Assembly: GCA_036376135.1 (NCBI GenBank)
Contig: DASVAW010000137.1
Location: 1 to 59,753 of the forward strand
Direction of reading: 5' to 3'
DNA: 59,753 bases
Source of the DNA: Candidatus Polarisedimenticolaceae bacterium
GTDB taxonomy: Bacteria > Acidobacteriota > Polarisedimenticolia > Polarisedimenticolales > DASRJG01
Shown here piece by piece: positions 1-59,753 of this stretch. How positions within the stretch are numbered: position 1 is the first letter of the stretch; every line of letters begins with the position of its first letter. Under the pieces are notes generated by a model that saw nothing but the letters and a program-made list of their open reading frames with translations, made no database searches and was not told the origin of the DNA. The position numbers were made by a program, and so were the translations under genes.

Positions 1-289
1 GACGCAGTTCGCGATCGGCGAGATCCGCGTCGATGCGCACGCCTCGCTCCCGCTCGAGGGCTGCCGCGAGTGCGACGGCGCGCGCCACCTTCCGCTCCGC
101 GATCGCGCGTCGGTCGTCGTCCTCGAGCTTCGCGGGCGAACCCGTTTGCCAGGAGCGGTACAGGTCGTCGAGTGCCAGTTGCCCGGCGACGCGCTCCTCG
201 ATGCCGACGTCCCGCGCGTGCGCGGGAGCGGGAAGAAGCGGCAAGAGGAGGGACGCGGCGGCGAGGATGAACGTCGGTCTTTGGAGCAT
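1..289 (-). CDS. Secreted protein of unknown function, partial
   Basis: The gene runs off the left edge, so only the first 96 codons are visible. It starts with an ATG and a clear signal peptide: a short N-terminus, a hydrophobic stretch (FILAAASLLLPLLP) and an Ala-His-Ala cleavage site near residue 23. The mature part is charged and helical and contains no motif I recognise. A periplasmic or exported location is well supported; the function is not. It reads in the same direction as the lipoate-ligase-like gene that ends 35 bases upstream of its start. A TATAGA box lies 9 bases before the ATG and no Shine-Dalgarno is visible, so it may have its own promoter with a very short leader. Confidence 0.7.
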   Translation of the reverse strand, partial: MLQRPTFILAAASLLLPLLPAPAHARDVGIEERVAGQLALDDLYRSWQTGSPAKLEDDDRRAIAERKVARAVALAAALERERGVRIDADLADRELR

Positions 290-324
290 GTTGAGGCGTC
301 TATACCCCCCGCGCCCAGCCTTCG

Positions 325-1155
325 TCAAGATCCGATCCCGGTCCCCCAGCGGCGCTCCCGCTCGCCGATCCTTCCCTCGAACGTCCACGCCCCCGAGTCG
401 TATTTCCAGCAGCGCAGCTCCGCCGCGCGCAGGCGCTCCGCGTCGCCGTACTCGGCGCGCTCGAACCGGGCGCCCAGGCGCTCTTCGAACGCGGCGACGA
501 GAGCGGCGTCGAGCTCGTCGACGCGCACGCGCCGTCCGAGGAGATCCTCGATCCCCGCGAACGCCGCGGGGTCGGCCTCGCGACCGATCGCCGCGGACCA
601 ACGGGCCGCGTCCGCGCGGAGCAGGATCGATCCGTGCTGCAGAAACGCGCCGCGGCGACGCAGCTGCGCGGAGCCGATCACCTTGCGCCCGTCGACCTCG
701 ATCTCGAGCGGTCCCGGTCGGGCGAAGCAGACGGGATCGGCGCCCGGTCCGGGATCCGAGGGGGCGTCGCCGGCGCGCGCCGGCAACCCGAGGAGCTCGA
801 GTGCGCGCACGAGCGTCGCGGCGAGGGTCCGGTACGTCGCGATCACCCCGCCGTCGAACGGCGGCGCGTCGAGCCGCGCGACGACGGCGTAGGTGCGCTC
901 GTGTTCGTGAAGGACGGCGCGTCCTCCGGTGGGACGTCGCACGAGGCCCAGCCCTCGATCGAGCAGCCAGCCGAGTTCGTGCGAGCCGGAGGCGGGCTGG
1001 CGCGAGCCGAGGGACAACGTGGCGGTCTCCCAGCCGTACAGGCGCAGCGTCGGCTCGACCGGCGAGGCGGCGGCGCGCTCGAGGATCGCCTCGTCGAGCG
1101 CCATGTTCGCGGGGCCGTCGGCGGGGGGGTCGGAGATCAGACGCCACTTCGTCAC
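325..1155 (-). CDS. Lipoate-protein ligase / octanoyltransferase (LipM/LplA family)
   Basis: This 276-residue protein of the BPL/LplA cofactor-transferase fold moves a lipoyl or octanoyl group onto the lipoyl domains of 2-oxoacid dehydrogenases or GcvH. The family signature RRPTGGRAVLH is at residues 73-83. Lys157 in DGRKVIGSAQ sits at the conserved active-site lysine, and Cys143 (PVCFARP) lies where LipM-type octanoyltransferases carry their catalytic cysteine. That makes LipM slightly more likely than LplA, but the two cannot be separated by eye. The start is GTG with no Shine-Dalgarno. A TAGGCT box ends 6 bases before it, which points to a leaderless transcript. It diverges from the Kelch gene. 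Confidence 0.85.
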   Translation of the reverse strand: MTKWRLISDPPADGPANMALDEAILERAAASPVEPTLRLYGWETATLSLGSRQPASGSHELGWLLDRGLGLVRRPTGGRAVLHEHERTYAVVARLDAPPFDGGVIATYRTLAATLVRALELLGLPARAGDAPSDPGPGADPVCFARPGPLEIEVDGRKVIGSAQLRRRGAFLQHGSILLRADAARWSAAIGREADPAAFAGIEDLLGRRVRVDELDAALVAAFEERLGARFERAEYGDAERLRAAELRCWKYDSGAWTFEGRIGERERRWGTGIGS

Positions 1156-1161
1156 CCCGCA

Positions 1162-1167
1162 AGCCTA
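1162..1167 (-). promoter_or_regulatory. -10 box TAGGCT placed for a leaderless mRNA
   Basis: TAGGCT is followed by 6 bases and then the GTG start of the lipoate transferase gene, with no Shine-Dalgarno. The same arrangement precedes four other genes in the window. No convincing -35 hexamer is visible. Confidence 0.5.
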
Positions 1168-1206
1168 GCAAGGCGTATCATCGAGGCACTTCAGGTGGGG
1201 GCCAGC

Positions 1207-3960
1207 ATGCGGGTAGCGCTTCTCCACGGCGTGTTCCTTATCTTGGTTTCGCTCGCGTCGGCGCACGCCCGCGCTCCCGGTTACGACGAGCAACTGAGCG
1301 CGGAGCTCGCCGTCGCGAAGCTCCAGCACGGGTGGACCCTCGATGCCGGTCCCTTCGACGAGCGGCGCGTCACGGCCCATCTGGCGCCGAAGGTCGCGCG
1401 CCGAACGGTCACGCAGGGTCCGACCCGCTTCGAGCTCGAGATCGAGTGGCAGCGCATCCGCACCAACACCCGCTTCCCCGAACGTCTCGCGCAGATCGAA
1501 CGCGCGCTCGGACATGACCTCGACCTGATCCTCGAGGCCTTCGTGCGGCCGGTCCTCGAGACACGAGGAAGCGCCGGGTTCGGATCGCATGCCGGATTCG
1601 GACCCGACGACACGTGGTCGGCGGGAGTGCTGGACGACGCTCCGACGACTCGCGGGAATCACACGGCGGTGTGGACGGGAAGCCTCCTGATCTTCTGGGG
1701 CGGCCTCTCGGGGGCCGCGGACACACCCGTCGCCACCGGCAATCGATACGATCCCGTCGCCGACGCGTGGTCGGCCGTATCGACGATCGCCGCCCCGGCC
1801 GCGCGCTCGCGGCACACCGCCGTCTGGACGGGCTCGAGGATGATCGTGTGGGGCGGATTCTCCGCGAAGGCCGACGGCGCCGCCTACGATCCCGTCAGCG
1901 ACACGTGGACGCCGCTCGGCCTCACGGGCGCCCCCGCGGGGCGTCACGACCACACCGCGGTCTGGACGGGCTCGAAGATGATCGTGTTCGGGGGCACCGG
2001 CGCGGCGGGCACGCTGGGGGACGGCGCGGCCTACGATCCGGACACGGACTCCTGGTCGCCGCTTTCGACGGTCAACGCGCCAGCGGCGCGGGCCTCGCAC
2101 ACCGCCGTCTGGACGGGATCCACGATGATCGTGTGGGGAGGATCCGATCTCGCGACGGGCGGGCGCTACGATCCGTCGTCGAACACCTGGGCGCCGACCG
2201 CCACGACGGGTGCCCCTGCCGGTCGCAGCGATCACGTCGCCTCGTGGACCGGCTCACGCATGCTCGTCTGGGGTGGCGGCCCCGGCACGACCGCGGTCAA
2301 CACGGGCGGCGCCTACGACCCCGTCGCGGACGTCTGGTCGCCGATCTCCACCACGGGCGCTCCTGCGGGTGCCCGCGACCCTTCGTCGGCGTGGGCCGAC
2401 ACGAGGCTGCTCGTGTGGGGCGGCAACTCCGGCAACCCGGGTGGACGATACGACCCCGCCTGGGACACCTGGACGCCGATGTCGATCGTCGGAGCGCCCG
2501 CGAGTCGCAGCCGGCACACCGGCACATGGACCGGCTCGCGCTTCGTCATCTTCGCCGGGCAGTTCCTCGCGAAGGGCGAGCCACTGGACTCCTACACCAA
2601 CGGAGGGGCGAGCTACGACCCGGCGACCGACTCGTGGCGTTCGCTGCTTCCTCCCGCGGTCCGTTCCGGCGCCTCGATCGTCTGGACCGGAACCCAGGCC
2701 ATCGTCTGGGGAGGAGTGCACCGGCCGCGACTGAGCGACGGCGGTCGCTACGATCCCCTCGTGGACGCCTGGTTCGGCATCTCGCCGATCGGCGCCTTAT
2801 CCCCGCGAAGTTCGCACGCCGCCGTATGGACCGGAACCGAGATGATCCTGTGGGGCGGGGCCGGGAGCAACTCGACGCCTCTGGGCGACGGCGCCGCCTA
2901 CGACCCGCAGCAGGACCAGTGGCGACCCGTGAGCAACGTGGGAGCGCCGAGTGCCGGCACAGATGTGGCCATCGCCTGGACCGGTTCGGAGGTGCTCGTC
3001 TGGGGAGGAGCGCCGAGCGGGGCGCGGTACTCCCCCGCCGACGACACCTGGACGCCGATCTCCGCGACCGGGGCGCCGGGCGGGCGATTCAACTTCCAGT
3101 TCGCGTGGACCGGATCGAAGCTCTTCATCTGGGGCGGAACGGTCTCCGGCGTTTACGTCCCGACGGGTGCGCTCTACGACCCCGCGAGCGACTCGTGGAC
3201 TCCGACGACGACCGTGAACGCACCGACCGGTCGCCAACTCGCGGCGACGACCTGGACAGGGCGTCGCGTCGTCGTCTGGGGAGGAAGGAGCACCTTCGAC
3301 GTGTCGCAGGGCGGTCGTTACGACCCTTCGATCGACGCGTGGGAGCCGATCTCGACCTTCGGTGCGCCCGCGCTGCGCGAGCAGCCCACCGCGGCGTGGA
3401 CGGGTGGCCGTGTCTTGATCTGGGGTGGAAACACCACGGCCCCGGGCGGACGCTACGATCCCGTCAACGACACGTGGAGCCCGATGAGCGCCGTCGGAGA
3501 GCCGGCCCCGTTCCGCACGAGCTTCAACTCCCTTTGGACCGGCGAGCACATGCTCGTGTGGGGAGGGCAAACCGGATCGACGATGGGCCGCGACGGCTCC
3601 CTCTACCGCTCGGCGATCGACACCGACGGCGACGGTGCGCTCGATCAACACGACTGCGACCCGTGGGACCCGCTCGTCGTCTCGACTCCCGGTCCCGCCG
3701 AAGGGCTCGGGTTCGACGCCGACCGGATCACCCTGAGATGGACGAGCGCCGCGGGAGCCGCAAGCCACGAGTTGTCTCGCGGCGATCTCGAGGTGGTGCG
3801 GGGGGGCGGCTCGCTCGACACGTGCGTGGCGACCGGCCTCGCGACGAGCGCCACCGACGCGGTCGTCCCCGCCGCGGGGGCGGGGTTCGCGTATCTGGTG
3901 CGAGGCCGGAACGCGTGCGGCGCCGGAGCGTGGGGATCGCCGGGTGGAGCCTGCCCCTAG
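1207..3960 (+). CDS. Secreted Kelch-repeat beta-propeller protein
   Basis: This exported protein of 917 residues has a signal peptide (LLHGVFLILVSLASAHA), a helical linker, and then 14 Kelch-type repeats of about 50 residues. Each repeat has the pattern WTG, (M/L)IVWGG, YDP and DTW, so two seven-bladed propellers are possible. After the repeats comes one calcium-loop sequence (DTDGDGALDQHDCDPW) and a C-terminal Fn3-like domain ending CGAGAWGSPGGACP. That tail closely parallels the end of the giant FG-GAP/TSP3 protein encoded at 34,728-41,642. I chose the ATG at 1207 because it opens the signal peptide and has AGGTGG upstream. The stop overlaps the convergent regulator gene in a shared CTAG. 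The role is probably surface binding or adhesion; no enzyme motif is seen. Confidence 0.85.
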   Translation: MRVALLHGVFLILVSLASAHARAPGYDEQLSAELAVAKLQHGWTLDAGPFDERRVTAHLAPKVARRTVTQGPTRFELEIEWQRIRTNTRFPERLAQIERALGHDLDLILEAFVRPVLETRGSAGFGSHAGFGPDDTWSAGVLDDAPTTRGNHTAVWTGSLLIFWGGLSGAADTPVATGNRYDPVADAWSAVSTIAAPAARSRHTAVWTGSRMIVWGGFSAKADGAAYDPVSDTWTPLGLTGAPAGRHDHTAVWTGSKMIVFGGTGAAGTLGDGAAYDPDTDSWSPLSTVNAPAARASHTAVWTGSTMIVWGGSDLATGGRYDPSSNTWAPTATTGAPAGRSDHVASWTGSRMLVWGGGPGTTAVNTGGAYDPVADVWSPISTTGAPAGARDPSSAWADTRLLVWGGNSGNPGGRYDPAWDTWTPMSIVGAPASRSRHTGTWTGSRFVIFAGQFLAKGEPLDSYTNGGASYDPATDSWRSLLPPAVRSGASIVWTGTQAIVWGGVHRPRLSDGGRYDPLVDAWFGISPIGALSPRSSHAAVWTGTEMILWGGAGSNSTPLGDGAAYDPQQDQWRPVSNVGAPSAGTDVAIAWTGSEVLVWGGAPSGARYSPADDTWTPISATGAPGGRFNFQFAWTGSKLFIWGGTVSGVYVPTGALYDPASDSWTPTTTVNAPTGRQLAATTWTGRRVVVWGGRSTFDVSQGGRYDPSIDAWEPISTFGAPALREQPTAAWTGGRVLIWGGNTTAPGGRYDPVNDTWSPMSAVGEPAPFRTSFNSLWTGEHMLVWGGQTGSTMGRDGSLYRSAIDTDGDGALDQHDCDPWDPLVVSTPGPAEGLGFDADRITLRWTSAAGAASHELSRGDLEVVRGGGSLDTCVATGLATSATDAVVPAAGAGFAYLVRGRNACGAGAWGSPGGACP

Positions 3961-5081
3961 ACCTCTTGCCCGACTCCCCGCTCCCCCTCGCGGAACTCGA
4001 CCGACTTCAGCGCGTACTTGCGCAGCAGCCGCTGCAGCGCCGACCGGAGCATGCCGGAGTACGCCGCCGCCGCGGTGACGTTCCCCCCGTGTCGGCGCAT
4101 CAGGTCGGCGAGGTACGCGCGCTCGAACGCCTCGACGACCCGCCGCTTCGCGTCGCGGAAGGGGCGGTCGGCGACGACGTCTCCGGGCCCGGGGTCCCCC
4201 CCTCCGGTCTGGCGAACCGCCTCCGGCAGGTGCTCGGGGCGGATCCATCCGTCGGGCGCGAGGAGCGCCGCGTGCTCGACCACGCGCCGGAGCTCGCGGA
4301 CGTTGCCGGGCCAGCGCCAGCGCGAAAGCGCCTCCGCGGCCTCGGGATCGAAGCGCATCGCCGTGAGGTCGTTGATCGCCCGTAGGGCGTCGAGGAATCC
4401 CTGCGCGATCAGCGGCACGTCCTCGAGTCGCTCGCGAAGCGGCGGAAGGTGGACGACCGAAGTGCCGAACCACGACACGACGTCGCGCGAGACCCTCCCC
4501 TCGTCCGCGGCGCGCCGCGGGTCGCGCGACGTGGCGCCGACGATCCGCGTCTGCAGGCGTCCCGCCGCGTAGTCCCGAAGCAGTCGGTCGAGGGTCGCCG
4601 CGGGAAGGTCGAGGATCTCCTCGACGAACAACGTGCCGTCGGCGGCGAGGTCGACGAGGCCGCCGTTCTTGCGGAACAACTCCTCCTCGAAGGCGCCGGG
4701 AGCCGAGACCCGCGCGTCGGCGACGACGAAGGGGGCCGCGTGACGGGACGAGCGCTGGTGCAACAATCGCGCGGCGAGCTCTTTCCCGGTCCCCGGCTCC
4801 CCGACGAGCAACACGGGGTCGTCGGAGGCCGACAGGCGCGCGACGCGCTCGCGCACGCGCTCCATCCCCTCGCTCCTTCCGACCAGGCCGGAGAAGCCGG
4901 AGGCCTCGCTCGCCTCGAAGCGGCGGGAGTGGTAGTCGCTCAGGATCGGGGCGACGATCTCGATCGCCTCCGAGACGCCGTGGACGTTCCGGGCCTCGAC
5001 CCCGCGTTCGGCGAGGGCGCCGACGATTTCGCGGGCTTCACCCGGATTCCGACTCACGACGAGGATGACCGGGCGTTCCAT
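3957..5081 (-). CDS. NtrC-type AAA+ regulator lacking the GAFTGA loop
   Basis: The 374-residue protein begins with a short receiver-like segment without a recognisable phospho-acceptor Asp. An AAA+ domain follows, with Walker A GEPGTGKE, a Walker B-like DGTLFVEEI, and WPGNVRELRR (sensor II region). A Fis-type helix-turn-helix (GNVTAAAAYSGM...LQRLLRKY) closes the protein. Between ELF and the Walker B strand the usual ERGAFTGA loop is absent, replaced by about ten other residues. That loop contacts sigma54, so this is probably not a normal sigma54 activator. The start is the ATG with GGGAGGGA upstream; a GTG six codons earlier is less likely. A TATACT box at 5126-5131 may be its -10. The gene is convergent with the Kelch gene. 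Confidence 0.85.
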   Translation of the reverse strand: MERPVILVVSRNPGEAREIVGALAERGVEARNVHGVSEAIEIVAPILSDYHSRRFEASEASGFSGLVGRSEGMERVRERVARLSASDDPVLLVGEPGTGKELAARLLHQRSSRHAAPFVVADARVSAPGAFEEELFRKNGGLVDLAADGTLFVEEILDLPAATLDRLLRDYAAGRLQTRIVGATSRDPRRAADEGRVSRDVVSWFGTSVVHLPPLRERLEDVPLIAQGFLDALRAINDLTAMRFDPEAAEALSRWRWPGNVRELRRVVEHAALLAPDGWIRPEHLPEAVRQTGGGDPGPGDVVADRPFRDAKRRVVEAFERAYLADLMRRHGGNVTAAAAYSGMLRSALQRLLRKYALKSVEFREGERGVGQEV

Positions 5082-5125
5082 GCGGCGTCCCTCCCTCACG
5101 CGCCGATCGCGAGATTCGTGGGGGG

Positions 5126-5131
5126 AGTATA
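5126..5131 (-). promoter_or_regulatory. Candidate -10 box TATACT of the AAA+ regulator
   Basis: TATACT lies 44 bases upstream of the ATG at 5081 in the gap between the AAA+ regulator and the FNR-like gene. No good -35 hexamer is visible at 16-18 bases, so this is tentative. Confidence 0.35.
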
Positions 5132-5171
5132 GATCGACGGGCCGCGGAAAACGCCGAAAAACGAAACCCCG

Positions 5172-5918
5172 CTACTCCTGCACCCGCTCGACCTCGTCGA
5201 TCAGCAGGTCGAGGTCGGGGACCACCGCGTGGCGCCGGTCGAAGCGCGCCACGCCGTCGTTCTCCAGGTCCCGAAGCACGCGGGAGAGACTCTCGGGGCG
5301 TGCCCCCACCATCGCGGCGATGTCGCGCCTGGAGAGGGGCAGCTCGATCGTCAGCGTCCCGTCGTCGTCCACCGTCGAGTTGCGGTCCTTGAAGATGAGG
5401 AGCAGGTGGGCGAGCCTCGCGCGCAGCGGGAGGGTCAGCGCGCGCACGCGTTCGGTTTCGGAGTCGACCAGGCGCTCGGAGACCCGGTTGAGGAAGCGAA
5501 GTCCCAACGAGGGGTTCCGGTCGAGCAGGGTGCGGACACCCGCCTTCTCGATGAAGCACACCTGCGTGCGCTCGAGGGCCTCGGCGCTGGCGGTGTGCTC
5601 GCGCGCCGAGAAGAAGGCGGTGTAGCCGAGCGTCTGCCCCTCGCCGAAGATCCCCACGACCACGGCGCCGCCGTTGCCGTCGGACTTCTTCAGCGCGACC
5701 GAGCCTCCTTCGATGCAGTGGATCCCCAGGCACGGACTGCCTTCGTAGTAGATCACCTGCCCCGGCTCGTAGACGTTGCAGACCTTGTGCTGGTTGAGGA
5801 TCTTGAGATCCTCCGGTTCCAGCACGCACCACTCCGACCGATCGCGCGACTGACAGGTGAAGCAATTGGTCTGTCGCCGGGACGGAGAGCCACCAATTCG
5901 ATAAAGACCGTTCCCCAT
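5172..5918 (-). CDS. Crp/FNR family regulator, probable redox sensor
   Basis: This is a 248-residue regulator with an N-terminal cysteine group (C19-X2-C22-X8-C31), a cyclic-nucleotide-like sensor barrel with further cysteines (C47, C63, C68), a dimer helix and a C-terminal winged helix. The recognition helix has E209-x-x-S212-R213, the triplet with which FNR reads TTGAT. The cysteine spacing resembles FNR, but the third gap is longer, so an iron-sulfur cluster is plausible, not shown. The start was set at the ATG at 5918. A longer reading (ATG at 5978) would run through the FNR box at 5943-5956. The gene diverges from the cbb3 oxidase operon, which it probably controls together with itself. 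Confidence 0.88.
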   Translation of the reverse strand: MGNGLYRIGGSPSRRQTNCFTCQSRDRSEWCVLEPEDLKILNQHKVCNVYEPGQVIYYEGSPCLGIHCIEGGSVALKKSDGNGGAVVVGIFGEGQTLGYTAFFSAREHTASAEALERTQVCFIEKAGVRTLLDRNPSLGLRFLNRVSERLVDSETERVRALTLPLRARLAHLLLIFKDRNSTVDDDGTLTIELPLSRRDIAAMVGARPESLSRVLRDLENDGVARFDRRHAVVPDLDLLIDEVERVQE

Positions 5919-5942
5919 GACGGCGTGATTGTGGTGCGGAAG

Positions 5943-5956
5943 TTGATTTCTATCAA
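5943..5956. promoter_or_regulatory. FNR box, perfect TTGAT-N4-ATCAA palindrome
   Basis: The sequence TTGATTTCTATCAA matches the FNR/Anr consensus in all ten defined positions. It lies between the divergent FNR-like gene (start 5918) and the first gene of the cbb3 operon (start 6029). Its centre (5949.5) would put a class II start site near 5991, 38 bases before the first plus-strand gene. On the minus side it is 31 bases upstream of the regulator's start. Confidence 0.85.
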
Positions 5957-6028
5957 GTGCCCCGGTAACGGCCGTCAAGGTCGGAGGACTCCCGCGTGCC
6001 TAGACTGGCGCGGAACGAGGAGATCCCC

Positions 6029-6391
6029 ATGGACCTGCGACGACCCGACCGCAAGCAGGATGCCCTGGCGAAAGCGCTGGGGAACCTCCCGGACGTCACC
6101 CCCGTCGCCGCGCACAGCGGCCAGGTGCTGCTCTATCCACACCACGTCCCCAACGGGCTCTACCTGGTCCTGCAGGGTGTGGTGCGCCGGGACAGCAACC
6201 GCCTGATGGACGCGAGCCGCGGGCCCTTCCTGATCCCGTCCTACGACGAGCTCGACCGTCCGGCGCCCACGAGCTTCACGGTGGCGCGCGAGACCCGCAT
6301 GCTCTTCATCCCCCGGAGCCTCGCCCTGTTCGACGGGGAGGTCCGAAGGCTGCTCGAGAGCGCCGGTCTCGCCGGACGACCGACCGCCTGA
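6029..6391 (+). CDS. Stand-alone cyclic-nucleotide-binding-like (cupin-fold) protein
   Basis: This 120-residue protein looks like the sensor barrel of a Crp/FNR regulator on its own. The segment YPHHVPNGLYLVLQGVVR (about residues 40-57) matches the 'pxGLYLVLxGxV' strand pair of the family, and no helix-turn-helix follows. It is the first gene downstream of the FNR box and lies 26 bases before ccoNO, so it is probably co-transcribed with the oxidase. I chose the ATG at 6029 because AGGAG sits 6 bases upstream. A GTG at 5996 has no such site. It may sense a ligand or modulate the neighbouring regulator; its role is unknown. Confidence 0.7.
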   Translation: MDLRRPDRKQDALAKALGNLPDVTPVAAHSGQVLLYPHHVPNGLYLVLQGVVRRDSNRLMDASRGPFLIPSYDELDRPAPTSFTVARETRMLFIPRSLALFDGEVRRLLESAGLAGRPTA

Positions 6392-6417
6392 ACCGTTCCC
6401 GAACGGAGGTCCGCACG

Positions 6418-8670
6418 TTGAACACCTCGCCTCGCCTCGAGTCCTTCGTCTACGACGACGCGATCGTCCGGAAGTTCCTGTTCGCGACCCTGCTCTGGGG
6501 GATCGTGGGAACGCTCGCCGGGGTCGTGATCGCGCTCCAGCTGGCGGTGCCGGCGCTCAACTTCGACCTGCCGTTCCTCACGTTCGGCCGCCTGCGTCCG
6601 CTGCACACGAACGCGGTGATCTTCGCCTTCGCGGGGAACGCGATCTTCACGGGCGTTTATTACTCGTGCCAACGCCTGCTGAAGACGCGGATGTTCTCCG
6701 ACGCGCTGAGCGCGATCCACTTCTGGGGCTGGCAGCTGATCATCGTGCTCGCCGCGATCACCCTCCCGCTCGGCTTCACGAGCGCGAAGGAATACGCCGA
6801 GCTCGAGTGGCCGATCGACATCCTGATCGCGCTCGTCTGGGTCGTCTTCGCGGTGAACGTCTTCGGGACGATCGCGAGGCGCCGTGAGCGTCACCTGTAC
6901 GTGGCCATCTGGTTCTACATCGCGACCCTGATCGCGATCGCGGTCCTGCACATCTTCAACAGCCTCGAGATGCCCGCGAGCCTGCTGAAGAGCTACTCGG
7001 TCTACGCCGGGGTGCAGGACGCCTTCATGCAGTGGTGGTACGGGCACAACGCGGTGGCGTTTTTCCTCACCACGCCGTTTCTGGGCCTCATGTATTACTT
7101 CATGCCGAAGGCGGCCGACCGGCCGGTCTTCTCCTACAAGCTGTCGATCCTCCACTTCTGGACGCTGGTCTTCATCTACATCTGGGCGGGGCCCCACCAC
7201 CTCCACTACACCGCGCTGCCCTCGTGGGCGTCGACCCTCGGGATGTTGTTCTCGATCATGTTGTGGATGCCGTCCTGGGGGGGGATGGTCAACGGCCTGC
7301 TGACCCTGCGGGGCGCCTGGAACAAGGTCGCCGAGGACCCGATCCTCAAGTTCTTCGTCGTCGCGGTGACGTTCTACGGAATGTCCACCTTCGAGGGGCC
7401 GCTGCTCTCCATCAAGAGCGTGAACGCCCTCTCGCACTACACCGACTGGACGATCGCGCACGTGCACGGCGGGGCGCTCGGCTGGGTCGGCTTCATGACC
7501 TTCGGGATGGTGTACTGGCTGCTCCCGCGCCTGTTCCAGGCGCCGCTTTGGAGCCGCAAGGCCGCCGAGATCCACTTCTGGACCTCGACGATCGGCATCC
7601 TGCTCTACATCGTCGCGATCTACGCCGCCGGGCTCACGCAGGGGCTGATGTGGCGCGCCTTCGACGAGGGCGGCCGCCTCGCCTACCCCGACTTCGTCGA
7701 AACCGTGATGCGGCTGATGCCGATGTACTGGCTGCGCGTGGGCGGCGGGGTGCTCTACGTCGCCGGTGTGGTGATCTGCATGGTCAACGCGATCCTGACG
7801 TGGCGGTCGCGGCCCGCGCGCTACGAGGAGCCCGTCCACCGGGCCCCGGCCCTCTCGCGCGACTACGTCGACCACGAGCCCGGCTCGAAGCTCAAGCAGT
7901 CCGGCGCCCCGGTGGCCGGGTTCGCCTACACTCTCGAGCGTTTCGTCGGCGCCGCCTGGCACCGCCGGTGGGAGCGCCTCCCGCTGACCTTCACGGTCTG
8001 GACGACGGTCGCCGTCGTCACCGCGTCGCTCTTCGAGATCGTCCCCACCTTCCTCATCCGCTCCAACGTCCCCACGATCGCGGCCGTGAAGCCCTACACC
8101 CCGCTCGAGGCGGCGGGGCGCGACGTGTACATCGCCGAGGGGTGCAACAACTGCCACTCGCAGATGGTGCGGCCGATCCACAGCGAGACGCAGCGTTACG
8201 GCGAGTACTCGAAGCCGGGCGAGTTCGTCTACGACCACCCGTTCCTGTGGGGCTCGCGTCGCATCGGCCCCGATCTCCACCGCGTGGGCGGGAAGTACCC
8301 GAACCTCTGGCACGTCCGCCACTTCGAGAACCCGCCCGCGGTCACGCCGAACTCGATCATGCCGCGGTACCCGTGGCTGCTGAAGGACACGATCGACTTC
8401 ACCTCCCTCGCGCCGCGCCTGAAGGCGCTGCGCGCGGTCGGCGTCCCCTACGACGACGCCGCGATCGCGGGGGCGGAGTCCCTCGCGAAGACCCAGGCGG
8501 CGAAGATCGCCGCGGACGTCGAGACGCAGGGCGGCCCCGCCGGGCTCGAGGACAAGCAGGTGGTCGCGCTGATCGCCTACCTGCAGCGCCTCGGGACCGA
8601 CATCAAGCTCGCGGCGCCGGCGGCGGCCCCGGCGCCGCCCGTCGCCGCCGCCGGGGCGAGCGCACGATGA
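6418..8670 (+). CDS. ccoNO: Cytochrome cbb3 oxidase, fused subunits I and II (CcoN-CcoO)
   Basis: The 750-residue fusion reduces O2 to water in the cytoplasmic membrane with high affinity. Residues 1 to about 480 are CcoN: multiple membrane helices, H63 (low-spin haem), CuB ligands H210, H260 and H261, the helix VII tyrosine Y254, and haem ligands H348 and H350. After a linker and one more membrane helix (about 530-550) comes the CcoO cytochrome c domain with C576-N-N-C-H580 and a downstream Met-rich segment. In many bacteria these are two genes. The start is TTG at 6418, supported by GGAGG 8 bases upstream. The stop overlaps the next start (ATGA). Confidence 0.96.
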   Translation: MNTSPRLESFVYDDAIVRKFLFATLLWGIVGTLAGVVIALQLAVPALNFDLPFLTFGRLRPLHTNAVIFAFAGNAIFTGVYYSCQRLLKTRMFSDALSAIHFWGWQLIIVLAAITLPLGFTSAKEYAELEWPIDILIALVWVVFAVNVFGTIARRRERHLYVAIWFYIATLIAIAVLHIFNSLEMPASLLKSYSVYAGVQDAFMQWWYGHNAVAFFLTTPFLGLMYYFMPKAADRPVFSYKLSILHFWTLVFIYIWAGPHHLHYTALPSWASTLGMLFSIMLWMPSWGGMVNGLLTLRGAWNKVAEDPILKFFVVAVTFYGMSTFEGPLLSIKSVNALSHYTDWTIAHVHGGALGWVGFMTFGMVYWLLPRLFQAPLWSRKAAEIHFWTSTIGILLYIVAIYAAGLTQGLMWRAFDEGGRLAYPDFVETVMRLMPMYWLRVGGGVLYVAGVVICMVNAILTWRSRPARYEEPVHRAPALSRDYVDHEPGSKLKQSGAPVAGFAYTLERFVGAAWHRRWERLPLTFTVWTTVAVVTASLFEIVPTFLIRSNVPTIAAVKPYTPLEAAGRDVYIAEGCNNCHSQMVRPIHSETQRYGEYSKPGEFVYDHPFLWGSRRIGPDLHRVGGKYPNLWHVRHFENPPAVTPNSIMPRYPWLLKDTIDFTSLAPRLKALRAVGVPYDDAAIAGAESLAKTQAAKIAADVETQGGPAGLEDKQVVALIAYLQRLGTDIKLAAPAAAPAPPVAAAGASAR

Positions 8671-8876
8671 GCCTCACCGACATCATGAGCGAGGCGAACC
8701 TGCACTTCTGGGCGGAAGTCGCCCTGGTGATGTTCGTCGTGCTGTTCGTCGGCGTCGTGCTCTACGTCTTCTCCCGCCGGAACCGCGCCGCGTTCGATCG
8801 CGCCAGCCGCCTGCCGCTCGACGACGCCCCGACCGAAACGGGCGTCCAGGAGAACCCTCGACATGAGCGCCGTTGA
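8667..8876 (+). CDS. ccoQ: Cytochrome cbb3 oxidase small subunit CcoQ
   Basis: This 69-residue protein has one membrane helix (VALVMFVVLFVGVVLYVF, about 18-35) followed by SRRNRAAFDRASRLPLDD, the usual CcoQ/FixQ pattern of a helix and a short charged cytoplasmic tail. It sits between ccoNO (4-base overlap) and ccoP (14-base overlap), which is the standard position. CcoQ stabilises the oxidase complex. The family is weakly conserved, so the name relies on position as well as sequence. Confidence 0.85.
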   Translation: MSLTDIMSEANLHFWAEVALVMFVVLFVGVVLYVFSRRNRAAFDRASRLPLDDAPTETGVQENPRHERR

Positions 8877-9495
8877 TCCCGAGAAGCTGCTCGACCACGA
8901 ATACGACGGCATCCAGGAGTACGACAACCCCCTGCCGGGGTGGTGGCAGCTGCTGTTCTGGGGGACGATCGTGTTCTCGGCCGTCTACATGCTCTATTAC
9001 CACGCGGGCGAGGGGCGGTCCGAGCTCCAGCAATACGAGGCGGACATGCTGGCGCTGGGCGAGATGCAGGCGAAAGAGGCGCTCTCCGCCGGGCCGGTGA
9101 CCGATGCGACGCTCGAGGGGCTGCGGGCCAACCAGGGAATGATGCTCGGCGCGCGGCAGCTGTTCGTCTCGAAGTGCGCGACGTGCCACGGCGAGAACGG
9201 CGAGGGGAAGATCGGCCCGAACCTCACCGACGACTACTGGCTGCACGGCGGCCTGCCGACGAACATCCACAAGACGATCACCGACGGGGTCCCGGCGAAG
9301 GGGATGATCAGCTGGAAGCAGCAGCTGCGCCCCGGGGAGATCGCGGCGCTCGCGGCGTACGTGACCACCCTGCACGGCACGAACCCGGCCAACCCCAAGG
9401 AGCCGCAGGGCGAGCGGTTCACCGCCCCGCCCGCGGCGGCGGGCGCACCCGCCGCGCCGACGCCCCCCGAGGCGACGAAGGGCGCGAAGGAGTAG
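8863..9495 (+). CDS. ccoP: Cytochrome cbb3 oxidase subunit III (CcoP), single haem
   Basis: The 210-residue protein starts with the CcoP hallmark YDGIQEYDNPLPGWW, then a membrane helix (LLFWGTIVFSAVYMLYY, about 31-47), a linker, and a cytochrome c domain with C105-A-T-C-H109 and a methionine ligand candidate in GMISW. Proteobacterial CcoP has two haem domains; only one CxxCH is present here. The C-terminus is a low-complexity Ala/Pro tail. It carries electrons from the soluble donor to the CcoO haem. The start lies inside the end of ccoQ. Confidence 0.93.
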   Translation: MSAVDPEKLLDHEYDGIQEYDNPLPGWWQLLFWGTIVFSAVYMLYYHAGEGRSELQQYEADMLALGEMQAKEALSAGPVTDATLEGLRANQGMMLGARQLFVSKCATCHGENGEGKIGPNLTDDYWLHGGLPTNIHKTITDGVPAKGMISWKQQLRPGEIAALAAYVTTLHGTNPANPKEPQGERFTAPPAAAGAPAAPTPPEATKGAKE

Positions 9496-9497
9496 CC

Positions 9498-10892
9498 ATG
9501 CCCCCCGCGACGCCCCCCGAGGTCGCGCCCTCCACCGTCCTGCCGACGATGAACGCGGACGGGTCGCGCCGCTGGGTGCGGCCGAAGCTCTCCCGCGGGC
9601 CCTACTGGCGTCGGCGCTTCGCGGTCGCGTGGGCCCTCATCGTGCTGTTCGCCGTGATCCCCCACCTCCGGATGAACGGCAAGCCCGCGATCCTGCTCGA
9701 CGTCGTGCACCGCCGCTTCACGCTGTTCGGAACCACGTTCCTTCCGACCGAGACGCTGCTGCTCATGCTGCTGCTGGTCGGGACGTTCCTCCTGGTCTTC
9801 CTGCTCACCGCGATCTACGGCCGCGTCTGGTGCGGCTGGGCGTGCCCGCAGACCGTCTACATGGAGTTCCTCTACCGGCCGGTCGAGACGCTTCTCGAGG
9901 GAAATCGCGCCCGCCAGCTCAAGCTCGACCGCGAGGGCCCCGACGTCCGCCGTTTCCTGAAGTACGGCGTCTTCGTCCTGTTCTCCATGTTCCTCGCGCA
10001 CACCTTCCTGGCCTATTTCGTGGGCACCGAGGCGCTGGCGCGCTGGATCACCCGCTCGCCCTTCGAGCACCCCGCCGCGTTCCTGATCATGGCGGGGACG
10101 ACCGCGGCGATGTTGCTCGACTTCGGCGTCCTGCGCGAGCAGGTGTGCCTCGTGGCGTGCCCGTACGGACGATTCCAGTCGGTGCTGCTCGACCGCCGCT
10201 CGCTCATCGTGGGGTACGACGCCGCGCGCGGGGAGCCGCGATCGCGCCTGGGGACGCGCCCCGACCGCACCGCCGGCCCCGACTGCATCGACTGCCGCGC
10301 GTGCGTGGAGACCTGCCCGACCGGGATCGACATCCGCGACGGCCTCCAGATGGAGTGCATCCACTGCACGCAGTGCATGGACGCGTGCGACACGGTGATG
10401 GCGAAGATCGGTCGCCCCCAGGGCCTCGTGCGCTACACCTCGCGCGACGAGCTCGCCGGGGCGAAGCCCCGGCGCCTGCGCGCGCGGCTTCTGATCTACC
10501 CGGCCCTTCTCGTCGTCGCGTGGGGCGCGCTGGGCGTCGCGCTCGCCCGCCGCGAGTCCGCGGAGGTGACGCTGCTTCGCGGCATCGGCGTTCCGTTCAC
10601 GATCCTGCCGGACGGCCAGGTGTCGAACCAGATGCGGATCAAGATCGCCAACCGCGGCGACACGGACCGCAGCTACCGGCTCGAGCTCGTCGACGCCGCC
10701 GGCCTCACGCTCGTCGCGCCGGACAACCCGCTGCACGTCCCCGCCGACAAGCTGGTGGAGACGACCGCGTTCGTGGTCGGCGACGACGACGCGATCCCGG
10801 GAGGCATGCGCAACGTCGTGCTGCGCGTCGACGACGGAGCCGGCTTCACCGCCGAGAAGCCCTGGCGCGTCCTCGGACCGGAGGAGGATTGA
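9498..10892 (+). CDS. ccoG: Cytochrome oxidase accessory protein CcoG (FixG/RdxA)
   Basis: This 464-residue membrane ferredoxin has several membrane helices, the CxxxCP motif RVWCGWACPQ in the first half, and two ferredoxin-type [4Fe-4S] motifs (CIDCRACVETCP and CIHCTQCMDACD). The C-terminal domain is an Ig-like periplasmic fold. CcoG is reported to reduce copper during CuB site assembly of cbb3 oxidase. It follows ccoP directly, with 2 bases between stop and ATG, and overlaps ccoH by 4 bases. Confidence 0.95.
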   Translation: MPPATPPEVAPSTVLPTMNADGSRRWVRPKLSRGPYWRRRFAVAWALIVLFAVIPHLRMNGKPAILLDVVHRRFTLFGTTFLPTETLLLMLLLVGTFLLVFLLTAIYGRVWCGWACPQTVYMEFLYRPVETLLEGNRARQLKLDREGPDVRRFLKYGVFVLFSMFLAHTFLAYFVGTEALARWITRSPFEHPAAFLIMAGTTAAMLLDFGVLREQVCLVACPYGRFQSVLLDRRSLIVGYDAARGEPRSRLGTRPDRTAGPDCIDCRACVETCPTGIDIRDGLQMECIHCTQCMDACDTVMAKIGRPQGLVRYTSRDELAGAKPRRLRARLLIYPALLVVAWGALGVALARRESAEVTLLRGIGVPFTILPDGQVSNQMRIKIANRGDTDRSYRLELVDAAGLTLVAPDNPLHVPADKLVETTAFVVGDDDAIPGGMRNVVLRVDDGAGFTAEKPWRVLGPEED

Positions 10893-11368
10893 AGGGGCGC
10901 GCCTGGCCGTGGATGCTCGTGGGGCTCCTCGTCTTCGGCGTGGGGGTCAACATCGGCTTCCTGATCGTCGCGACGGGGGATCCGTCGTTCGCGGTCGAGG
11001 AGGACTACTACGGGCGCGCGCTGCGATGGGACGAGACGACCCGCGAGGCGGCGAGCAACGCCGAGCTGGGCTGGACGGTCGCCGTCGAGCCGACCCCCTC
11101 CGCGAAGGGGCCCGGCTGGACCGACCTCGCCCTTCACGTCGTCGATCGCGACGGAAACCCGGTGACCGGCGCGCTCGTCTCGGTCGAGGCCTTCCACCAC
11201 GCGCGTGCGGCGGACCGCCTGCGCGTCGACCTCGTCGCGTCGGGCGAGCGCTACGCGGCGACGCTGCCGATGCGGCGCGCCGGCCTGTGGGAGCTTCGCG
11301 TGCGCGTCGAGAAGGGCGCGACCACCTTCACGACCGTGCTCGACCGCGAGCTCGGGGGGTTGCGGTGA
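10889..11368 (+). CDS. ccoH: FixH/CcoH family oxidase assembly protein
   Basis: This 159-residue protein has one N-terminal membrane helix (WPWMLVGLLVFGVGVNIGF) and then the FixH-type segment FAVEEDYYGRALRWDE, followed by a beta-sandwich periplasmic domain. CcoH is a single-span protein needed for stable cbb3 assembly. The start is TTG at 10889 inside the ccoG stop (TTGA), with GGAGGAGG just upstream. Confidence 0.88.
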   Translation: MKGRAWPWMLVGLLVFGVGVNIGFLIVATGDPSFAVEEDYYGRALRWDETTREAASNAELGWTVAVEPTPSAKGPGWTDLALHVVDRDGNPVTGALVSVEAFHHARAADRLRVDLVASGERYAATLPMRRAGLWELRVRVEKGATTFTTVLDRELGGLR

Positions 11369-12084
11369 CCGCGGCCGCCCTCGCGGTGTTCGGCGCGAGC
11401 CTCGCGGGAAGCCTCCATTGCGCGGGGATGTGCGGCCCTCTCGTCCTGCTCTGGGCGGGAGAGGGCGAGGACCCGCGCGCCGCGCGCTTCGGGCACGTCG
11501 CCTACAACGCGGGCCGCCTCGTCGCGTACGCCGCCATGGGCGCCGTCGCGGGGGCGATCGGCGCCGCCGTCGAGGTCACCGGCGCCGTCGCCGGCTTCTC
11601 GGGGACCGCCGCGCTCCTCGGCGGCGCCTTCGTGGCGTTGTGGGGGCTGCACGGCGTGCTGGGCGCGCTCGGCGCGCGCGTGCCTCGCCTCGCCCCTCCC
11701 GCCCGGTGGGCCGGAGCGGCGGCGCGGGCGATGCGTGCGGTCCGGGGGATGCCCGTTCCGGCGCGCGCGGGTCTGCTCGGCCTCCTCTCGGCGCTGCTCC
11801 CGTGCGGATTCCTCTGGGCGTTCGTCGCGACGGCGGCCGGGACCGGCTCGCCGGCGTCGGGAGCCGCGGTGATGGCGCTGTTCTGGTCGGGGACCCTACC
11901 CGCCCTCGTGGCGGTGGGCGCGGCGGCGAGGCGGATCGCGGGACCGCTCCGGCGGCGCCTCCCGCTCGTGACCGCCGCCGTCGTCCTCGTCGTCGGACTC
12001 GCGGTCGTCGCCAAACGGGCGTGGCCCGTCCACGCCGATCCCGGATCGGCGACGACGTCCGGTTGCTGCGACCATGCCCACTGA
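11365..12084 (+). CDS. SafE/TauE-like membrane protein of the cco cluster
   Basis: The 239-residue protein has six or so hydrophobic segments. It begins with the motif GASLAGSLHCAGMCGPLVLL and repeats the theme as LLSALLPCGFLWAF in the second half, so pairs of membrane Cys-containing motifs frame the protein. This is the sulfite exporter TauE/SafE-like (UreH/DsbD-type) family often found in cbb3 maturation clusters, where copper or thiol transport is suspected. The C-terminus ends GCCDHAH, a likely metal-binding tail. The GTG start overlaps the ccoH stop (GTGA). Confidence 0.82.
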   Translation: MTAAALAVFGASLAGSLHCAGMCGPLVLLWAGEGEDPRAARFGHVAYNAGRLVAYAAMGAVAGAIGAAVEVTGAVAGFSGTAALLGGAFVALWGLHGVLGALGARVPRLAPPARWAGAAARAMRAVRGMPVPARAGLLGLLSALLPCGFLWAFVATAAGTGSPASGAAVMALFWSGTLPALVAVGAAARRIAGPLRRRLPLVTAAVVLVVGLAVVAKRAWPVHADPGSATTSGCCDHAH

Positions 12085-14560
12085 GCTCCCGGTCTGCGCG
12101 CACTGCGGCCTTCCCGTCCCGCCCGCGCGCGTCGTCGCGCCTTCGGCGGAGGCGTTCTGCTGCGACGGGTGCGCCTCGGTGCACGCGATCCTCGTCGGCG
12201 AGGGGCTCGACCGCTGGTACGCGCTGCGCGACGCCGACGCGCGCGCCGATCGCCGCGCCGCGCGCACGACCGGCGCCACCTTCGACGCGATGGACGATCC
12301 GGCGTACGCATCGGTCGCCTGTCGCGAGAGGCCGGACGGCCTCCGCGAGGTCGACTGGGTCCTCGAAGGGGTCCACTGCGCCGCTTGCGTGTGGCTGGTC
12401 GAGCGTCTCCCCCGCCTGGCGCCGGGGGTCGTCGAGGCGCGCCTGGACCTTCCGAAGTCGCGTCTGCGCCTGACGTGGGACCCGGCCCGCACCGCGCTCT
12501 CGTCGATCGCGCGGCGCCTGGATCGCTTCGGCTACCCGCCCCATCCGTTCCGCGGGGCGCGCGCCGAGCAGGCCCGCCGCGCGGAGGAGCGCCGGATGCT
12601 CGTGCGCCTCGGGATCACCGGCGCCTGCGCCTCGAACGTCATGGCGATCGCCTTCGCGTTGTGGGGCGGGATTCTCGGCGGCATGGAGCGCGAGTTCGAC
12701 CAGTTCTTCCGCTGGGCGAGCGTGGCGATCTCGCTCCCGGCCCTCTACTGGGGGGGAGGCGTCTTCTTCCGGGGGGCCTGGAACGCGCTGCGCGCCCGGA
12801 CCCTCCACATGGACGTCCCGATCGCCCTCGGGATCACCGGCGGCTTCGCCCACGGCGTGGTCAACACGATCCGGGGCGGCGGCGTCGTCTACTTCGACTC
12901 GGTCACCGCCCTGATTTTCCTCCTGCTCGCCGGGCGCTGGGTCCAGATGCGCCAGCAGCGGAGGGCCGCCGACTCGGCGGAGCTTCTGGTCGCGCTGGCT
13001 CCTTCGACCGCGCGACGCGTCGAGGAGGACGGCATCGTGCGAGAGGTCCCGGTCGAGGCGCTGCTTCCCGGGATGCGCGTGGAGGTGCGCGCCGGAGAGA
13101 CCTTTCCGGCCGACGGCGTGGTCGCCGAGGGACGGACCTCGGTCGACCGGTCGTTGCTCACCGGCGAATCGCACCCCCAGGCCGCGAGCGCCGGCGACGA
13201 GGTCCATGCCGGAACGCTCAACCTCGCCGCCCGCGTCCTCGTCGCGGTGCGGACGACCGGCGAGGCGACGCGCGTCGGACGCCTCATGCGCCTCGTCGAG
13301 GAGCACGCCGCGCGGCGTGCCCCGATCGTGCAGCTGGCCGACCGGATCTCGGGAGTCTTCGTCGCGATCGTGCTCGTGCTCGCGGCGCTCACGGCGCTGT
13401 TGTGGTTGCGGCTCGACCCGGCGCGCGCCTTCGATCACACGATCGCGCTGCTGATCGTGACCTGCCCGTGCGCCCTCGGGCTCGCCACTCCGCTCGCGGT
13501 CGGCGCCGCGGTCGGCCAGGCCGCGCGCGCGGGGATCCTGATCAAGGGGGGGGACGCCCTCGAGCGCCTGTCGGTCGCGGGCCGGATGTGGCTCGACAAG
13601 ACGGGGACGTTGACCGAGGGGAACCTCGCGGTCGTGGCGTTCGAGGGGGACCGCGGCGCGCTCCGGCTCGCGGCGGCCCTGGAGACCCATTCCTCCCATC
13701 CGACGGCGCGCGCCCTCGCGGCCTTCGACCCGGGCGCGGCGGAGCTCGCGGCCGTCGACGTCGTCGAGACCCGCGGAGGCGGGATCGAGGGACGGGTCGC
13801 CGGCCGGAAGGTGCTCGCGGGATCGATCGCCTTCGTCCGGGCGCGGGGTGTGGTCCCCGATCCGGCGACGGCCGCCCGCCTCGCAGGCTGGGCGCGCGAC
13901 GGTCGAACCCCGGTCGTCGTCGCGCTGGACGGCCGCGTCGCCGCCGCGGCCGCTCTGGGGGACCGCCCGCGCGAGGGGACCGAAGCGGCGCTCGCGCGCA
14001 TCCGCGCGCTGGGGTTCCGGACGGGCCTGCTCTCGGGGGACCATCCCGACGTCGCGGCCTCGGTCGCGCGGCGACTCGGTTTCGAAGGGGACGACGTCCG
14101 CGCGGGGGCCACACCGGAGGACAAGCTCGAGATCGTGCGCGCCGGTGCGAAGGAGGGGCCCGTCTTCATGGTCGGGGACGGGGTGAACGACGCGGCGGCG
14201 CTCGCGGCGGCGACGGTGGGGATCGCGGTCCACGGCGGGGCGGAAGCCGCCCTCGAGGCGGCCGACGTCTACGTGAACCGCGCGGGACTCGGCCCCGTCG
14301 TCGAGGTCCTCGAGGGATCGCGCCGGGCGATGGCCGTCGTGCGGCGCAACCTCGCCTTTTCGTTCGCCTACAACGCGCTGGGGGTGGTGCTCGCCATGGC
14401 GGGGTGGATCAACCCCCTCGTGGCCGCGGTGCTGATGCCTCTCAGCTCGATCACGGTCATCGTCAGCTCGTACCGCGCGCGGATGTTCGACCCGCCCGCG
14501 CACCCGGAACCCGCGGCGCGTCGGGCCGCCGAGCGCCCGGCCGAGAAGGCGGTCGCATGA
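12074..14560 (+). CDS. ccoI: Copper-transporting P1B-type ATPase CcoI (FixI)
   Basis: This 828-residue pump supplies copper for the cbb3 CuB centre. It begins with a Cys-rich zinc-ribbon-like segment (C8-A-H-C11, then CCDGC), then a heavy-metal domain with C102-A-A-C105. Membrane helices follow, with the actuator segment TGESHP, the transport motif C464-P-C466, the phosphorylation site D508-KTGTLT, the HP motif (SSHPTARAL) and [10 protein letters not shown] in the hinge. All catalytic residues are present. The first 11 bases overlap the SafE-like gene, and the stop overlaps ccoS (ATGA). Confidence 0.95.
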
Positions 14561-14820
14561 GCGTGTTGTACGTGCTGCTGCCGCTCGCCCTCGCCTTCGC
14601 GGCGGGAGCGGTCGCGTGGTTCGTCTGGGCGGTGCGGTCGGGGCAGTTCGACGATCTGGAGACGCCGGCGCTGCGGGTGCTGCTCGACGAGGAGGACGAG
14701 AAGTCCCCGGACGCGCTCAGGACCGAAGGCGCACCTGCAGGTCCGCCACGCGCTGGCGCACCTCGCGGTACCCCGGATCGGCCTGCAGGACCTCCTGAAA
14801 GAGGTCCAGGGCGCTCCTGA
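14557..14820 (+). CDS. ccoS: Cytochrome oxidase maturation protein CcoS
   Basis: This 87-residue protein has one membrane helix ([21 protein letters not shown]) followed by [19 protein letters not shown], the CcoS signature of a helix plus a D-D/L-E-P-rich cytoplasmic tail. CcoS is needed to insert cofactors into cbb3 oxidase. Typical CcoS is about 50-60 residues. The extra Pro/Gly/Arg-rich C-terminus here runs about 100 bases into the 3' end of the convergent TPR gene, so the true end is unusual but fixed by the first in-frame stop. Confidence 0.85.
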
Positions 14821-17257
14821 GCTCCCCCGTCGCCTCGAGCGTGTCCGCCAGGTCGTAACGCATGCCGTAGAGCGGATCCCCCTCGTCGCCCGCGGCGGCG
14901 AGCGCCTGGCGGTAGAGCGCCGCGGCGTCCGCGTGCTCGCCGCGCTCGCGGTGGCACATCGCGAGCATGCTCGCGGCGTCGCGGAACAACGCCGGGGATC
15001 GCATCGCGTTGCGGAACTCCCCCATCGCGTCGTCGATGAGCCCCATTTCCTTGTACGCGATCCCGAGGTCGTAGTGGGTCCGGTAGTCCTCGCTCCCCAC
15101 CTCGAGCTCCACGTGTTTCTTGAAGGCGTCGAAGACGTCCTGCAGGCTCTGCTCGTCGAGCGAGCCGGCCTGGGTCTCGGGGGCCGGTGGGGCGTCGAAC
15201 CCGAGCTCGGCCTCGAGCGCCGCGGTGATCGCGATGAGGTCGTCGGAGGTCGTCGGCTCGGACTCCTCCTCCGCGATCAGGACCTCCTCCTCCGCGACCG
15301 GCTCCGACGGAGCCGCGGGGGCGGCGACCCGGGCCTCGAGGGCGTCGAGCTCCGCGCCGGCGAATCCGAGCATCCGCAACGCCTCGATCTTCTTCCTCGC
15401 GTCCGGGACCATCCCCTGGTCGAGGTAGAACGCGATCTCCTCGATCATGTCCGGGGTGGCCTCGCGCGCCCTCCCCCTCGCGGCGACCGGGGGCGCGCTC
15501 GCGGCGGGCGACTCCACCGGCTCCTCGTCGTCGAAGGAGATCTCGAACTCGTCGTCGGATTCGACCGGGGCCGCGGCCGGAGCGGGCGCCTTCGCGGCGC
15601 GCTCCGCCGCCTCCGGCGGGGGGGCCGGCTCGATGACGAGCTCCTCGAGCTCCTCGACCGGCGCCGACGGGGACGGTGCGGCCGCGGCGGCCTCCGGCGC
15701 CGCAGGGGGGCTGACGAGCGCCTCGAGGGACCGGCGGCGCGCGGGCCCGAGCGTCCCCATCGCCGCGGCCTCGTCCGCCGCGTGCCGCGCGCCGGCGACG
15801 TCCCCCGCGGCACGGCGCGCGATCGCCAGGGTCGCGAGCGTCTCGGCGAGCTCGCCGCGCTCCCCCCGCGCGCGCAGCATCGCCGCCAGGCGCTCCACGC
15901 CGACGACGTGCCCCGGGAACCGCTGCGCGACCTCGCGAAGCTGCTGCAGCGCCTCGACCTGGAGGCCGTACTTCTGGAAGACCTCCGCCTCGGTGAGGTG
16001 TCCGGAGACCCACTCGTGGTCGGCCGGCGAGAGCGGCACGGCGGGGGCACCCGGGTCGGACGGCTCCTCGGCGACCGGCGCCGCGACGGCGGCGACGGGC
16101 GCGACGGCGGGTGCGGGTGCGGGAGCCGGCGCCTTCGGCGCGTCGAGTCCGCGGAGCTCCTCGTCGATCGCCGCGAGGCGATCGGCCCGTCCGTGGGCCT
16201 CCAGCGCCCGGCGCATCCGCCCCAGGGCCGCCGAGAGGGCGACGGCTCCCCCTTCGAGGCGCCGAACCCGGACCAGCCGATCGAGCGCGGGGAGAAACCC
16301 CTTCGCGTCGAGCGTGGCGAGGCGCTCGAGGACCCCCAGGGCCCTGTCGTGCCGCGCGGCCGCCTCCCAGCGATCCAGGACCGCCTCGAGACGCGCGAAC
16401 CAGGGCTCGGCGGAGCCGCGCGAGGCGGCCTCGCCGAACAGCCGCTCGAGCTGCTCCTCGGAGAGGGCGTCGGCTCGCGACTCGATCAGGGCGCCGGCGG
16501 CGTCGTCGCGCCCCATGAGCCCGAGGATCGAGACCTTCTCGGCGAGCAGGGACGCATGATCGGGAAGACGCGTGAGCCCCTCGTCGAGCAGGCGCACCGC
16601 CTCTTCGCCGCGCCCGCGCGCGGCGAGCGCCTGCGCCATCCCCGCCCAGGGCTCGGCGCGCTGCGGACCGAGGTCGGCGGCGCGCCGGTAGGTGCGCTCG
16701 GCTTCCTCGTGGCGCCCCTCACGCGACCACTGATCGGCGACGACGAGGAGGTCCTCCGACGCACGCGGCGCGTCCCCTTCCGCGGCTCGCGCCTCGGCGA
16801 GGCGCACGCGGTGGAGCGCCTCCGCGGGCTCGGCCTGGACCATCCGCTCGTAGACCTCGCGCGCCTTCCCGAACTCGCGCGCCTTGAGGTGCTGCTCGGC
16901 GGCGGCCAGGAACCAGCGGCGGGCGTCGGCGGGGCGTTTCTGCTTGACGTGCAGGTCCGCCATGCGGACGAGCACCTCGACGCGGTGGGGGTCGATCTTG
17001 GCGACCTTCGCGAGGATCGCGGCCGCCTTCGGATAGAAGCCCGCCTGGGTGAAGTGGTCGGCGGCCTTCTCGTAATAACCGAGCGCATCGGAATTGCGCC
17101 CCGCGCGTGCGAGCGCGTCGCCGATGCGGTTGAGCATCAGGACGTCCCGCGGCGAAGCCTCCGCGACCCGGCGAAACTCCTCCAGCGCAGGGGCCGGACG
17201 GCCCTGCTTGAGGAGTTTCTCGGCGTTCGCGAAGGTCTTCTCGCGGTCGACGGACAC
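14717..17257 (-). CDS. Large tetratricopeptide-repeat protein
   Basis: The protein has 846 residues and no signal peptide. TPR-type helical repeats fill the first 370 residues, for example [20 protein letters not shown] and [13 protein letters not shown] long Ala/Pro/Glu-rich linker follows (about 370-650, with acidic patches), and the C-terminal TPR block contains [20 protein letters not shown]. The C-terminal block resembles the TPR region of FrzS/PilF-like scaffold proteins. It probably acts as a cytoplasmic scaffold. The GTG start is 4 bases beyond the rplS stop on the same strand, so it is likely the last gene of the long housekeeping operon. It is convergent with ccoS. Confidence 0.8.
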
Positions 17258-17260
17258 GGG

Positions 17261-17614
17261 TCAGCGGCTCCGACGCTCCTCGATGCGCGCCTTCTTGCCG
17301 CTCCGCTCGCGCAGGTAATACAGCTTGGCGCGGCGGACCTTCCCCTGCCGGACGACCTCGATCTTCTCGACGACCGGGGAATGCACCGGGAAGATGCGCT
17401 CGACGCCGACGCCGCCGGAGATCTTCCGGACGGTGAAGGTGCTGCGCAGCCCCTCGGTCGCCCCGCGCCGGCCGATCACGTCCCCTTCGAACACCTGGAT
17501 GCGCGACTTGTCGCCTTCGACGACGCGCACGTGCACCTTGACGCGGTCGCCGGGCCTGAAGGAGGGGACGTCCTTCTTGAGCCCCTCGGCCTCGATGGTC
17601 TGGATCACGTTCAT
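17261..17614 (-). CDS. rplS: Ribosomal protein bL19
   Basis: This 117-residue protein of the 50S subunit lies at the 30S interface. The sequence from [20 protein letters not shown] through [20 protein letters not shown] and the C-terminal [15 protein letters not shown] is a clear bL19 match over its full length. I chose the ATG at 17614, with GAGG upstream. An earlier in-frame start would add 20 residues not found in the family. It follows trmD by 10 bases, as in the common rpsP-rimM-trmD-rplS operon. Confidence 0.97.
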
Positions 17615-17624
17615 CGCCCGTACC

Positions 17625-18347
17625 TCACTCGCCCCCGGGGGGGGCCTTCCGCTCGATTTCCGTTCGCCGCGCATCGAGGTCGGGCCGCTTGCGCCGCGTC
17701 GCCTCGATCGACCGTTCGCGCCGCCACCGCGCCACCGCGCCGTGATCGCCGCTCCGCAAGACCGCCGGAACCTCCCGCCCGCGCCAGACCGCGGGACGCG
17801 TGAAGTGCGGATGGTCGAGCAGGTCTCCCTCGAAGGAGTCCGCCCCGGCCGACGCCTCGTTCCCGAGCACCCCGGGGACGAACCGCGCGACCGCGTCCAC
17901 CAGCACCATCGCCGGCAACTCGCCCCCGGTCAGGACGACGTCGCCGACGCTCAACTCCTCGTCCGCGACCTCCTCGCGGACGCGCTCGTCGATCCCCTCG
18001 TACCGGCCGCAGATCACCACGAGCCGGTCGAACCCCGCCAACCGTCTGGCGGCGTCCCGGTCGAGCCGCCCCCCCTGGGGAGTCAGCAGGACCGTCCGGG
18101 AGCGTTCGGCCGGCCACCGGGACCGGATCCACGCCACCGCGTCGGCGATCGGCTCGGGCCTGAGGACCATGCCCGCTCCCCCGCCGTAGGGCGCGTCGTC
18201 GACCTGCCGATTCGGGCCGATCCCGAAGCGTCGCAGGTCGTGCAGCCGCACCCCGAACGTCCCCGCCCTGCGCGCCCGGGCCAGCATCCCGTCCTCGAGC
18301 GCCCCGGAGAACATCCCGGGAAACAGGGTGACGACGTCGATCGTCAC
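17625..18347 (-). CDS. trmD: tRNA (guanine-N1-)-methyltransferase TrmD
   Basis: This 240-residue SPOUT enzyme methylates G37 of tRNAs from S-adenosylmethionine and so prevents frameshifting. It opens with [12 protein letters not shown] and shows LLTPQGG, the knot sequence [11 protein letters not shown], and [19 protein letters not shown]. The C-terminal domain with [16 protein letters not shown] is complete. The start is GTG at 18347, overlapping the rimM stop by 4 bases (GTGA). Confidence 0.97.
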
Positions 18348-18895
18348 GTTCCGTCCTCCGCGAGCCCCTCGGGAAGGTCCACCCGGATCGTCCCGAGGTC
18401 CTCCCGGACCTCCAACACAATCGTTCCCGCGAAGGGGATGAGCAACTCCGCCCCCCCTTCGCCTTCGACCACCAGGAGGTCGGCCCCCCCGGTCTCGAGC
18501 AGATCCACGACCCGGCCGAGCGGCCCCCGCCGGGCATCCTCCACGCGAAGCCCCCGGAGCCGCTCCACGTAGTAGGTCCCGGCCGGAAGCTCGGGCACCT
18601 CCTCGGGAGGGGCCAGGATCCACCGTCCCCGCCGGGACTCGACCTCCCCCGGAGTGTCGAGCCCCCGCAGTTTCAGGACGAGCCGGTCCCGGTAGGACCG
18701 GGCCGCCTCGACCTCGAAAACCTCTGGCCCCGGGTCGGAGGCATCCCTGCCGACCCAGACCCGCGTCAATCCCGTCCATCGTTCCGGGTGCCCCGAGGGA
18801 ACCCGGATGGTCATCTCGCCACGCGCGCCCCGGAACCCGGCGATCGGGCCGATCGGGAGCGCCGCGCCGCCCTTATTCGAGAATTTCGAGGACAA
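18344..18895 (-). CDS. rimM: Ribosome maturation factor RimM
   Basis: This 183-residue, two-domain 30S maturation factor has the N-terminal RimM barrel ([19 protein letters not shown], then [19 protein letters not shown]) and a C-terminal PRC-barrel ([27 protein letters not shown]). The only possible start upstream of the conserved region is a TTG at 18895, which lies 23 bases inside khpA. Translation is therefore probably coupled to khpA. Position between khpA and trmD agrees with the identification. Confidence 0.9.
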
Positions 18896-19103
18896 CGCGT
18901 TTGCGGAGCTTCATGCCGGCCGCCGAGAGGATCGTCCGGATCGACCGCGCCGTCCGCCCCTGCTTCCCGATGACCTTGCCGAGGTCGTCCTGGGCCACCC
19001 GAAGCTCCAGGACGGTCGTCTGCTCCCCCTCGACTTCCCTGACCTCGACCGCCTCCGGCTGGTCCACGAGCGCCTTCGCCATCAGTTCCAGCAGCTCTTT
19101 CAT
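18873..19103 (-). CDS. khpA: KH-domain RNA-binding protein KhpA
   Basis: This 76-residue single KH domain carries the GxxG loop in [19 protein letters not shown]. KhpA binds RNA and works with KhpB in cell-size control in Gram-positive bacteria; here its place between rpsP and rimM is the usual one. The ATG start is clear. The last codons overlap the rimM start. Confidence 0.93.
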
Positions 19104-19133
19104 GGCGCACCCTCGGAAGGCAAGCCGCGGAGG

Positions 19134-19385
19134 TCAGACGCCGACGGGGACCGCTTTCGCCTTCTCGATCAGGCTGCGGACCGTGTCGGAGACCTGGGCC
19201 CCCTTGGCGATCCAGGCCTCGGCCCGGGCGACGTCCAGCCGGATCGTCGCCGGCTCGGTCCCCGGATCGTACAGCCCGAGCGTGTCGACGTTTCGGCCGG
19301 TCGGCCGGCTCTGCGAGTCGGACACGACCACCCGGTAGATAGGCGCCTGGCGGCTGCCGCCCCGGCTCAAACGGATCTTCAGCAC
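19134..19385 (-). CDS. rpsP: Ribosomal protein bS16
   Basis: This 83-residue 30S protein begins LKIRLSRGGSRQAPIYRVVV and continues VDTLGLYDPGT, the standard bS16 sequence. The start is the GTG at 19385 with GGGAGG about 8 bases upstream. A longer reading frame from 19430 would add 15 residues not found in the family. It is the first gene of the rpsP-khpA-rimM-trmD-rplS group. A TATAGT box just upstream suggests its own promoter inside the ffh-rpsP gap. Confidence 0.96.
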   Translation of the reverse strand: MLKIRLSRGGSRQAPIYRVVVSDSQSRPTGRNVDTLGLYDPGTEPATIRLDVARAEAWIAKGAQVSDTVRSLIEKAKAVPVGV

Positions 19386-19428
19386 GAAACCATCCTCCCA
19401 GAGCCGTACCGGCTCACGGAAACGCCAC

Positions 19429-19434
19429 ACTATA
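19429..19434 (-). promoter_or_regulatory. Candidate -10 box TATAGT upstream of rpsP
   Basis: TATAGT, one base from the sigma70 consensus, lies in the 51-base gap between ffh and rpsP, 43 bases before the GTG. The same hexamer appears upstream of the initiator tRNA, eno and rho. The -35 region would fall in the last codons of ffh, where no good hexamer is visible. Confidence 0.45.
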
Positions 19435-19436
19435 GC

Positions 19437-20771
19437 TTATCGACCCAAGAACGGGAGCCGCAGCCCCTTCCGCCCCGAGGCCTGCTGCGCCTGCATGGAC
19501 TTCATCATCCGGCGCATCTGGGCGAACTGTTTGAGGAGGCGGTTGATCTCGGGGACCGAGGTCCCGGAGCCGCGGGCGATCCGCTTCTTCCGGCTGCCGC
19601 TCACGATCTCCGGGCGCCTCCGCTCGTCGGGGGTCATCGAGTCGAGGATCGCCGTCACCCCCTTCAGGGCGTCGTGGTCCAGGTCGGCGTCTTTCATGTG
19701 CCCCATCCCGGGGAGCATCGCGAGGACGCCGGACAGCGGTCCCATCTTCTTCATCATGCGGATCTGGCTACGGAACTCCTCGAGGGTGAACTGGTTTCTC
19801 CGCAGCTTCTTCTCGAGGGCCTGCGCCTCCTCGAGGTCGAGCGCCTCCTCCGCCTTCTCGATGAGGCCGAGCAGATCGCCCAGTCCGAGGATGCGGCCCG
19901 CCATCCGGTCGGGGTGGAAGGCCTCGAACTCCGACGGGCGCTCGCCGGTCCCCACGAACTTGATCGGCACGCCGGTCACGTGTCGGATCGACAGCGCGGC
20001 GCCCCCCCGGGCGTCGCCGTCGGTCTTGGTGAGGATCGCGCCGGTCAGGCCGAGCGCCTTGTGGAACTCCCCCGCCGAGCGGACCGCGTCCTGTCCGGTC
20101 ATCGCGTCGGCGACGAAGAGGATCTCCACCGGCTCGACGGCGGCGCGGATCGCGCGCAGCTCGTCCATCAGCGCCTCGTCGATGTGCAGGCGACCGGCGG
20201 TGTCGACGAGGATCGTGTCGAACCCCGACCGCCGCGCCTCGAGCACGCCGTCACGGACGATGTCGACCGGGTTGCGCGAGCCGTCGTGCTCGAGGACCCG
20301 GAGACCCGCGGACTTCCCGACGCGGATCAGCTGCTCGATCGCCGCGGGGCGGTACACGTCGGCGGGGATCAGGAACGGATATCGTCCCGAGTTCTTGAGC
20401 CACAGGCCGAGCTTCGCCGTGGACGTGGTTTTCCCCGATCCCTGCAGGCCGACCATCAGGATCACCGTCGGCGGCTTCGGGGCGAACCGGAGCCGGTTCA
20501 CCTCGCCCGCGCCGAGCAGCGTCTCGATCTCGTCGCGGACGATCTTCACCACCTGCTGGCCGGGGGTGAGGCTCTTGAGGACCGCCTCGCCGAGCGCCTG
20601 CTCGCGCACCCGGGCGAGAAGCTCGCGGGCGACCGTGACGTGGACGTCGGCCTCGAGGAGCGCCATGCGGATCTCGCGCAGGGTCTCGTCGAGCACGCCC
20701 TCGCTGATCCGCGCCTCGCCGCGGAGCTTGCCGATGATCCCCTGGAGGCGTTCGGAGAGACCCTGGAACAC
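19437..20771 (-). CDS. ffh: Signal recognition particle protein Ffh
   Basis: This 444-residue SRP54-type GTPase binds 4.5S RNA and signal sequences and delivers ribosomes to FtsY. The N domain is followed by the G domain, with GLQGSGKT at 108-115, DTAGRLHID and TKTDGDARGG. The Met-rich M domain ends the protein (MLPGMGHMKDAD, GSRKKRIARGSGTS, QMRRMMKSMQ). The start is GTG with GAGGG upstream, 10 bases beyond ribBA. It shares a transcription unit with ftsY, which lies about 3 kb upstream on the same strand. Confidence 0.97.
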   Translation of the reverse strand: MFQGLSERLQGIIGKLRGEARISEGVLDETLREIRMALLEADVHVTVARELLARVREQALGEAVLKSLTPGQQVVKIVRDEIETLLGAGEVNRLRFAPKPPTVILMVGLQGSGKTTSTAKLGLWLKNSGRYPFLIPADVYRPAAIEQLIRVGKSAGLRVLEHDGSRNPVDIVRDGVLEARRSGFDTILVDTAGRLHIDEALMDELRAIRAAVEPVEILFVADAMTGQDAVRSAGEFHKALGLTGAILTKTDGDARGGAALSIRHVTGVPIKFVGTGERPSEFEAFHPDRMAGRILGLGDLLGLIEKAEEALDLEEAQALEKKLRRNQFTLEEFRSQIRMMKKMGPLSGVLAMLPGMGHMKDADLDHDALKGVTAILDSMTPDERRRPEIVSGSRKKRIARGSGTSVPEINRLLKQFAQMRRMMKSMQAQQASGRKGLRLPFLGR

Positions 20772-20781
20772 GGCTTGGCCC

Positions 20782-22020
20782 TCAGACCGATTCGAGCAGA
20801 TGGCCCATCTTCGACTTCTTGGTCGCGAGGTATCCGCGGTTGTCCGGCCCCGCGGGGACCTCGAGCGGGACGCGCTCGGCGATCTCGAGGCCGTACCCCT
20901 TCAGCGCGACGTATTTCCCGGGGTTGTTCGTCATCAGGCGCAGCCGGCGGACGCCGAGGTCGTAGAGGATCTGCGCGCCGACGCCGTAGTCCCTCAGGTC
21001 CGGGGAGAAGCCGAGGGCGAGGTTCGCCTCGACGGTGTCCTTGTTGTGCCGGTCCTGGAGCTCGTAGGCGCGCAGCTTGTTGGCGAGGCCGATGCCGCGC
21101 CCCTCCTGCCGGAGGTAGAGGATGACGCCCTTGCCCTCCTTCTGGATGCGCTCCATCGCGAGGTGCAGCTGCGCGCCGCAATCGCAGCGCGTCGATCCGA
21201 ACACGTCCCCCGTCAGGCACTCGGAATGCACGCGCACGAGCACGTCCTCGCCGGGTTTCGGGTCCCCCATCACGAGCGCCACGTGGGTCTGGTCCTCGAG
21301 CTCGTAGTGGAAGGCGTGGATCTTCCAGGCCCCGCGGTCGGTCGGCAGATCCGGGGACGCCACGCGCCGCACGATCCGCTCGCGGCTCATCCGGTAGCGG
21401 ATGAGGTCGGCGATCGTGATCACCTTGAGTCCGTGCTCCGCCGCGAAGGTGCGCAGCTGCGGGACGCGCGCCATCGTGCCGTCGAGGTTCATCACCTCGC
21501 AGATCACCCCGGCGGGGGTGAGCCCCGCGATCCGGCAGAGGTCGACGGCGGCCTCGGTGTGGCCCGCCCGCTTGAGGACCCCGCCGGGCTTCGCGCGCAG
21601 GGGAAAGACGTGGCCGGGGCGGGCGAGATCCTCGGGGCTCGTCTTCGGGTCGACCGCGACGCGGATCGTGGTCGCCCGGTCGGCGGCGGAGATCCCGGTC
21701 GTGATGTCCCGTCGGGCCTCGATCGAGACGCAGAACGCGGTTCCCCGCCGCGCGGTGTTGCGCCCCGGCTGCACCATGAGCGGGAGGTCGAGCTCGTCGA
21801 GGCGCTCGGGGGTCATCGGCAGGCAGACCAGGCCCCGTCCGTGCGTCGCCATGAAGTTGACGATCTCGGGGGTGACGAGCTCCGCCGCGCAGCAGAGGTC
21901 TCCCTCGTTCTCGCGGTCCTCGTCGTCGACGATGACGATCATCCGCCCGGCGCGCAGCTCGTCCAGCGCCTCGTCGATCGTCGCGAACCCGTTCGCCTCG
22001 GAAGCGTCCTTGAGCCCCAT
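20782..22020 (-). CDS. ribBA: Bifunctional riboflavin enzyme RibBA
   Basis: This 412-residue enzyme is a fusion of 3,4-dihydroxy-2-butanone-4-phosphate synthase and GTP cyclohydrolase II, the two entry steps of riboflavin synthesis. The first half has [10 protein letters not shown] and [14 protein letters not shown]. The second half has the zinc site in [20 protein letters not shown] and [10 protein letters not shown]. All key residues are present. The ATG at 22020 has GAGGTG upstream. It is 4 bases from ribE, in the order ribD-ribE-ribBA; ribH is not in the window. Confidence 0.97.
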
Positions 22021-22024
22021 CACC

Positions 22025-22624
22025 TCATCCCGGCCGCCGTTCGGCGAGCAGCGACTCAAGATACCGTGCGACGAGGTCCACCTCCACGTTGACCTTCGAG
22101 CCCGCCGCGAGGGCGCCGAGGTTGGTCCGCGCGAGGGTCTCCGGGATCAACGCGACCTCGAAGGTCGTCCGATCGACGGCCGAGACGGTCAGGGAGACGC
22201 CGTTGAGGGCCACCGAGCCCTTCCGCGCGACGTATCCACGGATCTCCGGCACGAGCCGCACCCGCATCCGGTGGTCGTCCCCCCGCGCGCGGACCCGCGC
22301 CACGCCGGCGACGGCGTCGACGTGCCCCTGGACGAGGTGGCCCCCCAGGCGGTCCGACAGGCGCGCCGCCCGCTCGAGGTTGACGCGCGCCCCCGGGCGC
22401 ACCCCGCCGAGCGTCGTGCGGTCGAGGGTCTCCTGCACCGCCGTGAACGCGAGGCGTCCCGGCTTGCGCTCGGTCACCGTCAGGCACACGCCGTCGATCG
22501 CCACGCTTTCCCCGTCGGCCATCTCGCGCGCGGGAAGGGTCGAGGCGATCACCAGGCGCAGGGAGCCGGAAGCCGGGCGGAGCTCGACGACCTCGCCGAC
22601 GGTTTCGATCAGTCCCGTGAACAT
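22025..22624 (-). CDS. ribE: Riboflavin synthase alpha chain
   Basis: This 199-residue enzyme dismutates two 6,7-dimethyl-8-ribityllumazine molecules to riboflavin. It starts [10 protein letters not shown], the fixed N-terminus of the family. It has two related barrels, each with a G-V-x-L-T-V strand: [13 protein letters not shown] in the first and [15 protein letters not shown] in the second. [11 protein letters not shown] is also diagnostic. The start overlaps the end of ribD by 16 bases. Confidence 0.96.
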
Positions 22625-23709
22625 CGTCCCCTCAGCACGAGATCGGCGCCGATCGGGAAGCGCTCGACGTCGCGAAGCCGGAATCCCGACGCGGGATCGA
22701 CCGCCCCGTCGATGTCCGCGAGGGGCGTCGTCCCGCCGACGCCGAGCAGCGACGTCGCGACGAAGAGGACGGCCCGGTCGGCGAGGCCGGCCTCGAGAAA
22801 CGCCGCGTGCGTGCGCCCTCCCCCCTCGACGAGGACCGAGAGGGCGCCGGCGGCGGCGAGGTCGGCGAGGACGGCGCGCAGGTCGAGCGCGGGCCCCATC
22901 GGCACGACGACCGCCCGCGGGCCGAGCTCCGCCCGCGCCGACTCGACGTGGGAGTCGAGGACGTAGACCCGGGGCGGCGGTGCCGCCCCGTCCGCGGCGA
23001 ACAGCCGCGCGGCCGGGTCGAGCCCGCCGCGGGGCGCGAGCACGCCGCGCAGGCGGGGGGCCGCGACCCCGGGAAGGCGGACCGTGAGCCTCGGGTCGTC
23101 GGCGCGGACCGTTCCCGCCCCCACGACGATCGCGTCGTGCAGCACACGAAGGCGGTGCGCGTAACGTCGCGACTCCGGAGAGGAGATCCACGCCGCACGC
23201 CCCCCCTTCGCCGCGATGCGCCCGTCGACGGTGACCGCCGCCTTGAGGGTCACCAGCGGCCGGCCGAGCCGCTGTCGGAGCAGGAACGCCGCGTTGAGCT
23301 CCTCGGCGGCGTCGGCGAGCGTGCCGCAGACCACCTCGATCCCGGCGGCGCGCAGGCGCGCGAGGCCGCGCCCGTCGACGAGCGGATTCGGATCGACGAT
23401 CGCGGCGACGACGCGGCGGACCCCCGCGGCGACGAGCAGCTCCGCGCACGGAGGCGTCCGCCCCTGGTGCGCGCACGGCTCGAGGTTCACGTAAACCGTC
23501 GCCCCCCGCGCGCGCTCCCCCGCCTGCGCGACGGCGAGCGCCTCGGCGTGAGGCCCCCCCGCGCGCGCGTGAAACCCGCGGCCGACGACCTCGCCGTCGC
23601 GGACCACGACGCATCCGACGCTGGGATTCGGGCTCGTCGTCCCGCGGCCCAGCGCCGCGAGCGCGAGTGCCTGCTCCATCCCGGCCGCGTCGGAGGTGAG
23701 CAGGCTCAC
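22609..23709 (-). CDS. ribD: Bifunctional deaminase/reductase RibD
   Basis: This 366-residue enzyme performs the second and third steps of riboflavin synthesis. The deaminase domain has the zinc ligands H54 (PHAEALAV, with E56 as acid/base), C79 and C88 ([11 protein letters not shown]). The reductase domain follows, with [30 protein letters not shown] and [12 protein letters not shown]. The start is GTG with GGAGG 5 bases upstream, overlapping the ftsY stop (GTGA). Confidence 0.96.
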
Positions 23710-24629
23710 GCCGCCTCCGTCCCGCCGAGCAACCCGTCGAGGTACGCCTCGGGGTCGAAGGGGAGCAGGTCGTCCACCGTCTCGCCGACGCCCACGAAAC
23801 GCACGGGCACGCCCAGCTGGCGATGGATCGCGAGCGCGACGCCCCCCTTGGCGGTGCCGTCGAGCTTGGTCAGCACGACGCCGGTCACCTTCGCCGCCCG
23901 GGTGAACTCGCGCGCCTGCGCGAGCCCGTTCTGCCCCGTCGTCGCGTCGACGACGAGCAACACGTCGTGCGGCGCGGCGTCCACCTCGCGCCCCGCCACG
24001 CGCGCCATCTTCTCGAGCTCGGCCATGAGGTTCGACTTGGTGTGGAGCCTTCCCGCGGTGTCGACGAGCACGACGTCGGTCCCGCGGTGCTTCGCCGCCC
24101 GGAGCGCGTCGAAGACCACGGCGGAGGGATCGGCTCCCTCGCGCTGCTTGACGACCTCGACGCCGGCCCGCTCCCCCCACCGCTCGAGCTGCTCGATCGC
24201 CGCCGCGCGGAACGTATCCGCCGCGACGACGGTGACGGTGCGCCCCTCGGCGCGCTCGCGCGCGGCGAGTTTCCCCACCGTCGTCGTCTTGCCCCCTCCG
24301 TTCACCCCGACCACGAAGACGACGCGCGGCCTTCCGGGCGCCGCGGGGGACGGGAGGGCGTCGGGAAGGGCGCGACGCAGGACGTCGCGGACGACCGCGC
24401 GCAGCCCCGCACCGTCGAGCGCCTGCGCGCGCGCGCGACGACGCGCCGTCTCGACCACTTCCCCCGCCAGCTGCGGCCCGAGGTCGGCCGCGATCAGGTT
24501 CGTCTCGAGGTCCTCGAGCGTCGTCTCGTCGACCTCGTGCCGCTGGAAGGTCGTGGCGAGCGCCTCGCCGATCGTCTCGCGCGTCTTCGTGAGACCGCGG
24601 ACGAGGCGCTTGAGGACGTCGAACGCCAT
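23706..24629 (-). CDS. ftsY: SRP receptor FtsY
   Basis: This 307-residue membrane-associated GTPase is the docking partner of Ffh. It has a short N domain (HEVDETTLEDLETNLIAADL) and a G domain with GVNGGGKT at 108-115, AADTFRAAAIEQL, DTAGRLHTKSNLM and TKLDGTAKGG. There is no long acidic A domain, so it is the short form. The ATG is 2 bases from the stop of the TPR lipoprotein gene. Confidence 0.97.
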   Translation of the reverse strand: MAFDVLKRLVRGLTKTRETIGEALATTFQRHEVDETTLEDLETNLIAADLGPQLAGEVVETARRRARAQALDGAGLRAVVRDVLRRALPDALPSPAAPGRPRVVFVVGVNGGGKTTTVGKLAARERAEGRTVTVVAADTFRAAAIEQLERWGERAGVEVVKQREGADPSAVVFDALRAAKHRGTDVVLVDTAGRLHTKSNLMAELEKMARVAGREVDAAPHDVLLVVDATTGQNGLAQAREFTRAAKVTGVVLTKLDGTAKGGVALAIHRQLGVPVRFVGVGETVDDLLPFDPEAYLDGLLGGTEAA

Positions 24630-24631
24630 CG

Positions 24632-25411
24632 TCAGCGCATCAGCTTCAGGAGATCGTCCGCCTTCGCGGCGTTCTCCGAGCCGGGGGCGACCGCGAGGAC
24701 CTTCTCGAGGTGCTTGCGCGCGTCCTCCGGCCGCTTCAGGCGGAAGTAGGCGAGGCCGAGGCGGTACTGGTAGGTACCGTCCTCGCGGTACTCGGGCGCG
24801 GCCACCTCGTACAGCCGGACCGCCTCCTCGAGCCGTCCGGTGCGGTCGAGCAGGGACGCGAGCTCGAAGTGCCCCTGATAGAACTTGGGATTGAACTCCA
24901 CGGCGCGCCGCATCTCGGCCACCGCCTCGTCGTCCCGTCCCTGCGAGGCGAAGAGCAGGCCCAGATTGAGGTGGACCTTCTCGGGCGTGGGGTAGGTCGG
25001 ATCGGCGAGCGCCTTGCGATAGGCCTCCTCCGCCTCGGCCTTGCGCCCGGCGCGATCGAGCACCGCGCCCAGGTTGTTGTTGGCGTCCGCGAGGTACGGG
25101 TCGAGCGCGAGCGCCTTCCGGAACGACTGCTCCGCCGCGGGAAGGCGCCCGGCCATGAAGCACAGCTGGCCGTGGAAGTTCCACACCGCCGCGTTCCCGG
25201 GGTTGTCGGCGGCGGCCTTCTCGGCGATCTCGATCGCCTCGGAAGTGCGTCCCGCCTTGAAATACGACTCCGCGAGCCCCATCTGCTTGCGCAGCTCGGC
25301 CCCCGGCTCCAGCTTGGCCGGCTTCGTCGCCGCGGACCCGCCGCCGCAGCCGGCGGCGAGAAGGCACGCCGCCGCCAGCACCGCCGCAACCCTCGATCGT
25401 CGTGCGATCAC
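24632..25411 (-). CDS. TPR lipoprotein
   Basis: This 259-residue lipoprotein has an N-terminal signal with lipobox LLAAGC (Cys near residue 22), then at least five TPR repeats, for example AAVWNFHGQLCFMAGRLPAA and ADANNNLGAVLDRAGRKAEA. It resembles PilF-type and other periplasmic TPR lipoproteins; a specific role cannot be given. The GTG start overlaps the CpsB-like gene stop (GTGA). Confidence 0.82.
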   Translation of the reverse strand: MIARRSRVAAVLAAACLLAAGCGGGSAATKPAKLEPGAELRKQMGLAESYFKAGRTSEAIEIAEKAAADNPGNAAVWNFHGQLCFMAGRLPAAEQSFRKALALDPYLADANNNLGAVLDRAGRKAEAEEAYRKALADPTYPTPEKVHLNLGLLFASQGRDDEAVAEMRRAVEFNPKFYQGHFELASLLDRTGRLEEAVRLYEVAAPEYREDGTYQYRLGLAYFRLKRPEDARKHLEKVLAVAPGSENAAKADDLLKLMR

Positions 25412-26202
25412 GTTCCGTCCCTCCCGAACCAGCGACCCAGGAAAGAGCGCTTCGGCGGCGGGGGCTCCAGCGGCGGCTCCACCGCCGGCTCCCTTCCGTC
25501 GAGCAGCGCCCGCGGGAACTCGTCCGCCATGCGGGCGGCGTACGCCTCGCCCACGAACGTCGCGGCGACGCGGACCGCCGCCGACATCTCCGGTCGACGC
25601 CCGCGCGTATTGTGCGAGTCCGAGGCGATGACGTGCACCAGCCGCTTGCGCATCAGCTCCTCGGAGAACTCCTGCGTCGACTCGCCGAAGTCGCCGAGCA
25701 GGCTTCCCGTGGTGATCTGTCCGAACGCGCCGAGGCGGATCATCTCCTCGTAGCGCCTCAGGTCGTCCTGGAACCAGCGGATCCGCTCGGGGTGCGCGAA
25801 GAGCACCTGCACCCCCGCGAGGCGCAGCTGGAAGACCACGTTCTCGACGTCGATCGCGTACTGCGACATCGAGAGCTCGAGGAGCAGCGTCCGGCCGTTG
25901 TCGCCCAGCGTCGGCGCGCGGCCGTCCTTGACCCGGGCGGGAAGCTCGTCGGCCAGGTGAACCTCCGCGCCCGGGAGCACCTCGAGCGGCACCGACTCGG
26001 CGGCGAGGCGCTCTCTGAGCCTGGCGACGCCGGAAAGGACGGCGTCGCGGTCGTTGAGATAGAACCCTTCGCGGCAGTGCGGCGTGGCGACGAGCGTGCG
26101 GATGCCGTCCGCGACCGCGATCTTCGCGAAGGCGACCGCCTCGTCCTCGGTGCGCACGCCGTCGTCGACGCCGGGGAGGATGTGCGTGTGCACGTCGATC
26201 AT
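25408..26202 (-). CDS. CpsB/CapC-type PHP tyrosine phosphatase
   Basis: This 264-residue metal-dependent phosphatase of the PHP fold starts MIDVHTHILPGVDDG, the family opening with the first metal ligands. It continues TLVATPHCREGFY, VLPGAEVHLADEL, LFAHPERIRWFQ and VIASDSHNTRGRRP, all of which carry expected His, Glu and Asp ligands. Family members dephosphorylate bacterial tyrosine kinases that control exopolysaccharide export. No kinase or export gene is nearby, so the target is unknown. The C-terminus is a proline-rich tail. It overlaps gpsA by 3 bases within an ATGA. Confidence 0.88.
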   Translation of the reverse strand: MIDVHTHILPGVDDGVRTEDEAVAFAKIAVADGIRTLVATPHCREGFYLNDRDAVLSGVARLRERLAAESVPLEVLPGAEVHLADELPARVKDGRAPTLGDNGRTLLLELSMSQYAIDVENVVFQLRLAGVQVLFAHPERIRWFQDDLRRYEEMIRLGAFGQITTGSLLGDFGESTQEFSEELMRKRLVHVIASDSHNTRGRRPEMSAAVRVAATFVGEAYAARMADEFPRALLDGREPAVEPPLEPPPPKRSFLGRWFGRDGT

Positions 26203-27215
26203 GGCCGGCGCTCCGCCTCGAACTCCCCGGTGAGCGGGCGCGTCATGAGGCGGCGCACCGCCTCCGCGGGGACGGCCGCGTCGTGGAGGATCCGGTGGAC
26301 CTCCTCGACGATCGGCATCTCGACCCCGTGGCGGCGCGCGAGGGCCAGCGCGGACTCGCACGTCCTCACCCCTTCGGCGACGTGCCGCGTCGTGGCCAGA
26401 ATGTCCTCGATCCGCTCCCCACGCGCGAGGGCGATCCCGACCTGCCGGTTGCGGGAAAGCGACCCGGTGCAGGTCAGGACGAGATCGCCCAGGCCGGCGA
26501 GCCCCGAGAAGGTCTCCGCGCGACCGCCCATCGCGACGCCCAGCCGGCGCATCTCGGCGATCCCCCGCGTCACGAGGGCGGCGAGCGCGTTGTGGCCGAG
26601 CCCGAGCCCCTCGACCACGCCGGCGGCGATGGCGATCACGTTCTTCAGCGCCCCCGCCACCTGCACGCCGACGACGTCGTCGTTGGTGTACAGGCGCAGG
26701 CCCCCGCCGGAGAGCGCCTCCTGAACCCGCGCCGCGATCGCCGCCTCCCGGGCGGCGGCGACGATCGCCGCGGCCCGGCCTCCCGCGACCTCCGCGGCGA
26801 ACGACGGACCGGAGATCACCGCAAGCCGCTCCGGAGCGCCGAGCTCCTGCTCGGCGACGTCGGTCGGCAGGGCGAGCGTCTCCTCCTCGATCCCCTTCGA
26901 GGCGATCACCACGGGGCGCCCCCGATCGAGGCCGGGGGCGAGCGACCGGTAGACCGCCCGCGCAAATGGGGTGGGCACGACCAGGACGAGCGGACCCGCG
27001 ACGCGCAGCGTCTCGGCGAGGTCGTCGGTGGGACGCACCGACGCGGGGACGTCGAAGCCGGGAAGGTAGGCGGGGTTGTCCCGACGCTCGCGCATCCGCG
27101 CGACGAGGTCGCTCTCGCGCATCCAGAGCAGCACGTCCCGCCCGAGGAGCCCCAGGTGCACGGCGAGCGCCGTCCCCCACGCACCTCCGCCGACGATCGT
27201 CACCGGTCCCGTCAC
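26199..27215 (-). CDS. gpsA: NAD(P)-dependent glycerol-3-phosphate dehydrogenase
   Basis: This 338-residue enzyme reduces dihydroxyacetone phosphate to sn-glycerol-3-phosphate for membrane lipids. It has the Rossmann motif GGGAWGTALA near the N-terminus, ASKGIEEETL, ISGPSFAAEVA, GALKNVIAIAAG with the catalytic lysine, and SRNRQVG. The GTG start overlaps the plsY stop (GTGA). The adjacency with plsY puts supply and use of glycerol-3-phosphate in one operon. Confidence 0.96.
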   Translation of the reverse strand: MTGPVTIVGGGAWGTALAVHLGLLGRDVLLWMRESDLVARMRERRDNPAYLPGFDVPASVRPTDDLAETLRVAGPLVLVVPTPFARAVYRSLAPGLDRGRPVVIASKGIEEETLALPTDVAEQELGAPERLAVISGPSFAAEVAGGRAAAIVAAAREAAIAARVQEALSGGGLRLYTNDDVVGVQVAGALKNVIAIAAGVVEGLGLGHNALAALVTRGIAEMRRLGVAMGGRAETFSGLAGLGDLVLTCTGSLSRNRQVGIALARGERIEDILATTRHVAEGVRTCESALALARRHGVEMPIVEEVHRILHDAAVPAEAVRRLMTRPLTGEFEAERRP

Positions 27216-27793
27216 TTCTTCGGACCTCCCCAGGGGCGTCCCCATCGAGGCTCCCGGCCGGAACGAAGCCGCTCGAGGTTCTCGCGGTGCCGTATGACGA
27301 CGGCCACGGCGCAGACCGCGCCGCACATCACGACCGGGCGTGGGGATCGTAGCAGCAAAGCCCAGACGGGAAACGAGATCGCGGCGGCCAGCGAGGCGAC
27401 CGAAACCCATCGGAGCGCCACCGCCGTGGCTGCGAAGACGCCCGCGGCCCCCGCCAGCGCCGCGGGGGCGAGGACCGCGAGCGCGCCGGCGCCGGTGGCG
27501 ACCCCCTTGCCGCCGCGAAACCCCAGCCAGGGCGAGGCGACGTTCCCGGCGACGGCGCCGACGGCCGCGAGCGGGCCGCCGACCGCGGCCGCCACGGCTC
27601 CCTTGGCGGCGTCGAGGGCGAACGCCAGGATCCCGGCGCCCGTCCCCGCGACGCGGGCGACGTTGGTCGCGCCGGTCGCACCGCTCCCGTGGCGTCGTGG
27701 GTCGGCGGCGACGCGGCTCCTCGCGATCCAGACGCCGGTCGGAATCGATCCGAGGGCGTAGCCGGCGATCGCGGCGAGGACGCCGTCGATCAC
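27212..27793 (-). CDS. plsY: Glycerol-3-phosphate acyltransferase PlsY
   Basis: This 193-residue integral membrane enzyme acylates glycerol-3-phosphate with acyl-phosphate. The three conserved loops are present: GSIPTGVWIAR, GSGATGATNVAR and GFRGGKGVATG. Five membrane segments can be seen. The start is GTG, overlapping the thpR stop (GTGA); the stop overlaps gpsA. Confidence 0.95.
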   Translation of the reverse strand: MIDGVLAAIAGYALGSIPTGVWIARSRVAADPRRHGSGATGATNVARVAGTGAGILAFALDAAKGAVAAAVGGPLAAVGAVAGNVASPWLGFRGGKGVATGAGALAVLAPAALAGAAGVFAATAVALRWVSVASLAAAISFPVWALLLRSPRPVVMCGAVCAVAVVIRHRENLERLRSGREPRWGRPWGGPKK

Positions 27794-28350
27794 GCGGCCG
27801 CCCCGCCGAGCGGGAAGGTCGCGAGCGCCGTGTACCGCGCGCCGCCGGGGCCGAGGTCGCTCCGGAACAGCGTCAGCGACTCGATCCACGCGCGACCGAA
27901 GAACCACTCGCGTTCGGGAGGGCCGGACGCGCCGGCGCCGGCGGCCCGCGCGAGCGTGGCGTGCGGGCGGAAACCCCGCTCTTCCGGCGCGAACCCCGCG
28001 GCCCTCGCCTCGCGCTCGACCGCCGCCGCGAGGGCGCGCAGGCGCCCGCGGTCGGGATCTTCCGCCACTCCCACCCACAACACGCGGGGGCGCCGCGGGG
28101 AGGGAAAACACCCGAGCCCGGCGACCTCGAGGGAGATCGGGCCGGTCGCCGCGAGCGCCGCCCTCTCCCAGCGCGGCCCGAGCTCGGCCAGGCGCGCGTC
28201 CTCGACCTCGCCGAGGAATCGCACGGTCACGTGCACCCCCTCGGCACGCGTGAAGCGCCACCCCGGAAGGCGCGGCTCCAGCTCGCGCCGCGCCCTGCCG
28301 ATCGCCTCCCGGACGTCGTGCGGCAGGTCGAGCGCGAGGAAAAGCCGCAT
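27790..28350 (-). CDS. thpR: RNA 2',3'-cyclic phosphodiesterase ThpR
   Basis: This 186-residue protein of the 2H phosphoesterase family has its two catalytic motifs at H40-V-T42 (GVHVTVRFLG) and H130-A-T132 (RPHATLARA), which face each other in the active site. The length and the opening MRLFLALDLP are typical. It probably opens 2',3'-cyclic phosphates at RNA ends. It is embedded between cinA (1-base overlap) and plsY (4-base overlap), a common arrangement for cinA-thpR. Confidence 0.93.
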   Translation of the reverse strand: MRLFLALDLPHDVREAIGRARRELEPRLPGWRFTRAEGVHVTVRFLGEVEDARLAELGPRWERAALAATGPISLEVAGLGCFPSPRRPRVLWVGVAEDPDRGRLRALAAAVEREARAAGFAPEERGFRPHATLARAAGAGASGPPEREWFFGRAWIESLTLFRSDLGPGGARYTALATFPLGGAAA

Positions 28351-29582
28351 CACGCCTCCCGCATCCGCCGGCGCAGGAGGTCGAGGGCGGCGAGGACCGA
28401 GCGACGCCGGATCAGGGCGCGGTCCCCGGGCCAGCGCAGCACGACGTGGGCGCCGCCCCCGGCGTCGGCGACGGCATGGTGCACGAGTCCGACCGGCTTT
28501 TCCGGGGTTCCCCCGGACGGGCCCGCGACGCCGGTGACGGCGACGCCGTAGTCGGCGCCGAGGCGCTCGCGGATCCCGGCGGCCATCGCGCGCGCGACCG
28601 CCTCGCTCACCGCCCCGTGCTCGTCGAGCACGGTTGCGTCCACGCCCACCATCCCGACCTTCACCTCGTTCGCGTACGCGACGACGCCGCCCCGGTACCA
28701 CGCCGACGATCCGGGCACCGTCGTGAGCTCGGCGCCGAGAAGGCCGCCGGTGCACGACTCCGCCGTCGCCACGGTCCGGCCCAGCCCCGCCAGCGTCCCA
28801 CCCACCACCGACGCCAGCGTCGCGTCGTCCTCGCCGAACAGGTCCGCGCCCAGCCGCCTGCGCATCTCCGCCTCGACCGGGGCGAGCCGCGCCCGGGCGG
28901 CCGACGCGTCGGGGCCTCGGGCCCGCAAGATCAGGTCGATCGCGCCGGATGCCGCGAGAATCGTCACCTCGACCCCGTCCGCGCCGTAGAGATCCCGCAG
29001 CTGCACGTCCACGCTCGATTCGGTGCGGCCGCCGACCCGAAGGACGCGACGGACGATCGTTCCCGCGCCGCGCGAGGCGACCTCCCGGGCCACGCTCCCC
29101 TCGAACATCGCCGTCATCTCCGCGGGGACTCCCGGCAGGGCGGCGACGAGCGCCGCTCCGACGGAGACGAACAGGCCGGGAGCCGACCCCACCGGATTGT
29201 CGATGAACCTCGCGCCGCGCGGCCGGTCGGCCTGCCGCTCCTGCTCCGGGCCCAAGGTCCGCCCGCGCGACGCGTACGCCGCGCGGAGCGCGGCGAGGCG
29301 TGCGTCGTCCCGCTCGAGCGGGACGCCGGCGGCCCGCGCGAGCGCCTCGCGCGTGCGGTCGTCCTCGGTGGGTCCGAGGCCGCCGGTGGCGACGACGACG
29401 TCGCACTCCGAGGCGAGCGCGACGAGCGCCGCCGCGATCGCCCCCTCGTCGTCGGCGACGAGCACGCGGATGCGGACCTCCGCCCCCAGGCGCTCGAGCC
29501 GCTCGGCGAGCCAGACGGCGTTCGTGTCGGGACGTCCCGGCCCCAGGAGTTCCGTTCCGACCGCGACGATCGCCGCCTTCAC
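28350..29582 (-). CDS. cinA: CinA family protein (NMN deamidase / ADP-ribose pyrophosphatase)
   Basis: This full-length CinA of 410 residues has an N-terminal molybdopterin-binding-like domain (AAIVAVGTELLGPGRPDTN, VVVATGGLGPTEDD, LPGVPAEM) and a C-terminal amidohydrolase domain (TAESCTGGLLGAELT, SSAWYRGGVVAYANEVK, GVAVTGVAGPSGGTPEKPVG). Such proteins recycle pyridine nucleotides; the competence name is historical. The GTG start overlaps the DUF502 gene stop (GTGA). Confidence 0.94.
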   Translation of the reverse strand: MKAAIVAVGTELLGPGRPDTNAVWLAERLERLGAEVRIRVLVADDEGAIAAALVALASECDVVVATGGLGPTEDDRTREALARAAGVPLERDDARLAALRAAYASRGRTLGPEQERQADRPRGARFIDNPVGSAPGLFVSVGAALVAALPGVPAEMTAMFEGSVAREVASRGAGTIVRRVLRVGGRTESSVDVQLRDLYGADGVEVTILAASGAIDLILRARGPDASAARARLAPVEAEMRRRLGADLFGEDDATLASVVGGTLAGLGRTVATAESCTGGLLGAELTTVPGSSAWYRGGVVAYANEVKVGMVGVDATVLDEHGAVSEAVARAMAAGIRERLGADYGVAVTGVAGPSGGTPEKPVGLVHHAVADAGGGAHVVLRWPGDRALIRRRSVLAALDLLRRRMREA

Positions 29583-30265
29583 GGCTTCCCGGGAACGCGT
29601 ACCCCGACGCGCGCGGCGAGATTCGGCGGCGCCACGATCCCGCCCGAGACGATCAGCTTGATCCCCTCCTCGACCGTGATGCCGAGGTCGTGGACGGACG
29701 ACCCGGGGATCAGCGCGAGCCAGCCCGACGTCGGGTTGGGCGTCGTCGGGAAGAAGACGAAGATCATCTCCCGCTCCGCGTCCACGCCGCATCCCGCCAG
29801 CGACGTGGGCGTCTCGTTGGTGACGAACCCCACGGTCCACACCCCCAGCCGCGGGTACTCCGCCACCACGACGCGGGAGAAGCCGCCGGCGCCGCCGACG
29901 TTGAAGGCGTCGAGGAGCTGCCGGCTTCCCCCGTAGATGCTCTTCACGAGCGGGATCCGCAGGATCGCCTGCTCGGCCATCTCGAGCAGCCGCTTCCCGA
30001 CCAGGTTCGCGGCGATCAAGCCGAACAGGTAGACGAGCAGGAAGGTGAGGACGATGCCGATCAGGGGCACCGCCACGCGCAGATACCAGCCGTCCAGCCC
30101 CTGGACGCCGGCCGCGCGGAGCACCGCGACGACCGTGGGGGTGACGTTGTCGCTGATGAGGCCGAAGAGCAGGCGCAGCAGCCACAGCGTGATGATCGCG
30201 GGGAGCAGGACGAGGATCCCGCGAAGGAGGTTGTGGCGCACGTGCGCCCAAGCGTCACCGATCAC
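29579..30265 (-). CDS. DUF502 membrane protein
   Basis: This 228-residue protein has two N-terminal membrane segments (GILVLLPAIITLWLLRLLFG and VPLIGIVLTFLLVYLFGLIA). The conserved soluble part contains IPLVKSIYGGSRQLLDAF, VFFPTTPNPTSGWL and EEGIKLIVSGG, which are hallmarks of DUF502. The biochemical role is unknown. The GTG start has GGGGAGA upstream. It is the first gene of the long minus-strand run to rplS. Confidence 0.9.
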   Translation of the reverse strand: MIGDAWAHVRHNLLRGILVLLPAIITLWLLRLLFGLISDNVTPTVVAVLRAAGVQGLDGWYLRVAVPLIGIVLTFLLVYLFGLIAANLVGKRLLEMAEQAILRIPLVKSIYGGSRQLLDAFNVGGAGGFSRVVVAEYPRLGVWTVGFVTNETPTSLAGCGVDAEREMIFVFFPTTPNPTSGWLALIPGSSVHDLGITVEEGIKLIVSGGIVAPPNLAARVGVRVPGKP

Positions 30266-30275
30266 GGGCCGTTCT

Positions 30276-30297
30276 CCCCTCGGCGGCGGCCGAGGGG
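30276..30297 (-). promoter_or_regulatory. Perfect hairpin in the leader of the DUF502 operon
   Basis: A 9-base-pair G/C-rich stem (CCCCTCGGC / GCCGAGGGG) with a 4-base loop lies between the secreted protein gene ending at 30323 and the DUF502 start. A TACACT box at 30302-30307 upstream could start transcription just before it, which would place it in the 5' leader. It has no U-run in either direction, so it is not a classic terminator. Confidence 0.4.
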
Positions 30298-30322
30298 TGG
30301 GAGTGTAGCAGCCGCCGATCCC

Positions 30323-31036
30323 CTACTTCGGCGAGATCGTCGACGACGCCGTCACGGTGAATCGGCCGAACGGCGTCGCGTCGTCGGTGATCGTGAGCGG
30401 GCGGTGGAACTCGATCGTGCGCGAGACGGTCCCCTCGGACGTCGTGTAGTCGACGCGGACGCGGCTGTCGGAGAGCATCGTGATCGTCGGCGCGACGCTG
30501 TCGATCCCGGCGTCGGAAACCCGGAACGGCGCCATCCAGCGGGTCTGCAGGAACAGGCTCAGGTAGACCTGCCCGACGCCGGCCTCGTCCCGCCACCAGA
30601 CCAGGAAGGGGCGGCCGGTGGAATCGAAGTCGATCGCGGGGTCGAGATCGTCGCCCGCCGTCGCCTCGGATTCGACCCAACCGAGCGGAAGCCACGACCG
30701 CGTCCCGGCGTCGAACCGGGACCAGGACAGGTCGAAGCCCACGCCGGTGAAGCGGCTCCACACCAGCCACGGCCTCGCCACCCCCACGGTCTGCTCCGCC
30801 ACGACCGGCCAGAGATCCCCGTTGAGGTCTCCGTCGAGGTTCACGGGGTAGAGGTTCGGCCGGGAGGTGACCTTCGTCCAGATCCGGACGTTCTTCGCGG
30901 AGGAGCTCGCGAGGACCACCGTCCGAAGGTAGGCGCCCGACGCGTCGAGCTCCGCGGCCACCTCCGCGGCCGCGGGCGCGAGGGCAGCCGCCGTCACCAC
31001 CGCCAGGGATCCCATCCAGACGCCGAGCCGTTTCAT
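30323..31036 (-). CDS. Secreted protein of unknown function
   Basis: This 237-residue exported protein has a signal peptide (GVWMGSLAVVTAAALAPAAA). The mature part is rich in Trp and beta-strands with a recurring 'W-x-x-W/F-x-(R/D)' flavour: PWLVWSRFTG, DLSWSRFDAG, PFLVWWRDEA. It looks like part of a beta-propeller or jelly-roll, but no known family is recognised. It is translationally coupled to the XRE-TPR regulator (ATGA overlap) and has its own GGAGGGAG site. The coupling suggests that the regulator and the exported protein act in one pathway. Confidence 0.7.
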   Translation of the reverse strand: MKRLGVWMGSLAVVTAAALAPAAAEVAAELDASGAYLRTVVLASSSAKNVRIWTKVTSRPNLYPVNLDGDLNGDLWPVVAEQTVGVARPWLVWSRFTGVGFDLSWSRFDAGTRSWLPLGWVESEATAGDDLDPAIDFDSTGRPFLVWWRDEAGVGQVYLSLFLQTRWMAPFRVSDAGIDSVAPTITMLSDSRVRVDYTTSEGTVSRTIEFHRPLTITDDATPFGRFTVTASSTISPK

Positions 31037-32259
31037 CGTGACTCCCTCCGGGAGCGCTCCACGTGTCGATCGAAGGCGTCCACCTCGGGGAAGCGCCGCT
31101 CGATCCGCGCGCGCAGGTGGCGCAGGCGGCCGAACGCGATCTTCTCGCGGGTGGGGTGTTGCGTTTCTCGCGCCGCCGTCCACCGGTGGAACGCGTTCAG
31201 GAACAGGATGTCGTGGTACGGCCCCGCCGGCATCGAAGCCAGGGCATCGGAGTCGTCGAGCAGGCGCGAGGCGCGGTCGTGCCGGCCTCGCGTGAGCCAG
31301 GCCTCCGCCTGCCGGGTCAGCGAGAGGGACGCCACGCGACGGAACCCCATCTCCCGGGCGCGCCGATGGGCCTGCTCGAGGGCCGCGATCCCCTCCTCGA
31401 ACCGGTGCGTCTTCACGAGGCAGCCGCCGAGGTTGGTCCTCACGACCAGGCGCGGTTCCTCCTGCGCCGCTCCGAGCTCCTCGAAGAGCGCGTGCGATCG
31501 CTCGTAGTACGCCAGCGCGCGATCGGGGCTCGAGGGCTCGTGCAGGTTGCCGAGCGTGTTGAGGACGGAGGCCTGCGCGGCACGGTCCTCCTCCTCCGTC
31601 GCCAGGGCGAGACTCTCGCGGGCCAGAAGCTCCGCGAGGTAGAGGTCGTCGAGCTCGCGGTAGACGAACGAGAGCTGGAGCAACGTGCGGATCCGGGCGC
31701 GGCGCGGGATGCGCTCGCGCACCTTGAGGACCTCGCGCAGCTCCCGCTCGGTCATCGCGAGCTTGCCGAGCGATTTCAGGGCGGCCGCCAGGCGCCAGCG
31801 GGCCTCCGCGACCCGTTCGGCCGACTCGACGGTGGCGGACTCGGATTCCCCGACGGCGAGCTCCACGGCCCGCTCGAAGGCGGCGAACGCGCCGCCGTGT
31901 TCCCCGCGGGCGAACCGCTCCTCCCCGATCCGGAGCGCTTCCTCGTACCCGGCGTCCACCGGCTTGAGCGGCTCGTATTCCTCGAGGTCCAGGACGTCGC
32001 TGAACTGCTGGACGGAAACGTTGAAGATCCGTGCGAGCGCCCGGAGCTTCTCGAAGGACGGGAGCGCCTTCCCCTTCTCGAACCGGCTCAACTGGGAGTT
32101 GTCGATCGGCTCCCCGAGCGCGGCGGTTTTCTCCTCCACCTTGCGGAGCGTGTAGCCGTACCCTTCTCGCAGCCGGCGCAGGTACTCGCCGAGCCTGGGT
32201 GAGGGTCTCGGTTCGTCGCCGCGTTGCGTCTCCCAACTCCCGGTTCGGATCTGCCCCAT
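31033..32259 (-). CDS. XRE-family regulator with C-terminal TPR domain
   Basis: The 408-residue protein has an N-terminal Cro/CI helix-turn-helix (LGEYLRRLREGYGYTLRKVE, then NSQLSRFEKGKALPSFEKLR, about 23-75). The rest is a tandem helical repeat domain of TPR type, for example ARWRLAAALKSLGKLAMTER and LALATEEEDRAAQASVLNTL. This architecture resembles Rgg/PlcR/NprR-type regulators in which the TPR part binds a signal peptide or protein partner. The ligand is unknown. It is first in a two-gene operon with the secreted protein and diverges from the AraC-type gene across 194 bases. Confidence 0.85.
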   Translation of the reverse strand: MGQIRTGSWETQRGDEPRPSPRLGEYLRRLREGYGYTLRKVEEKTAALGEPIDNSQLSRFEKGKALPSFEKLRALARIFNVSVQQFSDVLDLEEYEPLKPVDAGYEEALRIGEERFARGEHGGAFAAFERAVELAVGESESATVESAERVAEARWRLAAALKSLGKLAMTERELREVLKVRERIPRRARIRTLLQLSFVYRELDDLYLAELLARESLALATEEEDRAAQASVLNTLGNLHEPSSPDRALAYYERSHALFEELGAAQEEPRLVVRTNLGGCLVKTHRFEEGIAALEQAHRRAREMGFRRVASLSLTRQAEAWLTRGRHDRASRLLDDSDALASMPAGPYHDILFLNAFHRWTAARETQHPTREKIAFGRLRHLRARIERRFPEVDAFDRHVERSRRESR

Positions 32260-32310
32260 CGTCCCCCCCGTGCCGACCCGTTAGTCCCCTCGGGCCGGTC
32301 GGATGAACGC

Positions 32311-32339
32311 TGCCTACGCCGCTGCGGACCGGGCGTCAA
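32311..32339 (-). promoter_or_regulatory. Candidate promoter of the XRE-TPR operon
   Basis: TTGACG (five of six -35 positions) is followed after 17 bases by TAGGCA, which matches the -10 consensus poorly. The start codon is about 52 bases downstream. The -35 is convincing; the -10 is not. Confidence 0.3.
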
Positions 32340-32386
32340 GGAGATTTCCGGGGTTTCGTTGCCGGGTGCGGACGCCGGGTCCGCGA

Positions 32387-32415
32387 TTGCACGAGCCCCC
32401 CCACCCCCGTACACT
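32387..32415 (+). promoter_or_regulatory. Candidate promoter of the AraC-HEAT operon
   Basis: TTGCAC and TACACT are separated by exactly 17 bases. A start site near 32422 would fall at the edge of the palindrome at 32422-32438, about 30 bases before the TTG start codon. Confidence 0.5.
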
Positions 32416-32421
32416 CCTGCT

Positions 32422-32438
32422 TTCGGCGTAACACCGAA
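32422..32438. promoter_or_regulatory. 17-bp palindrome, probable operator
   Basis: TTCGGCGTAACACCGAA is a palindrome about one central base with a single mismatched pair. It lies immediately downstream of the candidate -10 box and just before the Shine-Dalgarno of the AraC-type gene. It is a good position for a repressor site of either divergent regulator. A hairpin of 5 base pairs is the alternative reading. Confidence 0.5.
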
Positions 32439-32453
32439 GTTGCGGAGGTTGCG

Positions 32454-33221
32454 TTGTCGCGGCTCAAGCTCGTCCGGGGGGTGCCCATGCCCCCGCTCTA
32501 CGACCGGATCGGGTACGAGACCGCGCTCGAGGCGCTGGCGTTCCGCCGCCTGGCCGACTTCGACGTGGACGGGGCGCGGGCGGCCTTCGGCCGCCTCGTC
32601 GACCAGCTCGACCTGGCGCCCGGGAGGGCCAGGGGGCGCGAGGTGGTCCTGCTCCTGCACGACGTCCTTCAGCGCATCCATCGGCGGCTCCACCGTCCCC
32701 CCGATGCCGACCCCCAGTACCAGGTGACCCGCGTCGCGATGATCGAGCAGTTCGCGGCCCTCGAAGACCCGGAGGAGGCGCGGCGTGCCTTCCTCCCCAC
32801 CGTGCACCGCCTGCTCGCCCCGTTGCGCACCCGACCCGCCGCCGCGCATCCCCTCGTCGAAAGGGCGCAGGCCTACATCGAGGACCACTACCAGGGGCGC
32901 GTCGGGCTCTCCGCCGTCGCCCGGCAGCTGCACGTCTCGGCGAACTACCTCTCCAGGCTCTTCCGCAAGGAGGCCGGGATGACGCTCACGGCGTACGTGC
33001 ACCGCGTCCGCCTCGAGCACGCCCGGATGCTCCTCGCCGCCGGCGACCATACGATCTCGGAGATCGCCTACCTCGTCGGCTACCAGACCTACCGGGACTT
33101 CTACCGGAACTTCGTGAAGTACGAACGTTCCTCCCCGCGCCAGGCGCGGCGGCGGCTCGCCGATCCGCAGCCCGCTCCCCTGGCGGCGGCCGCCATCCCC
33201 GCCGAAGAGGAAGCCCAATGA
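32454..33221 (+). CDS. AraC-type transcriptional regulator
   Basis: The 255-residue protein's last 110 residues form the double helix-turn-helix of the AraC family: IEDHYQGRVGLSAVARQLHV, NYLSRLFRKEAGMTLTAYVH, LEHARMLLAAGDHTISEIAY, VGYQTYRDFYRNFVKY. The N-terminal 130 residues are helical and resemble no cupin or receiver domain; they probably bind an effector or a partner. The start is TTG with GGAGG 5 bases upstream. It is coupled to the HEAT-repeat gene by an ATGA overlap, so the two may work together. Confidence 0.88.
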   Translation: MSRLKLVRGVPMPPLYDRIGYETALEALAFRRLADFDVDGARAAFGRLVDQLDLAPGRARGREVVLLLHDVLQRIHRRLHRPPDADPQYQVTRVAMIEQFAALEDPEEARRAFLPTVHRLLAPLRTRPAAAHPLVERAQAYIEDHYQGRVGLSAVARQLHVSANYLSRLFRKEAGMTLTAYVHRVRLEHARMLLAAGDHTISEIAYLVGYQTYRDFYRNFVKYERSSPRQARRRLADPQPAPLAAAAIPAEEEAQ

Positions 33222-34657
33222 CGCCCAACCGCGCCCTCCCCGCGGTGCTCCTGCTCGCCTTCGCGCTCCCCGTCCTGGCCGAGGATCCCGGCACGGAAGT
33301 GCCCGCGTCCGTGCGCGTCGCGGAGATCGTGAAGCTGCGGGGCAAGGGGCCCGCCGCCGCCGAGCCGCTCCGCGCCGCGCTCGCCGATCCGCGCGAGGCG
33401 GTCCGGTCCGCCGCGGTCCAGACGATCGCGAACGAGCTCGGCGCCGCCGCCGTCCCCGACCTCCTCGCCAGGCTCGACGACACCGAGGAGTCGGTGGCCG
33501 TCAACGCGGCGCTGGCGCTCGTGACGATTCCCGGCGACGACGCCGCCGCCGCGACGCGCGCGGCGTTGACGAACGCGCGGGATCGCGTGCGCTCGCAGAC
33601 CGCCGCGGCGCTGGGGGACCGGAGGGACGCGCGATTCGTCGCCGAGATCGGCGCGCTCACGGGCGATTCGATCGCCGCCGTGCGCGGGACCGCCGTCTCC
33701 GCGCTCCGCGCGATCGGGACGAAGGAGACGTTCCCGTTCCTGATGCAGGCGACCGCCGACGCCAGCGCGCAGACCGCCGCGGACGCCGTCGACGCGCTCG
33801 GCGTCCTCCGGGACCCGCGCGCCGCCGAACGGGTGGCTCGCCTGGCCGCGTCCGAATCGCCCCTCGTCCGCGCCGCGGTCGCGAGGACCCTCCCCGTGCT
33901 CGGCGGCGTCGGCTCCCACGGGCCGGTCGTGATGGGGCTGATCGGGGACGCGGACGAGACGGTCCGGATGTCGTTGCTTCAGAGCCTGCGCGACCATCCC
34001 GCCGCCGACCAGCTCCCGATCCTCGCCAAGGCGGCTTCCGACGCGTCCCCCGCGGTGCGACGCATGCTCGTCGCCGCGGCGCGCCAGAACCCCGCTCCCG
34101 CAGCGCTCGATCTGGTCGCGGCCCGGTTGAAGGACGCCGACGTGAAGGTCCGCGCGACCGCCGCCCTCGCCCTCGGGGCGGCCGGGGACAAGGCTCGGTT
34201 GAGCGCGGTCCGGTCGGTCGCGAAGGACCCCGACGCCTCCGTGCGGGCGGCGTGCGCCGAGTCGCTCGGCGAGCTGCGCGCCGCCGAGGGGCTCGGAACG
34301 CTCGAGTCCCTCGCGAAGGACGCCGACCCGACGGTGCGCTCGCGCGCGGTGAGCGCGGCGGGACGCGTCGGCGGGGAACAGGCGTTCGCCATCGTCGACC
34401 TCGGCCTGAAGGACAAGGAGGCGCTCGTGCGGCTCGAGGCCGTGCGCGCGCTCGGCACGCTGGGAGGTGCGCCGGCGCGCCAGCGCCTCGTCGCCGTCGC
34501 GAAGAAAGAGCAGATGCCGATCCGGCTCGCCGCGATCCAGACCCTGGGCGCCCTCAAGGACAAGGAAGCCCTTTCCGCCCTGCGCGAGCTCCAGAAGGAC
34601 CCCGCGGAGGCGGTCCGCAGCGCCGCGCGGCGGGCGATCGAGGCGATCGGGGCGTAG
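33218..34657 (+). CDS. Secreted HEAT-repeat protein
   Basis: This 479-residue protein has a signal peptide (ALPAVLLLAFALPVLA) and then HEAT or PBS-lyase-type repeats of about 31 residues to the end. Most repeats have the form D-x-x-x-x-V-R-x-x-A-x-x-A-L-G, for example DADVKVRATAALALGAAGDK and DPDASVRAACAESLGEL. The superhelical fold is typical of protein-binding scaffolds in the periplasm. No enzyme motif is present. It starts inside the AraC stop, with a GAGGAAG site, and is followed by a strong terminator. Confidence 0.87.
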   Translation: MTPNRALPAVLLLAFALPVLAEDPGTEVPASVRVAEIVKLRGKGPAAAEPLRAALADPREAVRSAAVQTIANELGAAAVPDLLARLDDTEESVAVNAALALVTIPGDDAAAATRAALTNARDRVRSQTAAALGDRRDARFVAEIGALTGDSIAAVRGTAVSALRAIGTKETFPFLMQATADASAQTAADAVDALGVLRDPRAAERVARLAASESPLVRAAVARTLPVLGGVGSHGPVVMGLIGDADETVRMSLLQSLRDHPAADQLPILAKAASDASPAVRRMLVAAARQNPAPAALDLVAARLKDADVKVRATAALALGAAGDKARLSAVRSVAKDPDASVRAACAESLGELRAAEGLGTLESLAKDADPTVRSRAVSAAGRVGGEQAFAIVDLGLKDKEALVRLEAVRALGTLGGAPARQRLVAVAKKEQMPIRLAAIQTLGALKDKEALSALRELQKDPAEAVRSAARRAIEAIGA

Positions 34658-34678
34658 GGCTGCCTGCGACTCCCGGAC

Positions 34679-34708
34679 GGGCCCGGCGCGATTCCTCGCG
34701 CCGGGCCC
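34679..34708. terminator. Bidirectional terminator between convergent genes
   Basis: This is a perfect 12-base-pair G/C stem (GGGCCCGGCGCG and its complement) around a 6-base loop. It lies 22 bases after the HEAT-repeat stop and 20 bases after the stop of the giant gene, which arrives from the other side. The plus side continues with TGTTA, so the U-run is short. Confidence 0.8.
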
Positions 34709-34727
34709 TGTTACAGGCGCAGACGGG

Positions 34728-37700
34728 TCACGGACACGGCGCGTCGTTCGGACGCGGCGTGCCCGAGCTGCGCGTTCCGAGACCTCCTTCGCCGCAGACG
34801 TTCTCCGCGGAGACGAGGTAGTAGTACCCGCGCTCCGGGGGTGTCGAGCCGTCGGTCGCGGTCAGGTCCGCCGAGGCGTTCTCGTAACACGTGTGGTCGT
34901 ACACGATCGCGCCGGCGCTCGGAATCGTCCCGCGGTAGACGTTGTACGCACCCGCCTGGGAGGTCGCGCTCCACTCGAGGGTCGTCTTCGACGACCAGCC
35001 GACGCCGGCGGCATTCCCCGGGATCTCGGTGATCGTCGCGTTGAACGGCTGGCAATCCGCCGTGTCCGGCGTGCCGTCGTTGTCGTTGTCCGCGTCGCAG
35101 GCGTCCCCTTCGGCGTCTCCGTCGAAGTTCGCCTGGTCGGGATTCGCCGCGAAGTCGCAGTTGTCGCAGGCGTCGCCCCGGGCGTCGGTGTCGGAGTTGG
35201 TCTGGGTCGCGTTCGGGGTCGTCAGGCAGTTGTCGCAGGCGTCGCCGACCGTGTCGGAGTCGCCGTCGGCCTGCCCGACGTTGGAGACCCTGCGGCAGTT
35301 GTCGGAGGCGTCCAGGACGGCGTCGCCGTCGTCGTCGGGATCGCAGGCGTCTCCCTGGGTGTCGCCGTTGACGTCCGACTGGTTCCCCTCGAGCAGCTCG
35401 AGGCTCGAGAGCGTCTGGTCCCCGTTCTGGTCGCAATAGGCCGTCGAGAGGCCGCAGTTGCCGTTCCTCGTCGAGGCGCAGTTGTCGCAGAGGTTGCCGA
35501 CGAAATCGGCGTCCGCGTCCAGCTGGTCCGGGTTCGCGGTGTTCGGACAGTTGTCGCAGGTGTTCCCGATGCGATCGTTGTCCGCATCGGACTGCGAGCT
35601 GTTCGCGATCGTCTTGCAGTTGTCGTTCACGTCCGGGACGCCGTCGTTGTCGTCGTCGAAGTCGCAGACGTCCCCTTCGCCGTCGCCGTCGAGGTCGGCC
35701 TGGCTGGCGTTCACGTCGGCGGGGCAGTTGTCGCAGGTGTCGCCCTTGCCGTCCCCGTCCGCATCCACCTGCGTGGGGTTGTCGACGCCGAAGCAGTTGT
35801 CGCAAGCGTCGCCGACGCCGTCCCCGTCCCCGCCGTCCGCCTGGCTCACGTTCGAGACGAGGTCGCAGTTGTCCGACGCGTCCGGGATCCCGTCGGCGTC
35901 GTCGTCGGTGTCGCAGACGTCGCCCTGCCCGTCGCCGTCGGTGTTCTTCTGGTCCGCGTTGGCGTTCGCCGGACAGTTGTCGCAGACGTCGCCCTTCCCG
36001 TCCGTGTCGCCGTCGGTCTGCGTCGAGTTCGAGATCGACGGGCAGTTGTCGCAGACGTCGCCGCGCGTGTCGCCGTCGCCGTTCGCCTGCCCGGCGTTCG
36101 CGACGTTCGGGCAGTTGTCCGAGGCGTCGAGGATGCCGTCGTTGTCGTTGTCGGTATCGCAGGCGTCGCCCGACGCGTCCCCGTCCGCGTTCGCCTGGTC
36201 GGTGTTCACCGTCGTGCTGCAGTTGTCGCAGACGTCGCCCACGAGGTCGCCGTCGCCGTCGGCCTGGTTCGCGTTGGCGGTGATGCGGCAGTTGTCGTCG
36301 CAGTTGGTGGTCGCGCCGCCGGTGCAGGGATCGTTCACCGCGTCCCCGTCCGAGTCGAGCCGGCCGTCGTTGTCGTCGTCGGTGTCACAGACGTCGCCCA
36401 GGCCGTCCGAGTCGCTGTTGGTCTGGTCGAGGTTCGCGCCGGTGCGGCAGTTGTCGTCGCACTGGAAGCGCTGGCCGGTGATGCACGGCTTGTCCGTCGC
36501 CGAGCCCGAGACGTCGCCGTCGTCGAAGATCGTGTCGTTGTCGTCGTCGGAGTCGCACGCGTCGCCGATGCCGTCGAGGTCGAAGTCCTCCTGGCCCGCG
36601 TTGGAGGCGGCCGGGCAGTTGTCGCAGGCGTCGCCGAGCCCGTCGAGGTCGGTGTCGGTCTGCGCGGCGTTCGCGACCACCGAGCAGTTGTCGCAGACGT
36701 CTCCGCGGGCGTCGGCGTCCCCGTCGGCCTGATTCGTGTTCGCCGTGGAGACGCAGTTGTCGCACGGGTCGCCCTTGGTGTCCGCGTCGGCGTCGGCCTG
36801 GCTCGCGTTCGAGGCGAGCGGGCAGTTGTCCGAGGCGTCCGCGACGCCGTCGCCGTCGTCGTCGGTGTCACAGGCGTCGCCGGACGCGTCGCCGTCGGTG
36901 TTGAGCTGGTTCTGATTCGTCGCCGAGGGGCAGTTGTCGCAGGCGTCGCCGAGCGTGTCGCCGTCGCCGTTGGCCTGGTTGCCGTTCGGCTTGAGCGGAC
37001 AGTTGTCCGAGACGTCGGGCGCCCCGTCGTTGTCGTCGTCGGGATCGCAGGCGTCCCCCAGGGTGTCGTTGTCGGAGTTCTCCTGGTAGAGATTCGCCGC
37101 GTTGGGGCAGTTGTCGCATTCGTCGCCGCGGCTGTCCCCGTCGGCGTCGAGCTGCGTCGGGTTGTTGAGCTGCGGGCAGGTGTCCTTCAGGTTGCGGATG
37201 CCGTCTCCGTCGGTATCCACCGGCGAGACCAGGTAGACGGCGCCGGCGCCCGTGCGCGTGCCGCCCGGACCGTCCGCCCCCTGGGCGCCGAGGAGGACGT
37301 CCTGGAACCCGTCGCCGTTCATGTCGCCCGCGTTCGCCGCGGAGCCGAGGCCGTCGAGGACGTTGCGCCCGTAGACGGTGAGGTCGGCCGTGCGCGTGAG
37401 CCCGTCGATCGTCCGCGGGGGACTCGCCTCTCCCCAGTAGGCGAGCACCTTCCCGGCCGAGGTGCGCGCGTTCGGACCGTTCGCGGTTTCCGCCGCGATG
37501 ACGAGGTCCTGCCGGCCGTCGCCGTCGATGTCCCCCGCGGCGACCTTGGTCCCGATCCGGTCCCCCGCGGCGGCCCCGAAGGCGGCGGTGACGAGGTTGT
37601 ACGGGGCGGAGGTCACGTCCTGGAGGGACATCACGGTTCCCGACGCCAGGTTGTTCCGGCCGCGCACCACGCGCACCTCGCCGGAATCGGTACGGATGTC

Positions 37701-40700
37701 GGTGGGGGCCGGGCCGTCGCCGTTCGGGGTCCCCACGATGAGGTCCCGGCACGCGGCACACGGCTGGCTCGCGTCGTCCCCGAGCTCCCCGGCGGCGAGC
37801 GTCTCGCCGGTCTGGTCGCCGGCGTCGATGCCGTCGAGCGCGACCAGGAAGTGCGCCGTGTTCGTCATGTCGCGCGTCGACGGGAGGTTGTTGGCGCCGC
37901 GCACGACGTACACCCGGCCCGACTCGGCCTTCCCCCCGGCGGGGAAGCTGATCGCCGAGATCGCCATGTCCTGGAAGGTGTCGCCGTCGAAGTCGAGCGC
38001 GGAGACGGCCCAGCCGAAAAAGCTGTCCGACGTCGGTCCGTAGATACTGACCGTGGCGACGTTGTTGGTCGCCAGGTTGTAGGTGGCGGCCGCGCCGCTG
38101 CGACCCCGGAGGACGTAGGCGTCGCCGCAGGCGGGGCACTGGTTGTTGCTGCCGTCGCCCCCCGTCGCCCCGCCGAGGATGTCCGCGAAGCCGTCGTGGT
38201 TGAAGTCCCCGACGGCCAGCGACCGGCCGAACTGGTCCGACTCGTCGGGGCCGAAGATCGTCACGTCGGCCGCCGTGCGGCTGGCGTCGGCGGTCCTCAG
38301 GTCGATCGTCGCGGGCCAGGTGGTGCGCCCGTACAGGACGTACACCTCTCCCGCGTTCGGTTTCAGGTTGTTGGCGCCGTCCGCGAAGCGCGCTCCGATG
38401 ATCAGGTCCTGGATTCCGTCCCCGTTGAAGTCCCCCGCGCCGAGGCTGTTCCCCGCGGTGTCGCGCGGATCGGCGCCGTAGATCGTCACGTTGGGGGGGG
38501 CGGTCCTGAGATCGACGGGCGAGTTCCACGTCTCGCGGCCGAAGACCACGTAGACCTCGCCGCAGGCCGTCCGGGCGTTCGAGGGACCCGACGCGAGGGT
38601 GGAGCCGAAGATGAAGTCCGCGACGCCGTCGCCGTTCACGTCTCCCGACGTCAGCGCGATCGAGGCCTGGTCGTCCTGGTCGATGCCGTGCAGCTCGATG
38701 TCGCCGAGGACCTGCGCGAAGTCGATCACGGCGAAATCGCACGCGTTCCCCACGCCGTTCCCGTTGGTGTCCTCCTGGCCGGGGTTCGACCGGAACGGAC
38801 AGTTGTCGACGGTGTCGTCGATCCCGTCGGCGTCGTCGTCCGCATCGCACGCGTCGCCGTCGGCGTCGCCGTCGTTGTTGCGCTGGTCGAGGTTCGCGAC
38901 GGTCGGGCAGTTGTCGCACGCGTCGCCGAAGGTGTCGGCATCGCCGTCGGCCTGCGTGTTGTTCGCGGCGTTCGGGCAGTTGTCGCAGGCGTTGCCGAAG
39001 TTGTCCGCGTCGGCGTTCGCCTGCGTGGAGTTCGACGTCGTCGCGCAGTTGTCGGAGGCGTCGGCGACCGTGTCCCCGTCGTCGTCCGCGTCGCAGACGT
39101 CCCCGACGCCGTCGAGGTCGATGTCGGACTGATTCGCGTTCGCGGTCGAGACGCAGTTGTCGCAGGCGTCGCCGCGCCCGTCCAGGTCGCCGTCCGCCTG
39201 CGTGTTGTTCGCGGCGGCCGGGCAGTTGTCGCAGGCGTTCCCGTAATTGTCCCCGTCGGAGTTCGCCTGGTCGGCGTTCGCGAGGGCCGAGCAGTTGTCG
39301 CAGGAGTCGCCGCGGCCGTCGAGGTCCCCGTCGGTCTGGCTGGCGTTCGAGACCGAGACGCAGTTGTCGCAGAGATCACCGTCGCCGTCCCCGTCGGCGT
39401 CGGCCTGGGTCGCGTTCTGGACGCCGAGGCAGTTGTCGCAGGCGTCGCCGTCGCCGTCGAGGTCGCCGTCTTCCTGACCGTTGTTGACGACGGAGATGCA
39501 GTTGTCGCAGGAGTTCCCGCGCGTGTCGCCGTCGGTGTTGGCCTGGTCGGGGTTGTCGATCGTCGGGCAGTTGTCGGCCGCGTCGAGGTCGCCGTCGTTG
39601 TCGTCGTCGGTGTCGCAGGCGTCCCCCTGGCCGTCGCGGTCGAGGTCGGCCTGGTTGGCGTTGGTCGCCGAGGGGCAGTTGTCGCAGGCGTCGCCGAGGG
39701 TGTCGCCGTCGCCGTTGGCCTGCGAGGCGTTGGAGGTGAGCGGGCAGTTGTCCGCGCCGTCCAGGAAGCCGTCGCCGTCGTCGTCGTTGTCGCAGGCGTT
39801 CCCCTGCGCGTCGGCGTCGGTGTTGAGCTGGTCGGGGTTCGCGACCGCCGAACAGTTGTCGCAGCTGTTCCCCACGCCGTCCGTGTCGGCGTCGAACTGG
39901 TTGATGTTCACGGTCGTCGGGCAGTTGTCCGCGATGTTCCGTCGGCCGTCGAAGTCGGTGTCGACGGACGAGACGATCCAGAGCTCGCCGGCGTCGGGGC
40001 GCTGGTTGTCGAGGATCGGACCGAGCCCGTCGTCGGGGCCGTCGGCCTCCGCCGCGCCGATCGCGATCTCGCGAACTCCGTCGCCGTTCACGTCGCCGGT
40101 GGCGAGGGTCTGGCCGATCGAGTCGAGCACGTCGCGACCGTGGATCAGGGCGTCGACGTTTCCGGTGGCGAAGTCGTTGAGGTCGTAGGAGAGAGGGAAC
40201 GGGTCGAGGACCTTGTCCTGCCCGTTGAGGACGTACACCTCTCCCGAGAGGGTGCGCGCAGGGACGAGGGAATCGGGGCCGTCGGCCCCGGGAGCTCCCG
40301 CGACGAGGTCGTCGAGGAAGCGGTCGACGTTGCACGAGCAACCCGGATCGAAGTAGGTGTCCTTCCCGCTGACGTTGCCGAGGACGACGCGGTCGCCGAA
40401 CTGGTCGCCCGCGTCCGCGCCGTAGATCGGGATGCTGCTCCCGGCGGTGGCGAGGTCGATCTCGAGCGCGAGGGACGCGGAGCCGAAGACGAGATCGACC
40501 CTCCCCGCCGAGGAGCGCGAATACGACGGGCCGGGGCCGTCGGCGAGGGGCGAGCCGATCGCCAGGTCCGCGAAGGTGTCGCCGTCGAGGTTCCCCGCGG
40601 CGAGCATGAGGCCGGCGCCGTCTCCGGCGCGTACGCCGTAGATCCGCACCGGGTTCGAGTTCGCCAGGTTGATCTCGTTGGGAAGGGTCGCCGAGCCGTA

Positions 40701-41642
40701 GACGATCGCGATCTCGCCGGCGTCGAGGCGGCTTCCCGGGGCGGTCCCCGGTCCGTCGCCGGTCGGCGCGCCGAGGGCGATGTCCGGGATGAGGTCGCCG
40801 TTGAAGTCGCCCACCGCCAGGCCGCGGCCGTAGGCGTCGAGCGCGTCGATCCCGTAGATCCGCACGTTGGGGAGCTGCTGGGTCAGGGCGAGATCGCGCG
40901 TTCCGGCGGTGAACGGTCCGTAGAGGACGACCACGTCGCCGCAGTCGAGCTTCGCGTTGTTGTTTCCGTCCGCCGAGGGCGCACCGATCACGAGGTCGGG
41001 ATAGGTGTCGTTGTTGACGTCGCCGACCCCGAGGGTACGGCCGAGCTGGTCCCCCGGATCGGCGCCGAAGATCGTGATGTCGGCCTTCGTGGTGGAGGAG
41101 TCCGCCGAGAGCAGGTCGATCGAGGCCGGCCACGACGTGCGTCCGAAGAGGACGTAGACCTCGCCCGCTCCCGAGCGGAGGTTTCCGGGTCCGTCTCCGC
41201 CGCTGACCCCGAGGATCAGGTCCTGCAGGCCGTCGCCGTTGAGGTCGGCCGCCGCCATCGCCCGCGCCAGCTGGTCGGTTCCGCTCACGCCGTAGATCAC
41301 GACCGCCGCCGGGGCGGTCGAGAGGTCGATCGTGGTCGGCCACGACTTCGAGCCGAAGCGGATCGACACCTCCCCGACCCCGTCCCCGCGCTCGTCGTTG
41401 GGACCGCGCCCGCCTCTCGCGGCGCTGATCACGTCCGCCAGGCCGTCCCCGTTGACGTCGGCGAACAGGACCTCGTGGCCGTACGCGTCGCCGTCGGAGA
41501 TCCCCCACAGGACCGGACTCTGGTCGTCCCCCTGCAGGTCCACCGTGAGATCGGCCCATTGGGCCCGCGCGGTCGCGAAGGGAAGGAGGATCGCGGTCGC
41601 CGCGATCCCGATCGCGGCGAGGAGTCTCCGCTCGAGCGTCAT
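34728..41642 (-). CDS. Giant secreted FG-GAP / thrombospondin type 3 repeat protein
   Basis: The protein has 2,304 residues. A signal peptide ([18 protein letters not shown]) is followed by FG-GAP (integrin-like) repeats to about 555, a block of about 15 TSP3 units to about 967, a second FG-GAP block to about 1473, a second block of about 23 TSP3 units to about 2200, and a C-terminal Fn3-like domain. FG-GAP units read like [23 protein letters not shown]3 units read DxDxDGxGDxCDNCPxxxNxxQ and should bind many Ca2+ ions, with a disulfide per unit. The C-terminus ([18 protein letters not shown]) parallels the Kelch protein. The two-fold FG-GAP/TSP3 order suggests internal duplication. I chose the ATG at 41642 because it opens the signal peptide. 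Probably a cell-surface or matrix fibre. Confidence 0.92.
35045..37220 (-). repeat. TSP3 repeat block 2 of the giant protein
   Basis: About 23 tandem coding repeats of 60-100 bases are each recognisable on this strand as codons for D-N-C...Q...D-x-D-x-D-G-x-G-D-x-C. Two units (near 36,300 and 36,450) carry an insert with an extra Cys pair. This is protein repetition, not a CRISPR or satellite. Confidence 0.85.
38740..39965 (-). repeat. TSP3 repeat block 1 of the giant protein
   Basis: About 15 tandem coding repeats of the same TSP3 unit lie between two FG-GAP blocks. Units are similar to those of block 2 but not identical, which suggests an old duplication. Confidence 0.85.
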
Positions 41643-41717
41643 GCCACCCCCAACAAGGCCGCCCGAGGGATACACCCCGGCCAGCGCGGTCTCGGACCCC
41701 CCCGAGCCGAAGCCACC

Positions 41718-41723
41718 TATATA
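41718..41723 (-). promoter_or_regulatory. Candidate -10 box TATATA of the giant gene
   Basis: TATATA stands out in the GC-rich 171-base gap between the giant gene and the S8 protease gene. It is 75 bases upstream of the ATG at 41642. The box is self-complementary, so direction is not certain. No clear -35 is visible. Confidence 0.35.
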
Positions 41724-41797
41724 CGGCGCACCCGCCGGTGTGGGGTGGATTTCGGAGCCGCGGTCCGCCGCGAGCCTTCAACTCCGTAATCCGGCGG

Positions 41798-41803
41798 TAT
41801 ATT
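41798..41803 (+). promoter_or_regulatory. -10 box TATATT just before the S8 protease gene
   Basis: TATATT ends 10 bases before the ATG at 41814, and no Shine-Dalgarno lies between them. A leader of only a few bases or none is likely. The -35 position (CCTTCA, 17 bases upstream) is poor. Confidence 0.5.
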
Positions 41804-41813
41804 GCGCGCCCCC

Positions 41814-43211
41814 ATGAGAGCGTTTTCCGCCCCGTTCGCCCTGCTCCTCCTGGCCACGGGGTGCGCCGCCTCCCGCCGGGACGCCGTGCCCCCCGTGCCG
41901 CGGTTCGAGGGGGACCTCGAGGCGCGGCTGGCCTCCGCCTCCCCCGGCCAACGCTTCACCGTGCTGGTCGACGTGCGCGACGGCCTCGATCCGCTCGCGC
42001 TGCGCGACCGGCTACGGCGCGAGGGGTTGCCCAAGGCGCAGCGTCGGGCCCGGGTGATCGCGGCCCTCGAGCGCGATGCCCAGGCGCGTCAGGCGCCCCT
42101 GCTCGAGGCGATCGAGCGCGCGATCGGCGAGGGCTCGCTCGATTACGCACGTTCGGTGGCCGTCGTGAATCGCCTGGTCGTCGAGGGCTCCGCCGCCGGG
42201 ATCCTCGCGCTCGCCCGTCGCCCCGAGGTCGCGGTCGTCCGCCCCGACTGGACCAGCCGTCCCGCCGGGACCGCCCTCGAGCCCTCCTTCACCCCGGACG
42301 GCTCCACCCTCCCGGAGCGGTTCGTGAGCTGGGCGATCCCGTCGATGCGCGCCGACGCGTTGTGGGCGCGGGGCCTTACGGGATCGGGGGTACTCGTCGC
42401 GTCGATCGACACGGGGGTGTACGGGGCGCACGAGCAGCTGGCCGGCCGGAACGCCCCGGAACCTCGGGGGTGGTACGACCCCGTCGAGGGATCCGCCGAG
42501 CCCCGCGATCCGCACGGGCACGGCACCGGCGTGCTCTCCGTCGCGGTCGGGGGGAACGTCGACGGACGGGTGCTCGGCGTCGCCCCGGAGGCGACGTGGG
42601 CCTCCGCGCTGGGCAACTGGCGGAACTACTACTCGCGTTCGCGGATGACCCTCGCGGCGGACTGGATCCTCCGCACGGCCCGTCCCGACGTCTTGATCAA
42701 CGCGTGGTCGCACGACGAGGGACGGTGCACCGATTTCGACCTCCCGTTCGTTCGTGCGTGGGAAGCGGCCGAGATCTTCGTGGCCTTCCCGACCGGCAAC
42801 GCCGGGCCCGCTCCGGGCTCGGGGGAGAGCCCGGCGCAGCTGGCGGGGATCTTCGCCGTCGCCGGGATCGATCCGGCGGGAGGTCCGAGCGCCACCTCGT
42901 CGCGCGGGCCCAGCGCCTGCGGCTCGACGAGGTTCCCCGCCGTCGCCGCGCCGGGCGCTGGCCTTCCCCACGCCCATCCCTTCACACCGCGCAGCTACCT
43001 AGCCGGCCAGGGCACCTCCTTCTCCGTCGGGCTCGCGGGAGGCGGCGCGGCGCTCCTGCTGCAGGCGCACCCGGAGGCGACCCCGGAGGAGATCGCGCGC
43101 GCGCTCGTCGCCGGTGCGCGCGACGTCGCCCCGCCCGGGGTGGACGACGCGACCGGCGCCGGCGCGATCGACCTGCCCCTGGCCCTCGAGGCGCTCGAGA
43201 GTCGCCGGTGA
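41814..43211 (+). CDS. S8 (subtilisin-like) serine protease, lipoprotein
   Basis: This 465-residue lipoprotein has lipobox LLATGC with Cys17. A propeptide-like domain of about 170 residues (TVLVDVRDGLDPL, VVNRLVVEGSAAGILALARR) precedes the catalytic domain. The triad is D199 in VASIDTGV, H236 in PHGHGTGV and S402 in GQGTSFSVGLAGG, and the oxyanion Asn lies in PTGNAGPAPG. All catalytic residues are present. It probably works outside the cytoplasm, anchored by lipid. The downstream sulfatase-fold lipoprotein is coupled by a GTGA overlap. Confidence 0.92.
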   Translation: MRAFSAPFALLLLATGCAASRRDAVPPVPRFEGDLEARLASASPGQRFTVLVDVRDGLDPLALRDRLRREGLPKAQRRARVIAALERDAQARQAPLLEAIERAIGEGSLDYARSVAVVNRLVVEGSAAGILALARRPEVAVVRPDWTSRPAGTALEPSFTPDGSTLPERFVSWAIPSMRADALWARGLTGSGVLVASIDTGVYGAHEQLAGRNAPEPRGWYDPVEGSAEPRDPHGHGTGVLSVAVGGNVDGRVLGVAPEATWASALGNWRNYYSRSRMTLAADWILRTARPDVLINAWSHDEGRCTDFDLPFVRAWEAAEIFVAFPTGNAGPAPGSGESPAQLAGIFAVAGIDPAGGPSATSSRGPSACGSTRFPAVAAPGAGLPHAHPFTPRSYLAGQGTSFSVGLAGGGAALLLQAHPEATPEEIARALVAGARDVAPPGVDDATGAGAIDLPLALEALESRR

Positions 43212-45484
43212 GCCGGACCCGTCCGCTTCTCGTCGCCGCGCTCGCCCTTTTCGCGTGGGCGTGCGCGTCCCCGGAGCCGCGAAGCGTCGTCGTCGTGACG
43301 CTCGACACCTTCCGGGCGGACCGCATGGGAGCCTACGGCAATCGCGACGGCCTGACGCCGGCGCTCGACGCCTTCGCCGAGGCGTCGGTCGTCTTCGAGG
43401 CGGCCTCCGCCCCGACCCCGATCACCCTCCCGTCGCACACGTCGCTGTTCACCGGCCGCTACCCGACCGCGCACGGCGTCCGGAACAACGGCACCTTCGT
43501 CGTCCCCGCCGGCGAGACGACCCTCGCGGAGATCCTCAAGGAGCGCGGCTTCCGCACCGGCGCGGTCGTCGCGTCGTTCCCGCTCCAGAGCCGCTACGGT
43601 CTCGCGCAGGGGTTCGACCTCTACGACGAGGAGTTCCCGGAGGGAAGCCCGAACGCCGACGGCAGCGTCCCCGTCTTCTTCCAGGAGCGCGACGCCCGCG
43701 CGGTGACCGATCGGGCGCTTCAGGTCTGGGGAAAACTCGGGGACTCCCGCCGCCTCTTGTGGGTCCACTACTTCGACGCCCACGCCCCCTACGCCGCTCC
43801 CGAGCCGTTCGCCTCGCGCCACGCGAAGGCGCCGTACGACGGCGAGATCGCCTGGCTCGACGGCCAGGTGGGACGCCTGCTGGCGCGGGTGCGCGAGGAC
43901 GATCCGAACGCGATCGTGGTGATCGCGGCCGACCACGGGGAGAGCCTGGGGGAGCACGGGGAGAAAACGCACGGCGTCTTCGTCTACGAATCGACGATCC
44001 ACGTTCCGTTCGTCCTGCGGGCCCCGGGGCTCGACGCGAGGCGGGTGGCGGAGCCGGTGAGCCTCGTCGACGTGCTCCCGACGGTGCTGGGCCGGCTCGG
44101 GATCCCGGTCCCCGCCGGGGTGGAGGGGGCGGACCTCGGCGCCACGGTGCTCGCGGGCAAGGCCGCCGCGCGGCCGATCTACGCCGAATCGTGGCTCCCC
44201 AAGCTCCAGTTCCGCTTCTCCGAGCTGACGGCCCTGCGGCGGGGCTCGTTGAAGCGGATCGACGCCCCCGCCCCGGAGCTGTACGACCTCGCCCAGGACC
44301 CGCGCGAGGAGCGGAATCTCGAGGGCGGTCACCCCGACGGCGAGGCGATGGCCGAGGCGCTCGCCGCCTTCCGGGCGGCCGAGGACCCGCAGGCCTCCGA
44401 GCGCGCCGCCGGGGGGCTCTCCGCGGAGGACGAGGCGAAGCTGCGCAGCCTCGGGTACACCTCGGCCGGATCGCTCCGGTCCAACCCCGGCGAGGGACGC
44501 GGCCGCGACCCGAAGGCGATGACCGACTACCTCCAGCGCTACGACCGCGCGGTGGGGTTGGCCTCCGCGGGACGACAGCCGGAGGCGATCCCGCTCCTGC
44601 GCGCGCTCGTCCCGGAGGCCCCCGAGAACTTCATGGTCCGCTACCAGCTCGGCACGGCGCTCCTCACCGCGGGGAACGTGGCGGAAGCGGCCGCGGAGTT
44701 CGCGGAGGTGATCCGCGTCGCACCGGAGTTCGCCAACGGCTACCTGCTCGCGGCGACCGCGGAAGGTCGCCTGGGGCGCGTCGACGACGCCGCGCGCCAC
44801 TACGAGGCCGCGATCGCGCTCGCCCCGGACCTCGTCGAGCCGCGGGTCGCGCTGGGCCGATTGCTCGAATCCGTCGGGCGTTTCGAGGCCGCGGCGGAGG
44901 CCTACCTCGCGGCGGCGAAGGCGGCGCCGCAGGACGCGGAGCCGTCCCGCCGGCTGCTCGAGCTGCGCCAGGGGCGAGGCGAGGGCGCGCGCGGGATCGG
45001 GGACCTCGCGGCGCTCGCCGCCTCGCTCCCCCGCGCGGCCGGGATCTGGTCGGTCGTCGGGCAGGCGCGCCGCCGGGCCGGCGACCTCGAGGGGGCGCGG
45101 GCCGCTTCCGAGCGCGCGAGCGCGGCGGACCCGTTCCTCGCCGAGGCGATGCTCCTGCGGGGCGAGCTGTCGCTCGAGGCGCGCGACCCGGCCGGGGCGC
45201 TGGAAACCTTCGACGCGGTGCTCGCGCGCCGCGCCGACCGCGCCGACGCGATGCTCGGCCGCGCGAAGGCGCTGCTCGCCCTCGGCCGGGCCGTCGAAGC
45301 CGAGGCCACGCTCGCCGAGATCTCCCGGCGCTACCCGCGCCTTTCGGACGGGATCACGCTGCGCGGCCGGTTCCTCGAGCAGACCGGCGAGCGCGCGGCC
45401 GCGGCGCAGGCGTATCGTGAAGCGTTGCGCGTGAACCCCGGGGACGTGGCCGCGCGGGAGGGGCTGCGGCGCCTCTCCCGTTGA
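43208..45484 (+). CDS. Sulfatase-fold hydrolase fused to a TPR domain, lipoprotein
   Basis: The 758-residue protein has a lipobox with Cys19 (LFAWAC), an alkaline-phosphatase-superfamily domain (about 25-400) and six or more TPR repeats (about 440-758). The catalytic domain shows TLDTFRADRMGAYG with metal ligand D33, the nucleophile loop PITLPSHTSLFTGRYP, AADHGESLGEHGEKTHG and VSLVDVLPTVL. At the position where sulfatases have Cys or Ser for formylglycine there is Thr73 (T-L-P-S-H), and the CxPxR motif is absent. A phosphoester or phosphate-transfer reaction is therefore more likely than sulfate cleavage. The start is GTG inside the protease stop. Confidence 0.87.
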   Translation: MSRTRPLLVAALALFAWACASPEPRSVVVVTLDTFRADRMGAYGNRDGLTPALDAFAEASVVFEAASAPTPITLPSHTSLFTGRYPTAHGVRNNGTFVVPAGETTLAEILKERGFRTGAVVASFPLQSRYGLAQGFDLYDEEFPEGSPNADGSVPVFFQERDARAVTDRALQVWGKLGDSRRLLWVHYFDAHAPYAAPEPFASRHAKAPYDGEIAWLDGQVGRLLARVREDDPNAIVVIAADHGESLGEHGEKTHGVFVYESTIHVPFVLRAPGLDARRVAEPVSLVDVLPTVLGRLGIPVPAGVEGADLGATVLAGKAAARPIYAESWLPKLQFRFSELTALRRGSLKRIDAPAPELYDLAQDPREERNLEGGHPDGEAMAEALAAFRAAEDPQASERAAGGLSAEDEAKLRSLGYTSAGSLRSNPGEGRGRDPKAMTDYLQRYDRAVGLASAGRQPEAIPLLRALVPEAPENFMVRYQLGTALLTAGNVAEAAAEFAEVIRVAPEFANGYLLAATAEGRLGRVDDAARHYEAAIALAPDLVEPRVALGRLLESVGRFEAAAEAYLAAAKAAPQDAEPSRRLLELRQGRGEGARGIGDLAALAASLPRAAGIWSVVGQARRRAGDLEGARAASERASAADPFLAEAMLLRGELSLEARDPAGALETFDAVLARRADRADAMLGRAKALLALGRAVEAEATLAEISRRYPRLSDGITLRGRFLEQTGERAAAAQAYREALRVNPGDVAAREGLRRLSR

Positions 45485-45500
45485 TCCGGAGGCGAGCACC

Positions 45501-45965
45501 TTGAACGGCACGACGCTCACGCAGCTGATTCCGGTCCTTCAGGTCGCGGTCGGACCCGTCATCCTGATCTCCGGCGTGGGCCTGCTCCTGCTGAGCATGA
45601 CGAACCGCCTCGGCCGGGTCGTCGACCGCGCGCGCGCGCTCGGCCGCGAGCTGCGCACCGCCGAGGCCGCCGACCGCGCGACCCTGCTGACGCAGCTCGC
45701 CATCCTCGACCGCCGGTCGGGGCTGCTGAACCTCGCGATCACCTGCGTCTCGCTGAGCGTGTTGCTCGCGGCGGTGCTCGTCGCCATCCTGTTCGCCTTC
45801 GCGTTCGCCGGGATCGAGAGCGCCGCGCTCGTGGTCGTCGTCTTCACGGGTTGCCTCGGATCCCTGATCGTCGGTCTCGCGGTGTTCCTGCGCGACGTGA
45901 ATCTCTCCCTCGACGCGTTGCGCCACGAGATCGCGCGCGACCGCGAGGCGGCCGGGCGGGCGTGA
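45501..45965 (+). CDS. DUF2721 membrane protein
   Basis: This 154-residue protein has one N-terminal membrane segment (VGPVILISGVGLLLLSM), then NRLGRVVDRARALGRELR, then two more membrane segments (ITCVSLSVLLAAVLVAILFA and LVVVVFTGCLGSLIVGLAVF). This is the DUF2721 layout; function is unknown. The start is TTG with GGAGG about 8 bases upstream. It sits 16 bases after the TPR-sulfatase gene and overlaps the next gene by 1 base (TGATG). Confidence 0.88.
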   Translation: MNGTTLTQLIPVLQVAVGPVILISGVGLLLLSMTNRLGRVVDRARALGRELRTAEAADRATLLTQLAILDRRSGLLNLAITCVSLSVLLAAVLVAILFAFAFAGIESAALVVVVFTGCLGSLIVGLAVFLRDVNLSLDALRHEIARDREAAGRA

Positions 45966-47263
45966 TGCTCGCGCTCTTGCTCGGCGTCTCGATCGTCCTC
46001 TCGGACGGTCGCGTCCTCGAGGGGAGCGACCTGCGTCGCCAGGGGGCGAGCTACCAGCTCACGCTCGCCTCGGGCGAGGTCGTATCCCTTCCCGAAGGCC
46101 TCGTCCGCGAGATCCGGCTGACCGACGACGGGCCGAAGCCGGCGCCGACCGCGATCCGCCCCGCCGCTCCCGAGACCCTCGCCGGGGACGCCGATTCCCG
46201 ACGCCCGCCGTCGTCGCAAACGCTGCGCCGCGCCCTCGGCCCCCCGGCGACGTTCGTCGAGCCGAAGGTCGATCCGTCGTGGCAGCCGGCCCCCGCCGTC
46301 GATCCCGAGCGCGACGTGCTCGCCCCGCAACGGTCGTCGTTCATGCCGAGCCTCATCGACCCGAACTGGACGCCGGAGTCCGCCTTCGACGCGGGGATCG
46401 ACGTGCTCGCGTCGAGCCGGGCCCGGTTCACCCCCGCGCGCGTCGAGCCGTCATGGAAGGCCCGCGACGGATTCGGGGACGCGCCGGCCTCCCCCGTCTC
46501 GAAGGAGCGGTTCTTCAGCGCGGCGCAGGCGGCGCCGATCCCCGAGGCGGACTTCGCTCCCGACCGCTGCGCGGCGACCCTACTCCCGGGAGAGACCGCC
46601 CTCGCCGAGCCGCGGGCGGCGCGGGAGGACGAGCCCGCGCTCGAGCCGCTGCGCCTTTCGCTCTGGCGCGCCGAGCGCGAGTCGGACGGGCGCCGCGTGC
46701 GGATCGTCTTCGCCGCGGACGGCGACGCCTGCCGTCCGCTGGGCGGCGACCTCGGCGGCGACAAGTCCGCCGAGCGCGCCCTCGCGGCGTGGGTCGCGGC
46801 GGTGGGCGCCCGGCGCCCGCTCCCCGCGACCCGCGACGCCAAGCTCGCGCTGGCGCTGGCGCTCGTGACGCTCACCGAGCCCGACGCGAGCGGCGCGCGC
46901 GACGCGTCGCTGAAGCTGCTCACCGACCGCGACGCGCTCGCGACCGACTCCCGCCAGGTCCCCCTGCGCTGCGCGTCGACCCCGCCCGAGCGCAACCGCG
47001 CGGCCCGCGCCGCGCTCGATGCGTTCCGGCCGCCGCACGTGGCCGGAAAACCCGGCGCCGAGCTCGCGACGTTTTTCACGTGGAGCCCCGCGCGCGGCGT
47101 GGTGCGCCGCCACGCGGTGACGCTGCCGTCGGACGGCGTCCCGCAGGTCGTGACCGAGATCGTCGCCGAGCACGTCGGCGCCCACGACGACGACCGACCC
47201 GCGGGGTCGCCGGCGCTGCGCGCGACGACGCCGGAGACCCTGGCCCCGAAGCCCGCCCGCTAG
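45965..47263 (+). CDS. Exported protein of unknown function with internal repeats
   Basis: The 432-residue protein has a short hydrophobic N-terminus followed by SDGRVLEGSDLRRQGASYQL and ASGEVVSLPEGLVREIRL, a small beta domain seen in many exported proteins of unknown role. Residues about 96-175 contain three imperfect repeats: FVEPKVDPSWQPAPAVDPER, FMPSLIDPNWTPESAFDAGI and FTPARVEPSWKARDGF, with DVLA between units. The C-terminal half has no known family signature. It ends in a CTAG shared with the convergent kinase-like gene. Confidence 0.7.
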   Translation: MLALLLGVSIVLSDGRVLEGSDLRRQGASYQLTLASGEVVSLPEGLVREIRLTDDGPKPAPTAIRPAAPETLAGDADSRRPPSSQTLRRALGPPATFVEPKVDPSWQPAPAVDPERDVLAPQRSSFMPSLIDPNWTPESAFDAGIDVLASSRARFTPARVEPSWKARDGFGDAPASPVSKERFFSAAQAAPIPEADFAPDRCAATLLPGETALAEPRAAREDEPALEPLRLSLWRAERESDGRRVRIVFAADGDACRPLGGDLGGDKSAERALAAWVAAVGARRPLPATRDAKLALALALVTLTEPDASGARDASLKLLTDRDALATDSRQVPLRCASTPPERNRAARAALDAFRPPHVAGKPGAELATFFTWSPARGVVRRHAVTLPSDGVPQVVTEIVAEHVGAHDDDRPAGSPALRATTPETLAPKPAR

Positions 47264-47892
47264 GGCATGCCGAGGTACCCCTCGGCCTCCATCCAGTCGG
47301 CGACCCGATCGGCCGCCCCCGCCGGATCGTCGTCGGAGACGTCGAGGTCCAGGCGCGGCAGGCGGCTCCGCCCGCAGGCCTCGCGGAACAGCTCCTGCTC
47401 GCGGATGAAGCGCCCGAGGTCGTCGTACTGGCCGGGGTTCCCGGAGACCTTGAGGCGCTCCTCCCGCGCCGCGGCGAACGAGTCCGGCGAGCGGCTGCAG
47501 TGGACGACGACGAAGCGCAGCGGGAGGAGGCGGTCCTCCAGCCACGCGAAGTCGTAGAGCTTCCCGCGCTCCTGCAGCTGGTGGACCTGGGTCGAGATGT
47601 GGAACCGGTCCACGATCCACGAGTAATAGGGCATCAGCTCGAACAGGCGGGCCCAGGTCGCGAAGGTCTCCATCGCGCGGGCTTCCTCCTCGGGTGCGAA
47701 GTTGAGCAGTCCCCGCCCCCACGGGAAGTTCGTGAACGCGCACCACTCCCCGGAGATCAGCGGCGAGTGATAACGGTACTTCCGGGGCCCGACGATGCGC
47801 GGATGCTCGTTGAGCGCGAACGCGAGGTCGGTCTTGTGGGTGAGGCGCGTGCCTTCGAGGATGACCTTCGGGGTCAGCTTGGGGGGCTTCAT
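47260..47892 (-). CDS. P-loop kinase-like protein of unknown substrate
   Basis: This 210-residue protein resembles thymidylate or deoxynucleoside kinases in outline. It has an N-terminal strand and loop (VILEGTRLTHKTDLAFALNE), a Trp/Phe-rich middle, DRFHIST at the place of the DR-x motif, and a C-terminal strand LRFVVVHCSRSP. The Walker A reads G-T-R-L-T-H-K-T, with His where Gly normally precedes Lys. It lies 38 bases downstream of the initiator tRNA on the same strand and may be expressed from that promoter. No Shine-Dalgarno is visible. The stop is shared with the preceding gene in CTAG. Confidence 0.6.
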   Translation of the reverse strand: MKPPKLTPKVILEGTRLTHKTDLAFALNEHPRIVGPRKYRYHSPLISGEWCAFTNFPWGRGLLNFAPEEEARAMETFATWARLFELMPYYSWIVDRFHISTQVHQLQERGKLYDFAWLEDRLLPLRFVVVHCSRSPDSFAAAREERLKVSGNPGQYDDLGRFIREQELFREACGRSRLPRLDLDVSDDDPAGAADRVADWMEAEGYLGMP

Positions 47893-47930
47893 CGGCGCGA
47901 CACGACGTCCGGAGGCTTCGAATCGAAGTT

Positions 47931-48007
<77 letters not shown>

Positions 48008-48571
48008 TCAAGGTTCGTTCGAAGCGCGCGGCACTATAGCAGATCGACCCGACTCATCAAGGCCGGGACCGGTGCCGCCGCGCGTCACCACGACGATCTC
48101 GCCGGGCTTGGCGTAGCCGAGTTTCTCGCGCGCGATCCGCTCGATCGCGCGTGGGTCGCGCTTGAGGCGTTCGACCTCCGCGCGAAGCGCCGACACGCGC
48201 TGCTGCTGCTCCTCGAAGTCCCCCTCGAGCGCGGCGAGCTCGGCCCGTTGCGCGCGGACGTCGATCCAGCCCCGCTCGCCGAAGATCGCGGTCAGGACCC
48301 CGGTGACGAAGACGACGGCGAGCGCCGCGACGTAGACGTTCCGGCGGCGGCGGCGGCGGCGGGCCGCCTCGGGGGTCGGATCCCCCGGACGCTCGTACTC
48401 CCCCGCCGCGACGGCGTCGGAGGATTCGGGGCCGAGCGGGCGCGCGTCGGTCGCGCGGCCGTCCGGCCGGAGCGTCAGGTCCGGCGAAGGCACGGGCCTG
48501 CCCGGGTCGAACAACCCGCGTTGGGAAGAGCCGCCCTTCCCGCCCCGCCGGAAGCGGAGGATCTTCGCCAC
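48008..48571 (-). CDS. Septum formation initiator FtsB/DivIC family protein
   Basis: The 187-residue protein has a long charged, Arg/Gly-rich N-terminus of about 75 residues, one membrane helix (NVYVAALAVVFVTGVLTAIF), a coiled coil (ELAALEGDFEEQQQRVSALR) and the C-terminal segment IERIAREKLGYAKPGEIVVV, the FtsB/DivIC signature. It acts in the cell-division FtsQLB complex. The N-terminal extension is longer than in most homologues. The GTG start is right after eno, the usual neighbour of ftsB. Its stop abuts the tRNA. Confidence 0.88.
   Translation of the reverse strand: MAKILRFRRGGKGGSSQRGLFDPGRPVPSPDLTLRPDGRATDARPLGPESSDAVAAGEYERPGDPTPEAARRRRRRRNVYVAALAVVFVTGVLTAIFGERGWIDVRAQRAELAALEGDFEEQQQRVSALRAEVERLKRDPRAIERIAREKLGYAKPGEIVVVTRGGTGPGLDESGRSAIVPRASNEP
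48033..48060 (-). promoter_or_regulatory. Promoter of the initiator tRNA
   Basis: TTGATG and TATAGT with a 16-base spacer lie inside the last codons of ftsB, with a start site near 48026, about 19 bases before the tRNA. Both hexamers are close to consensus. Confidence 0.6.
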
Positions 48572-49935
<1,364 letters not shown>

Positions 49936-49949
49936 GGCAACTCGAACAA

Positions 49950-49961
49950 AACCCCGGGGTT
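49950..49961. promoter_or_regulatory. 12-bp palindrome AACCCCGGGGTT upstream of cutA
   Basis: A perfect palindrome lies 20 bases before the cutA start in the eno-cutA divergent gap. It could be an operator, or chance in GC-rich DNA. Confidence 0.3.
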
Positions 49962-49981
49962 AGGTCCCCGCCGAGGTGGCG

Positions 49982-50314
49982 ATGGAGAGGGTCGGAAACG
50001 CGGTCGTCGTGGTGCTGTCGACCGCCCCGGACGTGGCGACGGCCCAAAGGCTCGCAAACGCCCTCGTCGAGCGGCGGCTGGCCGCGTGCGTCCAGGTGAT
50101 TCCCGGGATCCTCTCGACCTACCGGTGGAAGGGCGACGTGCAGCGCGACGACGAGGTCCTGCTCCTCGTCAAGACGACGCGGGCGGGGGCCGAGGCGGTG
50201 CAAGGCGCGATCGCGCAGCTCCACCCGTACGAGGTCCCCGAAGTCGTCGTGCTCCCGGTCGAAGGGGGCGGCGATGCCTACCTGCGCTGGGTCGCGGAGA
50301 ACGTCGGCGGCTAG
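49982..50314 (+). CDS. cutA: Divalent-cation tolerance protein CutA
   Basis: This 110-residue trimeric PII-like protein has the family sequence RLAACVQVIPGILSTYRWKG, then DDEVLLLVKTTRAGAEAV and LHPYEVPEVVVLPVEGG. It is linked to copper tolerance, though its exact role is unclear. I chose the ATG at 49982 because GAGG sits 6 bases upstream. A GTG two codons earlier is also possible. It ends in a CTAG shared with the convergent PLP enzyme gene. Confidence 0.95.
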   Translation: MERVGNAVVVVLSTAPDVATAQRLANALVERRLAACVQVIPGILSTYRWKGDVQRDDEVLLLVKTTRAGAEAVQGAIAQLHPYEVPEVVVLPVEGGGDAYLRWVAENVGG

Positions 50315-51474
50315 AGCGCCTTCAGCGCCTGCCCGAGGTCCTTCCTGAGGTCCTCGACGTCCTCGAGCCCGACGCTGATGCGCACGAGGCCGTCGGTCAC
50401 TCCGATCCTCCTCCGCTGCGCCTTCGGCACCGAGCCGTGGGTCATCGAGGCCGGGTGCGAGATCAGCGTCTCGACCCCGCCGAGGCTCTCCGCCAGGGCG
50501 CACAGCTCGACCTTCTTGAGGAACCGCTTCGCGCGGGCGAGCGACCCGAGATCGAACGAGATCATGCCGCCGAACCCCGACATCTGACGGCGCGCGAGGG
50601 CGTGCTGCGGGTGGCTCTTGAGCCCCGGATAGATCACCCGGACGATCCCCCGCTTCGCATCGAGCCAGCGCGCGAGCTCCCCGGCGGTGCGCGCGTGGCG
50701 CTCCATCCGCACCGGAAGCGTCTTGATGCCGCGCAGGATCAGGAACGACTCCATCGGCGAGAGGATCGAGCCGATGGTCTTCTGCAGCCACGCCATCCGG
50801 TCGGCATCCTCGCGCCGCGTGAGCACGGCGACCCCGCCCAGGCTGTCGCTGTGACCGTTGAGGTACTTCGTCGTCGAGTGGATCACGATGTCCGCGCCGA
50901 GGGCGATCGGCTGCTGGAAGTAGGGGCTCATGAAGGTGTTGTCGACGACGAAGCGGAGCTTTCGCGCCTTCGCGATCTTCGCCGCGCCGGCGAGGTCGGT
51001 GAGCCCGAGCACCGGGTTCGTCGGCGTCTCGACGAACAGCATCCGCGTCGAGGGCTTGATCGCCCCTTCGATCGCGGCGAGGTCGGAGGTGTCGACCCAG
51101 GAGAAGTCGAGGCCGAACTGCCGGAGCAGCCCCTCGAACAGGCGGTAGGTCCCGCCGTAGACGTTGCGCGAGACGACCACGTGATCCCCGGACTCGAGCA
51201 GCGACAACACCGCGTGCGTCGCCGCGACCCCCGAAGCGAAGCAGCGCGCTTCCAGCCCCCCCTCGAGGGCGGCGAGGTTGCGCTCGAGGGCGGAGCGCGT
51301 CGGGTTGATCACGCGGCCGTAGTCGTACGGCCACCCCTCGCCGAGGCCGGGCTGCCGGTAGGTCGAGGTGAAGTAGACCGGCTGCATCACCGCGCCGGTC
51401 GTCGGGTCGGGGATCTGTCCGGCGTGGATCGCCTGGGTCGCGAAGCCGGGTTTGCCGCGTCTCGGGGGTGCCAT
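50311..51474 (-). CDS. Cys/Met metabolism PLP-dependent enzyme (cystathionine gamma-synthase/lyase family)
   Basis: This 387-residue PLP enzyme acts on sulfur amino acids. Family marks are TQAIHAGQIPDPTTGAVM, PVYFTSTYRQ, ASGVAATHAVLSLLESGDHV, VETPTNPVLGL, the PLP lysine in STTKYLNGHSD, and SLGGVETLISHPASMTHGSV. Synthase, lyase and other family members cannot be told apart by eye. The ATG at 51474 has GGGAGGAG upstream. The IS1-like element lies 42 bases upstream and may have separated the gene from an older promoter. Confidence 0.9.
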   Translation of the reverse strand: MAPPRRGKPGFATQAIHAGQIPDPTTGAVMQPVYFTSTYRQPGLGEGWPYDYGRVINPTRSALERNLAALEGGLEARCFASGVAATHAVLSLLESGDHVVVSRNVYGGTYRLFEGLLRQFGLDFSWVDTSDLAAIEGAIKPSTRMLFVETPTNPVLGLTDLAGAAKIAKARKLRFVVDNTFMSPYFQQPIALGADIVIHSTTKYLNGHSDSLGGVAVLTRREDADRMAWLQKTIGSILSPMESFLILRGIKTLPVRMERHARTAGELARWLDAKRGIVRVIYPGLKSHPQHALARRQMSGFGGMISFDLGSLARAKRFLKKVELCALAESLGGVETLISHPASMTHGSVPKAQRRRIGVTDGLVRISVGLEDVEDLRKDLGQALKAL

Positions 51475-51507
51475 GGATCGTCTCCTCCCGGAAGCCCCGG
51501 ACGTTAG

Positions 51508-51516
51508 CACGCGCTC
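51508..51516. repeat. Target-site duplication, left copy (CACGCGCTC)
   Basis: Nine bases directly left of the insertion sequence. The identical nine bases follow its right end at 52908-52916. Confidence 0.9.
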
Positions 51517-51538
51517 CATGGTGGTGCGGAGCGTGTTG
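51517..51538. repeat. Left terminal inverted repeat of the IS
   Basis: Twenty-two bases starting CATGGTGGTGCGG, a perfect inverted copy of 52886-52907. Confidence 0.95.
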
Positions 51539-51651
51539 CCGGGAGGCGACCGGCGGCGGACGCGAGGCGGACGCCCGCGGACTCCCAAGCGGACGCCTCG
51601 CCCGATTTCAAGGCTCTTTTCGCGGGCACGCCGGGTGCTTGCCTCGACCCC

Positions 51652-52809
51652 ATGCGCTGGCCGATTCACAGGGTCGAGAAACAACGCCGCTTCGTGCCGC
51701 GGTTCTGCCCGCGGAAGGACTGCGCGCAGCACACGCTCCGCGAGGGGGAGACCTTTCGGTTCCAATACCACGGCTCGTACCGCCGCCGGGACGGCCGACG
51801 CGTCCCCCGCTACCGCTGCCTCGCCTGCGGGAGGACCTCGAGCAAGCAGGCCTTCGCCCTCTCGTACTTCCTGAAGCGACCGGAGCTCCTCGTTCCGATC
51901 TTCGCCGGGCTCCAGGCCGGCTCGTGCCATCGTCAGCTCGCGCGGTCGCTCGGCTGCGCCCCCTCGACCGTCACGCGACAGAGCGCAAGGCTCGGTCGTC
52001 ACGCGCTCCTCCTCACCGCAAGCGCGCTCTCGGAATTGGGAGAGCTGAGCGAAGAGCTCGTCGCCGATCACTTCGAGACCTTCGTCGGAACCCAGGACTA
52101 CCCCGTCGGAGTCGCCACCGTGGTCGGCAAGCAGTCCTGGTTCATCTACGCCCTCGACCCTGCGCCTCACGCTCGAGCCGGCACACGAACGCCCTTCCAG
52201 GAAGCCAAGCGACGTGCGCGGCCCCCGCAGCCGACGCGAGGCGGGTATGTCGGCTCGATGATCCGCATTCTCGATGCGTTGCTTCATTTCTTCCCGGACA
52301 AACGCTCGCTCTCGCTTCGCACCGACGGCCACGCGAGTTACCGACAGGTCGTGTCCAGCACGAAGTTCCGGAGCCGGGTCCGGCACGCCGCGTTCCCGAA
52401 TCCGAAGCGAGGGCCCAAGGGCTCGCCGCGCAGCGCCTCGGCCATCGTCCGCGACCGCGCGATGTTCCCGGTCGACGCGCTCCACGGGCTGTTGCGCCAC
52501 TCCGAGAGCCATCACCGGCGGGAGACGATCGCCTTCGGGCGTCGGACCAACGCGATCCTCGAGCGGCTGTACCTCGCCATCGCCTGGCGCAATTTCGTGA
52601 AGGGGGTCTCGGAGCGCCGACCCGATCCGACGACCCCCGCGATGCGGCTGGGATTGACGACCGAGCCGTGGACCTGGGCGCGCGTCCTGGCGCGACGGCT
52701 GTTCCCCGGCCGGGTCCGCGTCCCCGCGAGTTGGCTCGAGGTCTACCGCCGCGCCTGGATCACGCCGGGCATCCCGAACGCCGCGCACAAACTGGGGTTG
52801 GCGTACTGA
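51652..52809 (+). CDS. IS1-like DDE transposase
   Basis: The 385-residue protein has an N-terminal zinc ribbon (CPRKDC at one end, YRCLACGRTSSKQAF at the other), then a helix-turn-helix-like stretch (RQLARSLGCAPSTVTRQSAR), then a DDE domain. The candidate catalytic residues are the D/E region of ADHFETFVGTQD, D in LRTDGHASYR, and E in RRTNAILERLY, which follows HRRETIAFGRR. These match the order in IS1 InsB (VGSK, TDG, ...FSKSVE). Classic IS1 makes its transposase by frameshifting; this gene is a single open frame. I infer the IS1 group from motif order and target duplication. Confidence 0.85.
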   Translation: MRWPIHRVEKQRRFVPRFCPRKDCAQHTLREGETFRFQYHGSYRRRDGRRVPRYRCLACGRTSSKQAFALSYFLKRPELLVPIFAGLQAGSCHRQLARSLGCAPSTVTRQSARLGRHALLLTASALSELGELSEELVADHFETFVGTQDYPVGVATVVGKQSWFIYALDPAPHARAGTRTPFQEAKRRARPPQPTRGGYVGSMIRILDALLHFFPDKRSLSLRTDGHASYRQVVSSTKFRSRVRHAAFPNPKRGPKGSPRSASAIVRDRAMFPVDALHGLLRHSESHHRRETIAFGRRTNAILERLYLAIAWRNFVKGVSERRPDPTTPAMRLGLTTEPWTWARVLARRLFPGRVRVPASWLEVYRRAWITPGIPNAAHKLGLAY

Positions 52810-52885
52810 CCAAGCCGGTCGCGCCACCGCGTTGCGCGTGGACGCGACCGGAATGGCCGAAGAGCGGGGGCGTGGGCCCGGCTTC

Positions 52886-52907
52886 CAACACGCTCCGCAC
52901 CACCATG
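52886..52907. repeat. Right terminal inverted repeat of the IS
   Basis: Perfect inverted copy of 51517-51538, ending CCGCACCACCATG. Confidence 0.95.
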
Positions 52908-52916
52908 CACGCGCTC
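52908..52916. repeat. Target-site duplication, right copy (CACGCGCTC)
   Basis: Identical to 51508-51516. The last two bases overlap the stop codon of the neighbouring minus-strand gene. Confidence 0.9.
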
Positions 52917-53586
52917 AGGACTTGCCGCCCTGGTTCCCCTTGCCCTTGTTCTTGTCCTTCTTGCCCTGGCCTTGACCCTTCTGGGACTTGGCCTGATCGC
53001 CGCCCGAGCCGCCCTTGCCGTGCCGCTTCTTGTATTCGCCCGTCATCACGGAGCGCACGTCGCGGCCCGAGGAGCGCCACTGCATCGCCGTCTCGACCGG
53101 AACGCCGTAGTACTCGTGCGCCATGCGGACCGCGACGAGATTGCGCACGTCGGCGTCCTTCAGCACGATCGCGTGGCGGGGATCCTGCTTGTGTTTCTTC
53201 CAGTAGCCGTAGGCCTTCCCGTAAGGAGGGCCCGGGTCGCGCTGCACCGGAACGAAGAAGACGTCGGGCTGGACGTTGCAGCGGTTGGAGATCTCGAACC
53301 ACCCGAGCCCCTGCCTGCGAAGCCCGAAGTAGAACTCGGGGCCCTTGCCGCAGTAGCGGTCGAGGTAGAGGGCGACGGAGAGATCGTCGGGGTTCGGGTA
53401 ATACCGCCGACCCCAGTCCTCGATCACGCGCACGTCGCGGTCGAAGTACCGGGAGGAGATCGAGAAGAAGAGATTGGCGTCGTCGCCGACCGGGACGTTC
53501 GCGCCGAAGCTCACGTCGAGTCCCGCCCGGGCCGGAGCCGCGACGAGCGCGACGACGAAAATCGTAACCACGAGGAGTCGTTTCAT
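52915..53586 (-). CDS. Secreted protein of unknown function with a basic tail
   Basis: This 223-residue exported protein has a signal peptide (LLVVTIFVVALVAAPARA). A Tyr/Trp/Arg-rich domain follows (LFFSISSRYFDRDVRVIEDW, EFYFGLRRQGLGWFEISN). The C-terminal 35 residues are almost only Lys, Gly, Gln, Asn and Ser, which suggests an extended tail that binds polyanions. No known family is recognised with confidence. AGGAGG lies about 8 bases before the ATG. The 3' end borders the insertion sequence; the reading frame is intact. Confidence 0.72.
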   Translation of the reverse strand: MKRLLVVTIFVVALVAAPARAGLDVSFGANVPVGDDANLFFSISSRYFDRDVRVIEDWGRRYYPNPDDLSVALYLDRYCGKGPEFYFGLRRQGLGWFEISNRCNVQPDVFFVPVQRDPGPPYGKAYGYWKKHKQDPRHAIVLKDADVRNLVAVRMAHEYYGVPVETAMQWRSSGRDVRSVMTGEYKKRHGKGGSGGDQAKSQKGQGQGKKDKNKGKGNQGGKS

Positions 53587-53641
53587 GGAGTGGCCTCCTG
53601 CCCGGCCAAATCTAAACCGATCCCGCGACGGGGCAAGTTGG

Positions 53642-53647
53642 TAGCCT
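53642..53647 (+). promoter_or_regulatory. -10 box TAGCCT placed for a leaderless mRNA (mobB-like gene)
   Basis: TAGCCT is followed by exactly 6 bases and then the ATG at 53654, with no Shine-Dalgarno in between. Confidence 0.5.
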
Positions 53648-53653
53648 TGCCGC

Positions 53654-54208
53654 ATGCGCATCCTCGCCGTCGGGGGCTTCGGTTCCGGATCCGGAAAAAC
53701 CACGCTCGTCGCGCTTCTGCTCGCGCGGCTTCCCGGATGGGGGGCCCTGAAAACTTCTCCGGGAAAACACGGCCGGCCGCCGACCGGTCCCTGGACGCTC
53801 GAGACCGACGCCAGGGCCCTCCGCGCCGCGGGATCGGACACGGCGCGCATGATCGACGCGGGGGCCGCCCGCGTCGCGTGGCTGCGCAGTGCCGGAACAC
53901 CCCCCCAGGATGCGCTCGACGCGGTGCGGAGGTGGAGCGCCGGCCTTCCCGGTCTCGTCGTCGAGGGTCTCAGGGCGGCCGAGGCGCTCGGAGCCGACCG
54001 GCTCTACCTCGTCGCGCGCGCCGGGTCGCGCGACCTGAAGCCCGCCGCGGTCGAGGCCGCGTCCCGCGCCGACGCGATCGTGGTGAACGGGACGGCCCCG
54101 CCCGCGGGACTCCCCTCCGGGCGAATCGTCGTCGCCGACCTCGCGAAGATACCCGGCCCCTCGCTCGAGGCCCTCCTCGAGGAGATCAGTGCGTGGTCTC
54201 GAAAGTGA
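53654..54208 (+). CDS. MobB-like P-loop NTPase (molybdopterin guanine dinucleotide adapter)
   Basis: The 184-residue protein starts ILAVGGFGSGSGKTTLVALL, a P-loop at residues 8-17, and then shows KTSPGKHG, a stretch ETDARALRAAGSDTARMIDA that resembles the MobB 'D-x-AGA' region, and VVEGLRAAEALGADRLYLV. MobB works with MobA in attaching a nucleotide to molybdopterin. moaC and mobA lie within 3 kb, which supports the call. The 3' end overlaps the convergent small secreted-protein gene by 23 bases. Confidence 0.7.
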   Translation: MRILAVGGFGSGSGKTTLVALLLARLPGWGALKTSPGKHGRPPTGPWTLETDARALRAAGSDTARMIDAGAARVAWLRSAGTPPQDALDAVRRWSAGLPGLVVEGLRAAEALGADRLYLVARAGSRDLKPAAVEAASRADAIVVNGTAPPAGLPSGRIVVADLAKIPGPSLEALLEEISAWSRK

Positions 54209-54620
54209 TCCGGAACGCCGAAGCGGTCGACAGGTGCTGGCGCACGTCGTCGAATCCGATGCTGTAGACCATCTGGCGACCGGCGCGCAGCGGGATGAGC
54301 TTCGTCCCCCCCGTGCCCGCGCCGACGAGGTTTCCCTCGCCGTCGACGACGGCGAGCGCGATCCCGATCTTCACCGATGCCTCGCCGAGGTTGGAGACCG
54401 TCACCTTCGCCTTGGGTTGCTCGAACAGCGGCGTCGGCTTGTCCCCCTGCGGCTCGGGAAGGACGAACTCGATCGAGTCGAACTTCGCCCCGTCACCCAG
54501 CTCGATGCCGACCTGCAACGGCTTGTTGGCCTTGAACTCGTAGCTCTTCGAGACGAAGCCGTCGGCACGCGCCGTCGAGGCGAGCGCGAGCACGGCGGCG
54601 AGGATCGTTCCCTTCTTCAT
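54186..54620 (-). CDS. Small secreted protein of unknown function
   Basis: This 144-residue exported protein has signal peptide KKGTILAAVLALASTARA. The mature part is a beta-rich domain of about 125 residues (PLQVGIELGDGAKFDSIEFV, SVKIGIALAVVDGEGNLVGA, GRQMVYSIGFDDVRQHLS) with an Ig-like feel. GGGAG lies 7 bases before the ATG. It starts 4 bases from the moaC stop on the same strand, so it may be co-transcribed with moaC. Family unknown. Confidence 0.72.
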   Translation of the reverse strand: MKKGTILAAVLALASTARADGFVSKSYEFKANKPLQVGIELGDGAKFDSIEFVLPEPQGDKPTPLFEQPKAKVTVSNLGEASVKIGIALAVVDGEGNLVGAGTGGTKLIPLRAGRQMVYSIGFDDVRQHLSTASAFRITFETTH

Positions 54621-54624
54621 GGTG

Positions 54625-55107
54625 CTACTCCCGGGGGCGGCGCCAGGATCCCGAGCGCCCTCCGCTTTTCTCGAGGAGGCAGACCTCCTCGACGGTGATG
54701 CCGCGGTCCGCGGCCTTGGCCATGTCGTAGAGGGCGAGCGCCGCGGCGGACGCCGCGACGAGCGCCTCCATCTCGACGCCGGTCGTCCAGCGGGCCGCCG
54801 CCTCGGCGGTGACGACCGCCTCCCGGCCCCGGGACTTCAGTTCGATGCGGACGTCGAGGTGGTCGAGCGGGATCGTGTGGCACAGCGGGATCCACTCGGC
54901 GGTGCGTTTGCCGGCCTGGATCCCCGCGAGGCGGGCGACCGCCAGGGCGTCCCCCTTGGCGAGGCGGTTCTCGCGCAGGAGCCGGAACGACGTCGCGCCG
55001 AACCGGACCCGGGCCCGGGCGACCGCGCGGCGCTCGGTCGCGCCCTTGGCGCCGACGTCGACCATGCGAGCCGCTCCCTGCGCATCCACGTGGGTCAGCC
55101 TGCCCAT
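54625..55107 (-). CDS. moaC: Cyclic pyranopterin monophosphate synthase MoaC
   Basis: This 160-residue enzyme performs the second part of the first step of molybdenum-cofactor synthesis. Its marks are MVDVGAKGATERRAVARA, LAGIQAGKRTAEWIPLCHTI, PLDHLDVRIEL and TGVEMEALVAASAAALALYD. All fit MoaC over full length. I chose the ATG at 55107 because it begins the family sequence. An ATG three codons earlier lies within the TAGGAT box. No strong Shine-Dalgarno is present, so it may be leaderless. Confidence 0.95.
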   Translation of the reverse strand: MGRLTHVDAQGAARMVDVGAKGATERRAVARARVRFGATSFRLLRENRLAKGDALAVARLAGIQAGKRTAEWIPLCHTIPLDHLDVRIELKSRGREAVVTAEAAARWTTGVEMEALVAASAAALALYDMAKAADRGITVEEVCLLEKSGGRSGSWRRPRE

Positions 55108-55114
55108 GGGAAGC

Positions 55115-55120
55115 ATCCTA
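55115..55120 (-). promoter_or_regulatory. -10 box TAGGAT placed for a leaderless mRNA (moaC)
   Basis: TAGGAT is followed by 7 bases and the moaC ATG at 55107. Confidence 0.45.
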
Positions 55121-55165
55121 CCCCAGCCGGTTGTAGACTCCCCGGCCACCTCAGGAGACGACCCC

Positions 55166-56623
55166 GTGAGCACCCTCGCCGCCCTCGAACCCCGCTCGCT
55201 CTGGGAACACTTCGACGCCCTCACGAAGATCCCCCGCCCCTCCGGCCGCGAGGCCGCCGCCGCCGCGTACGTCGAGTCGGTCGCCCGCCGCATCGGCGCG
55301 GAGATCCGCCGCGACGCCGTGGGCAACGTCGTCCTCTCGGTTCCCGCGAGTTCCGGGCGCGAGAAGGCCCCCGCCGTGATCCTCCAGGGCCACCTCGACA
55401 TGGTCGCGGAGAAGAACAAGGGGGTCGAGCACGACTTCCTGAAGGACCCGATCCGCACGCGCGTCGAAGGCGAGTGGGTCGGGGCCGTCGGCACGACGCT
55501 CGGCGCCGACAACGGCATCGGCGTCGCCGCCGCCCTCGCGGCCGCGACCGACCCGGCGGTGTCGCACGGTCCCCTCGAGCTGCTCTTCACGATCGACGAG
55601 GAGCGCGGCCTCACGGGAGCGATCGGCCTCGACGCGTCGCTCCTGCGAGGGCGCACGCTGCTCAATCTCGACTCCGAGGAGGACGGCGCGATCTACGTCG
55701 GCTGCTCGGGGGGATGCGACTCGATCCTGCACTTCGACCCCCGCTGGACCGCGCCGACCCCCGGCCGCGCGCCGTTGCTCCTCGAGGTTCGCGGACTTCG
55801 CGGCGGGCACTCCGGCCTGAACATCCACGAGGGACGCGGGAACGCGCTCAAGCTCGTCGTGAGGATCCTCTTCTCGGCTCTGGAGGCCGGGGTCCGGTTC
55901 GATCTCGCGGCGATCCGGGGCGGATCGAAACACAACGCCATCCCCCGCGAGGCGGAGGCGATCCTCCACGTCGATCCGGCGGACCGGGCGAAGCTCGACG
56001 GCATCGTCGCCTGCATGCGCGAGGGGTTCGGCGTGGAGCTCGCCGGCGTCGACGACGGAGTCGAGGTGGCGGTTTCGGACGCACCGTCCGCCGCGCGGGT
56101 CGCCTCCGCCGAGGCGGCCGGGAGGCTCGTGCGGCTGCTGGCCGTGCTCCCGCACGGCGTGATCGCGATGAGCCGGGACCTTCCCGGCCTCGTCGAGACG
56201 TCGAACAATCTCGCGGTGGCCGAGATCGAGGGCGACCTCGTCCGGATCGTCACTTCGAGCCGCTCGAGCGTCGCGCCGTCGATCCGGATGGTCCTGGACG
56301 CCATCCGCTGCGCCGGCCAGCTGGCCGGTGCCGACGTGGAGTCGAGGGACGGTTATCCCGGATGGAAGCCGAATCTCGCCTCACCCGCGCTCGGCGTCGT
56401 CCGCGACGTCTACCGCCGGCGCTGGGGGCGCGAGCCCGAGGTCAAGGCGATCCACGCCGGACTCGAGTGCGGTCTTCTGGGGGAGAAGGTCCCCGGTCTC
56501 GACATGGTCTCCTTCGGGCCGCAGATCGAAGGGGCGCACTCCCCCGACGAACGCGTGCACGTGGCGTCGGTCGACCGGTTCTGGGGCGCGCTCAAGGAAG
56601 TGCTCGACCGGATGTCGGCCTAG
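55166..56623 (+). CDS. pepD: Cytosol non-specific dipeptidase PepD (M20 family)
   Basis: This 485-residue aminoacyl-histidine dipeptidase has metal-binding motifs [40 protein letters not shown] and NLDSEEDGAIYVGCSGG. Further on are the lid domain segment RGLRGGHSGLNIHEGRGNAL and IHAGLECGLLGEKVPGLDMV with HSPDERV. All ligands are present. The GTG at 55166 has AGGAGA about 8 bases upstream. It diverges from moaC and ends in a CTAG shared with mobA. Confidence 0.94.
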   Translation: MSTLAALEPRSLWEHFDALTKIPRPSGREAAAAAYVESVARRIGAEIRRDAVGNVVLSVPASSGREKAPAVILQGHLDMVAEKNKGVEHDFLKDPIRTRVEGEWVGAVGTTLGADNGIGVAAALAAATDPAVSHGPLELLFTIDEERGLTGAIGLDASLLRGRTLLNLDSEEDGAIYVGCSGGCDSILHFDPRWTAPTPGRAPLLLEVRGLRGGHSGLNIHEGRGNALKLVVRILFSALEAGVRFDLAAIRGGSKHNAIPREAEAILHVDPADRAKLDGIVACMREGFGVELAGVDDGVEVAVSDAPSAARVASAEAAGRLVRLLAVLPHGVIAMSRDLPGLVETSNNLAVAEIEGDLVRIVTSSRSSVAPSIRMVLDAIRCAGQLAGADVESRDGYPGWKPNLASPALGVVRDVYRRRWGREPEVKAIHAGLECGLLGEKVPGLDMVSFGPQIEGAHSPDERVHVASVDRFWGALKEVLDRMSA

Positions 56624-57225
56624 GCCCCCGGCCGCTCGATCCCGAACCCCTCGAGCTCCGAGGGCCAGTTGACGTTCGCGAGCGCGAGCGTGACGTCGAT
56701 CCCCCAGCCCTCGAGCGCGGCGGCGGGGAGACGCTGCACCTCGAGATCCGCGAACAACGCCTGGACCTTCAGCGCGCCCGTCTCGAGGGCGTCCCGCACG
56801 AGCGGTTCCGCCGACCGTCGCCACAACGCGACGAGCGGGTGGTCCCGACCGGCGGCGTCCGTCGGCACGACGACCTGGGCCTCCGGCCGCGCCTCGGCCA
56901 GGAGCACCCGGAACAGGTCCGAGTCGGCCGCCGGGTAGTCGCACGCGAGGACCAGGAGGTCGGCCTTTCCGGTGGACGAGAAGGCTGCGGCGATCCCCGC
57001 GAGCGGACCCCGTCCCGCGGGAGGCTCGTCCTCGACGACGGCGAAGGAGGGCGCCGGATTCCGAACGCCCTTCGGGAGGCTGATCAGCACGTTCCCGCAG
57101 AGAGGGCGCAGCACCTTCGCCGCCCGCTCGGCGAGCGAACCGCCGTCGAGCCGGAGCTCGCCTTTCGGGCGTCCCATGCGCCGGCCCGCTCCGCCGGCGA
57201 GCACCACTCCGATCGTCTGAGCCAC
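56620..57225 (-). CDS. mobA: Molybdenum cofactor guanylyltransferase MobA
   Basis: This 201-residue nucleotidyltransferase attaches GMP to molybdopterin. Motifs are VVLAGGAGRRMGRPKGELRL (nucleotide loop), EDEPPAGRGPLAGIAAAF and LACDYPAADSDLF with metal-binding Asp, then NVNWPSELEG near the C-terminus. Together with moaC and a mobB-like gene it forms a scattered cofactor cluster. The GTG start has no Shine-Dalgarno, and a TAAATT box ends 6 bases before it. Confidence 0.93.
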   Translation of the reverse strand: MAQTIGVVLAGGAGRRMGRPKGELRLDGGSLAERAAKVLRPLCGNVLISLPKGVRNPAPSFAVVEDEPPAGRGPLAGIAAAFSSTGKADLLVLACDYPAADSDLFRVLLAEARPEAQVVVPTDAAGRDHPLVALWRRSAEPLVRDALETGALKVQALFADLEVQRLPAAALEGWGIDVTLALANVNWPSELEGFGIERPGA

Positions 57226-57231
57226 GCCGGC

Positions 57232-57237
57232 AATTTA
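57232..57237 (-). promoter_or_regulatory. -10 box TAAATT placed for a leaderless mRNA (mobA)
   Basis: TAAATT is followed by exactly 6 bases and the GTG of mobA. It overlaps the -10 box of the divergent gene by 2 bases. Confidence 0.55.
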
Positions 57238-57241
57238 CACT
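57236..57241 (+). promoter_or_regulatory. -10 box TACACT placed for a leaderless mRNA (DUF2064 gene)
   Basis: TACACT is followed by exactly 6 bases and the ATG at 57248. The gap between the two divergent start codons is only 22 bases, so both promoters must lie in it or in the opposite gene. Confidence 0.55.
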
Positions 57242-57247
57242 CCCCCG

Positions 57248-57922
57248 ATGGAACGCCTCATCCTGTTCGCCAAGGCCCCCCGTCTGGGCGCCGTGAAGAC
57301 GCGGCTCGTCCCGCCGCTCACCGCCGAGCAGGCGCTCGACCTGCACCGCGCGTTCGTCGACGATCAGATCCGTTTCGTCGCCGCCTGTTGCCGGCGGGGA
57401 CGCGAAGGGATCCTCGCCCTCGCCGAGCCCGCCGAATCCCTCCCGGAATCGGCGGTGGCGGCCGCCCTCGGACTGGAGGTCGCCCCGCAGGGAGACGGCG
57501 ATCTGGGCGAACGGATGGTCCGCGCCTTCTCCCGCGCCTTTTCCCGGGGCGCCGATGCGGCGGCGATTCTCGGTGCGGACGCCCCCACGCTCCCCGCCGC
57601 CCTGGTCGACGAGGTCTTCGAGCGGCTCGAGGCCGGGGCCGACGCGGTGATCGTCCCCGCGAGCGACGGCGGCTACGTGATGATCGGGCTCCGGGGGCCC
57701 CACCCCGAGATCTTCGCCGACGTCGAGTGGGGGACCGGAACCGTCGCGCTCTCGACCCGGGTTCGCGCCAGGGTGGCCGGGGTGCGTCTCGAACAGACCC
57801 TCCCCTGGCACGACGTCGACCTTCCCGCCGACCTCGACCGACTCGCCGCCGAGGTCGCCCGGGACCCCCTGCGGGCTCCGGCGACCGCCCGGGTGGTGGC
57901 GAGGCTTCCACGCAACCGATAG
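57248..57922 (+). CDS. DUF2064 (TIGR04282-type) glycosyltransferase-fold protein
   Basis: This 224-residue protein has the family start LILFAKAPRLGAVKTRLVPP, then GDGDLGERMVRAFSRAFSRG, ILGADAPTLPAALVDEVFER and VIVPASDGGYVMIGLRGPHP. It has a nucleotidyl/glycosyltransferase-like fold found beside molybdenum-cofactor and selenium genes in many genomes. The exact substrate is unknown. The stop codon lies in the loop of a hairpin at 57911-57931. Confidence 0.88.
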   Translation: MERLILFAKAPRLGAVKTRLVPPLTAEQALDLHRAFVDDQIRFVAACCRRGREGILALAEPAESLPESAVAAALGLEVAPQGDGDLGERMVRAFSRAFSRGADAAAILGADAPTLPAALVDEVFERLEAGADAVIVPASDGGYVMIGLRGPHPEIFADVEWGTGTVALSTRVRARVAGVRLEQTLPWHDVDLPADLDRLAAEVARDPLRAPATARVVARLPRNR

Positions 57923-57931
57923 ACGGTTGCG
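57911..57931 (+). other. Hairpin at the end of the DUF2064 gene, overlapping the rho -35
   Basis: The arms CGCAACCG and CGGTTGCG form a perfect 8-bp stem around ATAGA, which contains the TAG stop. The right arm overlaps the TAGACG proposed as -35 of rho. No U-run follows, so it is not a strong intrinsic terminator; an operator is the other option. Confidence 0.5.
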
Positions 57932-57949
57932 GAGATCGGGTGGTATAGT
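57920..57949 (+). promoter_or_regulatory. Candidate promoter of rho
   Basis: TAGACG and TATAGT have an 18-base spacer. The -10 is one base from consensus; the -35 is weaker. The start would be near 57956, giving a leader of about 80 bases, suitable for the autoregulatory attenuation that is known for rho. Confidence 0.45.
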
Positions 57950-58035
57950 CCGACCGCGTCGCGGCGAGGATCGCAACCCACCGAGCGGCGCGCCCGAATC
58001 GGAATCCAGCCCGAATGAGAAACGACGGAGAGCTT

Positions 58036-59475
<1,440 letters not shown>

Positions 59476-59511
59476 CGGGAACTTCCGGGGGCAAACGAGG
59501 TCCAACGTCCC

Positions 59512-59753
59512 ATGAGGAAACCCGTCCGGCTCGGTTTCTCCCTCGTCGCGTTGCTCGCTCTCGTCGCCTGCGACCCGGCGCCGAATCGGCTGACGATCCC
59601 GGCGGCCCCGGAGGCCGGGGTCGCCTTCATCGGCAGCTCCATCGCTCCCCCGCCGCCTCCTCCGCCGGGCTCCGAACGACGCATCGGCCACAGCGCCTCC
59701 CTTGCTTCCGCACCGTCGCCCGCCTCCGACCCCGACCGCAAGATCGTCCGCAC
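59512..59753 (+). CDS. Lipoprotein, partial; possible DUF4349 family
   Basis: The first 80 codons are visible. The signal peptide ends in the lipobox LVAC (Cys20), followed by a Pro-rich linker with seven prolines in a row. The segment ending at the window edge reads SDPDRKIVR, as at the start of the DUF4349 domain ('R-K-I-V-R-T'), so I suggest that family. The ATG lies 36 bases after the rho stop, with no clear Shine-Dalgarno. Confidence 0.55.
   Translation, partial: MRKPVRLGFSLVALLALVACDPAPNRLTIPAAPEAGVAFIGSSIAPPPPPPPGSERRIGHSASLASAPSPASDPDRKIVR

Follow-up and report, generated by a model that had tools for sequence, protein, structure and literature searches.

How is a cbb3 oxidase operon connected to an FNR-type regulator when the two are transcribed away from each other across a short shared region, and is the regulator an oxygen sensor of a familiar kind? 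FNR control of a cbb3 oxidase is a textbook arrangement, and to our knowledge this wiring has rarely been worked out outside well-studied groups. We analyzed a 59,753-nucleotide stretch from a Candidatus Polarisedimenticolaceae bacterium of the phylum Acidobacteriota (contig DASVAW010000137.1), referred to as the window, in which the regulator gene (fnr) and the oxidase genes are as follows.

5172..5918, minus strand: FNR-type regulator, 248 aa (Pfam hits, 10-orthologue alignment, residue check)
6418..8670, plus strand: ccoNO, fused CcoN-CcoO (NCBIfam PRK14485, 1239 bits, cut-off 1080)
8667..8876, plus strand: CcoQ-like short membrane protein, 69 aa (position and sequence only)
8863..9495, plus strand: ccoP (FixP_N and Cytochrome_CBB3)
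9498..10892, plus strand: ccoG (TIGR02745 above cut-off)
10889..11368, plus strand: FixH/CcoH-like protein (position and sequence only)
11365..12084, plus strand: TauE/SafE-like membrane protein (position and sequence only)
12074..14560, plus strand: ccoI, copper P-type ATPase (TIGR01511 above cut-off)
14557..14820, plus strand: ccoS (TIGR00847 above cut-off)

With CcoN, CcoO and CcoP accompanied by CcoG, CcoI and CcoS, the plus-strand genes form a cbb3 oxidase operon. The CcoN-CcoO fusion, for which NCBIfam has a model (PRK14485), is a single protein of 750 aa, and CcoP is short (210 aa); the Pfam scan shows one cytochrome c domain in it. On the minus strand, the regulator reads from an ATG at 5918 to 5172 and carries a cNMP_binding domain (PF00027) followed by HTH_Crp_2 (PF13545), both above the Pfam cut-off. 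Adjoining fnr at 3957-5099, also on the minus strand, is a gene whose product has a Fis-type HTH in addition to a sigma-54 activator ATPase domain; we found no counterpart of it beside fnr in the orthologous loci.

The regulator has three N-terminal cysteines and one central cysteine, as expected of the FNR class, arranged as C19-X2-C22-X8-C31 and C121, so that the N-terminal spacing is X2/X8 vs X2/X5 or X2/X7. In our own alignment C121 falls on C122 of E. coli FNR. The recognition helix reads E209-x-x-S212-R213 and is paired, at the sequence level, with a TTGAT-N4-ATCAA candidate target, which is again characteristic of the class. Among NCBIfam models the best match is the FnrL equivalog NF045989, at 72.2 bits against a curated cut-off of 300, while the Fnr subfamily PRK11161 (NF008365) gives 25.4 bits against a curated cut-off of 228.

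We searched for relatives in a 396-genome sample of the phylum and found orthologues of the regulator in nine other genomes, all from one family of the same class and 51-57% identical in the alignment. No orthologue at this level of similarity was present in nine other genomes of the window's own order, and single-protein scans of genome-contig and viral-contig collections returned no relatives. C19, C22, C63, C68, C121, E209, S212 and R213 are invariant in all ten orthologues, the window copy included, and C31 is kept in nine, the exception being the regulator of genome G328 (locus L042), which has Phe at that position. The original prediction, which staked its case on conservation of C19, C22, C31 and a central cysteine in homologues, therefore survives its own test. 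Its suggestion that the sensor chemistry may be new is not supported, since the spacing lies near the known range: Paracoccus FnrP has a proven [4Fe-4S] cluster on Cys14, 17, 25 and 113, that is, CX2CX7C (PMC4771820), and CX2CX8C itself recurs elsewhere in the phylum, in remoter Crp/Fnr proteins such as that of L020 (CPECGLQKDGFFC). Five of these distant proteins (L020, L022, L023, L029 and L032) apparently have Asn at the C121 position, and in several of them a Cys (EPCQIN or similar) precedes this position by about two residues; the fourth ligand may thus be another one in that large group.

Since C63 and C68 are invariant and could themselves serve as ligands, we considered whether the regulator might be a thiol or other metal switch that uses these residues with the N-terminal cysteines, rather than an Fe-S oxygen sensor, a reading that the missing C31 of G328 would also suit. 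We regard it as unlikely, since the cysteine pattern parallels that of FnrP (CX2CX7C plus a central Cys) and since the FNR of At. ferrooxidans, in which the third cysteine is likewise absent, can still drive an FNR-dependent promoter (PMC6659574). An AlphaFold2 model of the regulator was rejected as a guide to Fe-S geometry: pLDDT in the cysteine region is about 55 or less, so that a meeting of the four cysteines could not be shown. Together, these findings suggest that the regulator is probably an FNR-class protein with an oxygen-labile [4Fe-4S] cluster on C19, C22, C31 and C121.

The region between fnr and the oxidase operon holds the elements through which such a protein could act.

5943..5956, no strand assigned: site 1, perfect FNR box TTGATTTCTATCAA (exact TTGAT-N4-ATCAA), centered at -63.5 of the operon promoter
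5965..5978, plus strand: site 2, degenerate FNR box GTAACGGCCGTCAA, starting 22 bp past the start of site 1 and centered at -41.5
6001..6006, plus strand: TAGACT, -10 hexamer of the operon promoter, its start 36 bp past that of site 2
5928..5956, minus strand: predicted sigma-70 promoter of fnr, TTGATA - 17 bp - CACAAT (promoter scan), with its -35 within site 1

A perfect box between the FNR-like gene and the oxidase operon had been noted, and it is present at 5943-5956. It is the sole match in the window at one mismatch or fewer (0.07 expected) and the sole exact TTGAT-N4-ATCAA in the 4.38-Mb genome, which has 26 one-mismatch boxes. Site 2, on the other hand, is poor, agreeing with the consensus at 6 of 10 positions. 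For promoter geometry we took the eight loci with the divergent arrangement and a readable promoter. In seven of them the start of a second FNR-like site lies exactly 22 bp past that of site 1, and in the eighth the spacing is 32 bp, one helical turn more; in all eight, a TAGACT-like hexamer then starts exactly 36 bp past the start of site 2. The site 2 score was reached by none of 5,000 shuffles of the downstream sequences. Taking the hexamer as -12 to -7 centers site 2 at -41.5; site 1 then falls at -63.5, or at -73.5 in the locus with the longer spacing, and operon transcription would start near 6012-6013. Relative to the conserved -10 and this predicted start, site 2 occupies the class II position in all eight loci, and the promoter has no recognizable -35. 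Since 19 of 23 FNR-activated E. coli promoters of known start have a site near -41.5 (PMC3688515), the degenerate site, not the perfect box, is the likeliest activating site, and the perfect box is most likely an upstream helper rather than the activating class II site. Our literature search returned nothing direct on tandem FNR sites at such spacing.

To relate the tandem sites to the regulator, we compared 41 genomes of the class. The pattern occurs with zero mismatches in 8 of 10 regulator-positive and 0 of 31 regulator-negative genomes (Fisher p 5e-7), counts and probabilities that, here and below, overstate independence because nine of the ten positive genomes belong to one family; the four tandem matches in regulator-negative genomes all carry one mismatch. 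This distribution and the fixed geometry argue for control of the oxidase by the regulator, as originally predicted, through two sites in place of the one proposed. The prediction also pointed to E209-x-x-S-R as the triplet by which FNR reads TTGAT. The residues are in place, but the motif does not discriminate, since all four Crp/Fnr HTH proteins above the Pfam cut-off in the genome (the regulator and three others) share it, and the recognition helix alone cannot name the reader of the box. The same fact leaves room for the main reader of the box to be a different Crp/Fnr protein, such as a DNR- or FixK-like regulator, with the neighboring FNR incidental. We consider this quite improbable, since the tandem sites track the regulator over the 41 genomes and the arrangement is fixed beside it; it is this co-occurrence, not the helix, that points to the regulator as the reader.

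Does the regulator also control its own gene? The predicted fnr promoter is the only promoter-like match in 5700-6600 and none appeared in shuffles in an independent scan. On the fnr strand, TTGAYN-17-nAnAAT is exact in 5 of the 10 loci and found in about 8 of 10 when 16-18 bp are allowed, against 1 in 5,000 shuffles; two loci of one genus (L038 and L039) have no -10 on this strand. FNR bound at site 1 would cover the fnr -35, which makes autorepression the likeliest form of self-control, and the regulator most likely represses its own gene through site 1. Self-control by the regulator, claimed at the outset in general terms, is in this way retained only as probable repression. The distance from the box to the fnr start codon varies between loci, whereas the geometry on the oxidase side is fixed. 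In the window, fnr transcription may start near 5921, a few bases before the ATG, so that the message would be almost leaderless.

The first reading of this stretch, which ran to 6391, did not mention a separate gene within it that comes before ccoNO.

6017..6022, plus strand: GAGGAG, probable ribosome-binding site of sCNB (sequence)
6029..6391, plus strand: sCNB (a name given here), 120 aa, single cNMP-binding-type beta-roll, no HTH (profile, co-occurrence, AlphaFold2)

The sCNB sequences, which we aligned across nine genomes, are 29-37% identical to the window copy. Pfam PF00027 matches eight of the nine members, at best with 1.6e-8, and the window copy falls below the cut-off. The AlphaFold2 model of sCNB is confident (pLDDT 89) and has the beta-roll fold, matching residues 6-124 of CRP with Z 11.7 and an rmsd of 2.2 Å over 104 residues; this match places the end of sCNB where the dimerization helix starts, with no HTH to follow. 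When we inspected the nine sequences by eye, using the alignment and strand order, the Glu and Arg of the phosphate cassette were not conserved at the expected positions, which makes a normal cAMP response unlikely. We also asked whether sCNB is a distant copy of the FNR beta-roll and rejected the idea, as the profile comparison (E 1.5e-4, probability 51%) supports no more than a common fold. Weak sCNB matches in seven genomes of another family were left out of the counts, since the one that we looked at proved to be a common type of cNMP-binding protein, 195 aa long, whose cassette is canonical.

sCNB is present in 9 of 10 regulator-positive and 0 of 31 regulator-negative genomes of the class. 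Since it heads the oxidase operon in 8 of its 9 loci and is poorly conserved, it could also be an oxidase accessory or passenger gene unrelated to the regulator, within an otherwise identical FNR circuit; we hold this to be a real possibility, somewhat short of an even chance. What speaks against it is that five class genomes with ccoNO and without the FNR orthologue also lack sCNB, and ccoNO loci without the regulator show neither convincing FNR sites nor sCNB. A further argument comes from genome G012, where fnr and sCNB stay adjacent while ccoNO, of another ccoNO lineage, lies on another contig. There sCNB has tandem sites of its own at the 22-bp spacing, and TAGCGT stands where the -10 is expected. 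This arrangement and the distribution of sCNB speak for a connection with the regulator more than with the oxidase, the G012 argument being that of one genome among related lineages. From its distribution and gene neighborhood, sCNB would most likely belong with FNR, as its partner or feedback modulator, and not with the oxidase as a subunit.

The fnr-sCNB pair of G012 (L044, 4285-4787 with 4810-6055) directly follows four tRNA genes (Pro, Arg, Arg, His). tRNA gene clusters are frequent places of gene insertion, and the pair may have moved as a unit. The ccoNO tree gave no resolution on horizontal transfer of the module into the window genome. G328, whose regulator lacks C31, has no sCNB, and its fnr lies far from ccoNO. 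Further tandem FNR-like pairs 22 bp apart are found there at other genes (G328:C1 297148-297182, 820375-820409 and 3281416-3281451; L144, L147 and L143), with no clear -10 at the same distance, as if the regulator had turned more global.

Altogether, we propose a self-contained low-oxygen switch made up of FNR, the tandem sites, autorepression, and sCNB as a partner or modulator of FNR, and we give this explanation as a whole a probability of about two in three. It builds on what comparison of the loci provides, namely, conserved cysteines and recognition residues, two sites at fixed spacing with a -10, a predicted overlap with the fnr -35, and co-occurrence of sCNB with FNR. At low oxygen, an FNR dimer would bind the perfect site 1, and its presence there would help FNR onto site 2, the weak one at -41.5. 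Bound at site 2, FNR would act as a class II activator of sCNB-ccoNO-Q-P-G-H-(TauE)-I-S, while FNR at site 1 would cover the divergent fnr -35 and so limit its own synthesis. sCNB, as the first product of the operon, would then act on FNR as a partner or feedback modulator. In a stricter form, which we offer tentatively and would sooner doubt than expect, sCNB, lacking a canonical nucleotide pocket, would be made only under active FNR as its dedicated partner, bind FNR, and tune it or shut it off; the circuit would then have two negative feedback loops, one through site 1 on the fnr promoter and one through sCNB on the protein.

Most of the circuit belongs to a known type; what is new is its refined wiring and, above all, the tracking of the regulator by sCNB. 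Comparative sequence yields a precise promoter model, in which a weak site at -41.5 is combined with a strong site at -63.5 that doubles as the fnr operator, and it also brought to light a small sensor-domain protein without an HTH that follows the regulator. If sCNB acts on FNR, an oxygen sensor would be under feedback at the protein level in a way for which we found no description in the literature searched; the search likewise returned nothing direct on HTH-less Crp/Fnr partners.

Among known systems, the regulator resembles Paracoccus FnrP in its N-terminal Cys triad, central Cys and FNR-type target, and Rhodobacter FnrL as an FNR-class regulator and its best NCBIfam match. It differs from both in having CX2CX8C instead of CX2CX7C and two extra invariant cysteines, C63 and C68, and its 72 bits are below the FnrL cut-off of 300. 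The operon promoter is like the class II FNR promoters of E. coli (narG, dmsA and nirB) in having an FNR site centered at -41.5 and a -10. Unlike in those promoters, the -41.5 site here is weak, the perfect site is found some two helical turns upstream (three turns in the locus where it is at -73.5), and this perfect site also overlaps the predicted fnr promoter. sCNB shares the beta-roll fold of the CRP sensor domain, but it stops at the start of the dimerization helix, lacks the HTH, and does not conserve the cassette Glu and Arg. Its closest parallel in behavior may be FixT of Caulobacter and Sinorhizobium, a single-domain inhibitor of the FixL kinase whose expression the microaerobic switch induces (PMC7078487). 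FixT is a receiver domain, one able to take up an Fe-S cluster, whereas sCNB is a cNMP-type beta-roll and the window copy is free of cysteines. Both, however, are small one-domain relatives of a regulator domain that are co-induced with a high-affinity oxidase, as predicted in the case of sCNB, and FixT thus provides a precedent for feedback of the type that we propose.
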